From: Armatimonadota bacterium
GTDB lineage: Bacteria; Sysuimicrobiota; Sysuimicrobiia; Sysuimicrobiales; Sysuimicrobiaceae
Reading direction: 5' to 3'
Length of the DNA stretch: 46,951 nt
Assembly: GCA_031460175.1 (NCBI GenBank)
Contig: JAVKGW010000012.1
Location: 1 to 46,951, forward strand
The position numbers and the translations under genes are program-made. The notes beneath the pieces were generated by a model that was given only the letters and a program-made list of their open reading frames with translations, was not told the DNA's origin and made no database searches. The stretch's first letter is position 1; each line of letters opens with the position of its first letter. Below are positions 1 to 46,951 of this stretch, in pieces.

Positions 1-31
1 ACCACGGCAACTGCACCGGCAACCCCATCCC

Positions 32-1087
32 TCACCCCTCCTCCCGCCACGGCCCCTCCACCGGCCGGAACAACCGCCGCAGCGGCACCCGATCCTCCAA
101 CCGAAACACCCGCACCGCATTCCCCCCCAAAATCAAATTCATGTCGTCCTGAGAGATGTCCAACCGCAACAACTGCCGAAAACTCCACCCCCAAAAATCC
201 ACCTGATGCCGCGGAATCCCCCACCTCCGTACCTGCTGCGCAAAACTCCGCGGAGGCGGCCCCGGCCGCCAGTAAACCGGCATGCTCGCCCCCCAGTCCG
301 TCCCCCACAGCAACTTCTCCGGTCCTACATTCGGATCCGCCAACGCCTTCTCATACAACTCCGCCCACCACAGCCCCGTCTCCAAAAACACATTGTCGTG
401 GCTGCCCGCCACGTGCAGCGCCTCCTCCACCCACCGCTCCAAATACCCCGCCTGCATCCCCCCATGGTCCAGAATCAACGGCACATCCGGAAACTCCGCC
501 GCAATGTCCGTCAACCACAACACCTGGAGGGACTCCGGAAAGATGTGATGGGTCAGCGGATACCCCTGCACCACCCCCGTGTGGATCCGGGCCGGCACCC
601 GGTGCTTGCGCGCCACCTGCAGGATCACCCGGATCTGGTCCAGCCGCTCCGTCAGGCTCAGGGAGGTCCGCCGCCGGGGGTCGTAGGGGATCCCCTCCCC
701 GATGCCCACGAACTTCCCCGTGCTCAAAAGCCGATCCAGCTCCTGCGCCGCCGCCTCCGCACTCCACTCCATCTCCCCCCGCAACGCCGCCTTCGCCGTC
801 TCCACCGCCGTGCAGCACGCCACGAACTTGTCCGGATGCCGCTCCACGAGCTGCGCGTTCAACTCGTTGCTCATCCCGAACCCCGGCAGCAGCACGCACA
901 TGTCCACCCCGTACCGCTCCATGTCGTACAGCAACCGCGCGGAGTTGTCGTACGCCTCCATCCCCCGCATGACGGAGGCGAGGTTCTCGTATCTCGTGCT
1001 CCCCCCGAGCTGCGGGCCTGCGGCGAACCGCTGCGCGTGCACGTGGGTGTCAATGATGAAGCGACCCAGTCGCATGCTTCCCCCCAT
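32..1087 (-). CDS. amidohydrolase family protein (Amidohydro_2 type)
   Basis: Predicted metal-dependent TIM-barrel hydrolase or decarboxylase. The N-terminus carries the metal-binding DTHVHAQ motif; later come IHTG, LDHGG and LWGTDWG, which supply the remaining histidines and the catalytic aspartate of the Amidohydro_2 fold. This family contains 5-carboxyvanillate, gamma-resorcylate and ACMS decarboxylases as well as hydrolases, so the exact reaction is open. The start is uncertain: ATG at 1087 has GGAG upstream, ATG at 1075 gives MRLGRFIIDTHVHA and follows GGGGGA closely, and an in-frame TTG lies at 1114. It is divergent from a LigM-like O-demethylase, so a role in methoxylated aromatic catabolism is a reasonable inference. 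Not in an operon with another visible gene. Confidence 0.85.
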   Translation of the reverse strand: MGGSMRLGRFIIDTHVHAQRFAAGPQLGGSTRYENLASVMRGMEAYDNSARLLYDMERYGVDMCVLLPGFGMSNELNAQLVERHPDKFVACCTAVETAKAALRGEMEWSAEAAAQELDRLLSTGKFVGIGEGIPYDPRRRTSLSLTERLDQIRVILQVARKHRVPARIHTGVVQGYPLTHHIFPESLQVLWLTDIAAEFPDVPLILDHGGMQAGYLERWVEEALHVAGSHDNVFLETGLWWAELYEKALADPNVGPEKLLWGTDWGASMPVYWRPGPPPRSFAQQVRRWGIPRHQVDFWGWSFRQLLRLDISQDDMNLILGGNAVRVFRLEDRVPLRRLFRPVEGPWREEG

Positions 1088-1220
1088 CCCTTGGATTTCT
1101 CCGGAACCGTCCAAAGCCAGCTGTGATCCTCGAAAGGTACGGGAGCCCCGGCCGCGGAGGAGACAGCGCCCATGGCCGGGAGACCAGCGGAGATCCGTGC
1201 CCCATCCTCACCCGCCTAGA

Positions 1221-1250
1221 ACCCTAGCATGGTGTAAACATTTGTGTCAA
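1221..1250 (-). promoter_or_regulatory. putative promoter for the amidohydrolase gene
   Basis: Reading the minus strand, TTGACA (1250-1245) is followed after 18 nt by TAGGGT (1226-1221). It lies in the 231-nt divergent gap and points at the amidohydrolase. An imperfect dyad, GGTGTAAACA-TTTG-TGTCAACC, at 1231-1252 overlaps it and could be an operator shared with the divergent promoter. Confidence 0.45.
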
Positions 1251-1255
1251 CCAAA

Positions 1256-1285
1256 TTGGAACTCTTCCGGGCCACGTGTTATGCT
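1256..1285 (+). promoter_or_regulatory. putative promoter for the LigM-like demethylase gene
   Basis: TTGGAA (1256-1261), 18-nt spacer, TATGCT (1280-1285), about 33 nt upstream of the ATG at 1319. It is back to back with the minus-strand promoter. The rest of the 1088-1318 gap shows nothing else I can identify. Confidence 0.5.
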
Positions 1286-1318
1286 AGGAACCGCAACCAT
1301 CCCGGGGAGGCCTGCGAC

Positions 1319-2731
1319 ATGGGGGAGGCGAGGGGCCCACGGACCCTTCAGGAACTCTTGGATTCGGTCCCGAGCATCGTGGACCACCTCTACAGCAATC
1401 CCAAAGGCCAATGGCTGGCCCGACGTCACCCGCCGCACCTCGTCCCTCCGGAGTTCACCAATTGGAGGGAGGAGCAGCAGGCCTGGCGCGAGACCGTGGC
1501 CCTGTACGACCAGTCCTACCACATGACCATGACGTACGTTCGGGGCCCGGATGCCATCCCCCTGTTCTGTGCTCTCGGCGTGAACCGCTTCACCACCTTC
1601 GGCCCCGGCCGGGCCCGCCACTTCGTGGCCTGCGCCCCGAGTGGGTACGTCATCGGGGATGGGGTGCTGTACTGCCTCCGTCCGGAGGAGGTGGTCCTCG
1701 TGGGCGGAGCCGCGCCCCATCACTGGGTGGAGTTCCACGCGCAAACGGGAAGTTGGAAGGTGACGGTGGAGCGGGATGAGAGTTACGCGCGGAACCCCAC
1801 CGGCAGGCGCACCGTCTACCGGTACCAGGTGGAGGGTCCCAGGGCGCCCGCGCTGATGGAGCATCTGAACCGAGGTCCGCTTCCCCATCTCCGGCCGTTT
1901 CAGATCGCGCCCATCCGCATCGCGGGACACACGGTCTGGGCCCTGCGCCACACCATGGCCGGCGGCCCCGGCTTCGAGCTCTTCGGCCCCTGGGAGGAGG
2001 GGCCAAGTGTGCGGGAGGCCATCCTGGAAGCCGGAAAGGCCTTTGGCCTGCGACAGGTGGGGACCCTCGCGTACTTCACCACGGGGGTGGACCTCGGATG
2101 GATCCCCCGCGTGCTCCCCGCCATCTACACGGGCGAGGAGCTGCGGCCGTTCCGGGAGTGGCTCCCGGTAACCAGCGGGGAAGCCACGTGGTCCCTGGGC
2201 GGAAGCTTCTACTCTCCGAACGTCGAGGATTACTATCTCACCCCCTGGGAACTCGGCTACGGACATCTCGTCCACCTGGACCACGAGTTCGTGGGCCGGG
2301 AAGCTTTGGCCCGCATGGCCTCTCAGCCCCGCCGCCGCAAGGTCACCCTCGTGTGGGAGGCAGAGGACGTGGCGGAGGTCTTCACCAGCTTCCTCCGACC
2401 CGGACTTCCCGCCCGCTATCTGGATCTTCCCCTCCCCACGTACGCGGTCTGGCAGTACGACGCGGTGCTCGACGAGCACGAGAGCCTGGTGGGGATCTCC
2501 ACGTATGTGGCGTACAGCTGGAACGAGCGGGCCCTCCTCTCCCTGGCCGTGGTCTCAGCCGAGTTCGCGGAACCCGGGAAGCGGGTAACCGTGATCTGGG
2601 GGGAGCCTGAAGAGGGAGCAAAGAGCCGGCCCTGGCTGGAGCCCCACCGGCAGGTCCGGATCCGGGCCACGGTCGCTCCTGCGCCCATCAGTCCCCTCGC
2701 CCGGGAGCACCCCTCCGCCGCCCGCCGCTAG
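1319..2731 (+). CDS. LigM/DesA-like tetrahydrofolate-dependent aryl O-demethylase (GcvT family)
   Basis: A 470-residue aminomethyltransferase-fold protein closely resembling the sphingomonad vanillate/3-O-methylgallate (LigM) and syringate (DesA) O-demethylases as I remember them. Shared segments include PEFTNWREEQQAWR, IGDGVLYCL, RHTMAGGPGFELFGP, LPAIYTGEEL and GGSFYSPNVEDYY, and the length matches LigM (about 470). Family members move a methyl group from methoxylated aromatics to tetrahydrofolate in the cytoplasm. The ATG at 1319 is chosen over an upstream GTG (1244) because GGGGAGG lies 8 nt before it and the -10 box lies between the two starts. Its stop overlaps by 4 nt the stop of the convergent indolepyruvate oxidoreductase gene. 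Substrate is inferred; a DmdA-like or other methyl donor is possible. Confidence 0.8.
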   Translation: MGEARGPRTLQELLDSVPSIVDHLYSNPKGQWLARRHPPHLVPPEFTNWREEQQAWRETVALYDQSYHMTMTYVRGPDAIPLFCALGVNRFTTFGPGRARHFVACAPSGYVIGDGVLYCLRPEEVVLVGGAAPHHWVEFHAQTGSWKVTVERDESYARNPTGRRTVYRYQVEGPRAPALMEHLNRGPLPHLRPFQIAPIRIAGHTVWALRHTMAGGPGFELFGPWEEGPSVREAILEAGKAFGLRQVGTLAYFTTGVDLGWIPRVLPAIYTGEELRPFREWLPVTSGEATWSLGGSFYSPNVEDYYLTPWELGYGHLVHLDHEFVGREALARMASQPRRRKVTLVWEAEDVAEVFTSFLRPGLPARYLDLPLPTYAVWQYDAVLDEHESLVGISTYVAYSWNERALLSLAVVSAEFAEPGKRVTVIWGEPEEGAKSRPWLEPHRQVRIRATVAPAPISPLAREHPSAARR

Positions 2732-5700
2732 GACAGGCCCCGCGCTTCCCTGTCCGCAGAGACGGGGACCCTCTCTGCCGGCGTCACCAGCCGCCGGAGG
2801 AGTTCTGTGGCATGCGCGCGAACCGCCTCCGCATTCCGCAGCTTCACGTGCTCGTACCCCCGGATCCGATCCGGGAGCTGCAGGAGTTCCAGGACCTGCG
2901 CGTACGTCTCGGGCCGCAGGTGCTGAACCGCCCGTTGGACCACTTCCCGGTACCAACCGATGAGCCGCCGTTCCTCCCGCCGCACCCGGGTGTGTCCGAA
3001 GGGGTCGAGAGGCGTCCCCCGCAGGCGCCGCAGGGCCCGAAGGAGTCGGAAGACGGGCAGGATCCACGTCCCCACCTGGATCTTGCGCCTCAGGCCCAGG
3101 GCCCGAAGGACGGGCGGGTGCAGGTGCAGCCGGATATTCCGGGCGCTCGGGAAGACCCGGCGGAGCTGCTCCCAGAACTCCTCCCGCAGGTACAGGCGGG
3201 CCACCTCGTACTCGTCCTTGTAGGCCATGAGCTTGTGGAGGGATCGGATCACCGCGTGGGTGAGGGGGCCCGTGTGCCCCATGATCTGCCGCTCCCGGGC
3301 AGCCACCCGGAGCACGAAATCCACGTACCGCCTGGCGTACCGGGCGTCCTGGTATTCCATGAGATCCCCCACCCGGATGACCAACATCCGCCTCGACTCC
3401 TCATCGAGATCCCGGCACCGTGCCAGGAGCGCCCGGTAGGCCCTCCGCCCTGTCCATCCCAGCCGCCGTTCCAACCGGATCTGTTCCTCCTCGTACGGAA
3501 GGCTTGGAGGCTCCACCAGCGCTCGTACGCGCTCGGGCGCGTGCACGAGGAGCCGGCCGTACCGGAAGGCCTGGAGGTTCTCCTCCACCTGCACCCCGTT
3601 GAGCCGGATGGCCCACTCGATGCTCTCCGCCCGGAGGGGAAGCCGCCCCGCCTGGTACGCCACGCCCAACATGAGGAGATTCGTCATCATGTAGTCGCCG
3701 AACAACGCCTCCGCCACCCGCCGCCCCTCCACGTACACGTTCTCCGAGGCCCGGGTGTACTGGGCAATGGTGCGCTCAAGCACCTCGGGGGACACGGTGG
3801 CGAACGGGTCCCGGATCATCTCGCCCGTGGGGAGGACCGTGGTGTTCACCACGGCCACGGAGCGCAGGGGGTCGCACCGGTCCAGGTTCTGAGGCGCCAC
3901 CCCGCCGATGAGGTCCAACACCAGGTACAGGTCCGCCTTCCCCAGACCCACCTTGTTCGACCACGCCTGGCCCCCCCCGGGTGTAAGAACGAGGCTGCTG
4001 ATCACCGCCCCCCACTTCTGCGCGGCTCCCGTCTGGTCGTAGCTGAGTACCCGCAGCCCATCCCGCCACGCGGCGAAGCTCAGGATGGCGCTTACGGTGA
4101 GGACCCCGGTCCCGCCTACTCCGGGCATGTAGATGTGGTAGGGGCCCTCCGGGCGCACCTTTCCCGGAGGCTCCGGGATCGCGTCCGGTCCCAGCACGGG
4201 CGGGTGGGGGCGGGCAAACCCTCCCGGGGCTTCCACGGTCACGAAGGAGGGGCAGTCCCCCCGTAGACAGGAGTAGTCCTGGTTGCAGCTGGAGAGGTGG
4301 ACCTGGGTCTTCGGCCCGAACTCCGTCTCCACCCGCTGCAGGGACATGCAGTTGCTCACCTGCCCACAGTCACCGCATCCCTCGCACACCCGCTCGTGGA
4401 TCATCACGTACCGCTCAGGCCGGGGGAGTTTCCCCCGCTTCTGCTGCCGACGGCGCTCGTTCGCACACATCTCGTCATAGATGTAGACGGTGGTGCCCTG
4501 AACCTGCCGGAGATCCCGGAGGGCCCGCTCGTGTTCGTGGGCGGGATAGACCGTCACATTGCGGGCCAGTCCCGCGTTCCGGTAGCGGTTCGGGTCCTTC
4601 GTGACAATCGCGATCCTCCGGACCCCGTCCGCCTCCAGCATCCGGGTAAGCTCCGGGATCCCCACCTGCCCCACGGGCTGCTGCGCGCCCGTATTCGCAA
4701 TGTACCCGTTGTAGAGGATCTTGAAGGTGATGTTGGCACCCACGCTGGCACTGAACCGGATGTTGGGATAGCTGGAGTGAAATAGCGATCCGTCCCCCAC
4801 GTTTTGCACCATGTGGGGCTGGTCCACAAACGGCTGCAACCCCAACCACGGGAGCCCTTCCCCCCCGTACTGGGTCATGGCCACGATGTGACGGTGCGGC
4901 TGCTCGATGATGGAGGCAAAGGAGTGGCATCCGGGGCTTCCCCACGCCACCTGCCCCGGAAGCAGGACGGTGGAGGTGTTGTGAGGACAGCCGGAGCAGT
5001 AGTTGGGCATCCGCGATCGGGCGGGCGGGTACCGCCGCTCCCGGATGGCCCGGAGGCGCTCCGTCCGCGCCCGGACCCCCGGGTGGTCTCCCAGGTACGG
5101 CTTCAGACGCTCGGCGAGAATCTCGGCCACCAGGTCCGCATCCATGGCTCCCTGAAGGGGAAAGAGGGGGGCTCCGTGCTCGTCGTTCTTCCCCACCACC
5201 TTGATGGGACGTCCGAGGTCCAGCAGGGCCTCCTTGACCTGTGCTTCAACGAACCCCCGCTTCTCCTCCACCACGATGACCTCTTCCAGATCCCGGGCGA
5301 ATTCCCGGAGGACCCGGAGCTCCAAAGGGTAGATGAGGCCAAGCTTCAGCAGCCGGATGCCCAGCCCCCGCAGGGTCTCCTCATCCAGGCCCAGATCCGC
5401 GAGGGCCTGACGCACGTCCGTGTAACTCTTCCCCGCGGTGACGATGCCCACCCGCGCCCGAGGAGGGTCGATCACGATCCGGTTGAGCCCGTTGACGGCC
5501 GCGTAGGCCCGTACCGCCGCGTGGCGCTCCCGATAGAGGTGGCGCTCCGTCTCCACGTTGGTGCCGGGAAAGAACGTGAAGTCCGTACGTTTCCGGAAGG
5601 GCTTGCCGTCGATCTCCAGCTCCGGGATCACGATCTCCGGCCGGTCCGGGTGGACACAGACCACCTCCCCCCCGTCGCACAGGGGCGCCACCAGCTTCAT

Positions 5701-6300
5701 GGCCACCCAGCACCCGCTGAACCGGGAGAGGGCGATGGCGTGGAGACCCAGTTCCAGAAACTCCGCCACGGAGGCGGGATAGATCACGGGGATGCCGTGG
5801 GTGAGGAAGGCGTAGTCGTCCTGGAAGGGCATGGTGCTGGACTTGCCCTCGTGGTCTTCCCCGGCCAGCACCACCACGGCCCCGTACCGGCTCGTGCCCG
5901 CGAAGTTCCCGTGCTTGAGGGCGTCGCCGCTCCGGTCCACGCCGGGCCCCTTCCCATACCAGATCCCCACCACCCCGTCGTAACGGGAGTGGGGATAGGA
6001 ATCCAGCATCTGGGTCCCCATGAGAGCCGTGGCCGCGGACTCCTCGTTCGGGGCAGGCCGGTGCACCACGTGGTGGGCCTCCAGGAGGTTCCGGACCCGC
6101 TGCAGGGCCACATCGTAAACGCCGAGCGGCGAGCCCGGGTACCCGCTGATGAACACCCCCGTGCGCAGCCCCGCCCGACGATCTCGCCGGACCTGGTCCA
6201 GGGGCAGGCGTACCAGCGCCTGAATCCCCGTGAGGTACACCTCCCCTTCCTCCAGGGTGTAGCGGTCCTCCAGGCGCAGTTCCTCCAGGGACCGGGCCAT
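2728..6300 (-). CDS. indolepyruvate:ferredoxin oxidoreductase, fused alpha-beta type
   Basis: A 1190-residue single-chain 2-oxoacid:ferredoxin oxidoreductase, the usual size of bacterial fused indolepyruvate (aryl-pyruvate) oxidoreductases. It oxidatively decarboxylates arylpyruvates to aryl-acetyl-CoA, reducing ferredoxin. In order: pyrimidine-binding TPP domain (SGYPGSPLG near residue 53), NYCSGCPHN near 432, TPP/Mg site GDGSLFHSSYPN near 503, a cysteine-rich ferredoxin-like insert CEGCGDCGQVSNC near 640 with further cysteines to about 690, the gamma-type domain (MPGVGGTGVLT near 725) and a long C-terminal region. It starts 3 nt after the binding-protein gene, so it is the last gene of that transporter operon. 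The product would be a substrate for phenylacetate-type pathways; a paaK-like ligase lies at the far end of the window. Confidence 0.92.
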   Translation of the reverse strand: MARSLEELRLEDRYTLEEGEVYLTGIQALVRLPLDQVRRDRRAGLRTGVFISGYPGSPLGVYDVALQRVRNLLEAHHVVHRPAPNEESAATALMGTQMLDSYPHSRYDGVVGIWYGKGPGVDRSGDALKHGNFAGTSRYGAVVVLAGEDHEGKSSTMPFQDDYAFLTHGIPVIYPASVAEFLELGLHAIALSRFSGCWVAMKLVAPLCDGGEVVCVHPDRPEIVIPELEIDGKPFRKRTDFTFFPGTNVETERHLYRERHAAVRAYAAVNGLNRIVIDPPRARVGIVTAGKSYTDVRQALADLGLDEETLRGLGIRLLKLGLIYPLELRVLREFARDLEEVIVVEEKRGFVEAQVKEALLDLGRPIKVVGKNDEHGAPLFPLQGAMDADLVAEILAERLKPYLGDHPGVRARTERLRAIRERRYPPARSRMPNYCSGCPHNTSTVLLPGQVAWGSPGCHSFASIIEQPHRHIVAMTQYGGEGLPWLGLQPFVDQPHMVQNVGDGSLFHSSYPNIRFSASVGANITFKILYNGYIANTGAQQPVGQVGIPELTRMLEADGVRRIAIVTKDPNRYRNAGLARNVTVYPAHEHERALRDLRQVQGTTVYIYDEMCANERRRQQKRGKLPRPERYVMIHERVCEGCGDCGQVSNCMSLQRVETEFGPKTQVHLSSCNQDYSCLRGDCPSFVTVEAPGGFARPHPPVLGPDAIPEPPGKVRPEGPYHIYMPGVGGTGVLTVSAILSFAAWRDGLRVLSYDQTGAAQKWGAVISSLVLTPGGGQAWSNKVGLGKADLYLVLDLIGGVAPQNLDRCDPLRSVAVVNTTVLPTGEMIRDPFATVSPEVLERTIAQYTRASENVYVEGRRVAEALFGDYMMTNLLMLGVAYQAGRLPLRAESIEWAIRLNGVQVEENLQAFRYGRLLVHAPERVRALVEPPSLPYEEEQIRLERRLGWTGRRAYRALLARCRDLDEESRRMLVIRVGDLMEYQDARYARRYVDFVLRVAARERQIMGHTGPLTHAVIRSLHKLMAYKDEYEVARLYLREEFWEQLRRVFPSARNIRLHLHPPVLRALGLRRKIQVGTWILPVFRLLRALRRLRGTPLDPFGHTRVRREERRLIGWYREVVQRAVQHLRPETYAQVLELLQLPDRIRGYEHVKLRNAEAVRAHATELLRRLVTPAERVPVSADREARGLS

Positions 6301-6303
6301 GCC

Positions 6304-7305
6304 CTACTTCCTCCCCAGCTCCCGGATGGCCTGCCGCAGGTACGTGAAGTCAAACACCCGCTCGATGGGGATGGGCTCCCGGTACCGCAGCAGGCCCCGG
6401 CGCATATAGAACCGCTGCTGGTCCTCGAGCTGTCGGACGTCCACCGCCAGGTTGGGGTCCAGGTGATGCGGCCGGGCCTTCCGGATGATCTCCAGGGAGG
6501 CCCCGGTGTACTTGGCCATCAGCTGCATGTTGTCCTCGCGCCGCCACCCGTTGTCGAGTGCAAGGTCCCGCCCGGCCCGGAGATACGCCACCATGAACCG
6601 CTGCGCGAGTTGGCGGTTCCGCTCCGCCCAGGTGGCGTTCCAGAAGATGAAGGTGAAGGGGATGGGCTTGGCCCCCGGGGGCTTTCGGAGTGGCCGGATG
6701 CCCACGCCTCGCTCCTCCGCGATGGTGGGGAAAGGCTCCGAGATGATCCCCGCCCAGATGGCGCCGGTCTCCAGGGCCGGGACCATGTCGGGGAACGGCA
6801 TGGTTTTCAGGTCCACGTCCTCGATGGAGATCCCATCCAGCCGCAGCGCCCGATCCATCAGGTACTCCGTGACCACGCCCCGGGCGTTGATGGCCACGGG
6901 TTTGCCTTTGAGCTGCGCGATGCGGTTGATCTCGCTCCCCCACACCGCTCTCCGCACGGTGAAGTAGTCCTCCAGGAAACCGTTGTGCAGGGAGGCCACG
7001 AACTTCACCGGGAGGCCTTCGTGGATGGCGTTGAAGGCGGCCGCGCCAAGGGCTCCGCCGCCCACCTGCAGCTGCCCGATGGCCACCTGAGAGAGGATCT
7101 CCGCCCCACTGGGCAACCGCACCAGCTCCACCTCAAACCCCTCCTGCGGGAGATACCGTTCCGCCGCGATGAAAACCGCGGCCATGGAGTCCGTGGGGAT
7201 GTAACCGATCCGGATCCGCGTCCGCTGGGCAGGCGCGGCGGCCAGCCCCACCGCGAGGGCCAGCACCACCACGAGGCTTCCGAAGATCCACCCGCGACGA
7301 CCCAT
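6304..7305 (-). CDS. ABC transporter substrate-binding protein, NMT1/SsuA-like
   Basis: A 333-residue exported binding protein. Residues 1-26 form a signal peptide (Arg-rich start, then a long Val/Leu/Ala core, AAAPAQ cleavage region) without a lipobox Cys. The mature part begins IRIGYIPTDSMAAVFIAAE, typical of the nitrate/sulfonate/taurine/thiamine-precursor binding family, which captures small anionic or aromatic ligands. ATG at 7305 has GGGGGGAG 4 nt upstream. It lies between the second permease gene (24-nt gap) and the indolepyruvate oxidoreductase gene (3-nt gap), so the ligand may be an aromatic acid or arylpyruvate precursor; that is inference from context. Confidence 0.88.
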   Translation of the reverse strand: MGRRGWIFGSLVVVLALAVGLAAAPAQRTRIRIGYIPTDSMAAVFIAAERYLPQEGFEVELVRLPSGAEILSQVAIGQLQVGGGALGAAAFNAIHEGLPVKFVASLHNGFLEDYFTVRRAVWGSEINRIAQLKGKPVAINARGVVTEYLMDRALRLDGISIEDVDLKTMPFPDMVPALETGAIWAGIISEPFPTIAEERGVGIRPLRKPPGAKPIPFTFIFWNATWAERNRQLAQRFMVAYLRAGRDLALDNGWRREDNMQLMAKYTGASLEIIRKARPHHLDPNLAVDVRQLEDQQRFYMRRGLLRYREPIPIERVFDFTYLRQAIRELGRK

Positions 7306-7329
7306 TTTTCTCCCCCCTTCTCTTGTGTT

Positions 7330-8127
7330 TTAAGCCCAAACGTCCACCGTGGGTTGCCAGCGCAGAAGCCGATCCTGCACCCGCCTGAGCCCCCGGGTGA
7401 GCAGGATGCCGATCCCTCCCACCACCACGAGGGCCGCGAACATCTGCGGGGTGGCCAGCATCTGCCAACTCCGCCACACCAGGTGGCCGAGCCCGGATTT
7501 CGCGATGGCGAACTCCACCGCGATCAGGGTCACCAGGCTTAATCCCAGGCCCAGCCGCAGCCCCGTGAGGATCCCGGGGAGGGCCGCGGGCAGGATCACC
7601 TTCCAGAACAGGCCAAATCCCCGGGCCCCGTAGTTCCGCCCCACCTCCACCAGGAGGGGGTCCACGTGCCGCACCGCGTCCATGGTGTTCACCACGATCT
7701 GGAAGAAGGCGGTGAGGGAGGCCGTCACCACGAAGGCGGGATCTCCCACCCCGAGGAGGATGAGGAAGAGGGGAAGCAGGGCGACCTTCGGAAGGGGATA
7801 GAGGAACATCACGTAGGGATCCAGGGCCCGACGCGCGGCGGTGAACAGGCCCATCAGGATCCCGATCCCCAGACCCGGGAGCGAGGCCAGCAGGAAGGCA
7901 CTTCCCAGCCTCCCCAGGGTGGCGAGGGTATGGAGGGCAAGATCCCCGCCCCGGAAGTCCTGCCACAGTACCTGCAGGATCCGGGAGGTGGGGGGAAAGT
8001 ACGCGGGGTTCAGCAGGCCGCCCCGGGAAAGCCCCTCCCACAGCAGCGCCGCGGCCACCACCCCGACCGTGGCCCGCAGTTCCCGGGGAAGCAGCCCTCC
8101 CCGGGCCGCGGCCGCCCATCCGCTCAC
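7330..8127 (-). CDS. ABC transporter permease, SsuC/TauC-like (second subunit)
   Basis: A 265-residue membrane protein with about six hydrophobic segments and the BPD permease signature in the cytoplasmic loop (VGRNYGARGFGLFWKVILPAALP, residues roughly 155-177, with the conserved Gly and Pro positions). The GTG at 8127 overlaps the upstream permease stop as GTGA, implying translational coupling; an apparent much longer reading frame upstream is only the antiparallel shadow of the other permease. It is related to, but clearly different from, the neighbouring permease, so the two probably form a heterodimeric channel with the ATPase encoded at 8911-9744. Confidence 0.88.
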   Translation of the reverse strand: MSGWAAAARGGLLPRELRATVGVVAAALLWEGLSRGGLLNPAYFPPTSRILQVLWQDFRGGDLALHTLATLGRLGSAFLLASLPGLGIGILMGLFTAARRALDPYVMFLYPLPKVALLPLFLILLGVGDPAFVVTASLTAFFQIVVNTMDAVRHVDPLLVEVGRNYGARGFGLFWKVILPAALPGILTGLRLGLGLSLVTLIAVEFAIAKSGLGHLVWRSWQMLATPQMFAALVVVGGIGILLTRGLRRVQDRLLRWQPTVDVWA

Positions 8128-8918
8128 AGCCCTCTCTCCAGACCCCGCTGCCACGGCACCAGCCTCTGCCGGACTGCCTCGAGCCCGTAGGTCACCGCCA
8201 GCCCCAGGGCCGCGATCACCAGCAACCCCGCGTACATATCCCGCACCCGCAGGGTCTGCCAGCTGAGCCACAGCCAGGCTCCCAAGCCCGCCTCCGCCCC
8301 CACCATCTCCACCGCGATCACCACGATGAGGGTGAGTCCCAACGCCAGCCGGAGCCCCGTGAAGATCCAGGGAAGGGATCCCGGCAGGAGCACCTTCATG
8401 AACAGGCGCCAGCCCACGGCACCGTAGTGCGTGGCGGCCTCCAGGAGACTCCGATCCAGCTGCCGTACCCCCGCGGTGGTGTTGATCACCACCAGCAGAA
8501 AGGAGGTCACCGCGGCCGTGGCCACCCGGGCGGCCTCTCCCCGCCCCAGCACGATGGCCGCGAGCGGCAAGAACAGCACGCTGGGAATGGGATAGACGAA
8601 GGCCACGAGGGGATCCACCACCTCCCGGGCCGTCCGCCACACCCCCAGCACCAGGCCCAAGGCCACGCCCGGGAGGGCCGCCACCAGGAAGCTCCAGAAG
8701 AGCCGGCGCAAGGTGACGGAGAGGTGCTGGCCGATGACCCCCTCCCGAACCAGGGCGGTGAACTGGGCCCCCACCACGGTGGGCCGGGGGAAGAACGCCT
8801 CGTGGATCCACCCCGCCCGGGCCGCTCCCTCCCACAGGCCGAGGAGAGCCACCACGGAGAGCAGGGAGAGCAGGAGTCCCCCGTCCCGCAGCCCCCGCCG
8901 CGCACCCCGTTCAGCCAT
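8124..8918 (-). CDS. ABC transporter permease, SsuC/TauC-like (first subunit)
   Basis: A 264-residue integral membrane protein of the nitrate/sulfonate/taurine permease family. It has hydrophobic helices throughout and the EAA-type loop (EAATHYGAVGWRLFMKVLLPGSLP). I chose ATG at 8918 because GGGAGG lies 6 nt before it; an ATG at 8942 would need a 32-nt overlap with the ATPase gene and has no such site. It overlaps the ATPase stop by 8 nt and is followed by a second permease by GTGA overlap. Two non-identical permeases in one importer operon is less common than the homodimer of SsuC. Confidence 0.88.
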   Translation of the reverse strand: MAERGARRGLRDGGLLLSLLSVVALLGLWEGAARAGWIHEAFFPRPTVVGAQFTALVREGVIGQHLSVTLRRLFWSFLVAALPGVALGLVLGVWRTAREVVDPLVAFVYPIPSVLFLPLAAIVLGRGEAARVATAAVTSFLLVVINTTAGVRQLDRSLLEAATHYGAVGWRLFMKVLLPGSLPWIFTGLRLALGLTLIVVIAVEMVGAEAGLGAWLWLSWQTLRVRDMYAGLLVIAALGLAVTYGLEAVRQRLVPWQRGLERGL

Positions 8919-9744
8919 ACGCGGCCTCCCGGAGAGCGGCATCCACCTCCTCCCGCAGCAGGTGCCAGATCTCGTTGTAAAGCTCCGCGAACTGGGCCGA
9001 GCCCTTCTGCTCCAACGTCCTCGGCCGTTCCAGGCGGACGGGGACCACGGCCTTCACGCGGCCGGGACGGGCCGTCATCACCACCACCCGGTCCCCGAGC
9101 AGCACCGCCTCGTCAATGGCATGGGTCACGTAGATCACGGTCTTGCTGAACTGGGCCCACACCCGGAGCAGCTCCTCCTGCATGAGGTTCCGGGTCTGGG
9201 CGTCCAGGGCCGCGAACGGTTCGTCCATGAGGAGGACCTCGGGATCGTTCGCCAGAGCCCGGGCGATCCCCACCCGCTGCTTCATGCCCCCGGAGAGCTG
9301 GTGCGGGTAGGCATGCTCGAACCCGCTGAGTCCCATCTTGGTGAGGATCTCCCGGGCGTGTCGGTACCGCTCCACCCTGGGGATGCCCCGGTTCTCCGGG
9401 CCGAAGGCCACGTTGTCGAGGACCGTGCGCCACGGCAGCAGGGCATGCTCCTGGAAGACCATGGCCGTGAGGGGACGGGCCGTGTCCTCCCTCCGGATCT
9501 CCACCTGCCCCGCCTGGTAGGGCACGAGTCCCGCAAGGACCCGCAGGAAGGTGGACTTCCCGCACCCGCTGGGTCCTACGATGCAGCAGAACTCCCCCGC
9601 CCGGACCTCCAGGGAGAAGTCCTGGAGGGCGGTGACCTGGCGGCGTCCCGCCAGGTAGGTCACCTGGAGGTTCCGCACCACCACCTTCGGAGGTGCCGGA
9701 GTCAACCCCTCCTCCGGCCGGGGTACCCGCAGGGTTTCCTGCAT
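8911..9744 (-). CDS. ABC transporter ATP-binding protein, SsuB/TauB-like
   Basis: A 277-residue cytoplasmic ATPase that drives the importer encoded downstream. Walker A GPSGCGKST (57-65), Q-loop VFQEHALLPWR, signature LSGGMKQR, Walker B VLLMDEPFAALD and the switch histidine in THAIDEA are all intact. The C-terminus has the usual helical extension of the nitrate/sulfonate/taurine class. First gene of a five-gene minus-strand operon: ATPase, permease, permease, binding protein, indolepyruvate oxidoreductase. ATG at 9744 lies about 10 nt after GGAAGG. Confidence 0.92.
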   Translation of the reverse strand: MQETLRVPRPEEGLTPAPPKVVVRNLQVTYLAGRRQVTALQDFSLEVRAGEFCCIVGPSGCGKSTFLRVLAGLVPYQAGQVEIRREDTARPLTAMVFQEHALLPWRTVLDNVAFGPENRGIPRVERYRHAREILTKMGLSGFEHAYPHQLSGGMKQRVGIARALANDPEVLLMDEPFAALDAQTRNLMQEELLRVWAQFSKTVIYVTHAIDEAVLLGDRVVVMTARPGRVKAVVPVRLERPRTLEQKGSAQFAELYNEIWHLLREEVDAALREAAYG

Positions 9745-9922
9745 CTCCCACCGCCTTCCTTAGGTACCACCCCGCCCGCGATCGGAGCAAGGCGTGGCCC
9801 TTCCGCCTGTCCACGGGATGCTTCGATCCCCTCCCGCGGGGTTCCTGCCCGCATTTCCCGGAGACCGCCGGGAGCGCCCGCGGTACAATGGGCCCGATGG
9901 GGTACATGGAGAGGTGACCCGG
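9745..9922. other. divergent intergenic region between ABC operon and pobA
   Basis: This 178-nt gap between divergent genes must hold both promoters. On the plus strand TACAAT (9884-9889) is a good -10 box about 34 nt before the pobA ATG, but I see no convincing -35 box at the right distance. On the minus strand only weak candidates are visible (TTGCTC, 18 nt, TACCTA). A small inverted repeat CCCGG-AGACCG-CCGGG is present at 9857-9872 and could be a regulator site. No RNA gene or small ORF is evident. Confidence 0.4.
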
Positions 9923-11131
9923 ATGGAGCGAACCCAGGTGGCCATCATCGGCGCGGGCCCCGCAGGGCTGCTGCTCGCGCACCTCCTCCACAGGGCGGAG
10001 ATCGAGACGGTGGTGCTCGAGGCGAAGAGCCGGGAGTACCTGGAGACGAGTCCCCACCGCATCCGGGCCGGGGTGCTGGAGTGGGGGACGAAGGAGATCC
10101 TGGTGGGGGTGGGCCTGGGGGATCGACTCCTCCGGGAAGGGCTTGAGCACCGGGGGATCTACATCGCCTTCGAGGGCAAGCTGCACCGGGTGGACTTCCC
10201 GGAACTCGCGGGCGGATGGCGGATCTGGGTGTACGGCCAGCAGTACGAGGTGCGGGACATGATCGCCACGCACCTCCGGGCGGGGGGTCGGATCCTCTTC
10301 GAGGCCGAGGCGGTGGGCCTCGAGCACGTGGAGGAGAGGCCGGAGGTGGTGTACCGGCTCCCGGATGGACACCTCCGGCGGCTGGCCGCGGAGTTCGTGG
10401 TGGGCGCGGATGGGTCCCACAGCATGGCCCGTGCGTACATCCGGGGGGCGCAGGTCCACGAGAAGGTGTACCCCTTCGGATGGCTGGGCATCCTGGCCGA
10501 GGCTGAACCCGCCGCGGAGGAGCTGATCTATGTCAGCCATCCCCGGGGGTTCGCCCTCTTCAGCATGCGCAGTCCCACCCTGTCCCGGAACTACCTCCAG
10601 GTCCGGCCGGACGAGGATCTCGCGGCCTGGCCCGAGGACCGGATCTGGGCGGAGATGGAGCGCCGGCTGGACGGCCTGCGGCCTCTCCGGCCCGGTCGCC
10701 TGCTGGAAAAGAGCCTCACCCCGCATCGAAGCCTGGTGGTGGAGCCCATGCAGTACGGCCGCCTTTTCCTCGCGGGCGACGCCGCCCACGTGGTCCCGCC
10801 CACGGGGGCGAAGGGCATGAACCTGGCCGTGGCGGACGTGATGGTGCTCTATCAGGGATTCCTTCGGTACTACCGGGAGAAGGACGAAACCGGCCTCGCG
10901 CGGTACACGGACACCTGTCTCCGCCACGTGTGGCAGGGGGAGTTTTTCTCCTACTGGATGACCACCCTCCTCCACCGCTCCTCAAACCCCTTCGATGAAG
11001 GGCTGCGGGTGGCTTACCTCCGCCACGTCCTGGAGAGCCCGCACCTGCTCCGGTTCCTGGCGGAGAACTACGTCGGCCGTCACACGAGCGGGCGATACGT
11101 GGAGTACGCCCGGACGGCAACCTCCCTCTGA
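9923..11131 (+). CDS. pobA: 4-hydroxybenzoate 3-monooxygenase
   Basis: A 402-residue FAD-dependent aromatic hydroxylase that converts 4-hydroxybenzoate to protocatechuate with NAD(P)H and O2. FAD-binding GAGPAG at residues 10-15, the second flavin motif GADGS in the middle, and the GDAAHVVPPTGAKGMN segment are typical of PobA, as are the SPHRIRAGVLEWGT substrate region and the length (about 395). ATG at 9923 is preceded by GGAGAGG; the longer in-frame extension upstream is rejected since it crosses the probable -10 box. Single-gene unit, divergent from the ABC operon and convergent with trmI. It shows that the host can oxidise aromatics aerobically. Confidence 0.93.
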   Translation: MERTQVAIIGAGPAGLLLAHLLHRAEIETVVLEAKSREYLETSPHRIRAGVLEWGTKEILVGVGLGDRLLREGLEHRGIYIAFEGKLHRVDFPELAGGWRIWVYGQQYEVRDMIATHLRAGGRILFEAEAVGLEHVEERPEVVYRLPDGHLRRLAAEFVVGADGSHSMARAYIRGAQVHEKVYPFGWLGILAEAEPAAEELIYVSHPRGFALFSMRSPTLSRNYLQVRPDEDLAAWPEDRIWAEMERRLDGLRPLRPGRLLEKSLTPHRSLVVEPMQYGRLFLAGDAAHVVPPTGAKGMNLAVADVMVLYQGFLRYYREKDETGLARYTDTCLRHVWQGEFFSYWMTTLLHRSSNPFDEGLRVAYLRHVLESPHLLRFLAENYVGRHTSGRYVEYARTATSL

Positions 11132-11152
11132 GAGGTCCGCCGGAACCCCTCC

Positions 11153-11959
11153 TCAACCCGGGGGGAACGGCGTCCGCCGGCCTCCCCTCACCCGACGGGC
11201 CACGGTCACAAAGCCTGTATGGGCCACCATGCGGTGGGCGGGCCGCACGCTCTGTCCCCGGAGGTTCCACGGCCGCACCAGGGTCTCCGTGGTCTCGATG
11301 AGGGCGAAGGCACCCGAGGCCCGCAGGGCTTCCTCGGTCTGGTGGGCCTGGAGGACCGTGGGGACGTAGGAGAGGAAGATGCCGCCTGGCGGCATGGCCT
11401 CCGCCGCGTGCGGTACCACCCGCCAGGGCTCCGGCAGGTCCAGCACCACCCGATCCACGGGGGCATCCGGAATGCCCTCATAGATGTCGTGCACCCGGGC
11501 CACCAGGTGATCCTGAGGCCCCAGGTAAGCCTCGATGCGGCGGAGGGCATGGCGCTGGAACTCCTCCCGCACCTCATAGGTGTAGACCCGGCCCGCGGGA
11601 CCCACCGCCCGCAGGAGGGCCATGGTGAGGGCCCCCGTTCCGGTTCCCGCCTCCACCACCCGGGCCCCCGGAAAGATGTCCGCGGCGATGAGGATCTGAC
11701 CGAGATCCTTGGGGTAGACGGGGGTGGCGACCCGGGGCATGAGGAGCACGTAGTCCGCGAGGGTGGGGCGCACGGCCATGAAGTCCTCTCCCCGGCTGTT
11801 GCGCACCACCACCCCCTCTTCCTGCCCGATGAGCTCGTCGTGGGCGATCTTGCCCCGGAGGTCCTGGACCCGGCCCGCCTGGAGGGTGGTGAGGTAGCGA
11901 CGGCCGTGGCGGTCGATGAGGAGGACGAGCTCCCCGGCCTCCAGCGGACCCGTGCGCAT
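11153..11959 (-). CDS. trmI: tRNA (adenine(58)-N1)-methyltransferase TrmI
   Basis: A 268-residue class I SAM-dependent methyltransferase that makes m1A58 in the tRNA T-loop. The N-terminal beta domain ends before the SAM motif VVEAGTGTGALT, followed by the acidic ribose-binding TYEVREEF and the catalytic LDLPEPW motif; overall match to archaeal/Thermus TrmI is strong. ATG at 11959 overlaps the ttuA stop by one nucleotide (TGATG). The adjoining ttuA and ttuB thiolate U54, which stacks near m1A58, so the three genes form a T-loop modification unit important at high temperature. Confidence 0.93.
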   Translation of the reverse strand: MRTGPLEAGELVLLIDRHGRRYLTTLQAGRVQDLRGKIAHDELIGQEEGVVVRNSRGEDFMAVRPTLADYVLLMPRVATPVYPKDLGQILIAADIFPGARVVEAGTGTGALTMALLRAVGPAGRVYTYEVREEFQRHALRRIEAYLGPQDHLVARVHDIYEGIPDAPVDRVVLDLPEPWRVVPHAAEAMPPGGIFLSYVPTVLQAHQTEEALRASGAFALIETTETLVRPWNLRGQSVRPAHRMVAHTGFVTVARRVRGGRRTPFPPG

Positions 11960-12903
11960 CAAGGGGCCACGGGACGCGGGGCGTCCAAGGTCCGGATCCG
12001 GAGCCGGGCCGCGGCCCGCTCCGTCATCCGGCAGAAGGCGCAGACCTCCGTGGTGGTGGGCTGACCGCAGCGCAGGCAGCTGTGCACCTCTGCGGGAGGC
12101 TGGTGGGACTGCAGCAACGGCCGCAGCTTCTCGAGGAAGTTCCAGTACAGGCTCTGCTTGGTACCGGGTGCGCCGCGCTCCAGAAGGTTGAGGGCTTCCT
12201 TGAGCAGGAGCGTGCGGGCCCCCACACTGTTGGGACACTCGTCGAGGATGTAGTCGATTCCCCGCAGCACCGCGTAGGCCGCGGTCTCGCGCTCCGCGAT
12301 CCGATAGAGCGGCTTCACCTTCCTCACCAGGGCCGGATGGGTGCGCTCCAGCACCGGGGTCTGGCGCACCAGGGCCTCCACGTTGCCGGAGATGAGGTTC
12401 CCGAGCAGAACCGCGGCCTCGTCGTCCAGATTGTGGGCGGTGGCCACCACGTCGAACCCATGCTCCAGGGCCACCTGGTTGAACAGATACCGCTTGCTGA
12501 GGCCGCAGGCGGAGCAGGCCACCCGTCCCGTGAGCCGGGCCAGGTCCTCCACCCCTGCCCCGTAGGTCGCGGGGAGATCCACCACCAGGAGCTCCGCCCC
12601 GCGTTCCCGGGCGAAGTTCTCGCACTTCTCCTGGGAAAGCCGCGAGTATTCCCCGATCCCCAGGTTCAGGTGCAGGCCCGTCGCCCGGTACCCCAGGCGC
12701 AGCAACACGTCCCAGAGGACCAGGCTGTCCTTCCCCCCGGAAACCGCCACGAGGACCCGGTCGGATCGGGTGAACATCCGCTCCCGGTCAATGGCCCGCT
12801 GGACCTGGTGCTCGAACCACTCCAGAAAGTGCGGGCCGCAGTAAGCCGCGTTGTGCCGCCGCACCTCCACCGCGGCGGTGCTTCTACACTTCACGCACCG
12901 CAC
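11959..12903 (-). CDS. ttuA: tRNA 2-thiouridine(54) synthetase TtuA
   Basis: A 314-residue TtcA/TtuA-family sulfurtransferase that activates U54 of tRNA with ATP and inserts sulfur delivered by TtuB. N-terminal zinc finger (CVKC at 3-6 with CGPH at 22-25), PP-loop SGGKDS (55-60), the catalytic CSAC cluster-binding cysteines, HNLDDEAAVLLGN and a C-terminal zinc finger (CLRCG...CAFC) are all present. The protein aligns with Thermus TtuA from its first residue. The GTG start at 12903 has GGAGG 5 nt upstream and lies inside ttuB, overlapping it by 20 nt; an upstream start (12963) would only read antiparallel to ttuB. Confidence 0.93.
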   Translation of the reverse strand: MRCVKCRSTAAVEVRRHNAAYCGPHFLEWFEHQVQRAIDRERMFTRSDRVLVAVSGGKDSLVLWDVLLRLGYRATGLHLNLGIGEYSRLSQEKCENFARERGAELLVVDLPATYGAGVEDLARLTGRVACSACGLSKRYLFNQVALEHGFDVVATAHNLDDEAAVLLGNLISGNVEALVRQTPVLERTHPALVRKVKPLYRIAERETAAYAVLRGIDYILDECPNSVGARTLLLKEALNLLERGAPGTKQSLYWNFLEKLRPLLQSHQPPAEVHSCLRCGQPTTTEVCAFCRMTERAAARLRIRTLDAPRPVAP

Positions 12904-13099
12904 GTCCGCCTCCGGAAACCACGGGCCGGATCTCCAGCTCGTCCTCCTCCGCCACGGGCGCATCCAGGGTCAGCAGCTCGGTTTTCCGGATCACAAGCAC
13001 GGTCTCCGGGTTGAGGCCCAGTTGATCCAGCACCTCCCGGACACGCCGCGGCCCGTGGAGTTCCACTTCCCGACGCTGGTGGCGAATCCGGATCTTCAC
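12884..13099 (-). CDS. ttuB: sulfur carrier protein TtuB (ThiS/MoaD-like) with C-terminal tail
   Basis: A 71-residue ubiquitin-like sulfur carrier. It resembles Thermus TtuB (REVLDQLGLNPETV, ELLTLD, EEDELEI), which is activated as a C-terminal Gly-Gly thiocarboxylate and supplies sulfur to TtuA. Here the normal end, ...VVSGG (residues 60-64), is followed by seven further residues (GRAVREV) before the TAG stop, so the carrier cannot be charged unless the tail is removed. The tail-coding DNA also holds the TtuA ribosome-binding site and GTG start. GTG at 13099 is the only suitable start and has no Shine-Dalgarno sequence; it coincides with the predicted transcription start (leaderless). Confidence 0.85.
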   Translation of the reverse strand: MKIRIRHQRREVELHGPRRVREVLDQLGLNPETVLVIRKTELLTLDAPVAEEDELEIRPVVSGGGRAVREV

Positions 13100-13105
13100 G
13101 AGGCC

Positions 13106-13135
13106 ATCTTACCCGGAGGTCGCACCCCCGCTCAA
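13106..13135 (-). promoter_or_regulatory. promoter for ttuB-ttuA-trmI, probably leaderless
   Basis: On the minus strand TTGAGC (13135-13130), an 18-nt spacer, then TAAGAT (13111-13106). Six nucleotides separate the -10 box from the G of the ttuB GTG codon, so transcription should start at or next to the initiation codon. The rest of the 122-nt gap to the RidA-family gene (13100-13221) shows nothing further. Confidence 0.55.
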
Positions 13136-13221
13136 CCGTGGGCGTCCCGGGACAAGGTTACGGCACGACCCGGATCCGGATTCCCCGCCCGACCCCGCGG
13201 ACGTGGCGTCGAGATGCATGT

Positions 13222-13614
13222 TTACGGATCCTCCACCACCGCCGTGGCCTCGATCTCCACCAGGATGCGGGGATCCACGAATCCGCTGGCTCCGACGATG
13301 GTGGTGGCCGGCCGGATTTCCCCGAACACCTCCCCGTGGGCCCGGCCGGCCTCCTCCCACCGGGAGGGGTCACGGAGATAGATCCGGGTGCGTACCACGT
13401 GCTCGAGGGAAGCCCCGAGTGCCCGCAGGGCCTGCCCGATGATCTCCAGGGCGGCCCTGGTCTGGGCGTAGTAGTCCTCCCCGCCCAGGATGTTGCCCCG
13501 CTCGTCCGCAGGGGCGGTGCCGCTCACCTCGATGAGGGAGCCCACCCGCACCGCCCGGGAGTATCCCACCACGGCCTCCCAGGGCCGGTTTGCGGGAACC
13601 CTGCGGCGCGCCAT
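13222..13614 (-). CDS. RidA/YjgF/YER057c/UK114 family protein
   Basis: A 130-residue Rid-family protein (trimeric chorismate-mutase-like fold): VSGTAPADERGNI, YAQTRAALEII, LRALGASLEHVVRTRIYL and VEIEATAVV are characteristic. The catalytic arginine of true RidA imine deaminases, normally in PARTTV, is replaced: the sequence here reads RPATTIVG. It is therefore more like the Rid subfamilies that lack this residue and may not deaminate enamines. ATG at 13614 has GGAGG 6 nt upstream; the apparent longer frame is antiparallel to plsY. It follows plsY by 10 nt, so it is the last gene of the housekeeping operon before the ttuB promoter. Confidence 0.85.
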   Translation of the reverse strand: MARRRVPANRPWEAVVGYSRAVRVGSLIEVSGTAPADERGNILGGEDYYAQTRAALEIIGQALRALGASLEHVVRTRIYLRDPSRWEEAGRAHGEVFGEIRPATTIVGASGFVDPRILVEIEATAVVEDP

Positions 13615-13624
13615 CCCTATCCTC

Positions 13625-14215
13625 CTACCGGGTCTGACCCGGAGTCTGGACTCCGCCGTCTTCCAACAGCCGCCGGAGGGGCAGACGGTGCCGGTACACC
13701 CCCAGGGCCGCGGCGAGTACCCCGAACCCCACGTACTCCCAGGGCTCCCGGAGGACCAGCATGGTGAAGGGGACGGAAAGGAGGGCGAGCACGGAGGCCA
13801 CGGTGACCATCCGGGTAAGCGCCGCCACGATGCCCCACACGATGCCGGCCACCCCCGCGGCCCATGGCGAGAGGGCGAGGAGCACCCCGAAGCTCGTGAC
13901 GACTCCCCGCCCGCCCCCGAACCGCAGGAAGACGGACCAGCTGTGGCCCGCCATGGCAGCCAGGCCCGCCGCCACCGCCCAACCGGGAGCAAGCCCCAGC
14001 CGCTGCGCGGCGATCACCGGCAGGGCTCCCTTGAGGAGGTCTGCGAGAAAGACGACCGCGCCCCCGTAGGGCCCGGCGATCCGGTAGACGTTCGTGGGGC
14101 CGAGCTGCCCGCTCCCGTACTCCCGGAGATTCACCCCCACGAGCCACCGAACCAGGAGGAGTCCCGTGGGCACCGCCCCCAGGAAGTAGCTCAACACCAC
14201 CATCAGGATCCCCAT
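13625..14215 (-). CDS. plsY: acyl-phosphate:glycerol-3-phosphate acyltransferase PlsY
   Basis: A 196-residue inner-membrane acyltransferase, first step of phospholipid synthesis from acyl-phosphate. FLGAVPTG, the GSGQLGPTNVYR motif, KGALPV, GHSWSVFLRFGGGRGVVT and several hydrophobic helices match PlsY throughout, at the normal length. The start is ATG 14215 or ATG 14203 (MVVLSYFLG, preceded by GGGGAT); the former lacks a good ribosome site. Lies 33 nt downstream of der, a common pairing in Bacillota. Confidence 0.92.
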   Translation of the reverse strand: MGILMVVLSYFLGAVPTGLLLVRWLVGVNLREYGSGQLGPTNVYRIAGPYGGAVVFLADLLKGALPVIAAQRLGLAPGWAVAAGLAAMAGHSWSVFLRFGGGRGVVTSFGVLLALSPWAAGVAGIVWGIVAALTRMVTVASVLALLSVPFTMLVLREPWEYVGFGVLAAALGVYRHRLPLRRLLEDGGVQTPGQTR

Positions 14216-14248
14216 GACGGTGGAGGGAATTCGTCAGAGGGCGGCCGC

Positions 14249-15565
14249 TTACCTGCGGGAACGCAGGTGGATCCGGAGAGGCGTACCCACCAGGTCAAAG
14301 GAAGCCCGCAGGCGGCCTTCCAGGTATCGGAGGTAGGGCTCATCGCCGAGTCCGGGGTCGTTCACGAAGAGGACGAGGGTGGGCGGCCGGACCGCTACTT
14401 GGGTGGCGTAGTAGATCTTGAGGGGACGGCCGGAGGCATCCGTGGGTGGGTGGGCCTCCCGCACCGCCCGCGCGATGGCCCGGTTGAGAGGGCCCGTGGG
14501 GATGCGGAGGGCGTGGCTGGCATCCGCCCGGACGACCAGATCCAGGATCCGGCGCACGTTCCTCCCCGTCTTCGCGGAGGTGAACACCACGGGCGCGAAA
14601 TGCACGTGTCGGAGGGCCTCGTGTACCTGCCGCGCGAGGTTCGTGGCGTTCTCCGGGGGAACGAGATCCCACTTGTTCACCGCCACCACCAGGGCCCGCC
14701 CCGCTTCCACCACCTCCTGTGCGATCCGCTGGTCCTGATCCACAGGACCTTCCGTGGCGTCCAGCACCAGCACCGCCACGTGCGCCCGCTCCAGGGCTCG
14801 ACGGGTACGGGTGGTGCCGTAGAACTCGAGAACGTCCCGGATGCGGGCCCGACGGCGCAGGCCCGCGGTGTCCACGAGCACGAAGGTGCGGCCGTCCGTC
14901 CGCAGCACCACGTCCACCGCGTCCCGGGTGGTCCCGGGGGCTTCGTCCACCAGCACCCGATCCATCCCCACCAGGGCGTTCACCAGGGAGGACTTGCCGA
15001 CGTTGGGGCGCCCCACGAAGGCCACGGGAATCCCTTCCTCCAAGGGTGTGTGCTCTCTGCCCTCCGGGAGGCGCGCCACGACCCGGTCGAGGAGCTCCCC
15101 GATCCCGTACCCGTGGAGGGCGGAAACACCCACCACCTCAGGGAATCCCAGGGCGTGGAACTCCGCGGTGAGGACATCTTCCCGGTCGGGCTGATCCACC
15201 TTGTTCACCACGAGGATCACGGGGCGTTGGGCCCCGCGGAGGGATCGCGCGATCTGCGCATCCTCCGGGACCAGCCCGGCCCGGCCGTCCACCACGAACA
15301 GCACCACATCCGCCTCCTGGGCCGCGGCCTGGGCGGCCGCGCGCACCCGCTCCGCGATCCGGTCCTCTGGAGCGCTCACCCATCCTCCGGTGTCCACCAC
15401 CTCAAACCGCCGGCCCCCCCACTCCACGAGGGCGGAGAGGCGATCCCGGGTGACTCCCGGGATGTCCTCCACGATGGCGATGCGTCTCCCCACCAGGCGG
15501 TTGAAGAGGGCGGACTTCCCCACGTTGGGCCGGCCCACGATGGCCACCACGGGAACCCGATGCAT
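14249..15565 (-). CDS. der: ribosome biogenesis GTPase Der (EngA)
   Basis: A 438-residue GTPase with two consecutive G domains and a C-terminal KH-like domain; needed for 50S subunit maturation. G1 motifs GRPNVGKS occur twice (residues 11-18 and about 185-192), each with DTGG/DTAG switch II and NKVD/NKWD specificity motifs. The C-terminal KIYYATQVAVRPPTLVLFVN is typical of Der. It follows ispH by 12 nt in the operon. Confidence 0.96.
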   Translation of the reverse strand: MHRVPVVAIVGRPNVGKSALFNRLVGRRIAIVEDIPGVTRDRLSALVEWGGRRFEVVDTGGWVSAPEDRIAERVRAAAQAAAQEADVVLFVVDGRAGLVPEDAQIARSLRGAQRPVILVVNKVDQPDREDVLTAEFHALGFPEVVGVSALHGYGIGELLDRVVARLPEGREHTPLEEGIPVAFVGRPNVGKSSLVNALVGMDRVLVDEAPGTTRDAVDVVLRTDGRTFVLVDTAGLRRRARIRDVLEFYGTTRTRRALERAHVAVLVLDATEGPVDQDQRIAQEVVEAGRALVVAVNKWDLVPPENATNLARQVHEALRHVHFAPVVFTSAKTGRNVRRILDLVVRADASHALRIPTGPLNRAIARAVREAHPPTDASGRPLKIYYATQVAVRPPTLVLFVNDPGLGDEPYLRYLEGRLRASFDLVGTPLRIHLRSRR

Positions 15566-15577
15566 GACGGGAGCGGT

Positions 15578-16426
15578 TCAGGCGCCCAGGGCTGCGCGGA
15601 TCTCCTCGAGACGGCGGAGCACCTGCTGGATGATCCAGTCGGGCGTGCTGGCGCCCGACATCACGCCCACGGTGCAGCCCGACCAGAACCAGCCTGGATC
15701 CAGTTCCTCCGGGGTCTCAATGTGGTAGGTGGGGCGGCCGTGCCGTCGCCCGATCTCCGCGAGGCGGGTGGTGTTCGCGCTGTGGCGGCCCCCGAGTACG
15801 AGGAGGACATCCACCTCCGCCACCAGGCGCTCCGCCTCCTCCTGTCGGATGGCGATGGCAGGACAGAGGGTGTTGATCACCTTGGTCTCCCGCACCCGAA
15901 GCACGATGTCTCCCACGATGCGGCGGAAGTTCTCCACGGACTGGGTGGTCTGCGAGACGACGGCCACCTTGCCCCGCAGCGGCAGCCGGGCCGCCTCCTC
16001 CGGAGTGTGCACCACGGCTACCCGATCCCCGAGCTTCTCCTTCAGGGTGACCATCTCCGGGTGCCCGTGATCGCCCACCGCCACCACGAAGTACCCCTCC
16101 TCCGCGAGCTGCTCCGCGATGAGGTGGGCCCGGGTGACCACGGGACAGGTGGCGTCCACGATCTCCATCCCCCGGCGACGGACCGCCTCCAGGACCGCCT
16201 CCTCCACCCCGTACGCGGAGACCACGAAGGCCTCCCCGTCCAGATCCTCCAACCGCCGGGCCACCCGCACGCCCGCCCCTTCTAGGCGGGCCACCTCCTG
16301 CGGGTTGTGGATGAGCGGTCCCCAGGTGTACGTGGCGCCGTGCTTTTCCGCGGTGCGGAGGGCGATCTCCACCGCCCGTCGCACACCCCCGCAAAACCCC
16401 ATGTGCCGAGCCACGATGACCCGCAT
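15578..16426 (-). CDS. ispH: 4-hydroxy-3-methylbut-2-enyl diphosphate reductase
   Basis: A 282-residue [4Fe-4S] enzyme, last step of the MEP isoprenoid pathway (HMBPP to IPP and DMAPP). Cluster ligands C12, C94 and the Cys in NTLCPAI are present, as are H40 (LIHNPQEV), H122/E124 (GHPE), the TQTTQS threonine, SANTTRL and SGASTPD. The normally invariant histidine of the SAHGV motif (E. coli H74) is replaced by Tyr72 (SAYGVEE). ATG at 16426 has GGAGG 7 nt upstream. Placed 47 nt after plsC and 12 nt before der. Confidence 0.95.
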   Translation of the reverse strand: MRVIVARHMGFCGGVRRAVEIALRTAEKHGATYTWGPLIHNPQEVARLEGAGVRVARRLEDLDGEAFVVSAYGVEEAVLEAVRRRGMEIVDATCPVVTRAHLIAEQLAEEGYFVVAVGDHGHPEMVTLKEKLGDRVAVVHTPEEAARLPLRGKVAVVSQTTQSVENFRRIVGDIVLRVRETKVINTLCPAIAIRQEEAERLVAEVDVLLVLGGRHSANTTRLAEIGRRHGRPTYHIETPEELDPGWFWSGCTVGVMSGASTPDWIIQQVLRRLEEIRAALGA

Positions 16427-16473
16427 CCTCTGCCTCCGCTCCTGCCCCCGTCAGCATACCACGGGGGAGCCCC

Positions 16474-17127
16474 TCACGACCTCCGCGGCGCGGAGGTCTC
16501 CCGGGAGCGGACGGGGGGCTTCACGCCCAGGAGTTCCGCGATGGCCCCCATGATCCGGTCGCTGGCCACCTCCAGCCCCTCCCGGGTGCCGGGAAGACCG
16601 TCCAGCCGAAAGGGAGGTCCGATGCGGACCTCGATCCTGCGGGGCCTGGGAATCCAGGCTCCCTTGGGCATGGCCTCCAGGGTCCCCAGGATCCCCACGG
16701 GGAGGATGGGGGCCCCGGCCCGCAGAGCCAGGAACGCGGCCCCGGGCTCCGCGGGGAGCAGGTACCCCCGGGGGTTTCGGGTGCCCTCCGGGAAGATCAC
16801 CACCGCCTCGCCTCGCCGGATGAGGTCCAGGGCCGTACGGATGGCGGCCCGGTCCGGTTCTCCCCGTCGCACGGGGAACGTCCCCACGGCCCGCATCCAC
16901 GCGCGCAGGAGAGGGATCCGGAACAGCTCCTCCTTCGCCATGAAGTGCACGGTCCGGCGGAGCGCGCACCCCAGCACCGGGGGATCCAAGGCGCTCCAGT
17001 GGTTGGAGACCACGAGGAGAGGGCCACAGAGGGGTTCGTGTTCCTGTCCGACAACCCGCATCCGGAACAGGGACCGCAACGCCGCGCGGAGGAAGACCTT
17101 GCTCACCTGGTACACCAGATGGTTCAC
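16474..17127 (-). CDS. plsC: 1-acyl-sn-glycerol-3-phosphate acyltransferase
   Basis: A 217-residue membrane-associated acyltransferase that makes phosphatidic acid from lysophosphatidic acid. The HX4D catalytic motif is NHWSALDPP (H43, D48); FPEGTRN near residue 107 is the second motif, followed by the LPVGILGT segment. The GTG start at 17127 overlaps the cmk stop (GTGA) and has GGAGGGGG just upstream, indicating coupled translation. The longer reading frame upstream is antiparallel to cmk. Together with plsY in the same operon it covers two successive steps of phospholipid synthesis. Confidence 0.92.
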   Translation of the reverse strand: MNHLVYQVSKVFLRAALRSLFRMRVVGQEHEPLCGPLLVVSNHWSALDPPVLGCALRRTVHFMAKEELFRIPLLRAWMRAVGTFPVRRGEPDRAAIRTALDLIRRGEAVVIFPEGTRNPRGYLLPAEPGAAFLALRAGAPILPVGILGTLEAMPKGAWIPRPRRIEVRIGPPFRLDGLPGTREGLEVASDRIMGAIAELLGVKPPVRSRETSAPRRS

Positions 17128-17804
17128 CGTTCCCCCTCCAGGGCCCGGGCCAGGGCCGCGATCTCCTCCACCACCTCTTCCGGGGTTCGGCCCGTGGTGT
17201 CCACCACCCGGGCATCGGGCGCCCGGCGCAGGGGTGCGACGGCCCGGTTCCGTGCGAGCTCGTCGTCGCGGCGCACGATCTCCAGAACCCGCTCGTATGG
17301 GATCTCCAGCCCCGCGGCCTGGAACTCCGCCCACCGCCGGCGGGCCCGTTCCTCCAGGGAGGCGTCCAGGTAAATCTTCAGCTCCGCCTCCGGAACCACC
17401 ACGGTGCCGATGTCCCGGCCCTCCATCACCACTCCTCCCCCCTCCGCAAGCGTCCGCTGCCGGGCGGTGAGGAAGGCCCGCACCTCCGGGTGCGCAGCCA
17501 CCCGGGCCACCACCGCGTTCACCTCCACGGATCGGATGGCCTCCGTCACGTCCTCCCCATCGCACCAGATCCGGAAACCCTCCGGAGAGGGCTGGATCCG
17601 GAGCTCCAGGGCACGCGCGAGCTCCGCCACCCGTCCCCCGTCCTCCGGGGGAATTCCTTCCCGCAGAACCCGCCAGGCTACCGCCCGGTACATGGCACCC
17701 GTGTCCACGTACCGGTATCCCAGCCTCTTCGCCAGCAGGCGCGCCACCGTTCCCTTCCCCGCGCCCATGGGGCCATCGATGGCGATCACGGGACGCCGGC
17801 GCAT
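17124..17804 (-). CDS. cmk: (d)CMP kinase
   Basis: A 226-residue cytidylate kinase that phosphorylates CMP and dCMP. The P-loop is GPMGAGKGT, and VDTGAMYRAVAW, MEGRDIGTVV and LDASLEERARRR are hallmark segments in the usual order. Length is standard. It overlaps the end of the upstream ABC ATPase gene by 19 nt, and plsC follows with a 4-nt overlap. Confidence 0.95.
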   Translation of the reverse strand: MRRRPVIAIDGPMGAGKGTVARLLAKRLGYRYVDTGAMYRAVAWRVLREGIPPEDGGRVAELARALELRIQPSPEGFRIWCDGEDVTEAIRSVEVNAVVARVAAHPEVRAFLTARQRTLAEGGGVVMEGRDIGTVVVPEAELKIYLDASLEERARRRWAEFQAAGLEIPYERVLEIVRRDDELARNRAVAPLRRAPDARVVDTTGRTPEEVVEEIAALARALEGER

Positions 17805-18571
17805 GCGCCTCCCCGCAGAGCCGGGGGCAAGATCACGGGCCGGGCCGAGCGGGGGTGCGGGAGCACCAGGGGCTCCACCCCGTACACGGCCCGGAGGGAG
17901 TCCGCGGTGAGCACCTCCTCCGGGAGGCCCTGGGCGTACACCCGGCCCTCGCGCAGCAGGACCATGCGGTCACACACCAAACTGGCCAGGTTCAGGTCGT
18001 GCAGGGTGCACACCACCGCGGCACCGGAGTCCCCTAGATCCCTCAGGAGTTCCAGGGTCTCCCCCTGGTGCGCGAGGTCCAGGTGCGCGGTGGGCTCATC
18101 CAGGAGGAATACCCGCGCCTTCTGGGCCAGGGCCCGGGCGAGCAGCACCCGCTGACGTTCCCCCCCGCTCGTGGCCCCGAAGGGGCGGCGGGCCAGGTGT
18201 CGGGTATTCGTGCGGTCCATGGCTTCCCGTACCGCCCGCTCGTCGGCTTCCAGATCCCCGTGCGCGTAGCGTCCCATGCGGACCACTTCCTCGCACGTAA
18301 ACCCCGGGGGACAGAGGGGATCCTGGGGCAGGTACGCGATCCAGCGGGCCCGCTCCCGCGGTGGGATGTCCGAGACCGGACGGTCCCCGAGGAGCACGGT
18401 GCCCGCGGTGGGCCGCAGCAGGCCTGCAAGACAGCGCAGGAGGGTGGTCTTGCCCGCACCGTTGGGACCGCACAGGGCCACCACCTCCCCTGGCCCCACC
18501 TCCACCGTCACCTCCCGGAGGACCGGAACGCCTCCGTACCCCGCCTGGACCGAGCGCGCCACAAGCCGCAT
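17786..18571 (-). CDS. ABC transporter ATP-binding protein, BtuD/FhuC-like
   Basis: A 261-residue ATPase of the iron-siderophore/cobalamin/heme importer class. Walker A GPNGAGKTT (35-43), AYLPQ Q-loop, SGGERQRVLLARALAQ signature, FLLDEPTAHLD Walker B and CTLHDLNLA switch region are intact. The VRMGRYAH segment is typical of this class. It follows the binding-protein gene by 4 nt. No FecCD/BtuC permease gene is in the operon, although the usual order is binding protein, permease, ATPase. Confidence 0.88.
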   Translation of the reverse strand: MRLVARSVQAGYGGVPVLREVTVEVGPGEVVALCGPNGAGKTTLLRCLAGLLRPTAGTVLLGDRPVSDIPPRERARWIAYLPQDPLCPPGFTCEEVVRMGRYAHGDLEADERAVREAMDRTNTRHLARRPFGATSGGERQRVLLARALAQKARVFLLDEPTAHLDLAHQGETLELLRDLGDSGAAVVCTLHDLNLASLVCDRMVLLREGRVYAQGLPEEVLTADSLRAVYGVEPLVLPHPRSARPVILPPALRGGACAGVP

Positions 18572-18575
18572 CGGT

Positions 18576-19478
18576 TTACCGCTCCTCCTGCCAGGTGACT
18601 TCTGGATGGAGGACGCGCGCGATCTGCTCGAGGCCTAGGACGAGCCGGGGACCCGGCCGCGTCACCCAGGAGGGATTGAGCGCGTAAACCCGCCCTGCCC
18701 GCACCGCGTCCAGGAGGCGCCAGGCGGGACGCCGCATCACCCGGTCTCGGCCGGGGTGGAGGACCAGGATGACCTCCGGGTTCCGGCGGAGGATCTGCTC
18801 CTCGGAGACCTGGGGCCAGCCCGCCAGTTCCCGGAAGACGTTCTCGCCCCCCGCGAGCCCGAGGAGGTCGTGCAGGAAGGTCCCCCGGGCGGCGGTGAGA
18901 AACGGCTGATCCCAGACCTCCACGAAGACCCTGGGCCGCGGCCGGGAGCGGGGCAGCTGGGTCCGGATCCTGTTCACCCGCTCCCGCATTCCCTCCACGA
19001 CTCCGCGGGCCCCCTCCGTCCTTCCCGTCACCTGGCCCAGGAGGAGGATGGCCCGATAGGTGTCCTGCAGGGATCGAGGATCCAGAGCCAGGACCCGGTA
19101 CCCGAGGCCGCGCAGCCGTTCCAGGTTCGCCCGCTGGAGGCTCACAAGGCCCACCACGAGATCGGGCCGCAGGGCCGCGAGCCGCTCGTAATCCAGGTGG
19201 ACCCCACCCACCTGGGGCTTGCGCCGTACCTCCGGAGGGTAGTCGTCCGCGGAGGACACCCCCACCACGAGATCCCGCGCGCCGATGGCGTAGAGGATCT
19301 CCGTCATGCTGGGGGCCAGGGAGACGATGCGACGGGGCGGTGCGGAGAACGTCAGGGTCTGTCCTAGGGCATCCAGTACCCGTACGGGTCCGGATCCCCA
19401 CGCCGTCCCCGCGAGGAGCCCGGCGAGGAGAGTCGCGAGGAACCGCCACCCGGTCACCGCGGTTGTGAGCGTCCTCAT
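18576..19478 (-). CDS. ABC transporter substrate-binding protein, BtuF/helical-backbone type
   Basis: A 300-residue exported protein of the cobalamin/Fe3+-siderophore binding family. Signal peptide at about residues 1-28 (MRTLTTAV, then a hydrophobic core ending GTAWGSG), with no lipobox Cys. The mature part has PPRRIVSLAPSMTEILYAIGA and LRPDLVVGL, characteristic of BtuF-type proteins. I chose ATG at 19478 over a TTG/GTG extension to 19535 because a signal peptide begins there and the -10 box lies at 19500-19495. There is little leader and no clear ribosome site. Cobalamin, heme or a siderophore is possible. Confidence 0.85.
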   Translation of the reverse strand: MRTLTTAVTGWRFLATLLAGLLAGTAWGSGPVRVLDALGQTLTFSAPPRRIVSLAPSMTEILYAIGARDLVVGVSSADDYPPEVRRKPQVGGVHLDYERLAALRPDLVVGLVSLQRANLERLRGLGYRVLALDPRSLQDTYRAILLLGQVTGRTEGARGVVEGMRERVNRIRTQLPRSRPRPRVFVEVWDQPFLTAARGTFLHDLLGLAGGENVFRELAGWPQVSEEQILRRNPEVILVLHPGRDRVMRRPAWRLLDAVRAGRVYALNPSWVTRPGPRLVLGLEQIARVLHPEVTWQEER

Positions 19479-19494
19479 CACGCAGACCCATGGC

Positions 19495-19522
19495 AGTATA
19501 CGGCAAAGGTTTATCGTCGGAA
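19495..19522 (-). promoter_or_regulatory. possible internal promoter before the BtuF-like gene
   Basis: Minus-strand TATACT (19500-19495) is a strong -10 box; TTCCGA (19522-19517) 16 nt upstream is a fair -35 box inside the end of the D,D-carboxypeptidase gene. It would give a leader of about 10 nt. Confidence 0.4.
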
Positions 19523-20605
19523 CAGCCGGCGCCACAGATCCCCAAGCCGGGAGGGCGCCCGAACCGGCTCTCCGGCCACGAGCGGGGCCCGGGCGACCGC
19601 CCGGCCGGCCACCACCACCTCCGCCCCTCCCACGACCTCCCCCGCCCCGATGGGGGGGTGCAGGTCCGGATGGGACCAGACCCGGAGGACCGCCCGGGTG
19701 CCCCGGGGGAGGGAGACCACGAGGTCGCGGGCGGCCACCACCGGCACGGTCAGGCCTCCTGCGATCTGGAACGACCCCACCACCGCTCCCCGCTGCGCGA
19801 AGACCCGGAGCTCGAACTCCTCAAAGCCGTAGTCCAGCAGCCGGGCGGCGTCTCGGAACACCTGGGGAGCGTTCAGGAGCACCACGAGGAGACGGCGACC
19901 GTTCCGGGTGGCGGAGGCCACCAGGCACCGTCCGGACTCGGCCGTCCATCCCGTTTTGACCCCGTCTGCCCCCGGGTAGTGGCCCAGGAGCCGGTTGCCG
20001 TTGAGCAGGCGAAGAGGCCCTTGGAGACCCGGATACTCGTACTCCCGCGTGCGGACGATCTCCCGGAAGACGGGATTCCGGAGCGCGGCCCGGGCGAGGC
20101 GGGCAAGATCGGAAGCGGTGGTGTAGTGGCCGGGTTGATGGAGGCCGTGCGGGTTCACGAAGTGCGTGTTCCGGGCCCCCAGGGCCCAGGCCCGGGCGTT
20201 CATCCGCCGGACGAACCCCTCCACGGACCCGTCCACCGCCTCCGCCAAGGCCACCGCGGCGTCGTTTGCGGACTTCACGAGGAGCGCGTAGAGCAGCTCC
20301 CGCACGGTCCGCCGCTCCCCCACCTCGAGCCCCACGGAGGATCCCTCACGCTGCGCGGCAGCCCTGGCCGAGATCCTGACCACGCGGTCCAAGGGGAGGT
20401 TCTCCAGGACCAGGAGGGCCGTGAGGATCTTCGTGGTGCTGGCAGGCGGACGCGGGAGGTCCGGGTTGCGGGCCAGGAGGACCTGGCCCGTACGCTCCTC
20501 GAGGAGCACGAAGGCCGTCGCCTCCACCTGCGGCGGCGCGCTTCCGCGGGCCGGGGACGCCAGGAGCCCGACGGTCAGCAGCAACCCTACTGCCCGGGCC
20601 CTCAT
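19511..20605 (-). CDS. D-alanyl-D-alanine carboxypeptidase (PBP5/DacF family)
   Basis: A 364-residue penicillin-binding serine peptidase that trims peptidoglycan stem peptides outside the membrane. Signal peptide at 1-22. Catalytic triad motifs: SxxK = STTK (56-59), SxN = SAN (112-114), KTG (217-219). The C-terminal region after about 255 corresponds to the PBP5 beta domain; the last residues (LWRRLFRR) form a basic tail that may contact the membrane. ATG at 20605 overlaps scpB by 4 nt, as in Bacillota where dacB follows scpAB. Confidence 0.93.
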   Translation of the reverse strand: MRARAVGLLLTVGLLASPARGSAPPQVEATAFVLLEERTGQVLLARNPDLPRPPASTTKILTALLVLENLPLDRVVRISARAAAQREGSSVGLEVGERRTVRELLYALLVKSANDAAVALAEAVDGSVEGFVRRMNARAWALGARNTHFVNPHGLHQPGHYTTASDLARLARAALRNPVFREIVRTREYEYPGLQGPLRLLNGNRLLGHYPGADGVKTGWTAESGRCLVASATRNGRRLLVVLLNAPQVFRDAARLLDYGFEEFELRVFAQRGAVVGSFQIAGGLTVPVVAARDLVVSLPRGTRAVLRVWSHPDLHPPIGAGEVVGGAEVVVAGRAVARAPLVAGEPVRAPSRLGDLWRRLFRR

Positions 20606-21168
20606 GACCGCTCCCTTCCCCGGAGGGCGTCCTTTACCTGGACCTCCCCCAGAGGGGGGAGGTCCGAGAGGTCCCGCAGTCCGAACCGCCGGAGGAACAG
20701 CTCGGTGGTGCCGTACTCCACGGGGTGCCCGGGACCGGGCCTACGCCCCACCTCCCGGATCAGGCCCCGATCGAGGAGGCGTCGGAGGTGGGCGTCGCTG
20801 CGGGCTCCCCGGATGGCCTCGATCTCCGACCGGGTTACGGGCTGGCGGTAGGCCACGATGGCCAGGGTTTCCAGGACAGCCCGGGAGAGGGGCTCTGGCT
20901 GCAGATCCAAAAACCGCCGGACGAACTCCCCGTACTCGGGCCGCGTGCACAGTTGATACCCGCCCCCCACCTCCTGGATCATGAGGCCTCGCCCCTCGTA
21001 CGCCCGCTGGAGCTCCTGGAGCAGGGCCCGCATCTCCTCCACGGAGCACCCCACCACCCTCGCCAACCGCTCGGGGGGTACGGGGCCGCCGCTCACGAGG
21101 AGCAGGCATTCCAGAGCCCCCAGCAACGTGCGGCGATCCCCGGGGGCGAATTCAACCCGCTCCCTCAA
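20602..21168 (-). CDS. scpB: segregation and condensation protein ScpB
   Basis: A 188-residue winged-helix kleisin-partner of the SMC complex that organises and segregates chromosomes. LLGALECLLLVSGGPVPPERLARVVG, LETLAIVAYRQPVTRSEIEAIRG and GLIREVGRRPGPGHPVEYGTTELFLRRFGL are typical, in two winged-helix domains. The TTG start at 21168 overlaps the scpA stop (TTGA) and follows GGAGGAGG by 4 nt. A much longer open frame upstream is an antiparallel artefact. Confidence 0.93.
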   Translation of the reverse strand: MRERVEFAPGDRRTLLGALECLLLVSGGPVPPERLARVVGCSVEEMRALLQELQRAYEGRGLMIQEVGGGYQLCTRPEYGEFVRRFLDLQPEPLSRAVLETLAIVAYRQPVTRSEIEAIRGARSDAHLRRLLDRGLIREVGRRPGPGHPVEYGTTELFLRRFGLRDLSDLPPLGEVQVKDALRGRERS

Positions 21169-21908
21169 CCCGCCTCCTCCAACCGTGGACCCGAACGGGA
21201 TTCTGCCAGCCGGAGGCGAATCGGCGTGAACGGCCGGGACTGCTCGATCCGGATCCGGCCCTGCCGCACGAGCTCTAGAAGGGCCAGGAAGGTGACGATC
21301 ACCACGAGCCTCGAATCCTCCGGCTGGAACAGGGCCTCGAACACCACGCCCGTGGGAGAGGCCGCCAGGGTCCGCAGGATGAAGGCCGCCCGCTCCTCCA
21401 CGCTCACGCCCGCGGCGGGAATCTCCTCCACCACCTCGCGGCTGCGCTCGAGCACGCGACGGAACGCCGCGAGCAGGTCTTCCACGGAGACCCCCACCAG
21501 GGGAAGCTCCGAGGGATCCACCTCCACGGGAGGCCGGGTGAACACCCGGCTCTGCACGGCTTCCAAGGCCGCCAGGGCGCTTGCCACGTCCCGGAATGCC
21601 CGGTACGCTTCCAGGTTCACCTCCATGGGGGATTCCGCCTCCGCGTCGGCTTCCTCCACGTTCACCCCGGGGGCGGGTCGGGCGGGGAGGAGCTGCAGGC
21701 TCTTGAGGGCCACCAGCATCGCCGCCTGCTGGAGGAAGTGGGTCCGGGCCTCGAGGTCCTCTTCCGGCAGGGCGTCCAGGACCGAGCGGATGGCCTCCGC
21801 GACCGAGACCTCCCTCAGGTCCAGCTCCCCTACCTGAGCCCGGCGCACGGCCTCCGAGACCGTCCCCTCGAATCCCGGGATCCGGATCAACGGCTCGTCT
21901 CGGGTCAC
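21165..21908 (-). CDS. scpA: segregation and condensation protein ScpA
   Basis: A 247-residue kleisin linking the SMC heads. N-terminal domain with LREVSVAEAIRSVLD and the HFLQQAAMLVALKSLQLLP helix, an acidic linker near residues 85-95, and a C-terminal winged helix (VIVTFLALLELVRQGRIRIEQ). GTG start at 21908 with GAGGG 7 nt upstream. It opens the housekeeping cluster; the isochorismatase-like gene ends 48 nt before it, and I see no clear terminator or promoter in that gap. Confidence 0.93.
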   Translation of the reverse strand: MTRDEPLIRIPGFEGTVSEAVRRAQVGELDLREVSVAEAIRSVLDALPEEDLEARTHFLQQAAMLVALKSLQLLPARPAPGVNVEEADAEAESPMEVNLEAYRAFRDVASALAALEAVQSRVFTRPPVEVDPSELPLVGVSVEDLLAAFRRVLERSREVVEEIPAAGVSVEERAAFILRTLAASPTGVVFEALFQPEDSRLVVIVTFLALLELVRQGRIRIEQSRPFTPIRLRLAESRSGPRLEEAG

Positions 21909-21956
21909 GGAAACGCCCTCGGGCGGAGGAACGGGGCCGGATCAGGACGGGAAAGT

Positions 21957-22586
21957 TCACGCTCCCGGAGAAGCCACGGCGACCGTGCTCCACACCCGGA
22001 GCAGGGCGTCCGAGGAGACCACTTCCCCGAAGTAGCGGTCCAGGTTCCGGAGGGACGCCCGGTGATCCTCCTCGGAGAGGGCGGAGCAGCAGTCCTCCAC
22101 CACCACCACGTAGTACTCCCGCTGACAGGCATCCCGGGCCGTGGTCTCCACGCATACGTTGGTCACGGTCCCCGTGAGCACCACCGTCCGGATCCCCCGG
22201 CCCCGCAGCACGAGGTCCAGGGAGGTTCCGAAGAACGCGCTGTACCGGTGCTTGTAGAGCACGAGGTCCTGCGGCTGAGGCGGGAGCACGAACTCCGCGC
22301 CCCACGTTCCGGGCCGCAGCATGCTGACCCGCCGCCGGTGCGCGCGGCGCTCCGTCCACACCGGGGTGAGCACCTCCGGGAGGTAGTGCGTCCCCACGAA
22401 CACCACCTGCACCCCTGCGGTTCGGGCATGCCGGAGGAGGGCTTCCAGGCGGGGGAGCATCCGGTGGGTGGCCTCCAGGGGCATGCCGAGCTTCCCCCAA
22501 GCACCTTCCGGATGGCAGAAGTCGTTCTGCATGTCGATCACCAGGAGCGCGGTGTGTTGGGGTCGGACCTTCTCTTCCAGCTTCAT
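21957..22586 (-). CDS. isochorismatase-like cysteine hydrolase
   Basis: A 209-residue cysteine hydrolase. Catalytic residues of the family are seen: Asp in VIDMQNDF (about 17-22), Lys in LYKHRYSAF and Cys in GTVTNVCVETTARDA. Members hydrolyse isochorismate, N-carbamoylsarcosine, nicotinamide, ureidoacrylate or other amides, and the substrate cannot be read from sequence. ATG at 22586 follows GGAGGG and overlaps the preceding dehydrogenase stop (ATGA). It is the last gene of the long catabolic unit. Confidence 0.88.
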   Translation of the reverse strand: MKLEEKVRPQHTALLVIDMQNDFCHPEGAWGKLGMPLEATHRMLPRLEALLRHARTAGVQVVFVGTHYLPEVLTPVWTERRAHRRRVSMLRPGTWGAEFVLPPQPQDLVLYKHRYSAFFGTSLDLVLRGRGIRTVVLTGTVTNVCVETTARDACQREYYVVVVEDCCSALSEEDHRASLRNLDRYFGEVVSSDALLRVWSTVAVASPGA

Positions 22587-23644
22587 GGATTCCCTCCGGG
22601 CACGATCACGTGGAACCCCAAGGTGCCGAACTCGCTCATGGCCTGCAGGACCTCCGTGGACTCCTCCAAGGACACGGTCTGGGTCACGAGCCGTCCGGGA
22701 TCCACCTTGCCCATGGCCACCAGGTTCAACAGACCCCGGTGGCTCGCCACGGGGCAGCCGAAACTTCCGAGAAAGGAGATCTCGTGTCGCACCAGGTAGT
22801 CCACGGGGATGGAGACCCTTCCCTGCTCCTTCTGACTGGTGAGGCCGATCTGCACGTGCCGTCCCCCTCGTCGCAGGGCCAGGACTGCGGGCACCGTGGT
22901 CTCCTCGCTCCCCAGGGCCTCCACGGTGATGTCCGCCCCTTCCCCCGTGAGGGCCCGGATGGCCTCCACGGGATCCCCGCGCGCGGCGTTCACCGTGGCC
23001 ACCGCGCCTTCTGCCCGTGCCTTCTCCAGCTTGTCCTCCCGGATGTCCACCGCGATGGGCCGTGCTCCGAGGGCGCTGCTGATCTGCACCGCGCTGAGCC
23101 CCACCCCGCCCACCCCGAAGATCGCCACCCACTCCCCGGGCCGCAGCTGGGCCCGGTCCACGATTCCGTGGTAGGCGGTCATATACCGGCAGCCCAAGGC
23201 GGCGGCGCTGATGAACCCGATGTTCTCCGGGAGCCGCAGCAGATTCACGTCCGCCTCCGGGATCAGAACCTTCTCCGCGTACCCCCCGTTGCGGCGCACG
23301 CCAAGCCCGCCCCCCGTCAGACACAGGTTGGAACGGCCGGCGGAGCAGTACTCGCACCTGCCGCAGGCCACGTGGAAGGGCACCGTTACCCGGTCCCCCA
23401 CCCGAACGGACCGCACCCCTTCCCCCACCGCCTCCACCACGCCCGCCAGCTCGTGTCCGGGCACCACGGGAAGGGTCGGGGCCCTGCCCAGCCATCCCCA
23501 GTCTCCCTGCCAGACGTGCCAGTCCGTGCGGCAGATCCCGCACGCGTGCACCCGGACCACCGCGTCCGTGGGACCCGGTTCCGGATCCGGGAGCTCCTGG
23601 ATCACCAGCGGCTCCCGAAACCCCACCATCACCGCCGCCCGCAC
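22583..23644 (-). CDS. zinc-dependent medium-chain alcohol dehydrogenase
   Basis: A 353-residue MDR enzyme. Catalytic zinc site CGICRTDWH and GHELAG; structural zinc cysteines CGRCEYCSAGRSNLC; NAD(P)-binding GVGGVGLSAVQ. It would oxidise an alcohol or reduce an aldehyde in the cytoplasm. Tandem GTG codons at 23647 and 23644 follow GGGAGG; I chose the second for spacing. It ends inside the isochorismatase start (ATGA), and 31 nt separate it from the quinone-oxidoreductase-like gene upstream. Confidence 0.9.
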   Translation of the reverse strand: MRAAVMVGFREPLVIQELPDPEPGPTDAVVRVHACGICRTDWHVWQGDWGWLGRAPTLPVVPGHELAGVVEAVGEGVRSVRVGDRVTVPFHVACGRCEYCSAGRSNLCLTGGGLGVRRNGGYAEKVLIPEADVNLLRLPENIGFISAAALGCRYMTAYHGIVDRAQLRPGEWVAIFGVGGVGLSAVQISSALGARPIAVDIREDKLEKARAEGAVATVNAARGDPVEAIRALTGEGADITVEALGSEETTVPAVLALRRGGRHVQIGLTSQKEQGRVSIPVDYLVRHEISFLGSFGCPVASHRGLLNLVAMGKVDPGRLVTQTVSLEESTEVLQAMSEFGTLGFHVIVPGGNP

Positions 23645-23675
23645 CACCCCACCTCCCTGTGCCGCACAACAAGCC

Positions 23676-24701
23676 TCACGGCACCAGAACGACCTTCCCG
23701 AACTGCTGCCCGGCCTCCAGGAAGGCATGCGCCTCCCGGACCTCGGACAGGGGGAACACCCGGTCCACCACGGGCTTGAGAACGCCCCGCTCGATGAGGG
23801 GCAACAGCTCCCACAGCTCCCACTTCCCGCCCATGTACGTCCCGTACACGGTCACTGCCTTGCCGAAGATGTACCGGATGTCCGTCTGCACCACCGATCC
23901 CGTGGTGGCCCCGCACAACACGAGCCGCCCGCCCCGCCGGAGGCTCCGGAGGCTCACCTCCCACGTGGCCGCACCTACGTGGTCGAAGACCACGTCCGCG
24001 CCCTTGCCGCCGGTGAGCTCCCGCACCCGCTCCGCCACGTCCTCCCGCTTGTAGTTGATCCCCTCGTCCGCGCCCAGGGCTCGGGCCCGCTCCAGCTTCC
24101 AGTCGTCCCCCGCGATGGCGATCACCCGGGCGTGGTGGGCCTTGGCGATCTGAATGCCCGCGCTCCCAACCCCGCTCCCTGCGCCCCAGATCACCACATC
24201 CTCTCCCGGACGCACGCGGGCCTGGGTCACCAGCATGTTCCATGCGGTGAGGAACACGAGGGGGAAGGCCGCGGCTTCCTCGAAGGTGAGGTTTGCGGGC
24301 TTGGGGAGCACGTTCACCGCGGGGACCACCACGAACTCCGCGTTGGTCCCGTTCCGTCTGGCCCCCAGGAGCCCGTACTGGGGGCAGAGGTTGTCGGTCC
24401 CCCGGATGCACGCGGGACACTGCCCGCAGGAGATCCCGGGGCTCAGGGCCACCTCGTCTCCCACCCGCACCCCGGTCACCCCCTCCCCCACCGCCTCCAC
24501 CACGCCCGCGCCGTCGGAGCCGAGGATGAGGGGAAGGGGCCACCGACCCGCGGGCCCGCGGCGCACCCACAGGTCGAGGTGGTTCATGGCCGCGGCCCGG
24601 ATCCGCACCCGAACATGCCCAGGAGGAACTTCGGGGACCGGAACCTCCTCCAGCCGCAGCACCTCCGGTCCCCCGTGCTCTCGGATCACCACCGCCCGCA
24701 T
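23676..24701 (-). CDS. MDR quinone-oxidoreductase-like dehydrogenase
   Basis: A 341-residue medium-chain reductase. The position of the catalytic zinc cysteine is taken by Asn-His (AAAMNHLDLW), as in zinc-free quinone oxidoreductases, yet four structural-zinc-type cysteines remain (SCGQCPACIRGTDNLC). The NAD(P) motif is GAGSGVGSAGIQIAK. ATG 24701 is preferred to ATG 24707 because GGAGG lies 6 nt before it. It follows dppC by 11 nt. Confidence 0.88.
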   Translation of the reverse strand: MRAVVIREHGGPEVLRLEEVPVPEVPPGHVRVRIRAAAMNHLDLWVRRGPAGRWPLPLILGSDGAGVVEAVGEGVTGVRVGDEVALSPGISCGQCPACIRGTDNLCPQYGLLGARRNGTNAEFVVVPAVNVLPKPANLTFEEAAAFPLVFLTAWNMLVTQARVRPGEDVVIWGAGSGVGSAGIQIAKAHHARVIAIAGDDWKLERARALGADEGINYKREDVAERVRELTGGKGADVVFDHVGAATWEVSLRSLRRGGRLVLCGATTGSVVQTDIRYIFGKAVTVYGTYMGGKWELWELLPLIERGVLKPVVDRVFPLSEVREAHAFLEAGQQFGKVVLVP

Positions 24702-24712
24702 CCGCATCCTCC

Positions 24713-25603
24713 TCACACGACCCCGCGGAGTCTCGGATCCAGGGCGTCCCGGATGCCGTCCCCCACCATGTTGAAGGCGAACACCACGATCATCAACGCC
24801 AGGCCCGGCGCGAGGGACAGGATGGGGAAGCTGGTGAGGAACCGATATCCCTCCAGCACCATGGATCCCCAGGCGGGGGTAGGCGGCTTGATGCCGACCC
24901 CCAGGAAGCTCAGGCTCCCCTCGATGAGCATGGCCCCGCCCAGGCTCAGGCTTGCCTGCACGATGAGGGGCGAGAGGCAGTTGGGGAGGATGTGGCGGAA
25001 CATGATGCGGCTCGTGCTGGCCCCTAGGGCCTGGGCCGCGATCACGTACTCGTTCTCCTTCACGGAGAGGGTCTGACCGAAGGTCAGCCGGGTGTACCCG
25101 GGGATGAAGGCCACCGCGAGCGCCACCATCACGTTCCGGACCCCTGCTCCCAGGAGGGAGGTGATGACCAGGGTGAACACCAGAGGGGGCATGGCCATGA
25201 GGGCGTCCATGCACCGCATGATGAACACCCCGACTCTTCCTCCCACGAACCCCGCGATGAGCCCCAGGATCACGCCCGTCGCCCCTCCCATGAGGACCGC
25301 CCCCACGGCCACGATCAGGGAGGTCCTGGCCCCGTAGATGAGGCGGCTCAGGACGTCCCGTCCCAGGGCGTCCGTGCCCAGCCAGTGCTCCGCGCTGGGC
25401 CTCTGGAGGACGTTCCGGAGGTCCTGCGCATACGGATCGTAGGGGGCCAGCAGGGGAGCGAAGAGGGCCGAAATGAGGAACATCCCGACCACCACGAGTC
25501 CGAACACCACCAGAGGGCGCGAGAAGAGGACCCGCCGGACCCTGGCACTGACCACCCCCCGCGCCGGCCGTGCGACCGCCGTCCACTCCGCCACCCTAGC
25601 CAT
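24713..25603 (-). CDS. ABC transporter permease, DppC/OppC-like
   Basis: A 296-residue permease of the peptide/nickel/opine class. It has an N-terminal cytoplasmic stretch, first helix near 30-50, YDPYAQDL and HWLGTDALGRDVLSRLIYGAR, then the EAA loop (AAQALGASTSRIMFRHILPN). It forms the channel with the DppB-like protein; genes overlap by 8 nt. No cognate DppD/DppF ATPase gene is present in the window. Confidence 0.92.
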   Translation of the reverse strand: MARVAEWTAVARPARGVVSARVRRVLFSRPLVVFGLVVVGMFLISALFAPLLAPYDPYAQDLRNVLQRPSAEHWLGTDALGRDVLSRLIYGARTSLIVAVGAVLMGGATGVILGLIAGFVGGRVGVFIMRCMDALMAMPPLVFTLVITSLLGAGVRNVMVALAVAFIPGYTRLTFGQTLSVKENEYVIAAQALGASTSRIMFRHILPNCLSPLIVQASLSLGGAMLIEGSLSFLGVGIKPPTPAWGSMVLEGYRFLTSFPILSLAPGLALMIVVFAFNMVGDGIRDALDPRLRGVV

Positions 25604-26567
25604 ATCGAATCCTCGGGTCCAGGAATCCGTACATCAAATCTACCATCAGCGTGATCATGGTCGTGGTGATCCCCGTGAGCAGGGCAAAGCCCTGGACCAC
25701 GGGATAGTCCTTGGCCACCACGCTGTCCACCGCCAGCCGCCCCAACCCCGGGATGTTGAACACCGTCTCGATCACCACGGTTCCACCGATGACGAAATTC
25801 AACAGCAATCCCGCGATGGTGACCACGGGGATGAGGGCGTTCTTCAGGGCGTGCTTGGAGATCACCTGCCGCTCAACCACGCCCTTGGCCCGTGCGGTAC
25901 GGATGTAGTCCTGCCGCAGGACCTCCAGCATGCTGGACCGGGCCTGCCGGGCCAGGGCGGCCATGGGGAGGGTGGCCAGCACGATCACGGGCATTACGCT
26001 CTGCCGAAAGCTCATCCAGAAGTCCTCGAACGGACTCGTGTACCCGAAAATGGGCAGCCACCGCAGGCGCAACCCGAAGATGTAGATGAACAGGATCGCC
26101 AGCCAGAAGCTGGGGGCGGTGATGCCGATGTTCGCGATGAAGGTGACCAGGGTATCCAGCCACGTCCCCCGGCGCAGGGCGCTGACGATCCCTAGGAACA
26201 CCCCCACCACTCCCCCCACCACCAGGGCGGTGACCCCGATGTGGAGGGAGATGGGGAGCCTCTTGGCGATCTCCGACCGCACGTCCACCCGCTGGATGAT
26301 GGAGATTCCCAGATCTCCCCGGGTCACCAGGCCCCACAACCACCGCACGTACTGGACGGGGAGGGGCTGGTCCAGGCCGAATTCCTTCCGGAGGAGAGCG
26401 AGGCGTTCCTCCGAGGCCGCCTCGAACTCCTCCGCGGTGATCAACATGAGCACGGGATCCCCCGGAAGGAGCCGCATGAGCAGGAACACCACCACGCTCA
26501 GCAGCCAAACGACCAACAGGGACTGCAGGAACCTCCGCAGAATGTAAGTGCTCACCTGGTTCACCAC
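25596..26567 (-). CDS. ABC transporter permease, DppB/OppB-like
   Basis: A 323-residue permease of the peptide/nickel class: YILRRFLQSLLVVWLLSVV at the N-terminus, LPGDPV, GLDQPLPVQYVRWL, and the EAA loop (TARAKGVVERQVISKHALKNALIP). Several GTG codons (26567, 26564, 26552) could start translation around a GGAG site; I used the longest. The three family-5 binding proteins encoded upstream in the same unit are the likely ligand-capture partners. Confidence 0.92.
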   Translation of the reverse strand: MVNQVSTYILRRFLQSLLVVWLLSVVVFLLMRLLPGDPVLMLITAEEFEAASEERLALLRKEFGLDQPLPVQYVRWLWGLVTRGDLGISIIQRVDVRSEIAKRLPISLHIGVTALVVGGVVGVFLGIVSALRRGTWLDTLVTFIANIGITAPSFWLAILFIYIFGLRLRWLPIFGYTSPFEDFWMSFRQSVMPVIVLATLPMAALARQARSSMLEVLRQDYIRTARAKGVVERQVISKHALKNALIPVVTIAGLLLNFVIGGTVVIETVFNIPGLGRLAVDSVVAKDYPVVQGFALLTGITTTMITLMVDLMYGFLDPRIRYG

Positions 26568-26588
26568 CTCCGTCTCGATCCCGCGAGC

Positions 26589-27671
26589 TTACGGGAAGGT
26601 GAGGACGGTGCGGATCACCTCCCCCTTGCGCATCCACTCGAAGCTCTCGTTCACGTGCTCCAGCCCCGCCTTCCGGCTCACCATCTCGTCCAGCTTCAAC
26701 CGCCCCTGCCGGTACAGGTCCAGGTACCGCGGGATGTCCACGGGGAACCGGTTGGACCCCATGACGGATCCCTGCAGGCGCCGTTCCCGCAGGATCTGCC
26801 GCGGCTCCAGCTCCAGGGTGTCCGTGACGGAGGGCACCCCGATGATGGTGGCGGTTCCCAGGGGGGCCAGGCAGTCCACGCACTGCCGGTACACCTTGGG
26901 AGACCCGACGACGGCAAAGGAGTAGTCCACCCCTTCACCGGTCAACCGCAGGATGGCCTCCACCGGGTCCACCTCCGAGGCGTTCACCACGTCCGTGGCT
27001 CCAAACCGTTTCGCGATCTCGAGCTTCTGCGGCAGGATGTCCACCGCGATGATCCGGCGTGCCCCCGCGAGATAGGCTCCCTGCACCACGGAGATCCCCA
27101 CTCCCCCCAATCCGAACACCGCTACGGTGCTCCCCGGCTGCACCTTGGCGGTGTTGAACACCGCGCCCACTCCCGTAAGGACTCCGCAGCTCAACAACGC
27201 GGCGGCCTCGAGCGGCACATCCTCCGGAATCTTCACCACCGCGTTCTCGTGGATCAGCATCTTCTCCGCAAAGGCCCCCACGTTCGCGAACTGGTTCACG
27301 GGCTGCCCGTTCCGCCGTAGGCGCGGGGGTTCGGAGGGATCCCGTCGCGTGTACGGGCTGCGGCAGAGGTTCAGGTGGCCCGTGAGGCACTTGTCGCACT
27401 GCCCGCAGAAGGCGGTCACGCACACCACCACGTGGTCCCCCGGCCTGACCCGGGTCACGAGGCCCCCCACCTTCTCCACCACGCCCGCCGCCTCGTGTCC
27501 GAGCACCATGGGAAGGGGGGCGGGCAGATCGCCGTCCGCGATGTGCAGGTCGCTGTGGCACACCCCCGCGGCCACGGTGCGCACCACCACCTCCCGGGGA
27601 CCGGGCTCGTCGATCTCCACCTCCTGGATCACCAGGGGCTTTTTGGCCTCCTGGAGTACCGCCGCCTTCAT
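26589..27671 (-). CDS. zinc-dependent alcohol dehydrogenase, class III/NDMA-dependent-like
   Basis: A 360-residue MDR with the catalytic zinc motif GVCHSDLH, GHEAAG, structural cysteines CGQCDKCLTGHLNLC and NAD motif GLGGVGISVVQG. The ARRIIAVDI segment and overall layout resemble S-(hydroxymethyl)glutathione/mycothiol or NDMA-dependent alcohol dehydrogenases. The substrate is unknown. ATG at 27671 with GGAGG 7 nt upstream. It sits between a binding protein gene and dppB. Confidence 0.9.
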   Translation of the reverse strand: MKAAVLQEAKKPLVIQEVEIDEPGPREVVVRTVAAGVCHSDLHIADGDLPAPLPMVLGHEAAGVVEKVGGLVTRVRPGDHVVVCVTAFCGQCDKCLTGHLNLCRSPYTRRDPSEPPRLRRNGQPVNQFANVGAFAEKMLIHENAVVKIPEDVPLEAAALLSCGVLTGVGAVFNTAKVQPGSTVAVFGLGGVGISVVQGAYLAGARRIIAVDILPQKLEIAKRFGATDVVNASEVDPVEAILRLTGEGVDYSFAVVGSPKVYRQCVDCLAPLGTATIIGVPSVTDTLELEPRQILRERRLQGSVMGSNRFPVDIPRYLDLYRQGRLKLDEMVSRKAGLEHVNESFEWMRKGEVIRTVLTFP

Positions 27672-27699
27672 CGGTTCGCCTCCTGGGGATTTTGTCCGT

Positions 27700-29259
27700 T
27701 CATCGTCTCGCCCACCACGCCTCTGCGGGTTTCCACCAAGGCCACGTCTGACCCTGGAGGTGACCGGTATCCCGCACCTCCCTCCGGGCCACCACCGCGG
27801 CTCCGGGAGAGGTGTACACGGGGATCACGGTGTGGTCCTGCAGCAGCATCCGGTGGAGCTGCTGGAGCTTGTGACGTTGCGGGGTCAGGGTGCCCGTGGA
27901 CTCCTCCAGCACCTTCTCTAGACCCTCCGGGCGTTTCAGGCTCGCCCAGACCTCCCGGGCCGTAGGGCCGAGGTAGAACTGGATGTACGTGTTAAAATTC
28001 GGGAAGTACCCGTAGATGTGCGCCAGAAGTCCCCGCCATCCCTTCTGCTGATACTCATAGTAGCGGCCCACGGGGGGGATCTCCAAATCCGCCCGGATCC
28101 CCACCGCCTGCAGAGCCCCCTGGAGGGCAACCCCCACGTCCCTTTGCAGGTAGAAGGCAGGGATCAAGCGCGTACCGAAGCCGTTCGGGTACCCGGCCTG
28201 GGCGAGGAGCTCTCTTGCCCGCTCAGGGTTATACGTCGGGCCCCGGTAGTCCGGTAAGACCGCGGGGCTTTCCGGCGGCGCGATCTGAGACCAGGGTTCT
28301 CCCAGCCCTGCCCCCAGAACCCGGGCCAAGGAGACCCGGTCCAAGGCATAGCCCAGGGCTTCCCGCACCCGGCGATCCGCAAAGGGGGAGTCCGGAAGAG
28401 CGCTATCGGGAATCAGCATCAGGATGCCCCGCGAGGGAGGACCGGTGATCACCTGGAACCGGCCCGTGGCCCGAAGCTGATTGATGATCTGAGGGTCCGC
28501 GAACCGGGCCATGTCCACCTCGCCCGCGAGGAGGGCCGCCTGAATGGTGAGGGGCTCCGCCTGAGGGAAGAAGCGCAGCTCGATGCGATCCAGGTAGGGC
28601 TTGGGCCGATCCCAGTACCGGTCGAACCGCACGTAGTGTGCGTACGCGCTTGGGTCATAGCGGGTGATCCGGAAGGGTCCGGTGCCCACCGGCTGCCACT
28701 GGGCCCGCTCCTGCCCGAGCCTCTGTATGGTGCTGGGAGACGCGATCAGGGCGGCGCTCCCCCCGAGGGAGAGGAACACGCCGTTGTCCCACTTCTCCAG
28801 GTTCACCCGCACCACGTACCGGTCCAGGACGTCCACGGAACGGATGTACTTCGGGAGTCGTCCCACCCGGAGGAAGTTCTCCAAGCTGAATTTCACTGCC
28901 TCCGCACTGAGCTCTGTCCCATCGTGGAACAGGACGCCCCGGCGCAACCGGAAGGTCAGCGCTTTCCGGTCCGGGGCGATCTCCCACCGCTCCGCCAGTT
29001 TGGGGAATACTCGGCCGTACGCGTCCACCCAGACCAACGTCTCGTACACCGGAACCGCAGGAAGGATCCCGAACACCGGCATGACCCAGGGCACGCCAAA
29101 TGGCCCTCCGGGCGAAGCCCCCTCCGCGATCCGCAGCACGCCACCCCGCGGTTTCTGCTCCGCGGGTCCTGCAAGGCCGAACTCGCCTCCTCCCAGCGTG
29201 ACTACAAGAGCCGCCACCAGAGCGAGGGAGATCCCCAGGGTCCGTCCACGGGCATCCAC
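27700..29259 (-). CDS. ABC transporter substrate-binding protein, family 5 (copy 3)
   Basis: A 519-residue DppA/OppA-type binding protein. Signal peptide within the first 32 residues, no lipobox. PKLAERWEIAPDRKALTFRLRRGVLFHDG, GTGPFRITRY and YNPERARELLAQAGYPNGF are family signatures. GTG at 29259 has GGGAGG 8 nt upstream; the GTG at 29268 is too close to it. It is paralogous to the two binding proteins at 33352 and 34907 but more diverged. It is closest to the dppBC genes and may be their main partner. Confidence 0.9.
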   Translation of the reverse strand: MDARGRTLGISLALVAALVVTLGGGEFGLAGPAEQKPRGGVLRIAEGASPGGPFGVPWVMPVFGILPAVPVYETLVWVDAYGRVFPKLAERWEIAPDRKALTFRLRRGVLFHDGTELSAEAVKFSLENFLRVGRLPKYIRSVDVLDRYVVRVNLEKWDNGVFLSLGGSAALIASPSTIQRLGQERAQWQPVGTGPFRITRYDPSAYAHYVRFDRYWDRPKPYLDRIELRFFPQAEPLTIQAALLAGEVDMARFADPQIINQLRATGRFQVITGPPSRGILMLIPDSALPDSPFADRRVREALGYALDRVSLARVLGAGLGEPWSQIAPPESPAVLPDYRGPTYNPERARELLAQAGYPNGFGTRLIPAFYLQRDVGVALQGALQAVGIRADLEIPPVGRYYEYQQKGWRGLLAHIYGYFPNFNTYIQFYLGPTAREVWASLKRPEGLEKVLEESTGTLTPQRHKLQQLHRMLLQDHTVIPVYTSPGAAVVARREVRDTGHLQGQTWPWWKPAEAWWARR

Positions 29260-29301
29260 GTTCCCCACCTCCCATCTCCGGATCGCCGCTCCCCCCTCGG
29301 T

Positions 29302-31635
29302 TCACCTTCCCTCCGGAGAGCCCACGGAGGCCGGAACCCGGCCCTCCAGAGGAGCCTGCCGGAGGATCCGCCACACCTTCTCCGCCCTCAGGGGCATGTC
29401 CAGATGTCGCACCCCGAGCGGAGCGAGGGCGTCCACCACCGCGTTCACGAAGGCCGGTGTCCCCCCGATGGTCCCCGACTCCCCGACGCCCTTCGCCCCC
29501 AGGGGATTCGTGGGCGAAGGGGTAACGGTGTGGTACAGCTCAAGCGGAGGGACGTGCGTGGCCCGGGGGATGGAGTAGTCCGCCAGGCTTGAGACGAGGG
29601 GTTGCCCGTCCTGGCCGTACGCCACCTCTTCCAGGAGGGCCTGGCCGAGGGCCTGCACGATCCCTCCCTGGATCTGACCGGCCACCAGCAGGGGGTTGAC
29701 CATCACGCCCACGTCGTCCACCGCTACGTACCGGAGGACGGACACCTCCCCCGTCTCCCGATCCACCTCCACCAGGCAGAGGTGGGCTCCGAAGGGGAAG
29801 GTGTTGGAGGGGATGGCGAAGGTGGCAGACTCCTCCAGTCCGGGTTCCATCCCTTTCGGGAGGCGCATGGGCTGATACGCGGCGGCCGCGACCTCCGCCA
29901 CCGATAAGGATCGATCCGGCACGCCCCGCACGGATACCCGCCCTTCCCGCAGCTCCAGATCCGCCACGGGGGCCTCCAGGAGATGCGCGGCGATTCGGAG
30001 GAGCTTGCGCCGCACCTTCTCCGCGGCCCGCAGGATGGCGGAGCCTCCCACCACCAGGGTGCGGCTCCCCCCCGTCCCCCCGCCCATGGGGATGGCCAAG
30101 GTGTCCCCGTGGACCACCCGCACCTTGTAAGGATCGATCCCCAGCTTCTCGGCCGCGATCTGGGCGAACCCCGTCGCGTCCCCCTGACCATGGGGAGAAG
30201 TCCCCGTGAACACCACCGCGGTCCCGTCCGCGTTCATCCGGACCTTCGCCCACTCCCACCCGAAGGCGCAGATCTCCACGTACGTGGAGAGGCCGATCCC
30301 CACCAGCCGCCCTTCCTTTCGGGCCTGCTCCTGTTCCTTCCGCAGCTTCGGATAGTCCGCCTTCTCGAGGAGGACCCGGAGGGCCCGGTGGTAGTCACCG
30401 CTGTCGTACCGCAATCCCGTGGGCGTGCGGTACGGGAACGCCCCCCTGGGGAGGAGGTTGCGGCGCCGCACCTCCGCGGGATCCAGCCCGAATTCCCGGG
30501 CCACGAGATCCATCCCCCGCTCCAGATAGTAGGTGGCCTCCGGACGGCCTGCGCCCCGGTACGCACCGGAAGGGGTTTTGTTCGTGTACACCCCCACCAC
30601 CTCGATGTCCACCGCGGGGATGCGGTAGGGACCCGTGAGCATCCGGGCCGTCATGCCCGCGATGACCAGGGTGGTGGTGACCGCGTAGGCTCCGAGATCT
30701 CCCACAATGCGGGCCCGTAGCCCGATCACCCGGGCCCGCCCGTCGCACGCCAGCTCCAGGTCGCACAGTTGGCTCCGACCGTGGGCGCTCGCCACCATGC
30801 TCTCGCTGCGGCGCTCCACCCACTTCACCGGACGCCCCCGCCGCTGCGCGAGGTACGCGACCAGGACGTCTTCCGGGAAGGCGTTGAGCTTGAGGCCGAA
30901 GCCGCCGCCCACGTCGGGGGTGATGACCCGGACCTGGTTCGCATCGAGCTTCAAGGCCCGCGCCAGGGTGTCCCGCAGGCTGTGAGGGAGCTGCGTGGAG
31001 GCCCACACGGTGAGCTGCTCCCGAACCCCGTCCCACTCCGCGAGTACCCCCCGGGGTTCCATGGGGGCTGCCGCGAGCCGCTGGTTCCACATCCGCTGGC
31101 GGATCACGCGCGCGGCACTCCGGAACGCCTCCTCCACCTCTCCCTGTCGGATGTTCAGCCGAAGGCCCACGTTGTTCCCCAGGTGCTCGTGGACCAGCCG
31201 GCGTCCCTCGAGGGCCTCCAGGGGATCCGCCACCGCCTCGAGGGGCTCGTAGGTGACCCGCACCATCGCGGCCCCGTCCTCCGCGGCCGCCGGGCTCTCC
31301 GCGAGCACCGCGGCCACGGGCTGTCCCACGTACCGCACCACCTCCCGGGCCAGCACGGGATGCGGTACGGGTTGGGTCCCGGGAGGCCCCATCACCGGGA
31401 CATCCTGGATCTCGAGATCCTGGGCCAGGAGGACCTGTACGACCCCGGGCTGGCGGAGGGCCTCGGAAGGGTCCACCTCCACGATCCGCGCGTGCGCGTG
31501 GGGGCTGCGGACCAGGGCCACGTGGAGGACCCCGCTGGGGTTGAGGTCGTCGAGGTAGGCTCCCTTTCCCTGCAGAAGCTTGGGATCCTCAATGCGGCGT
31601 ACCTGGCGCCCCAGCCACGTCCATTCTCCCGTCAT
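29302..31635 (-). CDS. xanthine dehydrogenase/CoxL-family molybdopterin-binding subunit (large subunit only)
   Basis: A 777-residue molybdenum hydroxylase catalytic subunit. RRIEDPKLLQGKGAYLDD begins the chain, DVGGGFGLK is a molybdopterin contact, and GVGESG near the end carries the catalytic glutamate. The active-site loop reads AYRGAGRPE, so it is not the Cys-containing loop of true aerobic CO dehydrogenase. Such enzymes hydroxylate aromatic heterocycles or aldehydes, normally with FAD (CoxM) and 2Fe-2S (CoxS) subunits; neither gene is adjacent. ATG at 31635 overlaps the stop of the preceding gene (ATGA), tying it to the UGSC partner protein. Confidence 0.92.
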   Translation of the reverse strand: MTGEWTWLGRQVRRIEDPKLLQGKGAYLDDLNPSGVLHVALVRSPHAHARIVEVDPSEALRQPGVVQVLLAQDLEIQDVPVMGPPGTQPVPHPVLAREVVRYVGQPVAAVLAESPAAAEDGAAMVRVTYEPLEAVADPLEALEGRRLVHEHLGNNVGLRLNIRQGEVEEAFRSAARVIRQRMWNQRLAAAPMEPRGVLAEWDGVREQLTVWASTQLPHSLRDTLARALKLDANQVRVITPDVGGGFGLKLNAFPEDVLVAYLAQRRGRPVKWVERRSESMVASAHGRSQLCDLELACDGRARVIGLRARIVGDLGAYAVTTTLVIAGMTARMLTGPYRIPAVDIEVVGVYTNKTPSGAYRGAGRPEATYYLERGMDLVAREFGLDPAEVRRRNLLPRGAFPYRTPTGLRYDSGDYHRALRVLLEKADYPKLRKEQEQARKEGRLVGIGLSTYVEICAFGWEWAKVRMNADGTAVVFTGTSPHGQGDATGFAQIAAEKLGIDPYKVRVVHGDTLAIPMGGGTGGSRTLVVGGSAILRAAEKVRRKLLRIAAHLLEAPVADLELREGRVSVRGVPDRSLSVAEVAAAAYQPMRLPKGMEPGLEESATFAIPSNTFPFGAHLCLVEVDRETGEVSVLRYVAVDDVGVMVNPLLVAGQIQGGIVQALGQALLEEVAYGQDGQPLVSSLADYSIPRATHVPPLELYHTVTPSPTNPLGAKGVGESGTIGGTPAFVNAVVDALAPLGVRHLDMPLRAEKVWRILRQAPLEGRVPASVGSPEGR

Positions 31636-32738
31636 GCTCCCGTCTCCCTCATGGTCTCCCTGGCAGTATTCGTCCCCGGGACGGCAATCCCTGCTTCCCG
31701 CACCCGGCGGCTCTGCCAGGTGCTGAGCCGCCGGGGCATGACCCCGATCAGCACGGAAAAGGCACCGGCGGCACCGCCCGCGCTGAGGACGTGCACATCC
31801 GAGGGATCCCGGATCAGGTGTACCCAGCGATCGTCCGGATCTCCTTCCTCCACCCACCGCCGGGGCTCCCCCAACACGTACCCGCCCTTGCGGTTGTCCC
31901 CGATGGTCCGGAAATCCCCGGCCCGGCGCCGGGCGTGCTCCCGCAGGAATCTCCGGATCTCCGCCTTCGTCCAGCCCTCCCGGGCGAGGAGGGCCCGGTG
32001 CTCGGGCCCGATGAGAAGCAGGTACTCCGTGTAGCCCACGGGGCCGAAGGCGGGGACGGGGGACATGGCGTCCGCGATGGCCCGCAGGAGCCGTTCTCCG
32101 TTCCCGTCCGGGTCGAAGTATCCCACGGTGCTGGGACCCCGGCAGGCCATCACGGTGACCACGCTGTCCTGGGCCGCGTACCCCTGATCCACGTGGAAGG
32201 GGGCCCAGGGGCTGCCTTCTTCGTCCTCCCCGATGCAGTACGTGTACTGCCCGGGGTGCCCGAAGGTGGACCGGTCCGTCTCCAGGGAACCGCCCAAGTT
32301 GATGAGCAGGAGTCGCAGCACCCGTCCGATGGTGGCATTGGCCCGATTCCCGGGACCGAACAGCCGCTCCCGGCAGTTGATCCCGATCCACTTCCGGACT
32401 GGGCCGTTCACGATGACGAGCAGGCCGGGGCCCGCGGTGGTGCAGGCCACCGCCTGCAGGTTGAACGCGGGGTCCAGGATCGCCTCCACCGCCGCCAGCA
32501 CCACGGGCATGTACTCCGGCCGGCATCCCGCCATGACCGCGTTTGCGGCCACGAGCTCCACGGTAGCGGGCGTGTTCCGGGGCGGCACGATTCCGAGGAC
32601 CTCGTCCGCCCGTCGCCCTGAGGCCTCCACCATCCGGTCCACGAGCGACCGCAGGGGCGGAAGGACGGGCAGCCCGTCCGTGCATCCCTGATCCATCAAG
32701 TACTCCACCAGTTCCACGAACTCCGGCGCCCCCCGCAT
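31632..32738 (-). CDS. UGSC-associated conserved protein of unknown function (copy 1)
   Basis: A 368-residue soluble protein without signal peptide or membrane segment. I do not recognise the fold. It is homologous to the 347-residue protein at 38952: shared blocks include TDGLPVLPP, AANAVMAGCRPEYMPVVLAA, VIVNGPVR, GNRANATIGRVLRL, YTYCIGEDEEGSPW and IGPEHRALLAREGW. The Cys in MAGCRPEY is conserved in both copies, as is a Cys in the YxxC of YTYCI/YSFCI. It starts 9 nt after the first selenoprotein gene and overlaps the CoxL-type gene by 4 nt. Because both copies sit directly downstream of a UGSC selenoprotein, the two products probably act together. Confidence 0.85.
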   Translation of the reverse strand: MRGAPEFVELVEYLMDQGCTDGLPVLPPLRSLVDRMVEASGRRADEVLGIVPPRNTPATVELVAANAVMAGCRPEYMPVVLAAVEAILDPAFNLQAVACTTAGPGLLVIVNGPVRKWIGINCRERLFGPGNRANATIGRVLRLLLINLGGSLETDRSTFGHPGQYTYCIGEDEEGSPWAPFHVDQGYAAQDSVVTVMACRGPSTVGYFDPDGNGERLLRAIADAMSPVPAFGPVGYTEYLLLIGPEHRALLAREGWTKAEIRRFLREHARRRAGDFRTIGDNRKGGYVLGEPRRWVEEGDPDDRWVHLIRDPSDVHVLSAGGAAGAFSVLIGVMPRRLSTWQSRRVREAGIAVPGTNTARETMRETGA

Positions 32739-32747
32739 CTCCCCTCC

Positions 32748-33338
32748 TTACCCGCCAGGCACCGCCCGGATCTGATCCATGGCCCGAAGCAGGCGCGCCA
32801 CCACGGGCTCTACGAGCCGTGTGGCCCGCTCCCTGACCTCCTGCGGGGTCAGATTCGCGAGAGGATGGGGCATCACCACGAACCACGGCTCCTGCGCCTT
32901 CCGGGTGGCCTGGATGGCCCGCACCGTGGGCACGAAGGGCTCCGTGATCACGGCCACCGCCGGGATTCCCCGCTCAACCAAGGTGATGGCGTCGTGCACA
33001 CTGCACGCGCTGCAGGACCCTCAGTCCCCAACACCCGTGAGGACCAAGTCCACCCCCTCCGTCACCCGCCGCAGCTCCTCCTCCGTGGCGGGAACGGAGG
33101 GGAATCCCTTCACCACGAAGGGTCCCACGGAGATTCCGTACCGGTCCGCGAGCTGTCCAGCGAGCTCCTTCAGCAGGCGTTCCGAGCCTGGCTTGGAGTT
33201 GTCCAGCATTCCACACCGGAGCCCCCGCAGCCGCTCCGGTTCCAGCCGCGTCTGGGGAAGGGGAGCGGCCGTCTGATCTCCCTTCCCCCACAGCCTCCCT
33301 CCCGTGGGGTCCACGATCTCCCATCGCCCGTTCTGCAT
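32748..33338 (-). CDS. UGSC-family selenoprotein (copy 1), in-frame TGA = Sec106
   Basis: A 196-residue selenoprotein if the TGA at 33023-33021 is read as selenocysteine; TAA at 32748 is the stop. N-terminal half: GLRCGMLDNSKPGSERLL, a Rossmann-like start. Around the TGA: VLTGVGD-Sec-GSCSACSVHD, giving a Sec-x-x-C redox motif and a further Cys (UxxCxxC). The C-terminal half continues without a gap (VERGIPAVAVITEPF, VVMPHPLANLTPQEVRERA). ATG 33338 has GGGAGG 8 nt upstream; GTG 33347 is too close. The same layout recurs in the second copy at 40027. A SECIS-like hairpin follows the TGA. The UGSC name is a family of Sec/Cys proteins whose reaction I do not know. Genes calling here would wrongly give two short ORFs. 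Confidence 0.88.
32989..33010 (-). promoter_or_regulatory. bacterial SECIS-like hairpin (copy 1)
   Basis: In the mRNA, 13 nt from the first base of the UGA, GCG-CGTGCA-GTG-TGCACG-A-CGC folds into a 9-bp stem with one bulged A and a 3-nt GUG loop. The loop begins 19 nt after the UGA and has G first, within the known bacterial SECIS rules (loop 16-37 nt downstream, G in the first two loop positions). SelB would bind it. Stem pairs covary with copy 2. Confidence 0.8.
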
Positions 33339-33351
33339 GCCGATCACCTCC

Positions 33352-34875
33352 CTACCGTCGGATCCAGGCCTCCCCGGGGGTCCACCACGGCCAAGTGACC
33401 CACTTCATGTGGTTGGTTCCCTGGACCTGAGGACGTTTCGCGTACGCCCGCGGCGAGCGCCACACCGTCACGTGCAAGGACTCCTGCAACAGGATCCGAT
33501 GCAGCTGCTGCGTCTTGTACCCTTCCGGCCGCAGGGTGGAGACGGATTCCGCAAACACCTGATTCAGGGCCGCGGGCCGCGCCATGCTCGCCCACACCTC
33601 CGGCGGGTTCACGAAGTAGAAGCCCACGAAGCTGTTGTAGTTCGCGAAGAACCCAAGGAAGTGGACCAGGATCCCCCGCCAGCCCCGGGTGGAGTACTCC
33701 CGGTATCGGGGGGCTTCGGGGAACTCCAGCTCCGCGTGGATCCCGACCTCCCGCAGGTACCGCTGGATGGCCACCACATGGTCCCGGGGGATGAAGGGCG
33801 CGGGGATGAGGCGGGTGCTGAACCCGTTCGGGTATCCCGCCTGCGCCAGGAGCTCCCGGGCCCGAGCCGGGTTGTACGTGGGACCCCGATAGTCCCGCAG
33901 GTACGCGGACTGCTCCGGGAACGCCAGCTGGTTGGTGGGCTGCAGGAGCCCAAATCCCAACCCCCGAACGATGGCCTCCCGGTCGATGGCGTAGCTTAAG
34001 GCCTCCCGGACCCGGCGGTCGGCAAACGGCGAATCCGCGTTCGCGCTGTCCGGAATCAGGGTCAGGATCGCATTGTCCGCCGCCATGAGTTCAAACCCTG
34101 CTCCCCGCAGCTCCGCGATCAGCGCCAGGTCCTGCAGCCCGGCCACGTCGATCTGCCCCGCCAGCAGGGCCGCCTTCAGGGTCTGGGGATCCCGGATGAA
34201 CCGGATCTCCACGCCGTCCAGATACGGCTTCCCCCGGTCCCAGTACTGACCGAACCGCCGATACCGCACGTACGCGTCCCGCTCGTATCGCTCCAGCTGG
34301 AACGGGCCTGTCCCCACGGGATGCCACCGGGCCCGCTCCACCCCCAACCGCTCCAGGGCCGCGGGTGAGATGACCGTGGCCGGGGTTCCCGCCAGGGTCA
34401 CCAGCACCCGGTTGTCCCACCCCTTGAGGCGGATCCGCACCGTGTTCCGGTCCACCGCCTCTACCGCCTCGAAGTAGGGAATGAGGCCCCGTTCCATCTG
34501 CTTCTGCAGGTTGAACTGCACCGCCTGCGCGGTGAGGTCGGTCCCGTCGTGGAACTTCACCCCCCGCCGCAGGTGTAAGGTGATGATCCGCCGGTCCTGG
34601 CTGATCTCCCATCGCTCCGCCAGCTTCGGCATCACCCGACCCGCCCGGTCCATCCACAACAAAGGCTCCAGGGCCGGCACGGCCGCACAGATGGAGACGC
34701 CCACGATCTCCCACGGGATGCCGAAGGGACTTCCAGGCGCTTCATCCACCACCCGCAGGACCCCGTCCCGAACGATGGAGGGCCCTGCGGTCGCGCCTCC
34801 CACCGAGGCCAGGAGAAGGAGGAGTACGATCCCGATGGTGAGTCGTCGTCCCCACGTCGTGCCGCCGGTCCCCAT
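33352..34875 (-). CDS. ABC transporter substrate-binding protein, family 5 (copy 2)
   Basis: A 507-residue DppA-type binding protein, signal peptide at about 1-32 (LTIGIVLLLLLASVGG core, no lipobox). It contains APGSPFGIPWEIVGVS, AERWEISQDRRIITLHLRRG, GTGPFQLERY and YNPARARELLAQAGYPNGF. It is a close paralogue of the neighbour at 34907, with stretches of near-identical DNA. ATG at 34875 has GGAGGTG 6 nt upstream. It ends 13 nt before the first UGSC selenoprotein gene. Confidence 0.9.
   Translation of the reverse strand: MGTGGTTWGRRLTIGIVLLLLLASVGGATAGPSIVRDGVLRVVDEAPGSPFGIPWEIVGVSICAAVPALEPLLWMDRAGRVMPKLAERWEISQDRRIITLHLRRGVKFHDGTDLTAQAVQFNLQKQMERGLIPYFEAVEAVDRNTVRIRLKGWDNRVLVTLAGTPATVISPAALERLGVERARWHPVGTGPFQLERYERDAYVRYRRFGQYWDRGKPYLDGVEIRFIRDPQTLKAALLAGQIDVAGLQDLALIAELRGAGFELMAADNAILTLIPDSANADSPFADRRVREALSYAIDREAIVRGLGFGLLQPTNQLAFPEQSAYLRDYRGPTYNPARARELLAQAGYPNGFSTRLIPAPFIPRDHVVAIQRYLREVGIHAELEFPEAPRYREYSTRGWRGILVHFLGFFANYNSFVGFYFVNPPEVWASMARPAALNQVFAESVSTLRPEGYKTQQLHRILLQESLHVTVWRSPRAYAKRPQVQGTNHMKWVTWPWWTPGEAWIRR
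33820..33895. repeat. 76-nt direct repeat, copy A (within binding protein gene)
   Basis: Identical over 76 nt to 35375-35450 in the neighbouring paralogous gene; it encodes the NPFGYPA/AQAGYPNGF-to-RGPTYNPARA region. A second near-identical block (68 nt, one mismatch) is at 34693-34760 and 36245-36312. Confidence 0.85.
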
Positions 34876-34906
34876 GCTTCTCACCTCCCCTTCTGAGGGT
34901 TGTGGT

Positions 34907-36424
34907 TCACCGATCGAGCCACGCGTCCTCCGGAGCCCAGAAGGGCCAAGTGGCCCATCGCAGGTGCTTGGTGTCCCGCACGTACTTCTGCATCACGTAG
35001 ATCCTCCCGTAGCGCATGAGAGGGATCACCGTCAGGTCGCTGAGCAGCAAGCGGTGGAGGGCCTGGACCTTGTGCCGCTCCTCCCGCAGGGTCCGCACGG
35101 AGTCCCGGAACAGGGCCTCCAGCTGAGCCGGACGTCTCATGCTCGCATACCCTTCGGGCGCCTGGGTGTAGTAGAAGGCCACATGGGAGTTGAAGTTCGG
35201 GAAGTACCCGAACACGTGGATGAGCATTCCCCGCCAGCCCCGTCGCTGATACTCCGTGTAGCGGCCGATCTCGGGGAGCTCCAGCTGGGCGCGGATCCCC
35301 ACCGCGTTCAGGTACTGCTGGAGGGCGACCGCGATGTTGCGGTCCAGGTACGGGGCCGGGATCAGGGTGGTCTCGAACCCGTTCGGGTATCCCGCCTGCG
35401 CCAGGAGCTCCCGGGCCCGAGCCGGGTTGTACGTGGGACCCCGATAGTCCTGGAGGTACGCCCTGGATTCCGGAACCGTGAGCTGCGTCCACCCCTGGGA
35501 GAGGCCGAAGAGGGTGGCCTGCGCCAACGCCTCGCGGTCCACGGCGTACCCGATGGCCTCCCGCACCCGCCGGTCCGCCAAGGGGGAATCGGGGTTCGCG
35601 CTGTCCGGGACCAGGACCACCACCCCGCCGAAGAAGGATTCCGCCGGATAACCCTCTCGGATCAGCTCCGCAGCGACCGGATAAGGGCCGAGCCCTGCCA
35701 CGTCCACCTGCCCCGCTAGGAACGCGGCCCGCAGCGTCTGAGGATCGCGGATGAACCGCATCTCCACCCCGTCCAGGTAGGGCTTGCCCGGCTGCCAGTA
35801 GTTCGCAAACCTTCGGTAGGTCACCGCGGCGTCCCGCTGGTAGCGGACGAACCGGAAGGGTCCTGTCCCGACCGGCTCCCACCGGGCCCGGTCCACCCCC
35901 TGCCGCTCCAGGAAGGAGGGAGACGCCATGAGGGCGGAAGTGCCCATGAGGTTTAACCAGACCCGGTTGTCCCACTCCTGGAGGCGGATCCGCACCCGGC
36001 GCTCATCCGCTGCTTCCACGGACCGGAAGGGGACCCGGCGGGCCTCGATCTGACGCTGGAGGTTGTAGACCACCGCTTCAGCGTTGAGGGGCGTCCCATC
36101 GTGGAAGCGGATCCCCCGCCGCAGGGTGAGGGTGATGGACCGGCGGTCCGGGGCCACCTCCCACCGCTCCGCGAGCCTCGGGAGAATCCGACCCTGCCGA
36201 TCCACCCAGAGAAGGCTCTCGAAGGCGGGGATGGCCGCACAGACGGAGACGCCCACGATCTCCCACGGGATGCCGAAGGGACTTCCAGGAGCTTCATCCA
36301 CCACCCGCAGGATCCCGCCCCGCTTGGGAATGGGGGCCGCCTCCGCGAAGGGCAGGTCCGCCTGCGCCCTCAATCCCAGGCCGATTCCCACCACCGTCAC
36401 GAGCACCCACGCCATGCCCCGCAT
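34907..36424 (-). CDS. ABC transporter substrate-binding protein, family 5 (copy 1)
   Basis: A 505-residue DppA-type binding protein. Signal peptide at about 1-25, no lipobox; RGGILRVVDEAPGSPFGIP starts the mature region. AERWEVAPDRRSITLTLRRG, GTGPFRFVRY and ARELLAQAGYPNGF are typical. I chose ATG at 36424 because AGGAGGTG lies 8 nt upstream; the much longer frame reading into the SDR gene is antiparallel noise. It ends 31 nt before copy 2 of this family. The ligand may be a peptide, opine or small organic acid; not decidable from sequence. Confidence 0.9.
   Translation of the reverse strand: MRGMAWVLVTVVGIGLGLRAQADLPFAEAAPIPKRGGILRVVDEAPGSPFGIPWEIVGVSVCAAIPAFESLLWVDRQGRILPRLAERWEVAPDRRSITLTLRRGIRFHDGTPLNAEAVVYNLQRQIEARRVPFRSVEAADERRVRIRLQEWDNRVWLNLMGTSALMASPSFLERQGVDRARWEPVGTGPFRFVRYQRDAAVTYRRFANYWQPGKPYLDGVEMRFIRDPQTLRAAFLAGQVDVAGLGPYPVAAELIREGYPAESFFGGVVVLVPDSANPDSPLADRRVREAIGYAVDREALAQATLFGLSQGWTQLTVPESRAYLQDYRGPTYNPARARELLAQAGYPNGFETTLIPAPYLDRNIAVALQQYLNAVGIRAQLELPEIGRYTEYQRRGWRGMLIHVFGYFPNFNSHVAFYYTQAPEGYASMRRPAQLEALFRDSVRTLREERHKVQALHRLLLSDLTVIPLMRYGRIYVMQKYVRDTKHLRWATWPFWAPEDAWLDR
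35375..35450. repeat. 76-nt direct repeat, copy B (within binding protein gene)
   Basis: Partner of 33820-33895, identical at every base I compared, although the surrounding gene sequences differ at many positions. This pattern suggests gene conversion or recent duplication with uneven divergence. Confidence 0.85.
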
Positions 36425-36456
36425 CCGCCCTTCACCTCCTGCTCGATCCATGCTGC

Positions 36457-37275
36457 TCATGCTCCGACGTCCTTCCCGATGGCCTGGGCCATGGCCCGGT
36501 ACTGGGCGTAGTCCCCCACTGGACAGACGGCGACTCCGGGGATCACGATGACGCTGGCGGTGAGGAGGCCTGCTTCCCGGCTCGCGAGGAAAGCCACCAG
36601 GGCCCCGATGTCCTCGGGGAGGGCAATCCGCCGGGACGCCACCCGGGCCTGGACCTCCTCCTCCCGCATCTGGGCCCGCATGCGACCCGTGAGGATCCCG
36701 GCGGGGAGGACCGCGTTCACCGTGATCCCGTACGGGTAGAACTCCGCCGCCAGCTGCCGGGTGAGGCCCAGGAGGCCCCGCTTGGAGGAAGTGTAACAGG
36801 CCCCTCCGTTCAGGCTCGCCCGGAGGGCCGCCAGGGAGGAGAGATTGATGATGCGGCCGAATCCCTGACGCACCATGTGGGGGAGGGCGGCCCGGCTCAT
36901 GTAGAAGGGACCCGACAGGTTCACCCGGAGGTAGCTCCACCACTCCTCGTCCGGCATCCGCTCCACCGCGGGTGAACGTCCCAGGCGCGCCGCGTTGTTC
37001 ACCAGGATGTCCAGCCTCCCGCAGCGGTCCACCACGGATTCCACCATCCGCCGGGCCTGGAGAGGGTCCGAGACATCCCCCACGACCGGCCACGCCTCTC
37101 CGCCTCCGCTGCGGATCTGATCCACCGTGGCCTGTGCGTACTCCTCCTGGAGGTCGTTCACGGCCACCCGCGCGCCTTCCTCCGCGACAGTCCGCGCGAT
37201 GCCCGCCCCGCCTCCGCCCATGGCTCCCCCACCAGCGCCCGTGACCAGGGCCACCATCCCGACGAGCCGACCCAT
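36457..37275 (-). CDS. short-chain dehydrogenase/reductase (SDR), paralogue 3
   Basis: A 272-residue SDR oxidoreductase. VALVTGAG at the N-terminus, DVSDP, VNNAA, catalytic Ser in INLSSLAALRAS and YxxxK as YTSSK. The glycine-rich nucleotide loop is longer than usual (TGAGGGAMGGGGAGIAR instead of TGxxxGIG), a trait shared with the two SDRs upstream. ATG 37275 fits GGAG with 7-nt spacing. It follows the next SDR by 10 nt. Substrate unknown. Confidence 0.88.
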   Translation of the reverse strand: MGRLVGMVALVTGAGGGAMGGGGAGIARTVAEEGARVAVNDLQEEYAQATVDQIRSGGGEAWPVVGDVSDPLQARRMVESVVDRCGRLDILVNNAARLGRSPAVERMPDEEWWSYLRVNLSGPFYMSRAALPHMVRQGFGRIINLSSLAALRASLNGGACYTSSKRGLLGLTRQLAAEFYPYGITVNAVLPAGILTGRMRAQMREEEVQARVASRRIALPEDIGALVAFLASREAGLLTASVIVIPGVAVCPVGDYAQYRAMAQAIGKDVGA

Positions 37276-37285
37276 GGGCATGCTC

Positions 37286-38101
37286 CTACACGAACGCGTT
37301 CTCCCGGCGCCCCCCACCGGGCACCACGGATACCGCCCCGTCGATGGGGATGGCCGCCCCCGTGATGTACCCCGCCTCCCGGCTCGCCAGGAACACCACC
37401 AGGGCCGCCACCTCCTCCGGGGTGCCGGCCCGCAGGGCGGGAACGGTGGCCGCTGCCGCGTTCCGCCGCTCCTCCGCCCAGTCCTCCACCAGCCTCGGCG
37501 TGAGGATGAACCCCGGCAGGATGGCGTTCACCGTGATGCCGTGCTGAGCCACCTCGATGGCCAGGTGCCGGGTGAGTCCGTACAGCGCCTCCTTCGTGGC
37601 CACGTACGGCACGCCGTGCAGCAGGCTCGTGCGGATGGCGGAGATGTTCGAGACGTTGATGATCCGGCCGAACTTCCGGGGCCGCATGTGCCGCACCGCG
37701 GCACGGCTCAGGTAAAACGGGGCATGCACGTTCACCGCGAGGCTCGTCTCCCACTCCTCGTCCGACACCTCATCTGCCCGTCGGCCGCTTGCGTGGTACT
37801 CTGCCTTGTTCACGAGAACATCCAGCTGCCCGAACCGCTCGATCACACGTTCCACCAGCGCATCCGCCTGCCGGACATCCGACACGTCCGCGGGGAATGC
37901 CTCCGCCTCCAGCCCCGCATCCCGCATCTCCCGGACCGTGGCCTCCGCCCGCTCCGCGGTCTTGTCGTTCACCGCCACCCGGGCTCCCGCCTGGGCCAGG
38001 GATCGGGCGATCACCGGTCCGACTCCCCCCTTCGAGCCGCCCCCGGCACCCGTGACCAGGGCCACCATCCCGCTGAGGTCACACAGCCGCGTGGTCTGCA
38101 T
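37286..38101 (-). CDS. short-chain dehydrogenase/reductase (SDR), paralogue 2
   Basis: A 271-residue SDR with MVALVTGAG, the long loop TGAGGGSKGGVGPVIAR, DVSDV, catalytic Ser in VSNISAIRTS and YVATK. The normally conserved NNAG motif reads NKAE (VLVNKAEYH), unlike its neighbours (NNAA), so the structural Asn pair that shapes the active site is altered. ATG at 38101 follows GGAGGG. Located between the other two SDRs in the same unit. Confidence 0.87.
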   Translation of the reverse strand: MQTTRLCDLSGMVALVTGAGGGSKGGVGPVIARSLAQAGARVAVNDKTAERAEATVREMRDAGLEAEAFPADVSDVRQADALVERVIERFGQLDVLVNKAEYHASGRRADEVSDEEWETSLAVNVHAPFYLSRAAVRHMRPRKFGRIINVSNISAIRTSLLHGVPYVATKEALYGLTRHLAIEVAQHGITVNAILPGFILTPRLVEDWAEERRNAAAATVPALRAGTPEEVAALVVFLASREAGYITGAAIPIDGAVSVVPGGGRRENAFV

Positions 38102-38122
38102 CTTTCCCTCCTGCCTCCTCGT

Positions 38123-38935
38123 CTAGCCCGCGTCCTTTCCGCTCCGCTGTTTATAGGCCTCGAAGTCCCCCAGTGCGCTTCCGAGCCCCCGATCCAGCGG
38201 GATGGCCGCTCCAGAGATGAAGGTCACGTCGCGCCGGGACAAAAAGGCCACGAGCTTCCCGATCTCCTCCTCTGGATCCAGGGGGCCCAATCTCCCTTCC
38301 GCCTGCAACCATTCCGGTCTCATCCGCAGGATCCGGGGATTCCGGATGCCGGTGGGCATCAGGGCATTCACCGTGATCCCGAATTGGGCAACCTCGAAGG
38401 CCATCTGCCGGGTCAGGCCCAAAAGCCCCGTCTTCGCGGTGGTGTACGTGGAGCCGCTCACGAATCCCGTGCGGACCGCGGCGAGGGAAGCGATGTTTAC
38501 GATGCGACCAAACCCCTGGGGGATCATGTACCGCAGGGCGGCCCGGCTCATGTAGAAGGGGCCGCTCAGGTCCACCGCCACCTGGCGATGCCAGATCTCA
38601 TCCGGAAGCCGTTCCACCGCGGGGATGAGGCCACCGATGGCTGCATTGTTGACCAGAATGTCGATGCGGCCGAAGTGGCGGACCACCGCGTCCACCATGC
38701 GGTTCGCATCCGCGGGATCCGAGACGTCCCCCACGATGCCCCATGCCTCTCCGCCTCGGGAACGGATCTGGTCCACGGTGGCCTCCGTGAACTCCTCCGT
38801 GAGGTCGTTGACGGCCACTTTGGCGCCCTGGTGGGCCAGGTACCGGGAGATGCCAGCCCCCCCTCCGCCGTCCTCTCCCCGGCCAGCTCCCGTCACCAGG
38901 GCCACCATCCCGACCAGCCACCGTTCCTCTTCCAT
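38123..38935 (-). CDS. short-chain dehydrogenase/reductase (SDR), paralogue 1
   Basis: A 270-residue SDR. N-terminal MVALVTGAGRGEDGGGGAGIS again shows the expanded glycine-rich loop (residues 15-29). DVSDP, VNNAA, catalytic Ser in VNIASLAAVRTG and YTTAK complete the active site. ATG at 38935 follows GGAGGGAGGGG. It starts 16 nt after the second UGSC partner gene. Confidence 0.88.
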   Translation of the reverse strand: MEEERWLVGMVALVTGAGRGEDGGGGAGISRYLAHQGAKVAVNDLTEEFTEATVDQIRSRGGEAWGIVGDVSDPADANRMVDAVVRHFGRIDILVNNAAIGGLIPAVERLPDEIWHRQVAVDLSGPFYMSRAALRYMIPQGFGRIVNIASLAAVRTGFVSGSTYTTAKTGLLGLTRQMAFEVAQFGITVNALMPTGIRNPRILRMRPEWLQAEGRLGPLDPEEEIGKLVAFLSRRDVTFISGAAIPLDRGLGSALGDFEAYKQRSGKDAG

Positions 38936-38951
38936 CCCCTCCCTCCAGGGT

Positions 38952-39995
38952 TCAGCTTCGCCTCCGGATCGGGATCGTGACGCTCTGCCAGGCAAAGGTG
39001 GGGCAGACGGTGGATACCCCCGCGTTCCGGGCTCCCGCAATCACCAGGGTGATGGCTTCCGGGGTGGGCGCGAACCGCACGAACGCCTCGTCCGGCAGCT
39101 GGGGATCCAGGCCTCCCTCCTTCGCGAGCCGCCGCAACTCCCCCGCCCGACGCCCGAAGTGCTCCCACAAAAACGCCCGCACCTGATGCTTGCTCCACCC
39201 CGCCTGGGCGATCATCTGCGCGTGCTCCGGCCCCATCACCACGATGGATCCGTGGCCCCGGGGCCAGGGGAAGTACGCCCCCGCGTAGGACATGGAGTCC
39301 GCGATGTTGAGGAGGATGTGCTCGGGCTGCTTGGAGTCCCGCTGCTCCACGGGCATGGTTCCTCGGGCCAGGACCACGGTCACCGTGCTCTCCTCCCTGC
39401 CGAACCCCCGCTCCACGTGCAGCGGCTCCCAGGGGCTCTCCTCCTCGTTCTCCGCGATGCAGAAACTGTACTTGGCCGGCGTCCCCTGGGTGCTCTGATC
39501 GAAGACGTGGGGTCGGATCCCCAGAGCGTTCAGGATCACCAAGCGAATCGCACGCCCCACGGTGGCGTTGGCCCGGTCCCCGGGACTGAAGACGTTGTCC
39601 GCACCGTTGAATCCCAGCTCCTGCCGAACCGGCCCGTTGACCACCACCAGCACCGCCTGCCCGCTGGTGCTCTGCAGCAAGCCCCGGCTCCCCGCGGTCC
39701 GCTCCAAACCCTCCAGGGCCGCCAAGACCACGGGGAAGTACTCCGGCCGGCATCCCGCCATGACCGCGTTTGCCGCGGCCAACCGCACCGTGCACTTCCG
39801 GCCCAGGTGCGGCTGAGCGATGAGCACCTCCTCCGGATCCCGATCCACCTGGGCCAGGAATTCCTCCACGAACTCCTCCGCCGGGGGAACCACGGGTAAG
39901 CCGTCCGTCCAGCCCCGCTCGTAGCAGTACTCGATCCCCGCGCGGGCTTCCCGAACCGCCTCCCGGGTGGGCTCCACTTCCTGCCAGGTCCTCAT
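38952..39995 (-). CDS. UGSC-associated conserved protein of unknown function (copy 2)
   Basis: A 347-residue protein homologous along its length to the protein at 31632. Key blocks: GWTDGLPVVPP, AANAVMAGCRPEYFPVVLAA, VVVNGPVR, GDRANATVGRAIRL, YSFCIAENEEESPW, GREESTVTVVLARG and MGPEHAQMIAQAGW. The C-terminus differs: this copy ends ...CPTFAWQSVTIPIRRRS, while copy 1 has a longer tail. No signal peptide, no transmembrane segment and no family that I recognise. ATG at 39995 follows GGAGGAGGGG; it begins 31 nt after the second selenoprotein gene. Confidence 0.85.
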   Translation of the reverse strand: MRTWQEVEPTREAVREARAGIEYCYERGWTDGLPVVPPAEEFVEEFLAQVDRDPEEVLIAQPHLGRKCTVRLAAANAVMAGCRPEYFPVVLAALEGLERTAGSRGLLQSTSGQAVLVVVNGPVRQELGFNGADNVFSPGDRANATVGRAIRLVILNALGIRPHVFDQSTQGTPAKYSFCIAENEEESPWEPLHVERGFGREESTVTVVLARGTMPVEQRDSKQPEHILLNIADSMSYAGAYFPWPRGHGSIVVMGPEHAQMIAQAGWSKHQVRAFLWEHFGRRAGELRRLAKEGGLDPQLPDEAFVRFAPTPEAITLVIAGARNAGVSTVCPTFAWQSVTIPIRRRS

Positions 39996-40026
39996 GGTCC
40001 CCTCCTCCCCCTCCTGGCCAGTTCCC

Positions 40027-40560
40027 TCACGGGGCCTGGATTCCCAGCAGCCGCGCCACCTCCGGCAGCGCCTGCTCCGCCCGCGCCCGCACCTCCTCCG
40101 GGCCGAGGCTGCTGAGCGGATGCGGGATCACCGCGTAGGGGTAGCCCGGCATCCCCCGGGTCTGGGCCATGGCGTCCGCCGTCCGCAGGAACGCCTCCGT
40201 GATCACCACCGCTGCGGGCACTCCCCGCTCCTCGAACAGAATGCCGTCGGCCACACTGGCCGCGCTGCAGGATCCTCAGTCCCCTACTCCCGCGATCACC
40301 ACGTCGCACCGCGCCAATAGGTCCTCCACCAGTTCCGGCGGGGCGGGAAGGGATGCGTTGGGCTTGCGGCGCAGATGCACCTCCTGCGCCCCGAATCGCG
40401 CCTGCAGCAGCTCCCCCAGGGCCCGCAGGAAGGCGTCCGCGTTCCGCTTCCCGTTGTCCACAAGGCCCACCCGGGCTCCCTGCAACGTCCGCCGCGTCCG
40501 CGGGGCCAGGGGCTTCGTGGCCTGCGTGACCTCTCCCGTGGGATCCACGAGCACCGGCAT
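40027..40560 (-). CDS. UGSC-family selenoprotein (copy 2), in-frame TGA = Sec95
   Basis: A 177-residue selenoprotein if the TGA at 40278-40276 is decoded as selenocysteine; the true stop is another TGA at 40027. The chain reads GARVGLVDNGKRNADAFL, then VVIAGVGD-Sec-GSCSAASVAD, then EERGVPAAVVITEAF and YAVIPHPLSSLGPEEVRARAE. It matches copy 1 on both sides of the TGA with no frame change. It has the Sec-x-x-C pair but lacks the third Cys of copy 1 (Ala instead). ATG at 40560 has GGAGGG 7 nt upstream. It lies 3 nt after the NifU-like gene. Confidence 0.88.
40244..40265 (-). promoter_or_regulatory. bacterial SECIS-like hairpin (copy 2)
   Basis: Same position relative to UGA as in copy 1: GCG-CGGCCA-GTG-TGGCCG-A-CG. 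The inner 6-bp stem, GUG loop and bulged A are kept. Two inner pairs differ from copy 1 in a compensatory way (U-A to G-C and G-C to C-G), so base pairing is preserved although the codons change (Cys to Ala, His to Ala). The outermost pair of copy 1 is lost. Confidence 0.8.
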
Positions 40561-40563
40561 GGC

Positions 40564-40833
40564 TCATCCCTCCTCCGGAATGCGTTTTTCCAACCGCACG
40601 CCCCGCAGGGCGGGGTACACGGGCGCGATGCACTGTTGGAGCATGGCCTGCAGCACCTCATCCCCCACCAGGCATTCCAGGCAGGCCTCCGGGGTCGCCT
40701 CCAGGACCAGGTCCACCCATCCGTCTTCCGTCACCTGCTGGACCCGGAGCTCGAACCCGTCCGCGGCAAGCCCCACCCGAACCTCGTCGAGCGCCCGGTC
40801 AATGCGCTCCAGGACCGTCTGCGCTTCTCCCAT
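40564..40833 (-). CDS. small NifU C-terminal-like protein
   Basis: An 89-residue protein resembling the NifU/Nfu C-terminal domain: VRVGLAADGFELRVQQVTE and GWVDLVLEATPEACLECL with a CxxC pair (CLEC), which in Nfu proteins binds a [4Fe-4S] cluster between subunits. The spacing around the CxxC is not the usual ACxxCPSS, so the assignment is moderate. ATG at 40833 starts 4 nt after the amidohydrolase and it ends 3 nt before the second selenoprotein gene, implying tightly coupled expression. Confidence 0.6.
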   Translation of the reverse strand: MGEAQTVLERIDRALDEVRVGLAADGFELRVQQVTEDGWVDLVLEATPEACLECLVGDEVLQAMLQQCIAPVYPALRGVRLEKRIPEEG

Positions 40834-40837
40834 GCGT

Positions 40838-41710
40838 TCAAGCCTCCTTTCCGGCCTCTGCGGCCGCCTCCTGGATTTCGGGAAGGTGCAGTCCGAAAAA
40901 CCGCGCGGCGTTCAGGAGGAGGATCTTGCGCCGCACCTCCTCCTTGAGGGGCAGGTCGGCGAACTCTTCCAGCCACCGCTGGGGCGTGATCATGGGATAG
41001 TCCGATCCGAAGAACACCTTGTCCTGGATCAGGGTGTTCGCATAGTGCACCACGGAAGGGGGAAAGTACTTGGGAGCCCAGCCGGACAGATCCATGTACA
41101 CGTTGCCCTTGTGCCGGACGATGGCCAGCTGCTCCTCGTGCCAGGGCCACGCGGGGTGCGCCAGGATGATGCGCAGTTCCGGGTAGCGGGCCGCCACCTC
41201 GTCCACGTAGATGGGCCGGCCGTAGTCCAGCCGAAGGCCCATGCCGCCCGGTCTCCCCACCCCGATGGCCGTGGTGCCCGTGTGGAAGAGCACCGCCAAC
41301 CCCTGGTCCACACACGCCTCATAGATCGGAAAGAAGCGGGGATCGTCCGGTCGGAAGGCCTGGGCGATCTGCTGGAACTTCATCCCCCGCAGTCCCAGCT
41401 CCGCGCACCGCCGCACCTCCTCCACCGCCCTCTTCCCCTTCCACGGATCCACGCTCCCGAACCCGATGAACACCTCCGGGTACTTCTGGACCCACTGCGC
41501 CACCTCCTGGTTGGAGATCCGCAGGCCGCTCTGGGTCTCGTTGTCCACGTCGAAGATCACCGCCATCAGTTCCAGGGAAGCGTACAGTTCCGCGATGGCA
41601 TCCGGATTGTCCCAGCGGGGGTCCACCCCCGTGGGGAACATAGGTCGCCGGCCCAACCGGACCTTGTCCCCGGTGGCGATGTGCACGTGCACGTCAATCC
41701 CGCGTACCAT
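40838..41710 (-). CDS. amidohydrolase family protein (Amidohydro_2 type)
   Basis: A 290-residue TIM-barrel enzyme. Metal-binding DVHVH at residues 6-10, then MKFQQ, LFHTG, ILAHPAWPW and FFGSDYP, typical of the Amidohydro_2 group that includes gamma-resorcylate and related non-oxidative aryl decarboxylases. Whether it is a hydrolase or a decarboxylase cannot be decided. ATG at 41710 follows GGGGAGGAAGGAG. It comes 12 nt after the CoA-transferase beta gene. Confidence 0.88.
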   Translation of the reverse strand: MVRGIDVHVHIATGDKVRLGRRPMFPTGVDPRWDNPDAIAELYASLELMAVIFDVDNETQSGLRISNQEVAQWVQKYPEVFIGFGSVDPWKGKRAVEEVRRCAELGLRGMKFQQIAQAFRPDDPRFFPIYEACVDQGLAVLFHTGTTAIGVGRPGGMGLRLDYGRPIYVDEVAARYPELRIILAHPAWPWHEEQLAIVRHKGNVYMDLSGWAPKYFPPSVVHYANTLIQDKVFFGSDYPMITPQRWLEEFADLPLKEEVRRKILLLNAARFFGLHLPEIQEAAAEAGKEA

Positions 41711-41722
41711 CTCCTTCCTCCC

Positions 41723-42415
41723 CTACGGCGCACGGAGGGGAATTCCCCGGACCTCCGGGGGGACCGGCATGATCCGCAGGTCCTCCGTGAAGCGGAGAGG
41801 GGCTCCCGTGCGCGCCTGCACCTCCTGGGGGCTTACCCCGGGCGCCACCTCCTCCAGAACCAGCTCCTCTCCCTCCACCCGGATTACGGCCAGGTCCGTG
41901 TAGATCCGCTTCACGCACCGGGGAGCGGTCAGGGGATAGGTGCACGCTTCCACGATCTTCGGCTCCCCCCGCTCCGTCACGTGCGTCATGGCCACCCACA
42001 CCCGCTGGGCGCCCACCGCCAGATCCATGGCCCCGCCCACGCCGGGCACCCGTTGTCCCGGAACCTTCCAGTTGGCGAGATCTCCCCTCCGGGAGACCTG
42101 CAGGGCTCCCAGGATCGCGTGGGTGAGGTGTCCCCCGCGGATGATGGCGAAGGAGAGGGCGTGGTCGAACAGGCTTGCGCCCGGAAGCAGGGTCACGTAG
42201 TCCCCGTTGGCGTTCACCAGATCCGGGTCCTCCTCCCCCGGCACCGCTTTCGGCCCCACCCCCAGGATCCCGTTCTCGCTGTGGATGAGGACGTCCCTTC
42301 CCTCCGGGAGGAACTGCAACACCAAGGAGGGGATTCCCACGCCCAGGTTCACGTAGCTGCCGTCCGGAAGATCCTGAGCGATCCGGTATGCCACACCTTC
42401 CCGCGTTAGGGCCAT
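41723..42415 (-). CDS. 3-oxoacid/3-oxoadipate CoA-transferase subunit B
   Basis: A 230-residue beta subunit of a class I CoA-transferase. The catalytic glutamate is in HSENGILGVG, and PGVGGAMDLAVGA, TYPLTAPRCVKRIYTDLAVI are characteristic of ScoB/PcaJ-type proteins. It transfers CoA from an acyl-CoA (often succinyl-CoA) to a 3-oxoacid such as 3-oxoadipate or acetoacetate. ATG 42415 follows GAGGTGG by 6 nt. The alpha subunit gene lies 52 nt upstream. Confidence 0.9.
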   Translation of the reverse strand: MALTREGVAYRIAQDLPDGSYVNLGVGIPSLVLQFLPEGRDVLIHSENGILGVGPKAVPGEEDPDLVNANGDYVTLLPGASLFDHALSFAIIRGGHLTHAILGALQVSRRGDLANWKVPGQRVPGVGGAMDLAVGAQRVWVAMTHVTERGEPKIVEACTYPLTAPRCVKRIYTDLAVIRVEGEELVLEEVAPGVSPQEVQARTGAPLRFTEDLRIMPVPPEVRGIPLRAP

Positions 42416-42448
42416 GCTGGACCACCTCGCCCACGAGTGGTGCCCTGC

Positions 42449-42465
42449 GGTCCCCGGCGGGGACC
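42449..42465. other. perfect inverted repeat between CoA-transferase subunit genes
   Basis: GGTCCCC-GGC-GGGGACC, 7-bp stem with 3-nt loop, in the 52-nt gap between the alpha stop and the beta start. There is no U-run on either strand, so it is not a classical terminator; it could stabilise an mRNA end or slow transcription. Confidence 0.5.
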
Positions 42466-42467
42466 GG

Positions 42468-43154
42468 TTAGCTGCGGCGCAGGAGCCGGGGATGGCGCTC
42501 TGTGGCCACCACCCGATCCACGAAGATCCCGGGGGTCTCGACCTCTTCCGGGGAGAGCGCACCCACCGGCACGATCTCGTCCACCTCCGCGATCACGACC
42601 TTCGCGGCCATGGCCATGATGGGGTTGAAGTTCCGCATGGTCCGACGGTATGTGAGATTCCCCCAACGGTCTGCCCGGTGCGCCTTGATGAGAGCGAAGT
42701 CCGCGGAGAGGGGAAGCTCGAAGACATAGGGGCGGCCGTTGATCACCCGCACCTCCTTTCCCTCCGCGAGCTCCGTCCCTACCCCGGTGGGCGTGTAGAA
42801 CCCGCCCAATCCCGCTCCTGCCGCCCGGATTCGCTCCACGAACGTGCCCTGGGGCAGGACCTCCAGCTCGATCTCCCCGCGGAGATACCGGTCCCGAAGG
42901 GCCCATGCCCCCGGATGGGTGGGGTAGGAGGTGATGAGCTTCCGCACCGCCCCGTCGAGGATGAGGCCTCCCAGGGCATAGTCCTCCGTGCCGCCTCCGC
43001 ATTGGATGATCACGAGATCCCGCAGACGCCTGCGCCGGAGGGCCTCCACGAGCTGCGCGGGAAAGCCCGGAGGGCCAAATCCCCCCATCATGATGGTGGC
43101 CCCGTCGGGGATGTCCGCAACGGCCTCGTCACACGTCGGGACGCACTTGTCCAT
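42468..43154 (-). CDS. 3-oxoacid/3-oxoadipate CoA-transferase subunit A
   Basis: A 228-residue alpha subunit of a class I CoA-transferase: DGATIMMGGFGPPGFPAQLV is the N-terminal CoA-binding glycine motif, with CGGGTEDYALGGL, TPTGVGTELAEGK and ADRWGNLTYRRTMRNFNP following. It pairs with the beta subunit downstream. First gene of the long minus-strand catabolic unit. ATG at 43154 is immediately preceded by GGGGGAG, which is closer than ideal, but I see no better start. Confidence 0.9.
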   Translation of the reverse strand: MDKCVPTCDEAVADIPDGATIMMGGFGPPGFPAQLVEALRRRRLRDLVIIQCGGGTEDYALGGLILDGAVRKLITSYPTHPGAWALRDRYLRGEIELEVLPQGTFVERIRAAGAGLGGFYTPTGVGTELAEGKEVRVINGRPYVFELPLSADFALIKAHRADRWGNLTYRRTMRNFNPIMAMAAKVVIAEVDEIVPVGALSPEEVETPGIFVDRVVATERHPRLLRRS

Positions 43155-43175
43155 CTCCCCCGCTCACCGCGTTAT

Positions 43176-43205
43176 CCAATACGTCCGCGATCGCCCCCGT
43201 GTCAA
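43176..43205 (-). promoter_or_regulatory. promoter for the 21-kb catabolic/selenoprotein unit
   Basis: In the 68-nt gap upstream of the CoA-transferase genes the minus strand has a perfect -35 box TTGACA (43205-43200), an 18-nt spacer containing the palindrome GCGATCGC, and TATTGG (43181-43176) as a weaker -10 box, about 20 nt before the ATG at 43154. Confidence 0.5.
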
Positions 43206-43222
43206 GCGCTTCCTCAGCGGAC

Positions 43223-44257
43223 CTATCCCTGGAGTACGGGCAGCAAGCGCCCGTAGAGCTCCAGACGCCGGCGGCCGGACTCCACGTTCTCGAAGAACAC
43301 CCGGATCCGATACCGCTCCACCTCCTTCCGCACCCGGGTGGGGCTTCCGGGGGATGCGTCGGATGTGCTGTAGCTCGCTTCCTCCAAGGCCGTCTTGCCC
43401 TCGCGGGAGACCAGCCAGAGGGCCGCGCATCGGGCCGCGTTGGGATGGGGAGCGTTCCGGAATACTGTAAGGACAAAGCGGGCGGCGTACGTCGGAGATA
43501 CAGGGGCCCAACTGATGGGTTCCCTCGCCCTCTCCCTACGTTCGAGGGTGGTCTCGATCCCACTCCACAAGAGATCCTTCTCCCCCTGAAGAAGGAGCTG
43601 CAAAGCCAGCGTGGGGCTGGGAGTCAAGGTAACTTTGATTTCGTCCCGCAGCTTCCGAACGAAGTCAAAGGCCCACGCTTCTCCGAGGAGTAGCCCCACG
43701 GCTGCCACCCCGTTGGTGAGCGCAGAAATGCTCCCCACCAACCGTCCTCGCCACCTGGGGTTCAGCAGATCCTCCCAACGTTTAGGGATCTCCTCGGTCC
43801 GCACCCGCCGTACGTCATATGCGATTGTATGCACGAACGTCCAACCGCTTAGGGCAGCTCCACCGAGTAATCGGGCACCCGGATGGATCCCGAATGCCTG
43901 GATCTCTGGATTCGAAAGGGAAGCCAGCAATCCGCGCTCGTATAAGGGCAGAACACCAGGGAGGCTGTAGGCGAATACGTCGTGTTCGTGCCGGCCTGCT
44001 TGGGCCTCCACCACGGCCCGGGTGGGTGCGGCCACGTCTAGGACAGTGCGCACCCGAAGCCATGGAAACTTCTCCTTCAGGGCCTTTTCCAGGGGCTCCG
44101 CCACCTCCCGCACGTGCGTGAGGATGTGGACCGTCCCCTCTTGCCGGGCTGCCTCACAGATCCGCTCCCCCGGTGAAGGTCCTGCCCGCCCATCCATCGG
44201 CAGGAGGGCAGTGAGGAGAAAGCTCACCCACAACAACTGCCAACGCCTCCTTCGCAT
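43223..44257 (-). CDS. ABC transporter substrate-binding protein, iron/thiamine/polyamine type (copy 2)
   Basis: A 344-residue exported binding protein, signal peptide at about 1-25 (MRRRRWQ, then a hydrophobic core), no lipobox. ICEAARQEGTVHILTHV and DVAAPTRAVVEAQAGRHEHDVF resemble Fe3+/2-aminoethylphosphonate/thiamine-type extracellular proteins. It is a clear paralogue of the gene 23 nt upstream over its whole length (APTRA.TEAQAGRHEHD, NGxAALGLLLGEAWA, AAPHPNAARC-like, FFENVES, RRLELYGRL). ATG at 44257 follows GGGGGAG. The base composition of its central part looks somewhat less GC-rich than its twin. Confidence 0.85.
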   Translation of the reverse strand: MRRRRWQLLWVSFLLTALLPMDGRAGPSPGERICEAARQEGTVHILTHVREVAEPLEKALKEKFPWLRVRTVLDVAAPTRAVVEAQAGRHEHDVFAYSLPGVLPLYERGLLASLSNPEIQAFGIHPGARLLGGAALSGWTFVHTIAYDVRRVRTEEIPKRWEDLLNPRWRGRLVGSISALTNGVAAVGLLLGEAWAFDFVRKLRDEIKVTLTPSPTLALQLLLQGEKDLLWSGIETTLERRERAREPISWAPVSPTYAARFVLTVFRNAPHPNAARCAALWLVSREGKTALEEASYSTSDASPGSPTRVRKEVERYRIRVFFENVESGRRRLELYGRLLPVLQG

Positions 44258-44280
44258 GCTCTCCCCCAGCGAGAGCCCAA

Positions 44281-45333
44281 CTACGGCACCTGCCCCTGCA
44301 GGATGGGGACGAGCCGTCCGTACAGCTCCAGTCTCCGCTTGGCGGACTCCACGTTCTCGAAGAAGATCCGCATGCGGTGGCGCTCGATCTCCCGGCGCAG
44401 CTGGGTCTTGGCACCGGGTGTGGCATCCGCCAGGAAGTATGCCTTGCGCTCCATGATGGGCTTCGCCTCCTGGGTGGCCGCCCACAACGCCACGCATCGG
44501 GCGGCGTTGGGGTGCGGCGCCCGTTGGAAGGCCACGACCACGAACTGGGAGGCGTAGGTGGGGGTTACCGGGTTCCACGCCAGGGGCTCCCGGAACCGCT
44601 CCCGCCGGTCAATGGTCTCCCCGATGCCGCCCCACATGAGGTCCTTCTCGCCCCGCAGGACCATCTCCCGGCCGATGGTGGGGTTCGGGACAATGGTGAT
44701 GCGGATCTCGTCCCGCAGCCGCCGGGCGAAGTTCGTGGCCCAGGCTTCACCCAGCAGGAGCCCCAGGGCCGCGATCCCGTTCGTTACCGTGGGGATGTCG
44801 CCCACGAACCGCTCCCGCCAGCGGGGCTGTAGGATCCCGTTCCAGTCCCGGGGAACGTCCTCTGGTCGGAGGCGGCGCGAATCGTAACTCAGGGTGTGCA
44901 CGAAGTTGTAGAACTTCAGGGTCGTGTTGTTCAGGATGGCCGTCCCCGGGGGGATCCGGAAGGCGGCGAGCTCCTCGGGCTTGAAGGACGCGAGGAGGTT
45001 CCGTTCAAACAGGGGCAGGACTCCCGGGATGGTCCACACCAGGATGTCGTGCTCGTGCCGGCCCGCCTGGGCCTCCGTGATGGCCCGGGTGGGCGCCGCC
45101 ACGTCCGTCACCGCCCGGACCCGCAGGCCCGGAAACTGCTCCTGGAAGAGCTCCACGAGCGGATCCGCCACCAGGGCCACGTTGGTGAGGAGGTTGAGCT
45201 GCCCCTCCCGTCTGGCCTGCTCGCACAGCTGCTCCCGCAAGGACGCCTGCGGCGCCGCCAGGCCGTACGGCCCCAACACCGCTGCAACGAACCACACGCC
45301 CAGCAGGATCCCGAAAACCTTTTTCCCGCGCAT
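44281..45333 (-). CDS. ABC transporter substrate-binding protein, iron/thiamine/polyamine type (copy 1)
   Basis: A 350-residue exported binding protein with signal peptide at about 1-27 (GKKVFGILLGVWFVAAVLG). LCEQARREGQLNLLTNV and VAAPTRAITEAQAGRHEHDI mark the family, and IPTVTNGIAALGLLLGEAWA and RAPHPNAARCVALW follow. ATG at 45333 follows GGGGGGAG. It is next to the ATPase gene (14-nt gap). No permease gene is found in the window, so it may lie beyond the right edge or elsewhere. Confidence 0.87.
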   Translation of the reverse strand: MRGKKVFGILLGVWFVAAVLGPYGLAAPQASLREQLCEQARREGQLNLLTNVALVADPLVELFQEQFPGLRVRAVTDVAAPTRAITEAQAGRHEHDILVWTIPGVLPLFERNLLASFKPEELAAFRIPPGTAILNNTTLKFYNFVHTLSYDSRRLRPEDVPRDWNGILQPRWRERFVGDIPTVTNGIAALGLLLGEAWATNFARRLRDEIRITIVPNPTIGREMVLRGEKDLMWGGIGETIDRRERFREPLAWNPVTPTYASQFVVVAFQRAPHPNAARCVALWAATQEAKPIMERKAYFLADATPGAKTQLRREIERHRMRIFFENVESAKRRLELYGRLVPILQGQVP

Positions 45334-45347
45334 GCCGCTCCCCCCTT

Positions 45348-46523
45348 TCAGGAATGGGTTGGTGCCGTCTCTCGGAACACCCGCACCCGATCCTCCGGAA
45401 TCTCCAAGGTCACCTCTCCCCCCGGAACCTCTACCCCCTCCGGGACCTCCACCAGGATCTCCGCCTGACCCACCTGGACCCGCAGCTCCTGGATGTTGCC
45501 GAGGAAGGCCCTCTGGCGCACGATGCCCCGCACGGCCCCCGTCCATCCCGTCTCCGCACCGTGGACCACCCGGCACACCTCCGGCCGGAAGAACACCCGC
45601 ACCCGCTCCCCGGGCTTCAACCGGTCCTCCCCGGTCCCCATCAGCCGCCCCGCGGGGGTCTCTACCAGGTAACGCCCTCCCTCCTGCCCCACCACCTGGC
45701 CGGACAGGAGGTTCCCCCGACCCACGATGTACGCCACCCGCTCCGACCGAGGCTGCAGATACACCTCCTGCGGGCTGCCCACCTGCAGGATCCTGCCCCC
45801 CTCCATCACCACCAGCCGGTCCGCGATGGCCATGGCCTCTTTCTGATCGTGCGTCACGTAGATGGCCGTGAAGCCCAGCCGCCGCTGCATCTGCACGATC
45901 TCGCCCCGCAACTCCTCCCGCACCCGCGCGTCCACGTTCGAGAGCGGCTCGTCAAACAGGATCACCCGGTCCCCCGCCACGATGGCCCGCGCCAGGGCCA
46001 CCCGCTGCTGTTGTCCCCCGCTCAACTCCCCCGGATACCGCCGCTCCAGCCCCCCGCATCCCACCATCTCCAGAACCTCCCGCACCCGGGTCCGCTCCTC
46101 ACCTCCCCCGCGCCGCTTCATCCGCAGGGGGAACGCCACGTTCTCGTACACCGTCATGTGCGGCCACAGCGCGTACGACTGGAACATCATGCTCACGGGC
46201 CGCCGGTGCGGCGGTTCATGGATCCCCCGCGCCGCGGAGAACACCGTCTGCCCCTCGATCTCGATCTCTCCCCCCTCCGGTCGCTCCAGGCCCGCGAGGC
46301 TCCGCAACAGGGTCGTCTTCCCACATCCGCTGGGCCCCAGCATCACCAGGAACTCCCCCCTGTGCACCTCAAGGGAAACCCCGTCCAGGGCCACGACTCC
46401 TCCCGCTCCCGTGCGGGGCCCGAAGCGCTTGCGCACCTCCCGAACCCGCACGGAGATCCCCTCCCCGGCCTCCGCGGAGGTCAGGGCAGTGGGTTCCCGC
46501 TCAACGCGGGCTGCTTCCCGCAT
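45348..46523 (-). CDS. ABC transporter ATP-binding protein, FbpC/PotA-like
   Basis: A 391-residue ATPase with a C-terminal TOBE domain. Walker A GPSGCGKTT (63-71), Q-loop MMFQSYALWPHMTV, signature LSGGQQQRVALARAI, Walker B VILFDEPLSNVD and switch THDQKEA are intact; from about 300 the TOBE region (GERVRVFFRPE) begins. It energises an Fe3+/polyamine/aminoethylphosphonate-type importer. ATG at 46523 has GGGAGGGGAGGGAG upstream and overlaps the paaK-like stop by 23 nt. Confidence 0.93.
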   Translation of the reverse strand: MREAARVEREPTALTSAEAGEGISVRVREVRKRFGPRTGAGGVVALDGVSLEVHRGEFLVMLGPSGCGKTTLLRSLAGLERPEGGEIEIEGQTVFSAARGIHEPPHRRPVSMMFQSYALWPHMTVYENVAFPLRMKRRGGGEERTRVREVLEMVGCGGLERRYPGELSGGQQQRVALARAIVAGDRVILFDEPLSNVDARVREELRGEIVQMQRRLGFTAIYVTHDQKEAMAIADRLVVMEGGRILQVGSPQEVYLQPRSERVAYIVGRGNLLSGQVVGQEGGRYLVETPAGRLMGTGEDRLKPGERVRVFFRPEVCRVVHGAETGWTGAVRGIVRQRAFLGNIQELRVQVGQAEILVEVPEGVEVPGGEVTLEIPEDRVRVFRETAPTHS

Positions 46524-46951
46524 GCTCCCTCCCCTCCCTCAGGTCCACCACGCGCCGCGCCTTGTACTCCGTCCTCGGAAGCGTCCCGGGTTCCAACAGC
46601 TCCACCTGAGCCCCCACCCCCAGGGCCTCCCGCAACCGAGAGGCCACCGCCCGCTCAAACCCATCCGGAATCACAGGACTGACCTTCTCCACCCGGATCA
46701 CGAGCTCCGGGCGCTCCACGGTTCCCCGCAGCACCACCTGGAACTCGTCCGACAACTCCCGGAAGCCCCGTACCACCTGCTCCACCGCCGCGGGATACAC
46801 GTTCACCCCCCGGTACCAGATCATCTCGTCCGCCCGCCCTTCAATCCCCCGCGCGATCCGCGGCCAACTCGACCCGCACCTGCACACCGGCTCCGGCTCC
46901 AGCCGCCCGATGTCCCCAGACCGGTACCGCAACAGCGGCTGCGTGTCCCCC
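46501..46951 (-). CDS. phenylacetate-CoA ligase, C-terminal part (runs off the window)
   Basis: Only the last 150 or so residues are present; the gene continues beyond base 46951 (upstream codons GDTQPLLRYRSGDIG are still in frame). The ligase hinge motif LLRYRSGD, a CRCGSSWPRI zinc-like cysteine pair, GRADEMIWYRGVNVYPAAVE and PRTEYKARRVVDL match the PaaK C-terminal AMP-binding domain. It activates phenylacetate or another aromatic acid to the CoA thioester. It overlaps the ATPase gene downstream. The missing start cannot be judged. Confidence 0.85.
   Translation of the reverse strand, partial: GDTQPLLRYRSGDIGRLEPEPVCRCGSSWPRIARGIEGRADEMIWYRGVNVYPAAVEQVVRGFRELSDEFQVVLRGTVERPELVIRVEKVSPVIPDGFERAVASRLREALGVGAQVELLEPGTLPRTEYKARRVVDLREGREHAGSSPR

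Follow-up and report, generated by a model that had tools for sequence, protein, structure and literature searches.

The window, a stretch of 46,951 nucleotides from a genome of the Armatimonadota (GTDB Sysuimicrobiota), carries two homologous gene pairs on its minus strand. In each of them a gene for a selenoprotein of the UGSC family is followed by a gene for a protein of about 350 residues, here called the partner, as the first-pass annotation had described. Pair 1 consists of UGSC1 (P0001, 196 aa; 32748..33338) and partner 1 (P0003, 368 aa; 31632..32738), separated by 9 nt (32747-32739), and pair 2 of UGSC2 (P0002, 177 aa; 40027..40560) and partner 2 (P0004, 347 aa; 38952..39995), separated by 31 nt (40026-39996). 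Both UGSC proteins are members of the family PF24696/NF041046, as they carry the UGSC motif and score 155 bits (E 2.5e-45) and 215 bits, respectively, against a PF24696 cut-off of 25; UGSC2 also scores 167.5 bits with NF041046 (cut-off 125). The family is known but functionally uncharacterised. It was named after its motif only, and neither its models nor the literature found on it give a function or a partner.

The genes around the two pairs lie on the same strand. Directly upstream of UGSC1 is a probable family-5 solute-binding protein, as judged from its sequence (33352..34884), which groups with the other two solute-binding proteins of the window, and partner 1 is followed by a xanthine dehydrogenase-type molybdopterin subunit (29302..31635), an order kept in the sister genome. 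Upstream of UGSC2, in the same gene run, are an amidohydrolase (PF04909; 40838..41710) and a small NifU-C-like protein with a CxxC motif, here CLEC (40564..40833), which ends 3 nt before UGSC2. Partner 2 is followed by three consecutive short-chain dehydrogenases (36457-38935), the first at 38123..38935.

Each UGSC gene contains one internal TGA, and this in-frame UGA is a genuine selenocysteine (Sec) codon. In UGSC1 it encodes Sec106 (33021..33023, minus strand) within the motif GVGDUGSCSACSVHD, and actinobacterial copies have TGC or TGT at the matching position. In UGSC2, read-through of the one TGA places Sec95 at 40276..40278 (minus strand); a second TGA is the terminator of this gene (40029-40027, minus strand). 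Downstream of each Sec codon lies a bacterial SECIS-type hairpin, CGUGCA-GUG-UGCACG in UGSC1 (32993..33007, minus strand) and CGGCCA-GUG-UGGCCG in UGSC2 (40248..40262, minus strand). A 6-bp hairpin with a loop starting in GU, at a fixed distance from the UGA, was present in 61/61 distinct UGA-type copies, and was fully paired, with all six pairs, in only 1/18 copies with cysteine (Cys) in place of Sec, although part of this contrast reflects ancestry, because the Cys-type copies come mostly from Actinomycetota. Compensatory changes support the pairing: T-A, G-C and A-T alternate at one position, and G-C and C-G at the next two. In thermodynamic folding, the two window copies taken singly did no better than shuffled sequences, and the SECIS assignment therefore rests on comparative pairing.

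The window's genome has five UGSC genes, all of the UGA type, and the machinery to decode them, with selA (570 bits) and selB (353 bits) beside tRNA-Sec on contig 3. Near selA and selB, a 607-aa protein (L144:1162-2982, G000 contig 3) matches HypE, ThiL and SelD with its C-terminal part, below all cut-offs. SelB exceeded its cut-off in each of the six UGA-type genomes checked, and failed to reach it in both Cys-type genomes. A GU-loop hairpin, coding conservation across the UGA, Cys homologues and the Sec machinery, the features by which bacterial selenoproteins are recognised, were all observed here. Across 55 aligned UGSC proteins, Sec/Cys95 and Cys98 are invariant. The AlphaFold2 model of UGSC (pLDDT 93.6) shows an open beta/alpha sheet and places Sec95 where a helix begins, and its matches in the PDB are generic Rossmann-type folds, including flavodoxin-like ones, at TM about 0.5. 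No thioredoxin-fold entry is among the 50 matches listed, and the predicted sheet together with the Rossmann-type matches would rule out a thioredoxin fold.

UGSC is homologous to the Sec domain of glycine reductase subunit B (GrdB). Nineteen of the 55 UGSC proteins match the GrdB model TIGR01917 at E 0.01 or better (best 5.4e-7), in a region spanning the C-terminal Sec domain, and UGSC1 weakly matches GrdF, GrdB and PrdB. A profile comparison of UGSC with GrdB proteins (hhalign) gave 87% (P 3.8e-6) with the Sec sites aligned, and a Chloroflexota GrdB reads ATUGSCNRCGATISKEIERLGIPV at this site. Like GrdB, GrdF and GrdH (TIGR01917, TIGR01918, NF040794, NF040795) and PrdB, UGSC has the Sec domain that is C-terminal in these proteins, with a UxxC motif. 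Unlike them, it is only 150-200 aa long and has no counterpart of their N-terminal part of about 330 residues. Full-length cut-offs are not reached (16.7 vs 602 bits for TIGR01917, 12.5 vs 300 for PrdB), and UGSC is therefore not filed as GrdB. Two further differences from the GrdB system are that the partner is not GrdE and that UGSC copies occur in aerobes, some with Cys instead of Sec. As a side observation, one Chloroflexota genome (G219) has six copies of GrdE (PF09338), including those at L124, L129, L132 and L134.

The two partners of the window are about 40% identical, can be aligned over their length, and share the blocks TDGLPVxPP, NAVMAGCRPEY and G(D/N)RANAT. Their alignment also confirms the two conserved cysteines that had been noted from the sequence. 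In the numbering of P0004, Cys82 is found in 76/77 homologues, the position being Ala in one partner, and Cys179 in 70/77. Asp31, Cys82, Asn120-Gly121-Pro122, Asn143, Arg148, Asn156 and Glu182 are near-invariant, and this conservation suggests an active or binding site. Searches of Pfam, NCBIfam and PDB sequences with both window partners returned chance-level matches only, with no NCBIfam model matched by either, and so did searches of Pfam and the PDB with 77 homologues. The AlphaFold2 model of partner 2 (pLDDT 95.2) has no convincing global relative among PDB folds; the best match, class I fumarase (TM 0.26), and the next best, cyclic amide hydrolases, were rejected as folds for the partner (rmsd 12-17 A). 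The partner was also rejected as GrdE (PF09338), with no sequence or profile similarity and an hhalign probability of 0.2%, and as the missing N-terminal part of GrdB, with no similarity in the profile comparison. Neither sequence nor fold searches thus linked it to a known unrelated enzyme, and the earlier view that it belongs to no described family is supported. At two loci (L032:1631-3793 and L023), two partner genes stand in tandem.

The linkage of UGSC and partner across genomes is near certain. In a partner-seeded genome-wide scan, UGSC was present at 76/80 loci, before or after the partner, so that partner homologues occurring mostly alone, the outcome that would have spoken against a functional pair, were not what we found. 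Two of the four loci without UGSC are cut by contig ends (L055, L086) and two are not (L023, L078). At L023 there is no UGSC within the 13 kb examined and its genome has six partner genes and two UGSC genes; a partner can therefore occur without an adjacent UGSC. The UGSC-seeded count is the unbiased direction and the stronger evidence. Among 251 Chloroflexota genomes, UGSC was found in 26 and the partner in 27, with both in 26 (Fisher 1.7e-34) and a single genome with the partner alone. At least 64 of the 70 UGSC places in these genomes have a same-strand partner no more than 1 kb away (UGSC leads in 22, the partner in 22, and 20 are one open frame), while the remaining 6 belong to two genomes in each of which at most 8 partner candidates were scored. 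In the phylum of the window (43 genomes), UGSC occurs in 6, the partner in 7 and both in 6, the partner-only match sitting at a contig start. On plasmids with UGSC, the partner is adjacent in 20/20. This linkage supports the functional coupling that had been proposed for the two proteins.

The two proteins have also diverged together. In trees of 113 adjacent pairs, the distances of UGSC and partner correlate with r = 0.76, a value reached in 0/2000 permutations, none of which exceeded 0.19, and promoted by shared ancestry as well. Pair 1 forms a deep separate lineage, with a tree distance of about 1.7-2.0 to all others except its orthologue in the sister genus, and is kept in the sister genome together with its xanthine dehydrogenase-type neighbour. 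The near paralogues of pair 2 lie in the window's genome as well, on contig 11. The window pairs are therefore old paralogues. Of the duplication suggested by the first-pass annotation, the two homologous pairs stand, and the tree distances rule out a recent event.

In several genomes the two proteins are fused. One open frame covers both domains, with a single TGA within the UGSC domain, at L047, L120, L122 and L136, and the window's own genome carries such fusions on two contigs, 11 and 16 (the latter ending within the partner), as does the sister genome in two places (L147). A fusion of UGSC to an unnamed conserved domain, "Unknown_1", with a conserved Cys was already mentioned in a 2008 ocean survey (PMC2398784, Fig. 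S1A). This domain is possibly the partner described here; the NifU-like domain is the other candidate. Two plasmid fusions, from Vibrio europaeus (L101:7218-8903, 561 residues) and Sporomusa termitida (L102:7215-8939, 574 residues), have GDMGTS in place of GDUGSC and adjoin aconitase X and DUF126. They form a branch that lacks both Sec and Cys at this position, where M and S stand instead. Some members therefore cannot use selenol or thiol chemistry, and these fusions are the strongest argument against reading the system as purely redox.

The pairs are found in small clusters of degradation genes. Their neighbours encode short-chain, zinc alcohol and aldehyde dehydrogenases, Amidohydro_2 proteins, CoA-transferases, luciferase-type oxidoreductases, LysR or IclR regulators and solute-binding proteins. 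One genome of 4.6 Mb (G048, the source of L075) has 22 UGSC and 23 partner copies, which is consistent with a set of enzymes that differ in substrate. Thioredoxin reductase and/or thioredoxin adjoins the pair at L040, L099, L100 and L137, two of which have both, and L140 and L142 hold weaker reductase relatives. The NifU-C-like protein of the window matches PF01106 below the cut-off (E 0.003, 18 bits vs 27), and a NifU-like domain fused in an Arthrobacter copy scores 27.2 bits. In 19 loci such relatives stand next to UGSC or the partner, or are joined to one of them in a fusion (fused at L066, L077, L087 and L099), and this CxxC protein is likely an accessory third component. In the set L145:10960-11946, L135, L138, L141 and L143, proteins annotated as DUF6282 stand beside several haloarchaeal pairs, and a look-alike, by sequence only, stands beside the contig-11 pair.

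Based on what was computed, namely the Sec decoding, the pairing and fusions of the two genes, their co-occurrence, the homology of UGSC to GrdB and the catabolic surroundings, our tentative reading, in which we place a little less than even confidence, is that UGSC and partner are two subunits of one thiol-dependent catabolic enzyme that cleaves C-X bonds and exists as many substrate-specific paralogues. UGSC would be a stand-alone version of the Sec domain of glycine/sarcosine reductase subunit B, with its selenol as nucleophile. In the physical complex and the division of labour that we infer, the partner would bind and position a small organic substrate, and the Sec of UGSC, or the Cys that stands in its place in Actinomycetota, would attack a substrate carbon and expel the leaving group. 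The neighbouring Cys of the UxxC motif would then resolve the Se-bound intermediate to a selenenyl-sulfide. The direction would be reductive, and the electron donor restoring the selenol may be thioredoxin or, in some clusters, the small NifU-like CxxC protein. The net result would be a dithiol-driven C-X cleavage whose products pass to the adjoining dehydrogenases, amidohydrolases and CoA-transferases.

Known systems offer a partial precedent for this chemistry. Glycine reductase is anaerobic, which counts against the C-X cleavage model, since many UGSC hosts are aerobes; so does the fact that thioredoxin genes stand beside only a few copies. Glycine reductase works through a carboxymethylated selenocysteine intermediate, with thioredoxin as the reductant (PMC10298544). 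Schiff-base activation cannot be assumed for the pair, because the partner resembles neither GrdE nor GrdB. A GrdB-like monofluoroacetate operon of Synergistota has been connected with the breaking of the C-F bond of fluoroacetate (PMC10838667). There, too, a GrdB-type protein is implicated in C-X cleavage, and the substrate is not an amino acid, which makes the operon a precedent. It differs from the UGSC pair in serving anaerobic dehalorespiration and in its antiporter and radical SAM parts. The selenium-dependent redox system envisaged in the first-pass annotation is not fully supported: selenium is not obligatory, as the actinobacterial Cys copies and the GDMGTS fusions indicate, and the redox part follows from the GrdB homology and the thioredoxin genes beside a handful of copies.

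Other explanations account for parts of the data. That the gene order is due to chance and was kept by common descent without a shared function is hardly credible: related genomes do share neighbourhoods, but both gene orders occur, fusions arose in separate lineages, and the pairing extends over bacteria and haloarchaea, plasmids and chromosomes, so that the data already contradict it. A non-redox lyase, hydratase or isomerase, with the active site in the partner, would leave UGSC a structural or substrate-binding role, its Sec/Cys acting in acid-base or nucleophilic catalysis without net reduction. Such an enzyme would explain why the V. europaeus and S. termitida fusions keep both domains despite GDMGTS, next to aconitase X and DUF126, and would agree with class I fumarase as the partner's top, very weak fold match. 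We nevertheless consider it unlikely, as a TM of 0.26 is no fold match, thioredoxin genes stand beside several pairs, and the retained Sec and the invariance of Sec/Cys95 and Cys98 in 55 UGSC proteins suggest a redox or a strong nucleophilic demand.

Somewhat less probable still is a general thiol-disulfide or peroxide-reducing (antioxidant) system. The UxxC motif and the thioredoxin reductase neighbours would suit it, as would the Trx-like fold that the 2008 survey (PMC2398784) assumed for UGSC, but the model predicts the open, flavodoxin-like or Rossmann-type sheet instead of thioredoxin, and the varied catabolic clusters, often with transporters, and the up to 23 paralogues per genome suit substrate-specific enzymes better. 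The pair could also be a glycine/proline reductase couple in the strict sense, with UGSC as PrdB/GrdB and the partner as a far-diverged pyruvoyl proprotein (GrdE/PrdA) cleaved at Cys82. The UGSC-GrdB homology and the presence of Cys82 in nearly all partners agree with this, yet the partner has no profile similarity to GrdE and one partner has Ala at that position, and we regard such a couple as improbable.

With the C-X cleaving two-subunit enzyme as the preferred reading, the ties of UGSC to one partner, the fusions and the kinship with GrdB allow this so far orphan selenoprotein to be put to the test as an enzyme of two subunits. The pair looks like two halves of one enzyme by which many soil, marine and hot-spring microbes degrade small molecules. 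A bolder extension, to which we give somewhat less credence than to the two-subunit enzyme itself, is that it adds to the GrdB/PrdB-type selenoenzymes a third branch, mostly of aerobes, in which a UGSC selenol subunit and an unrelated substrate-binding subunit, in many substrate-specific paralogues, would carry out reductive C-X cleavage in bacteria and haloarchaea. UGSC ranks among the most frequent selenoprotein families of ocean and freshwater metagenomes (255 sequences in PMC2398784). Selenium- or thiol-driven C-X cleavage is known so far mainly from anaerobic amino-acid fermenters. If the pair carries it out in aerobes, this would widen the chemistry and bear on how SAR202-type bacteria break down recalcitrant organic matter.
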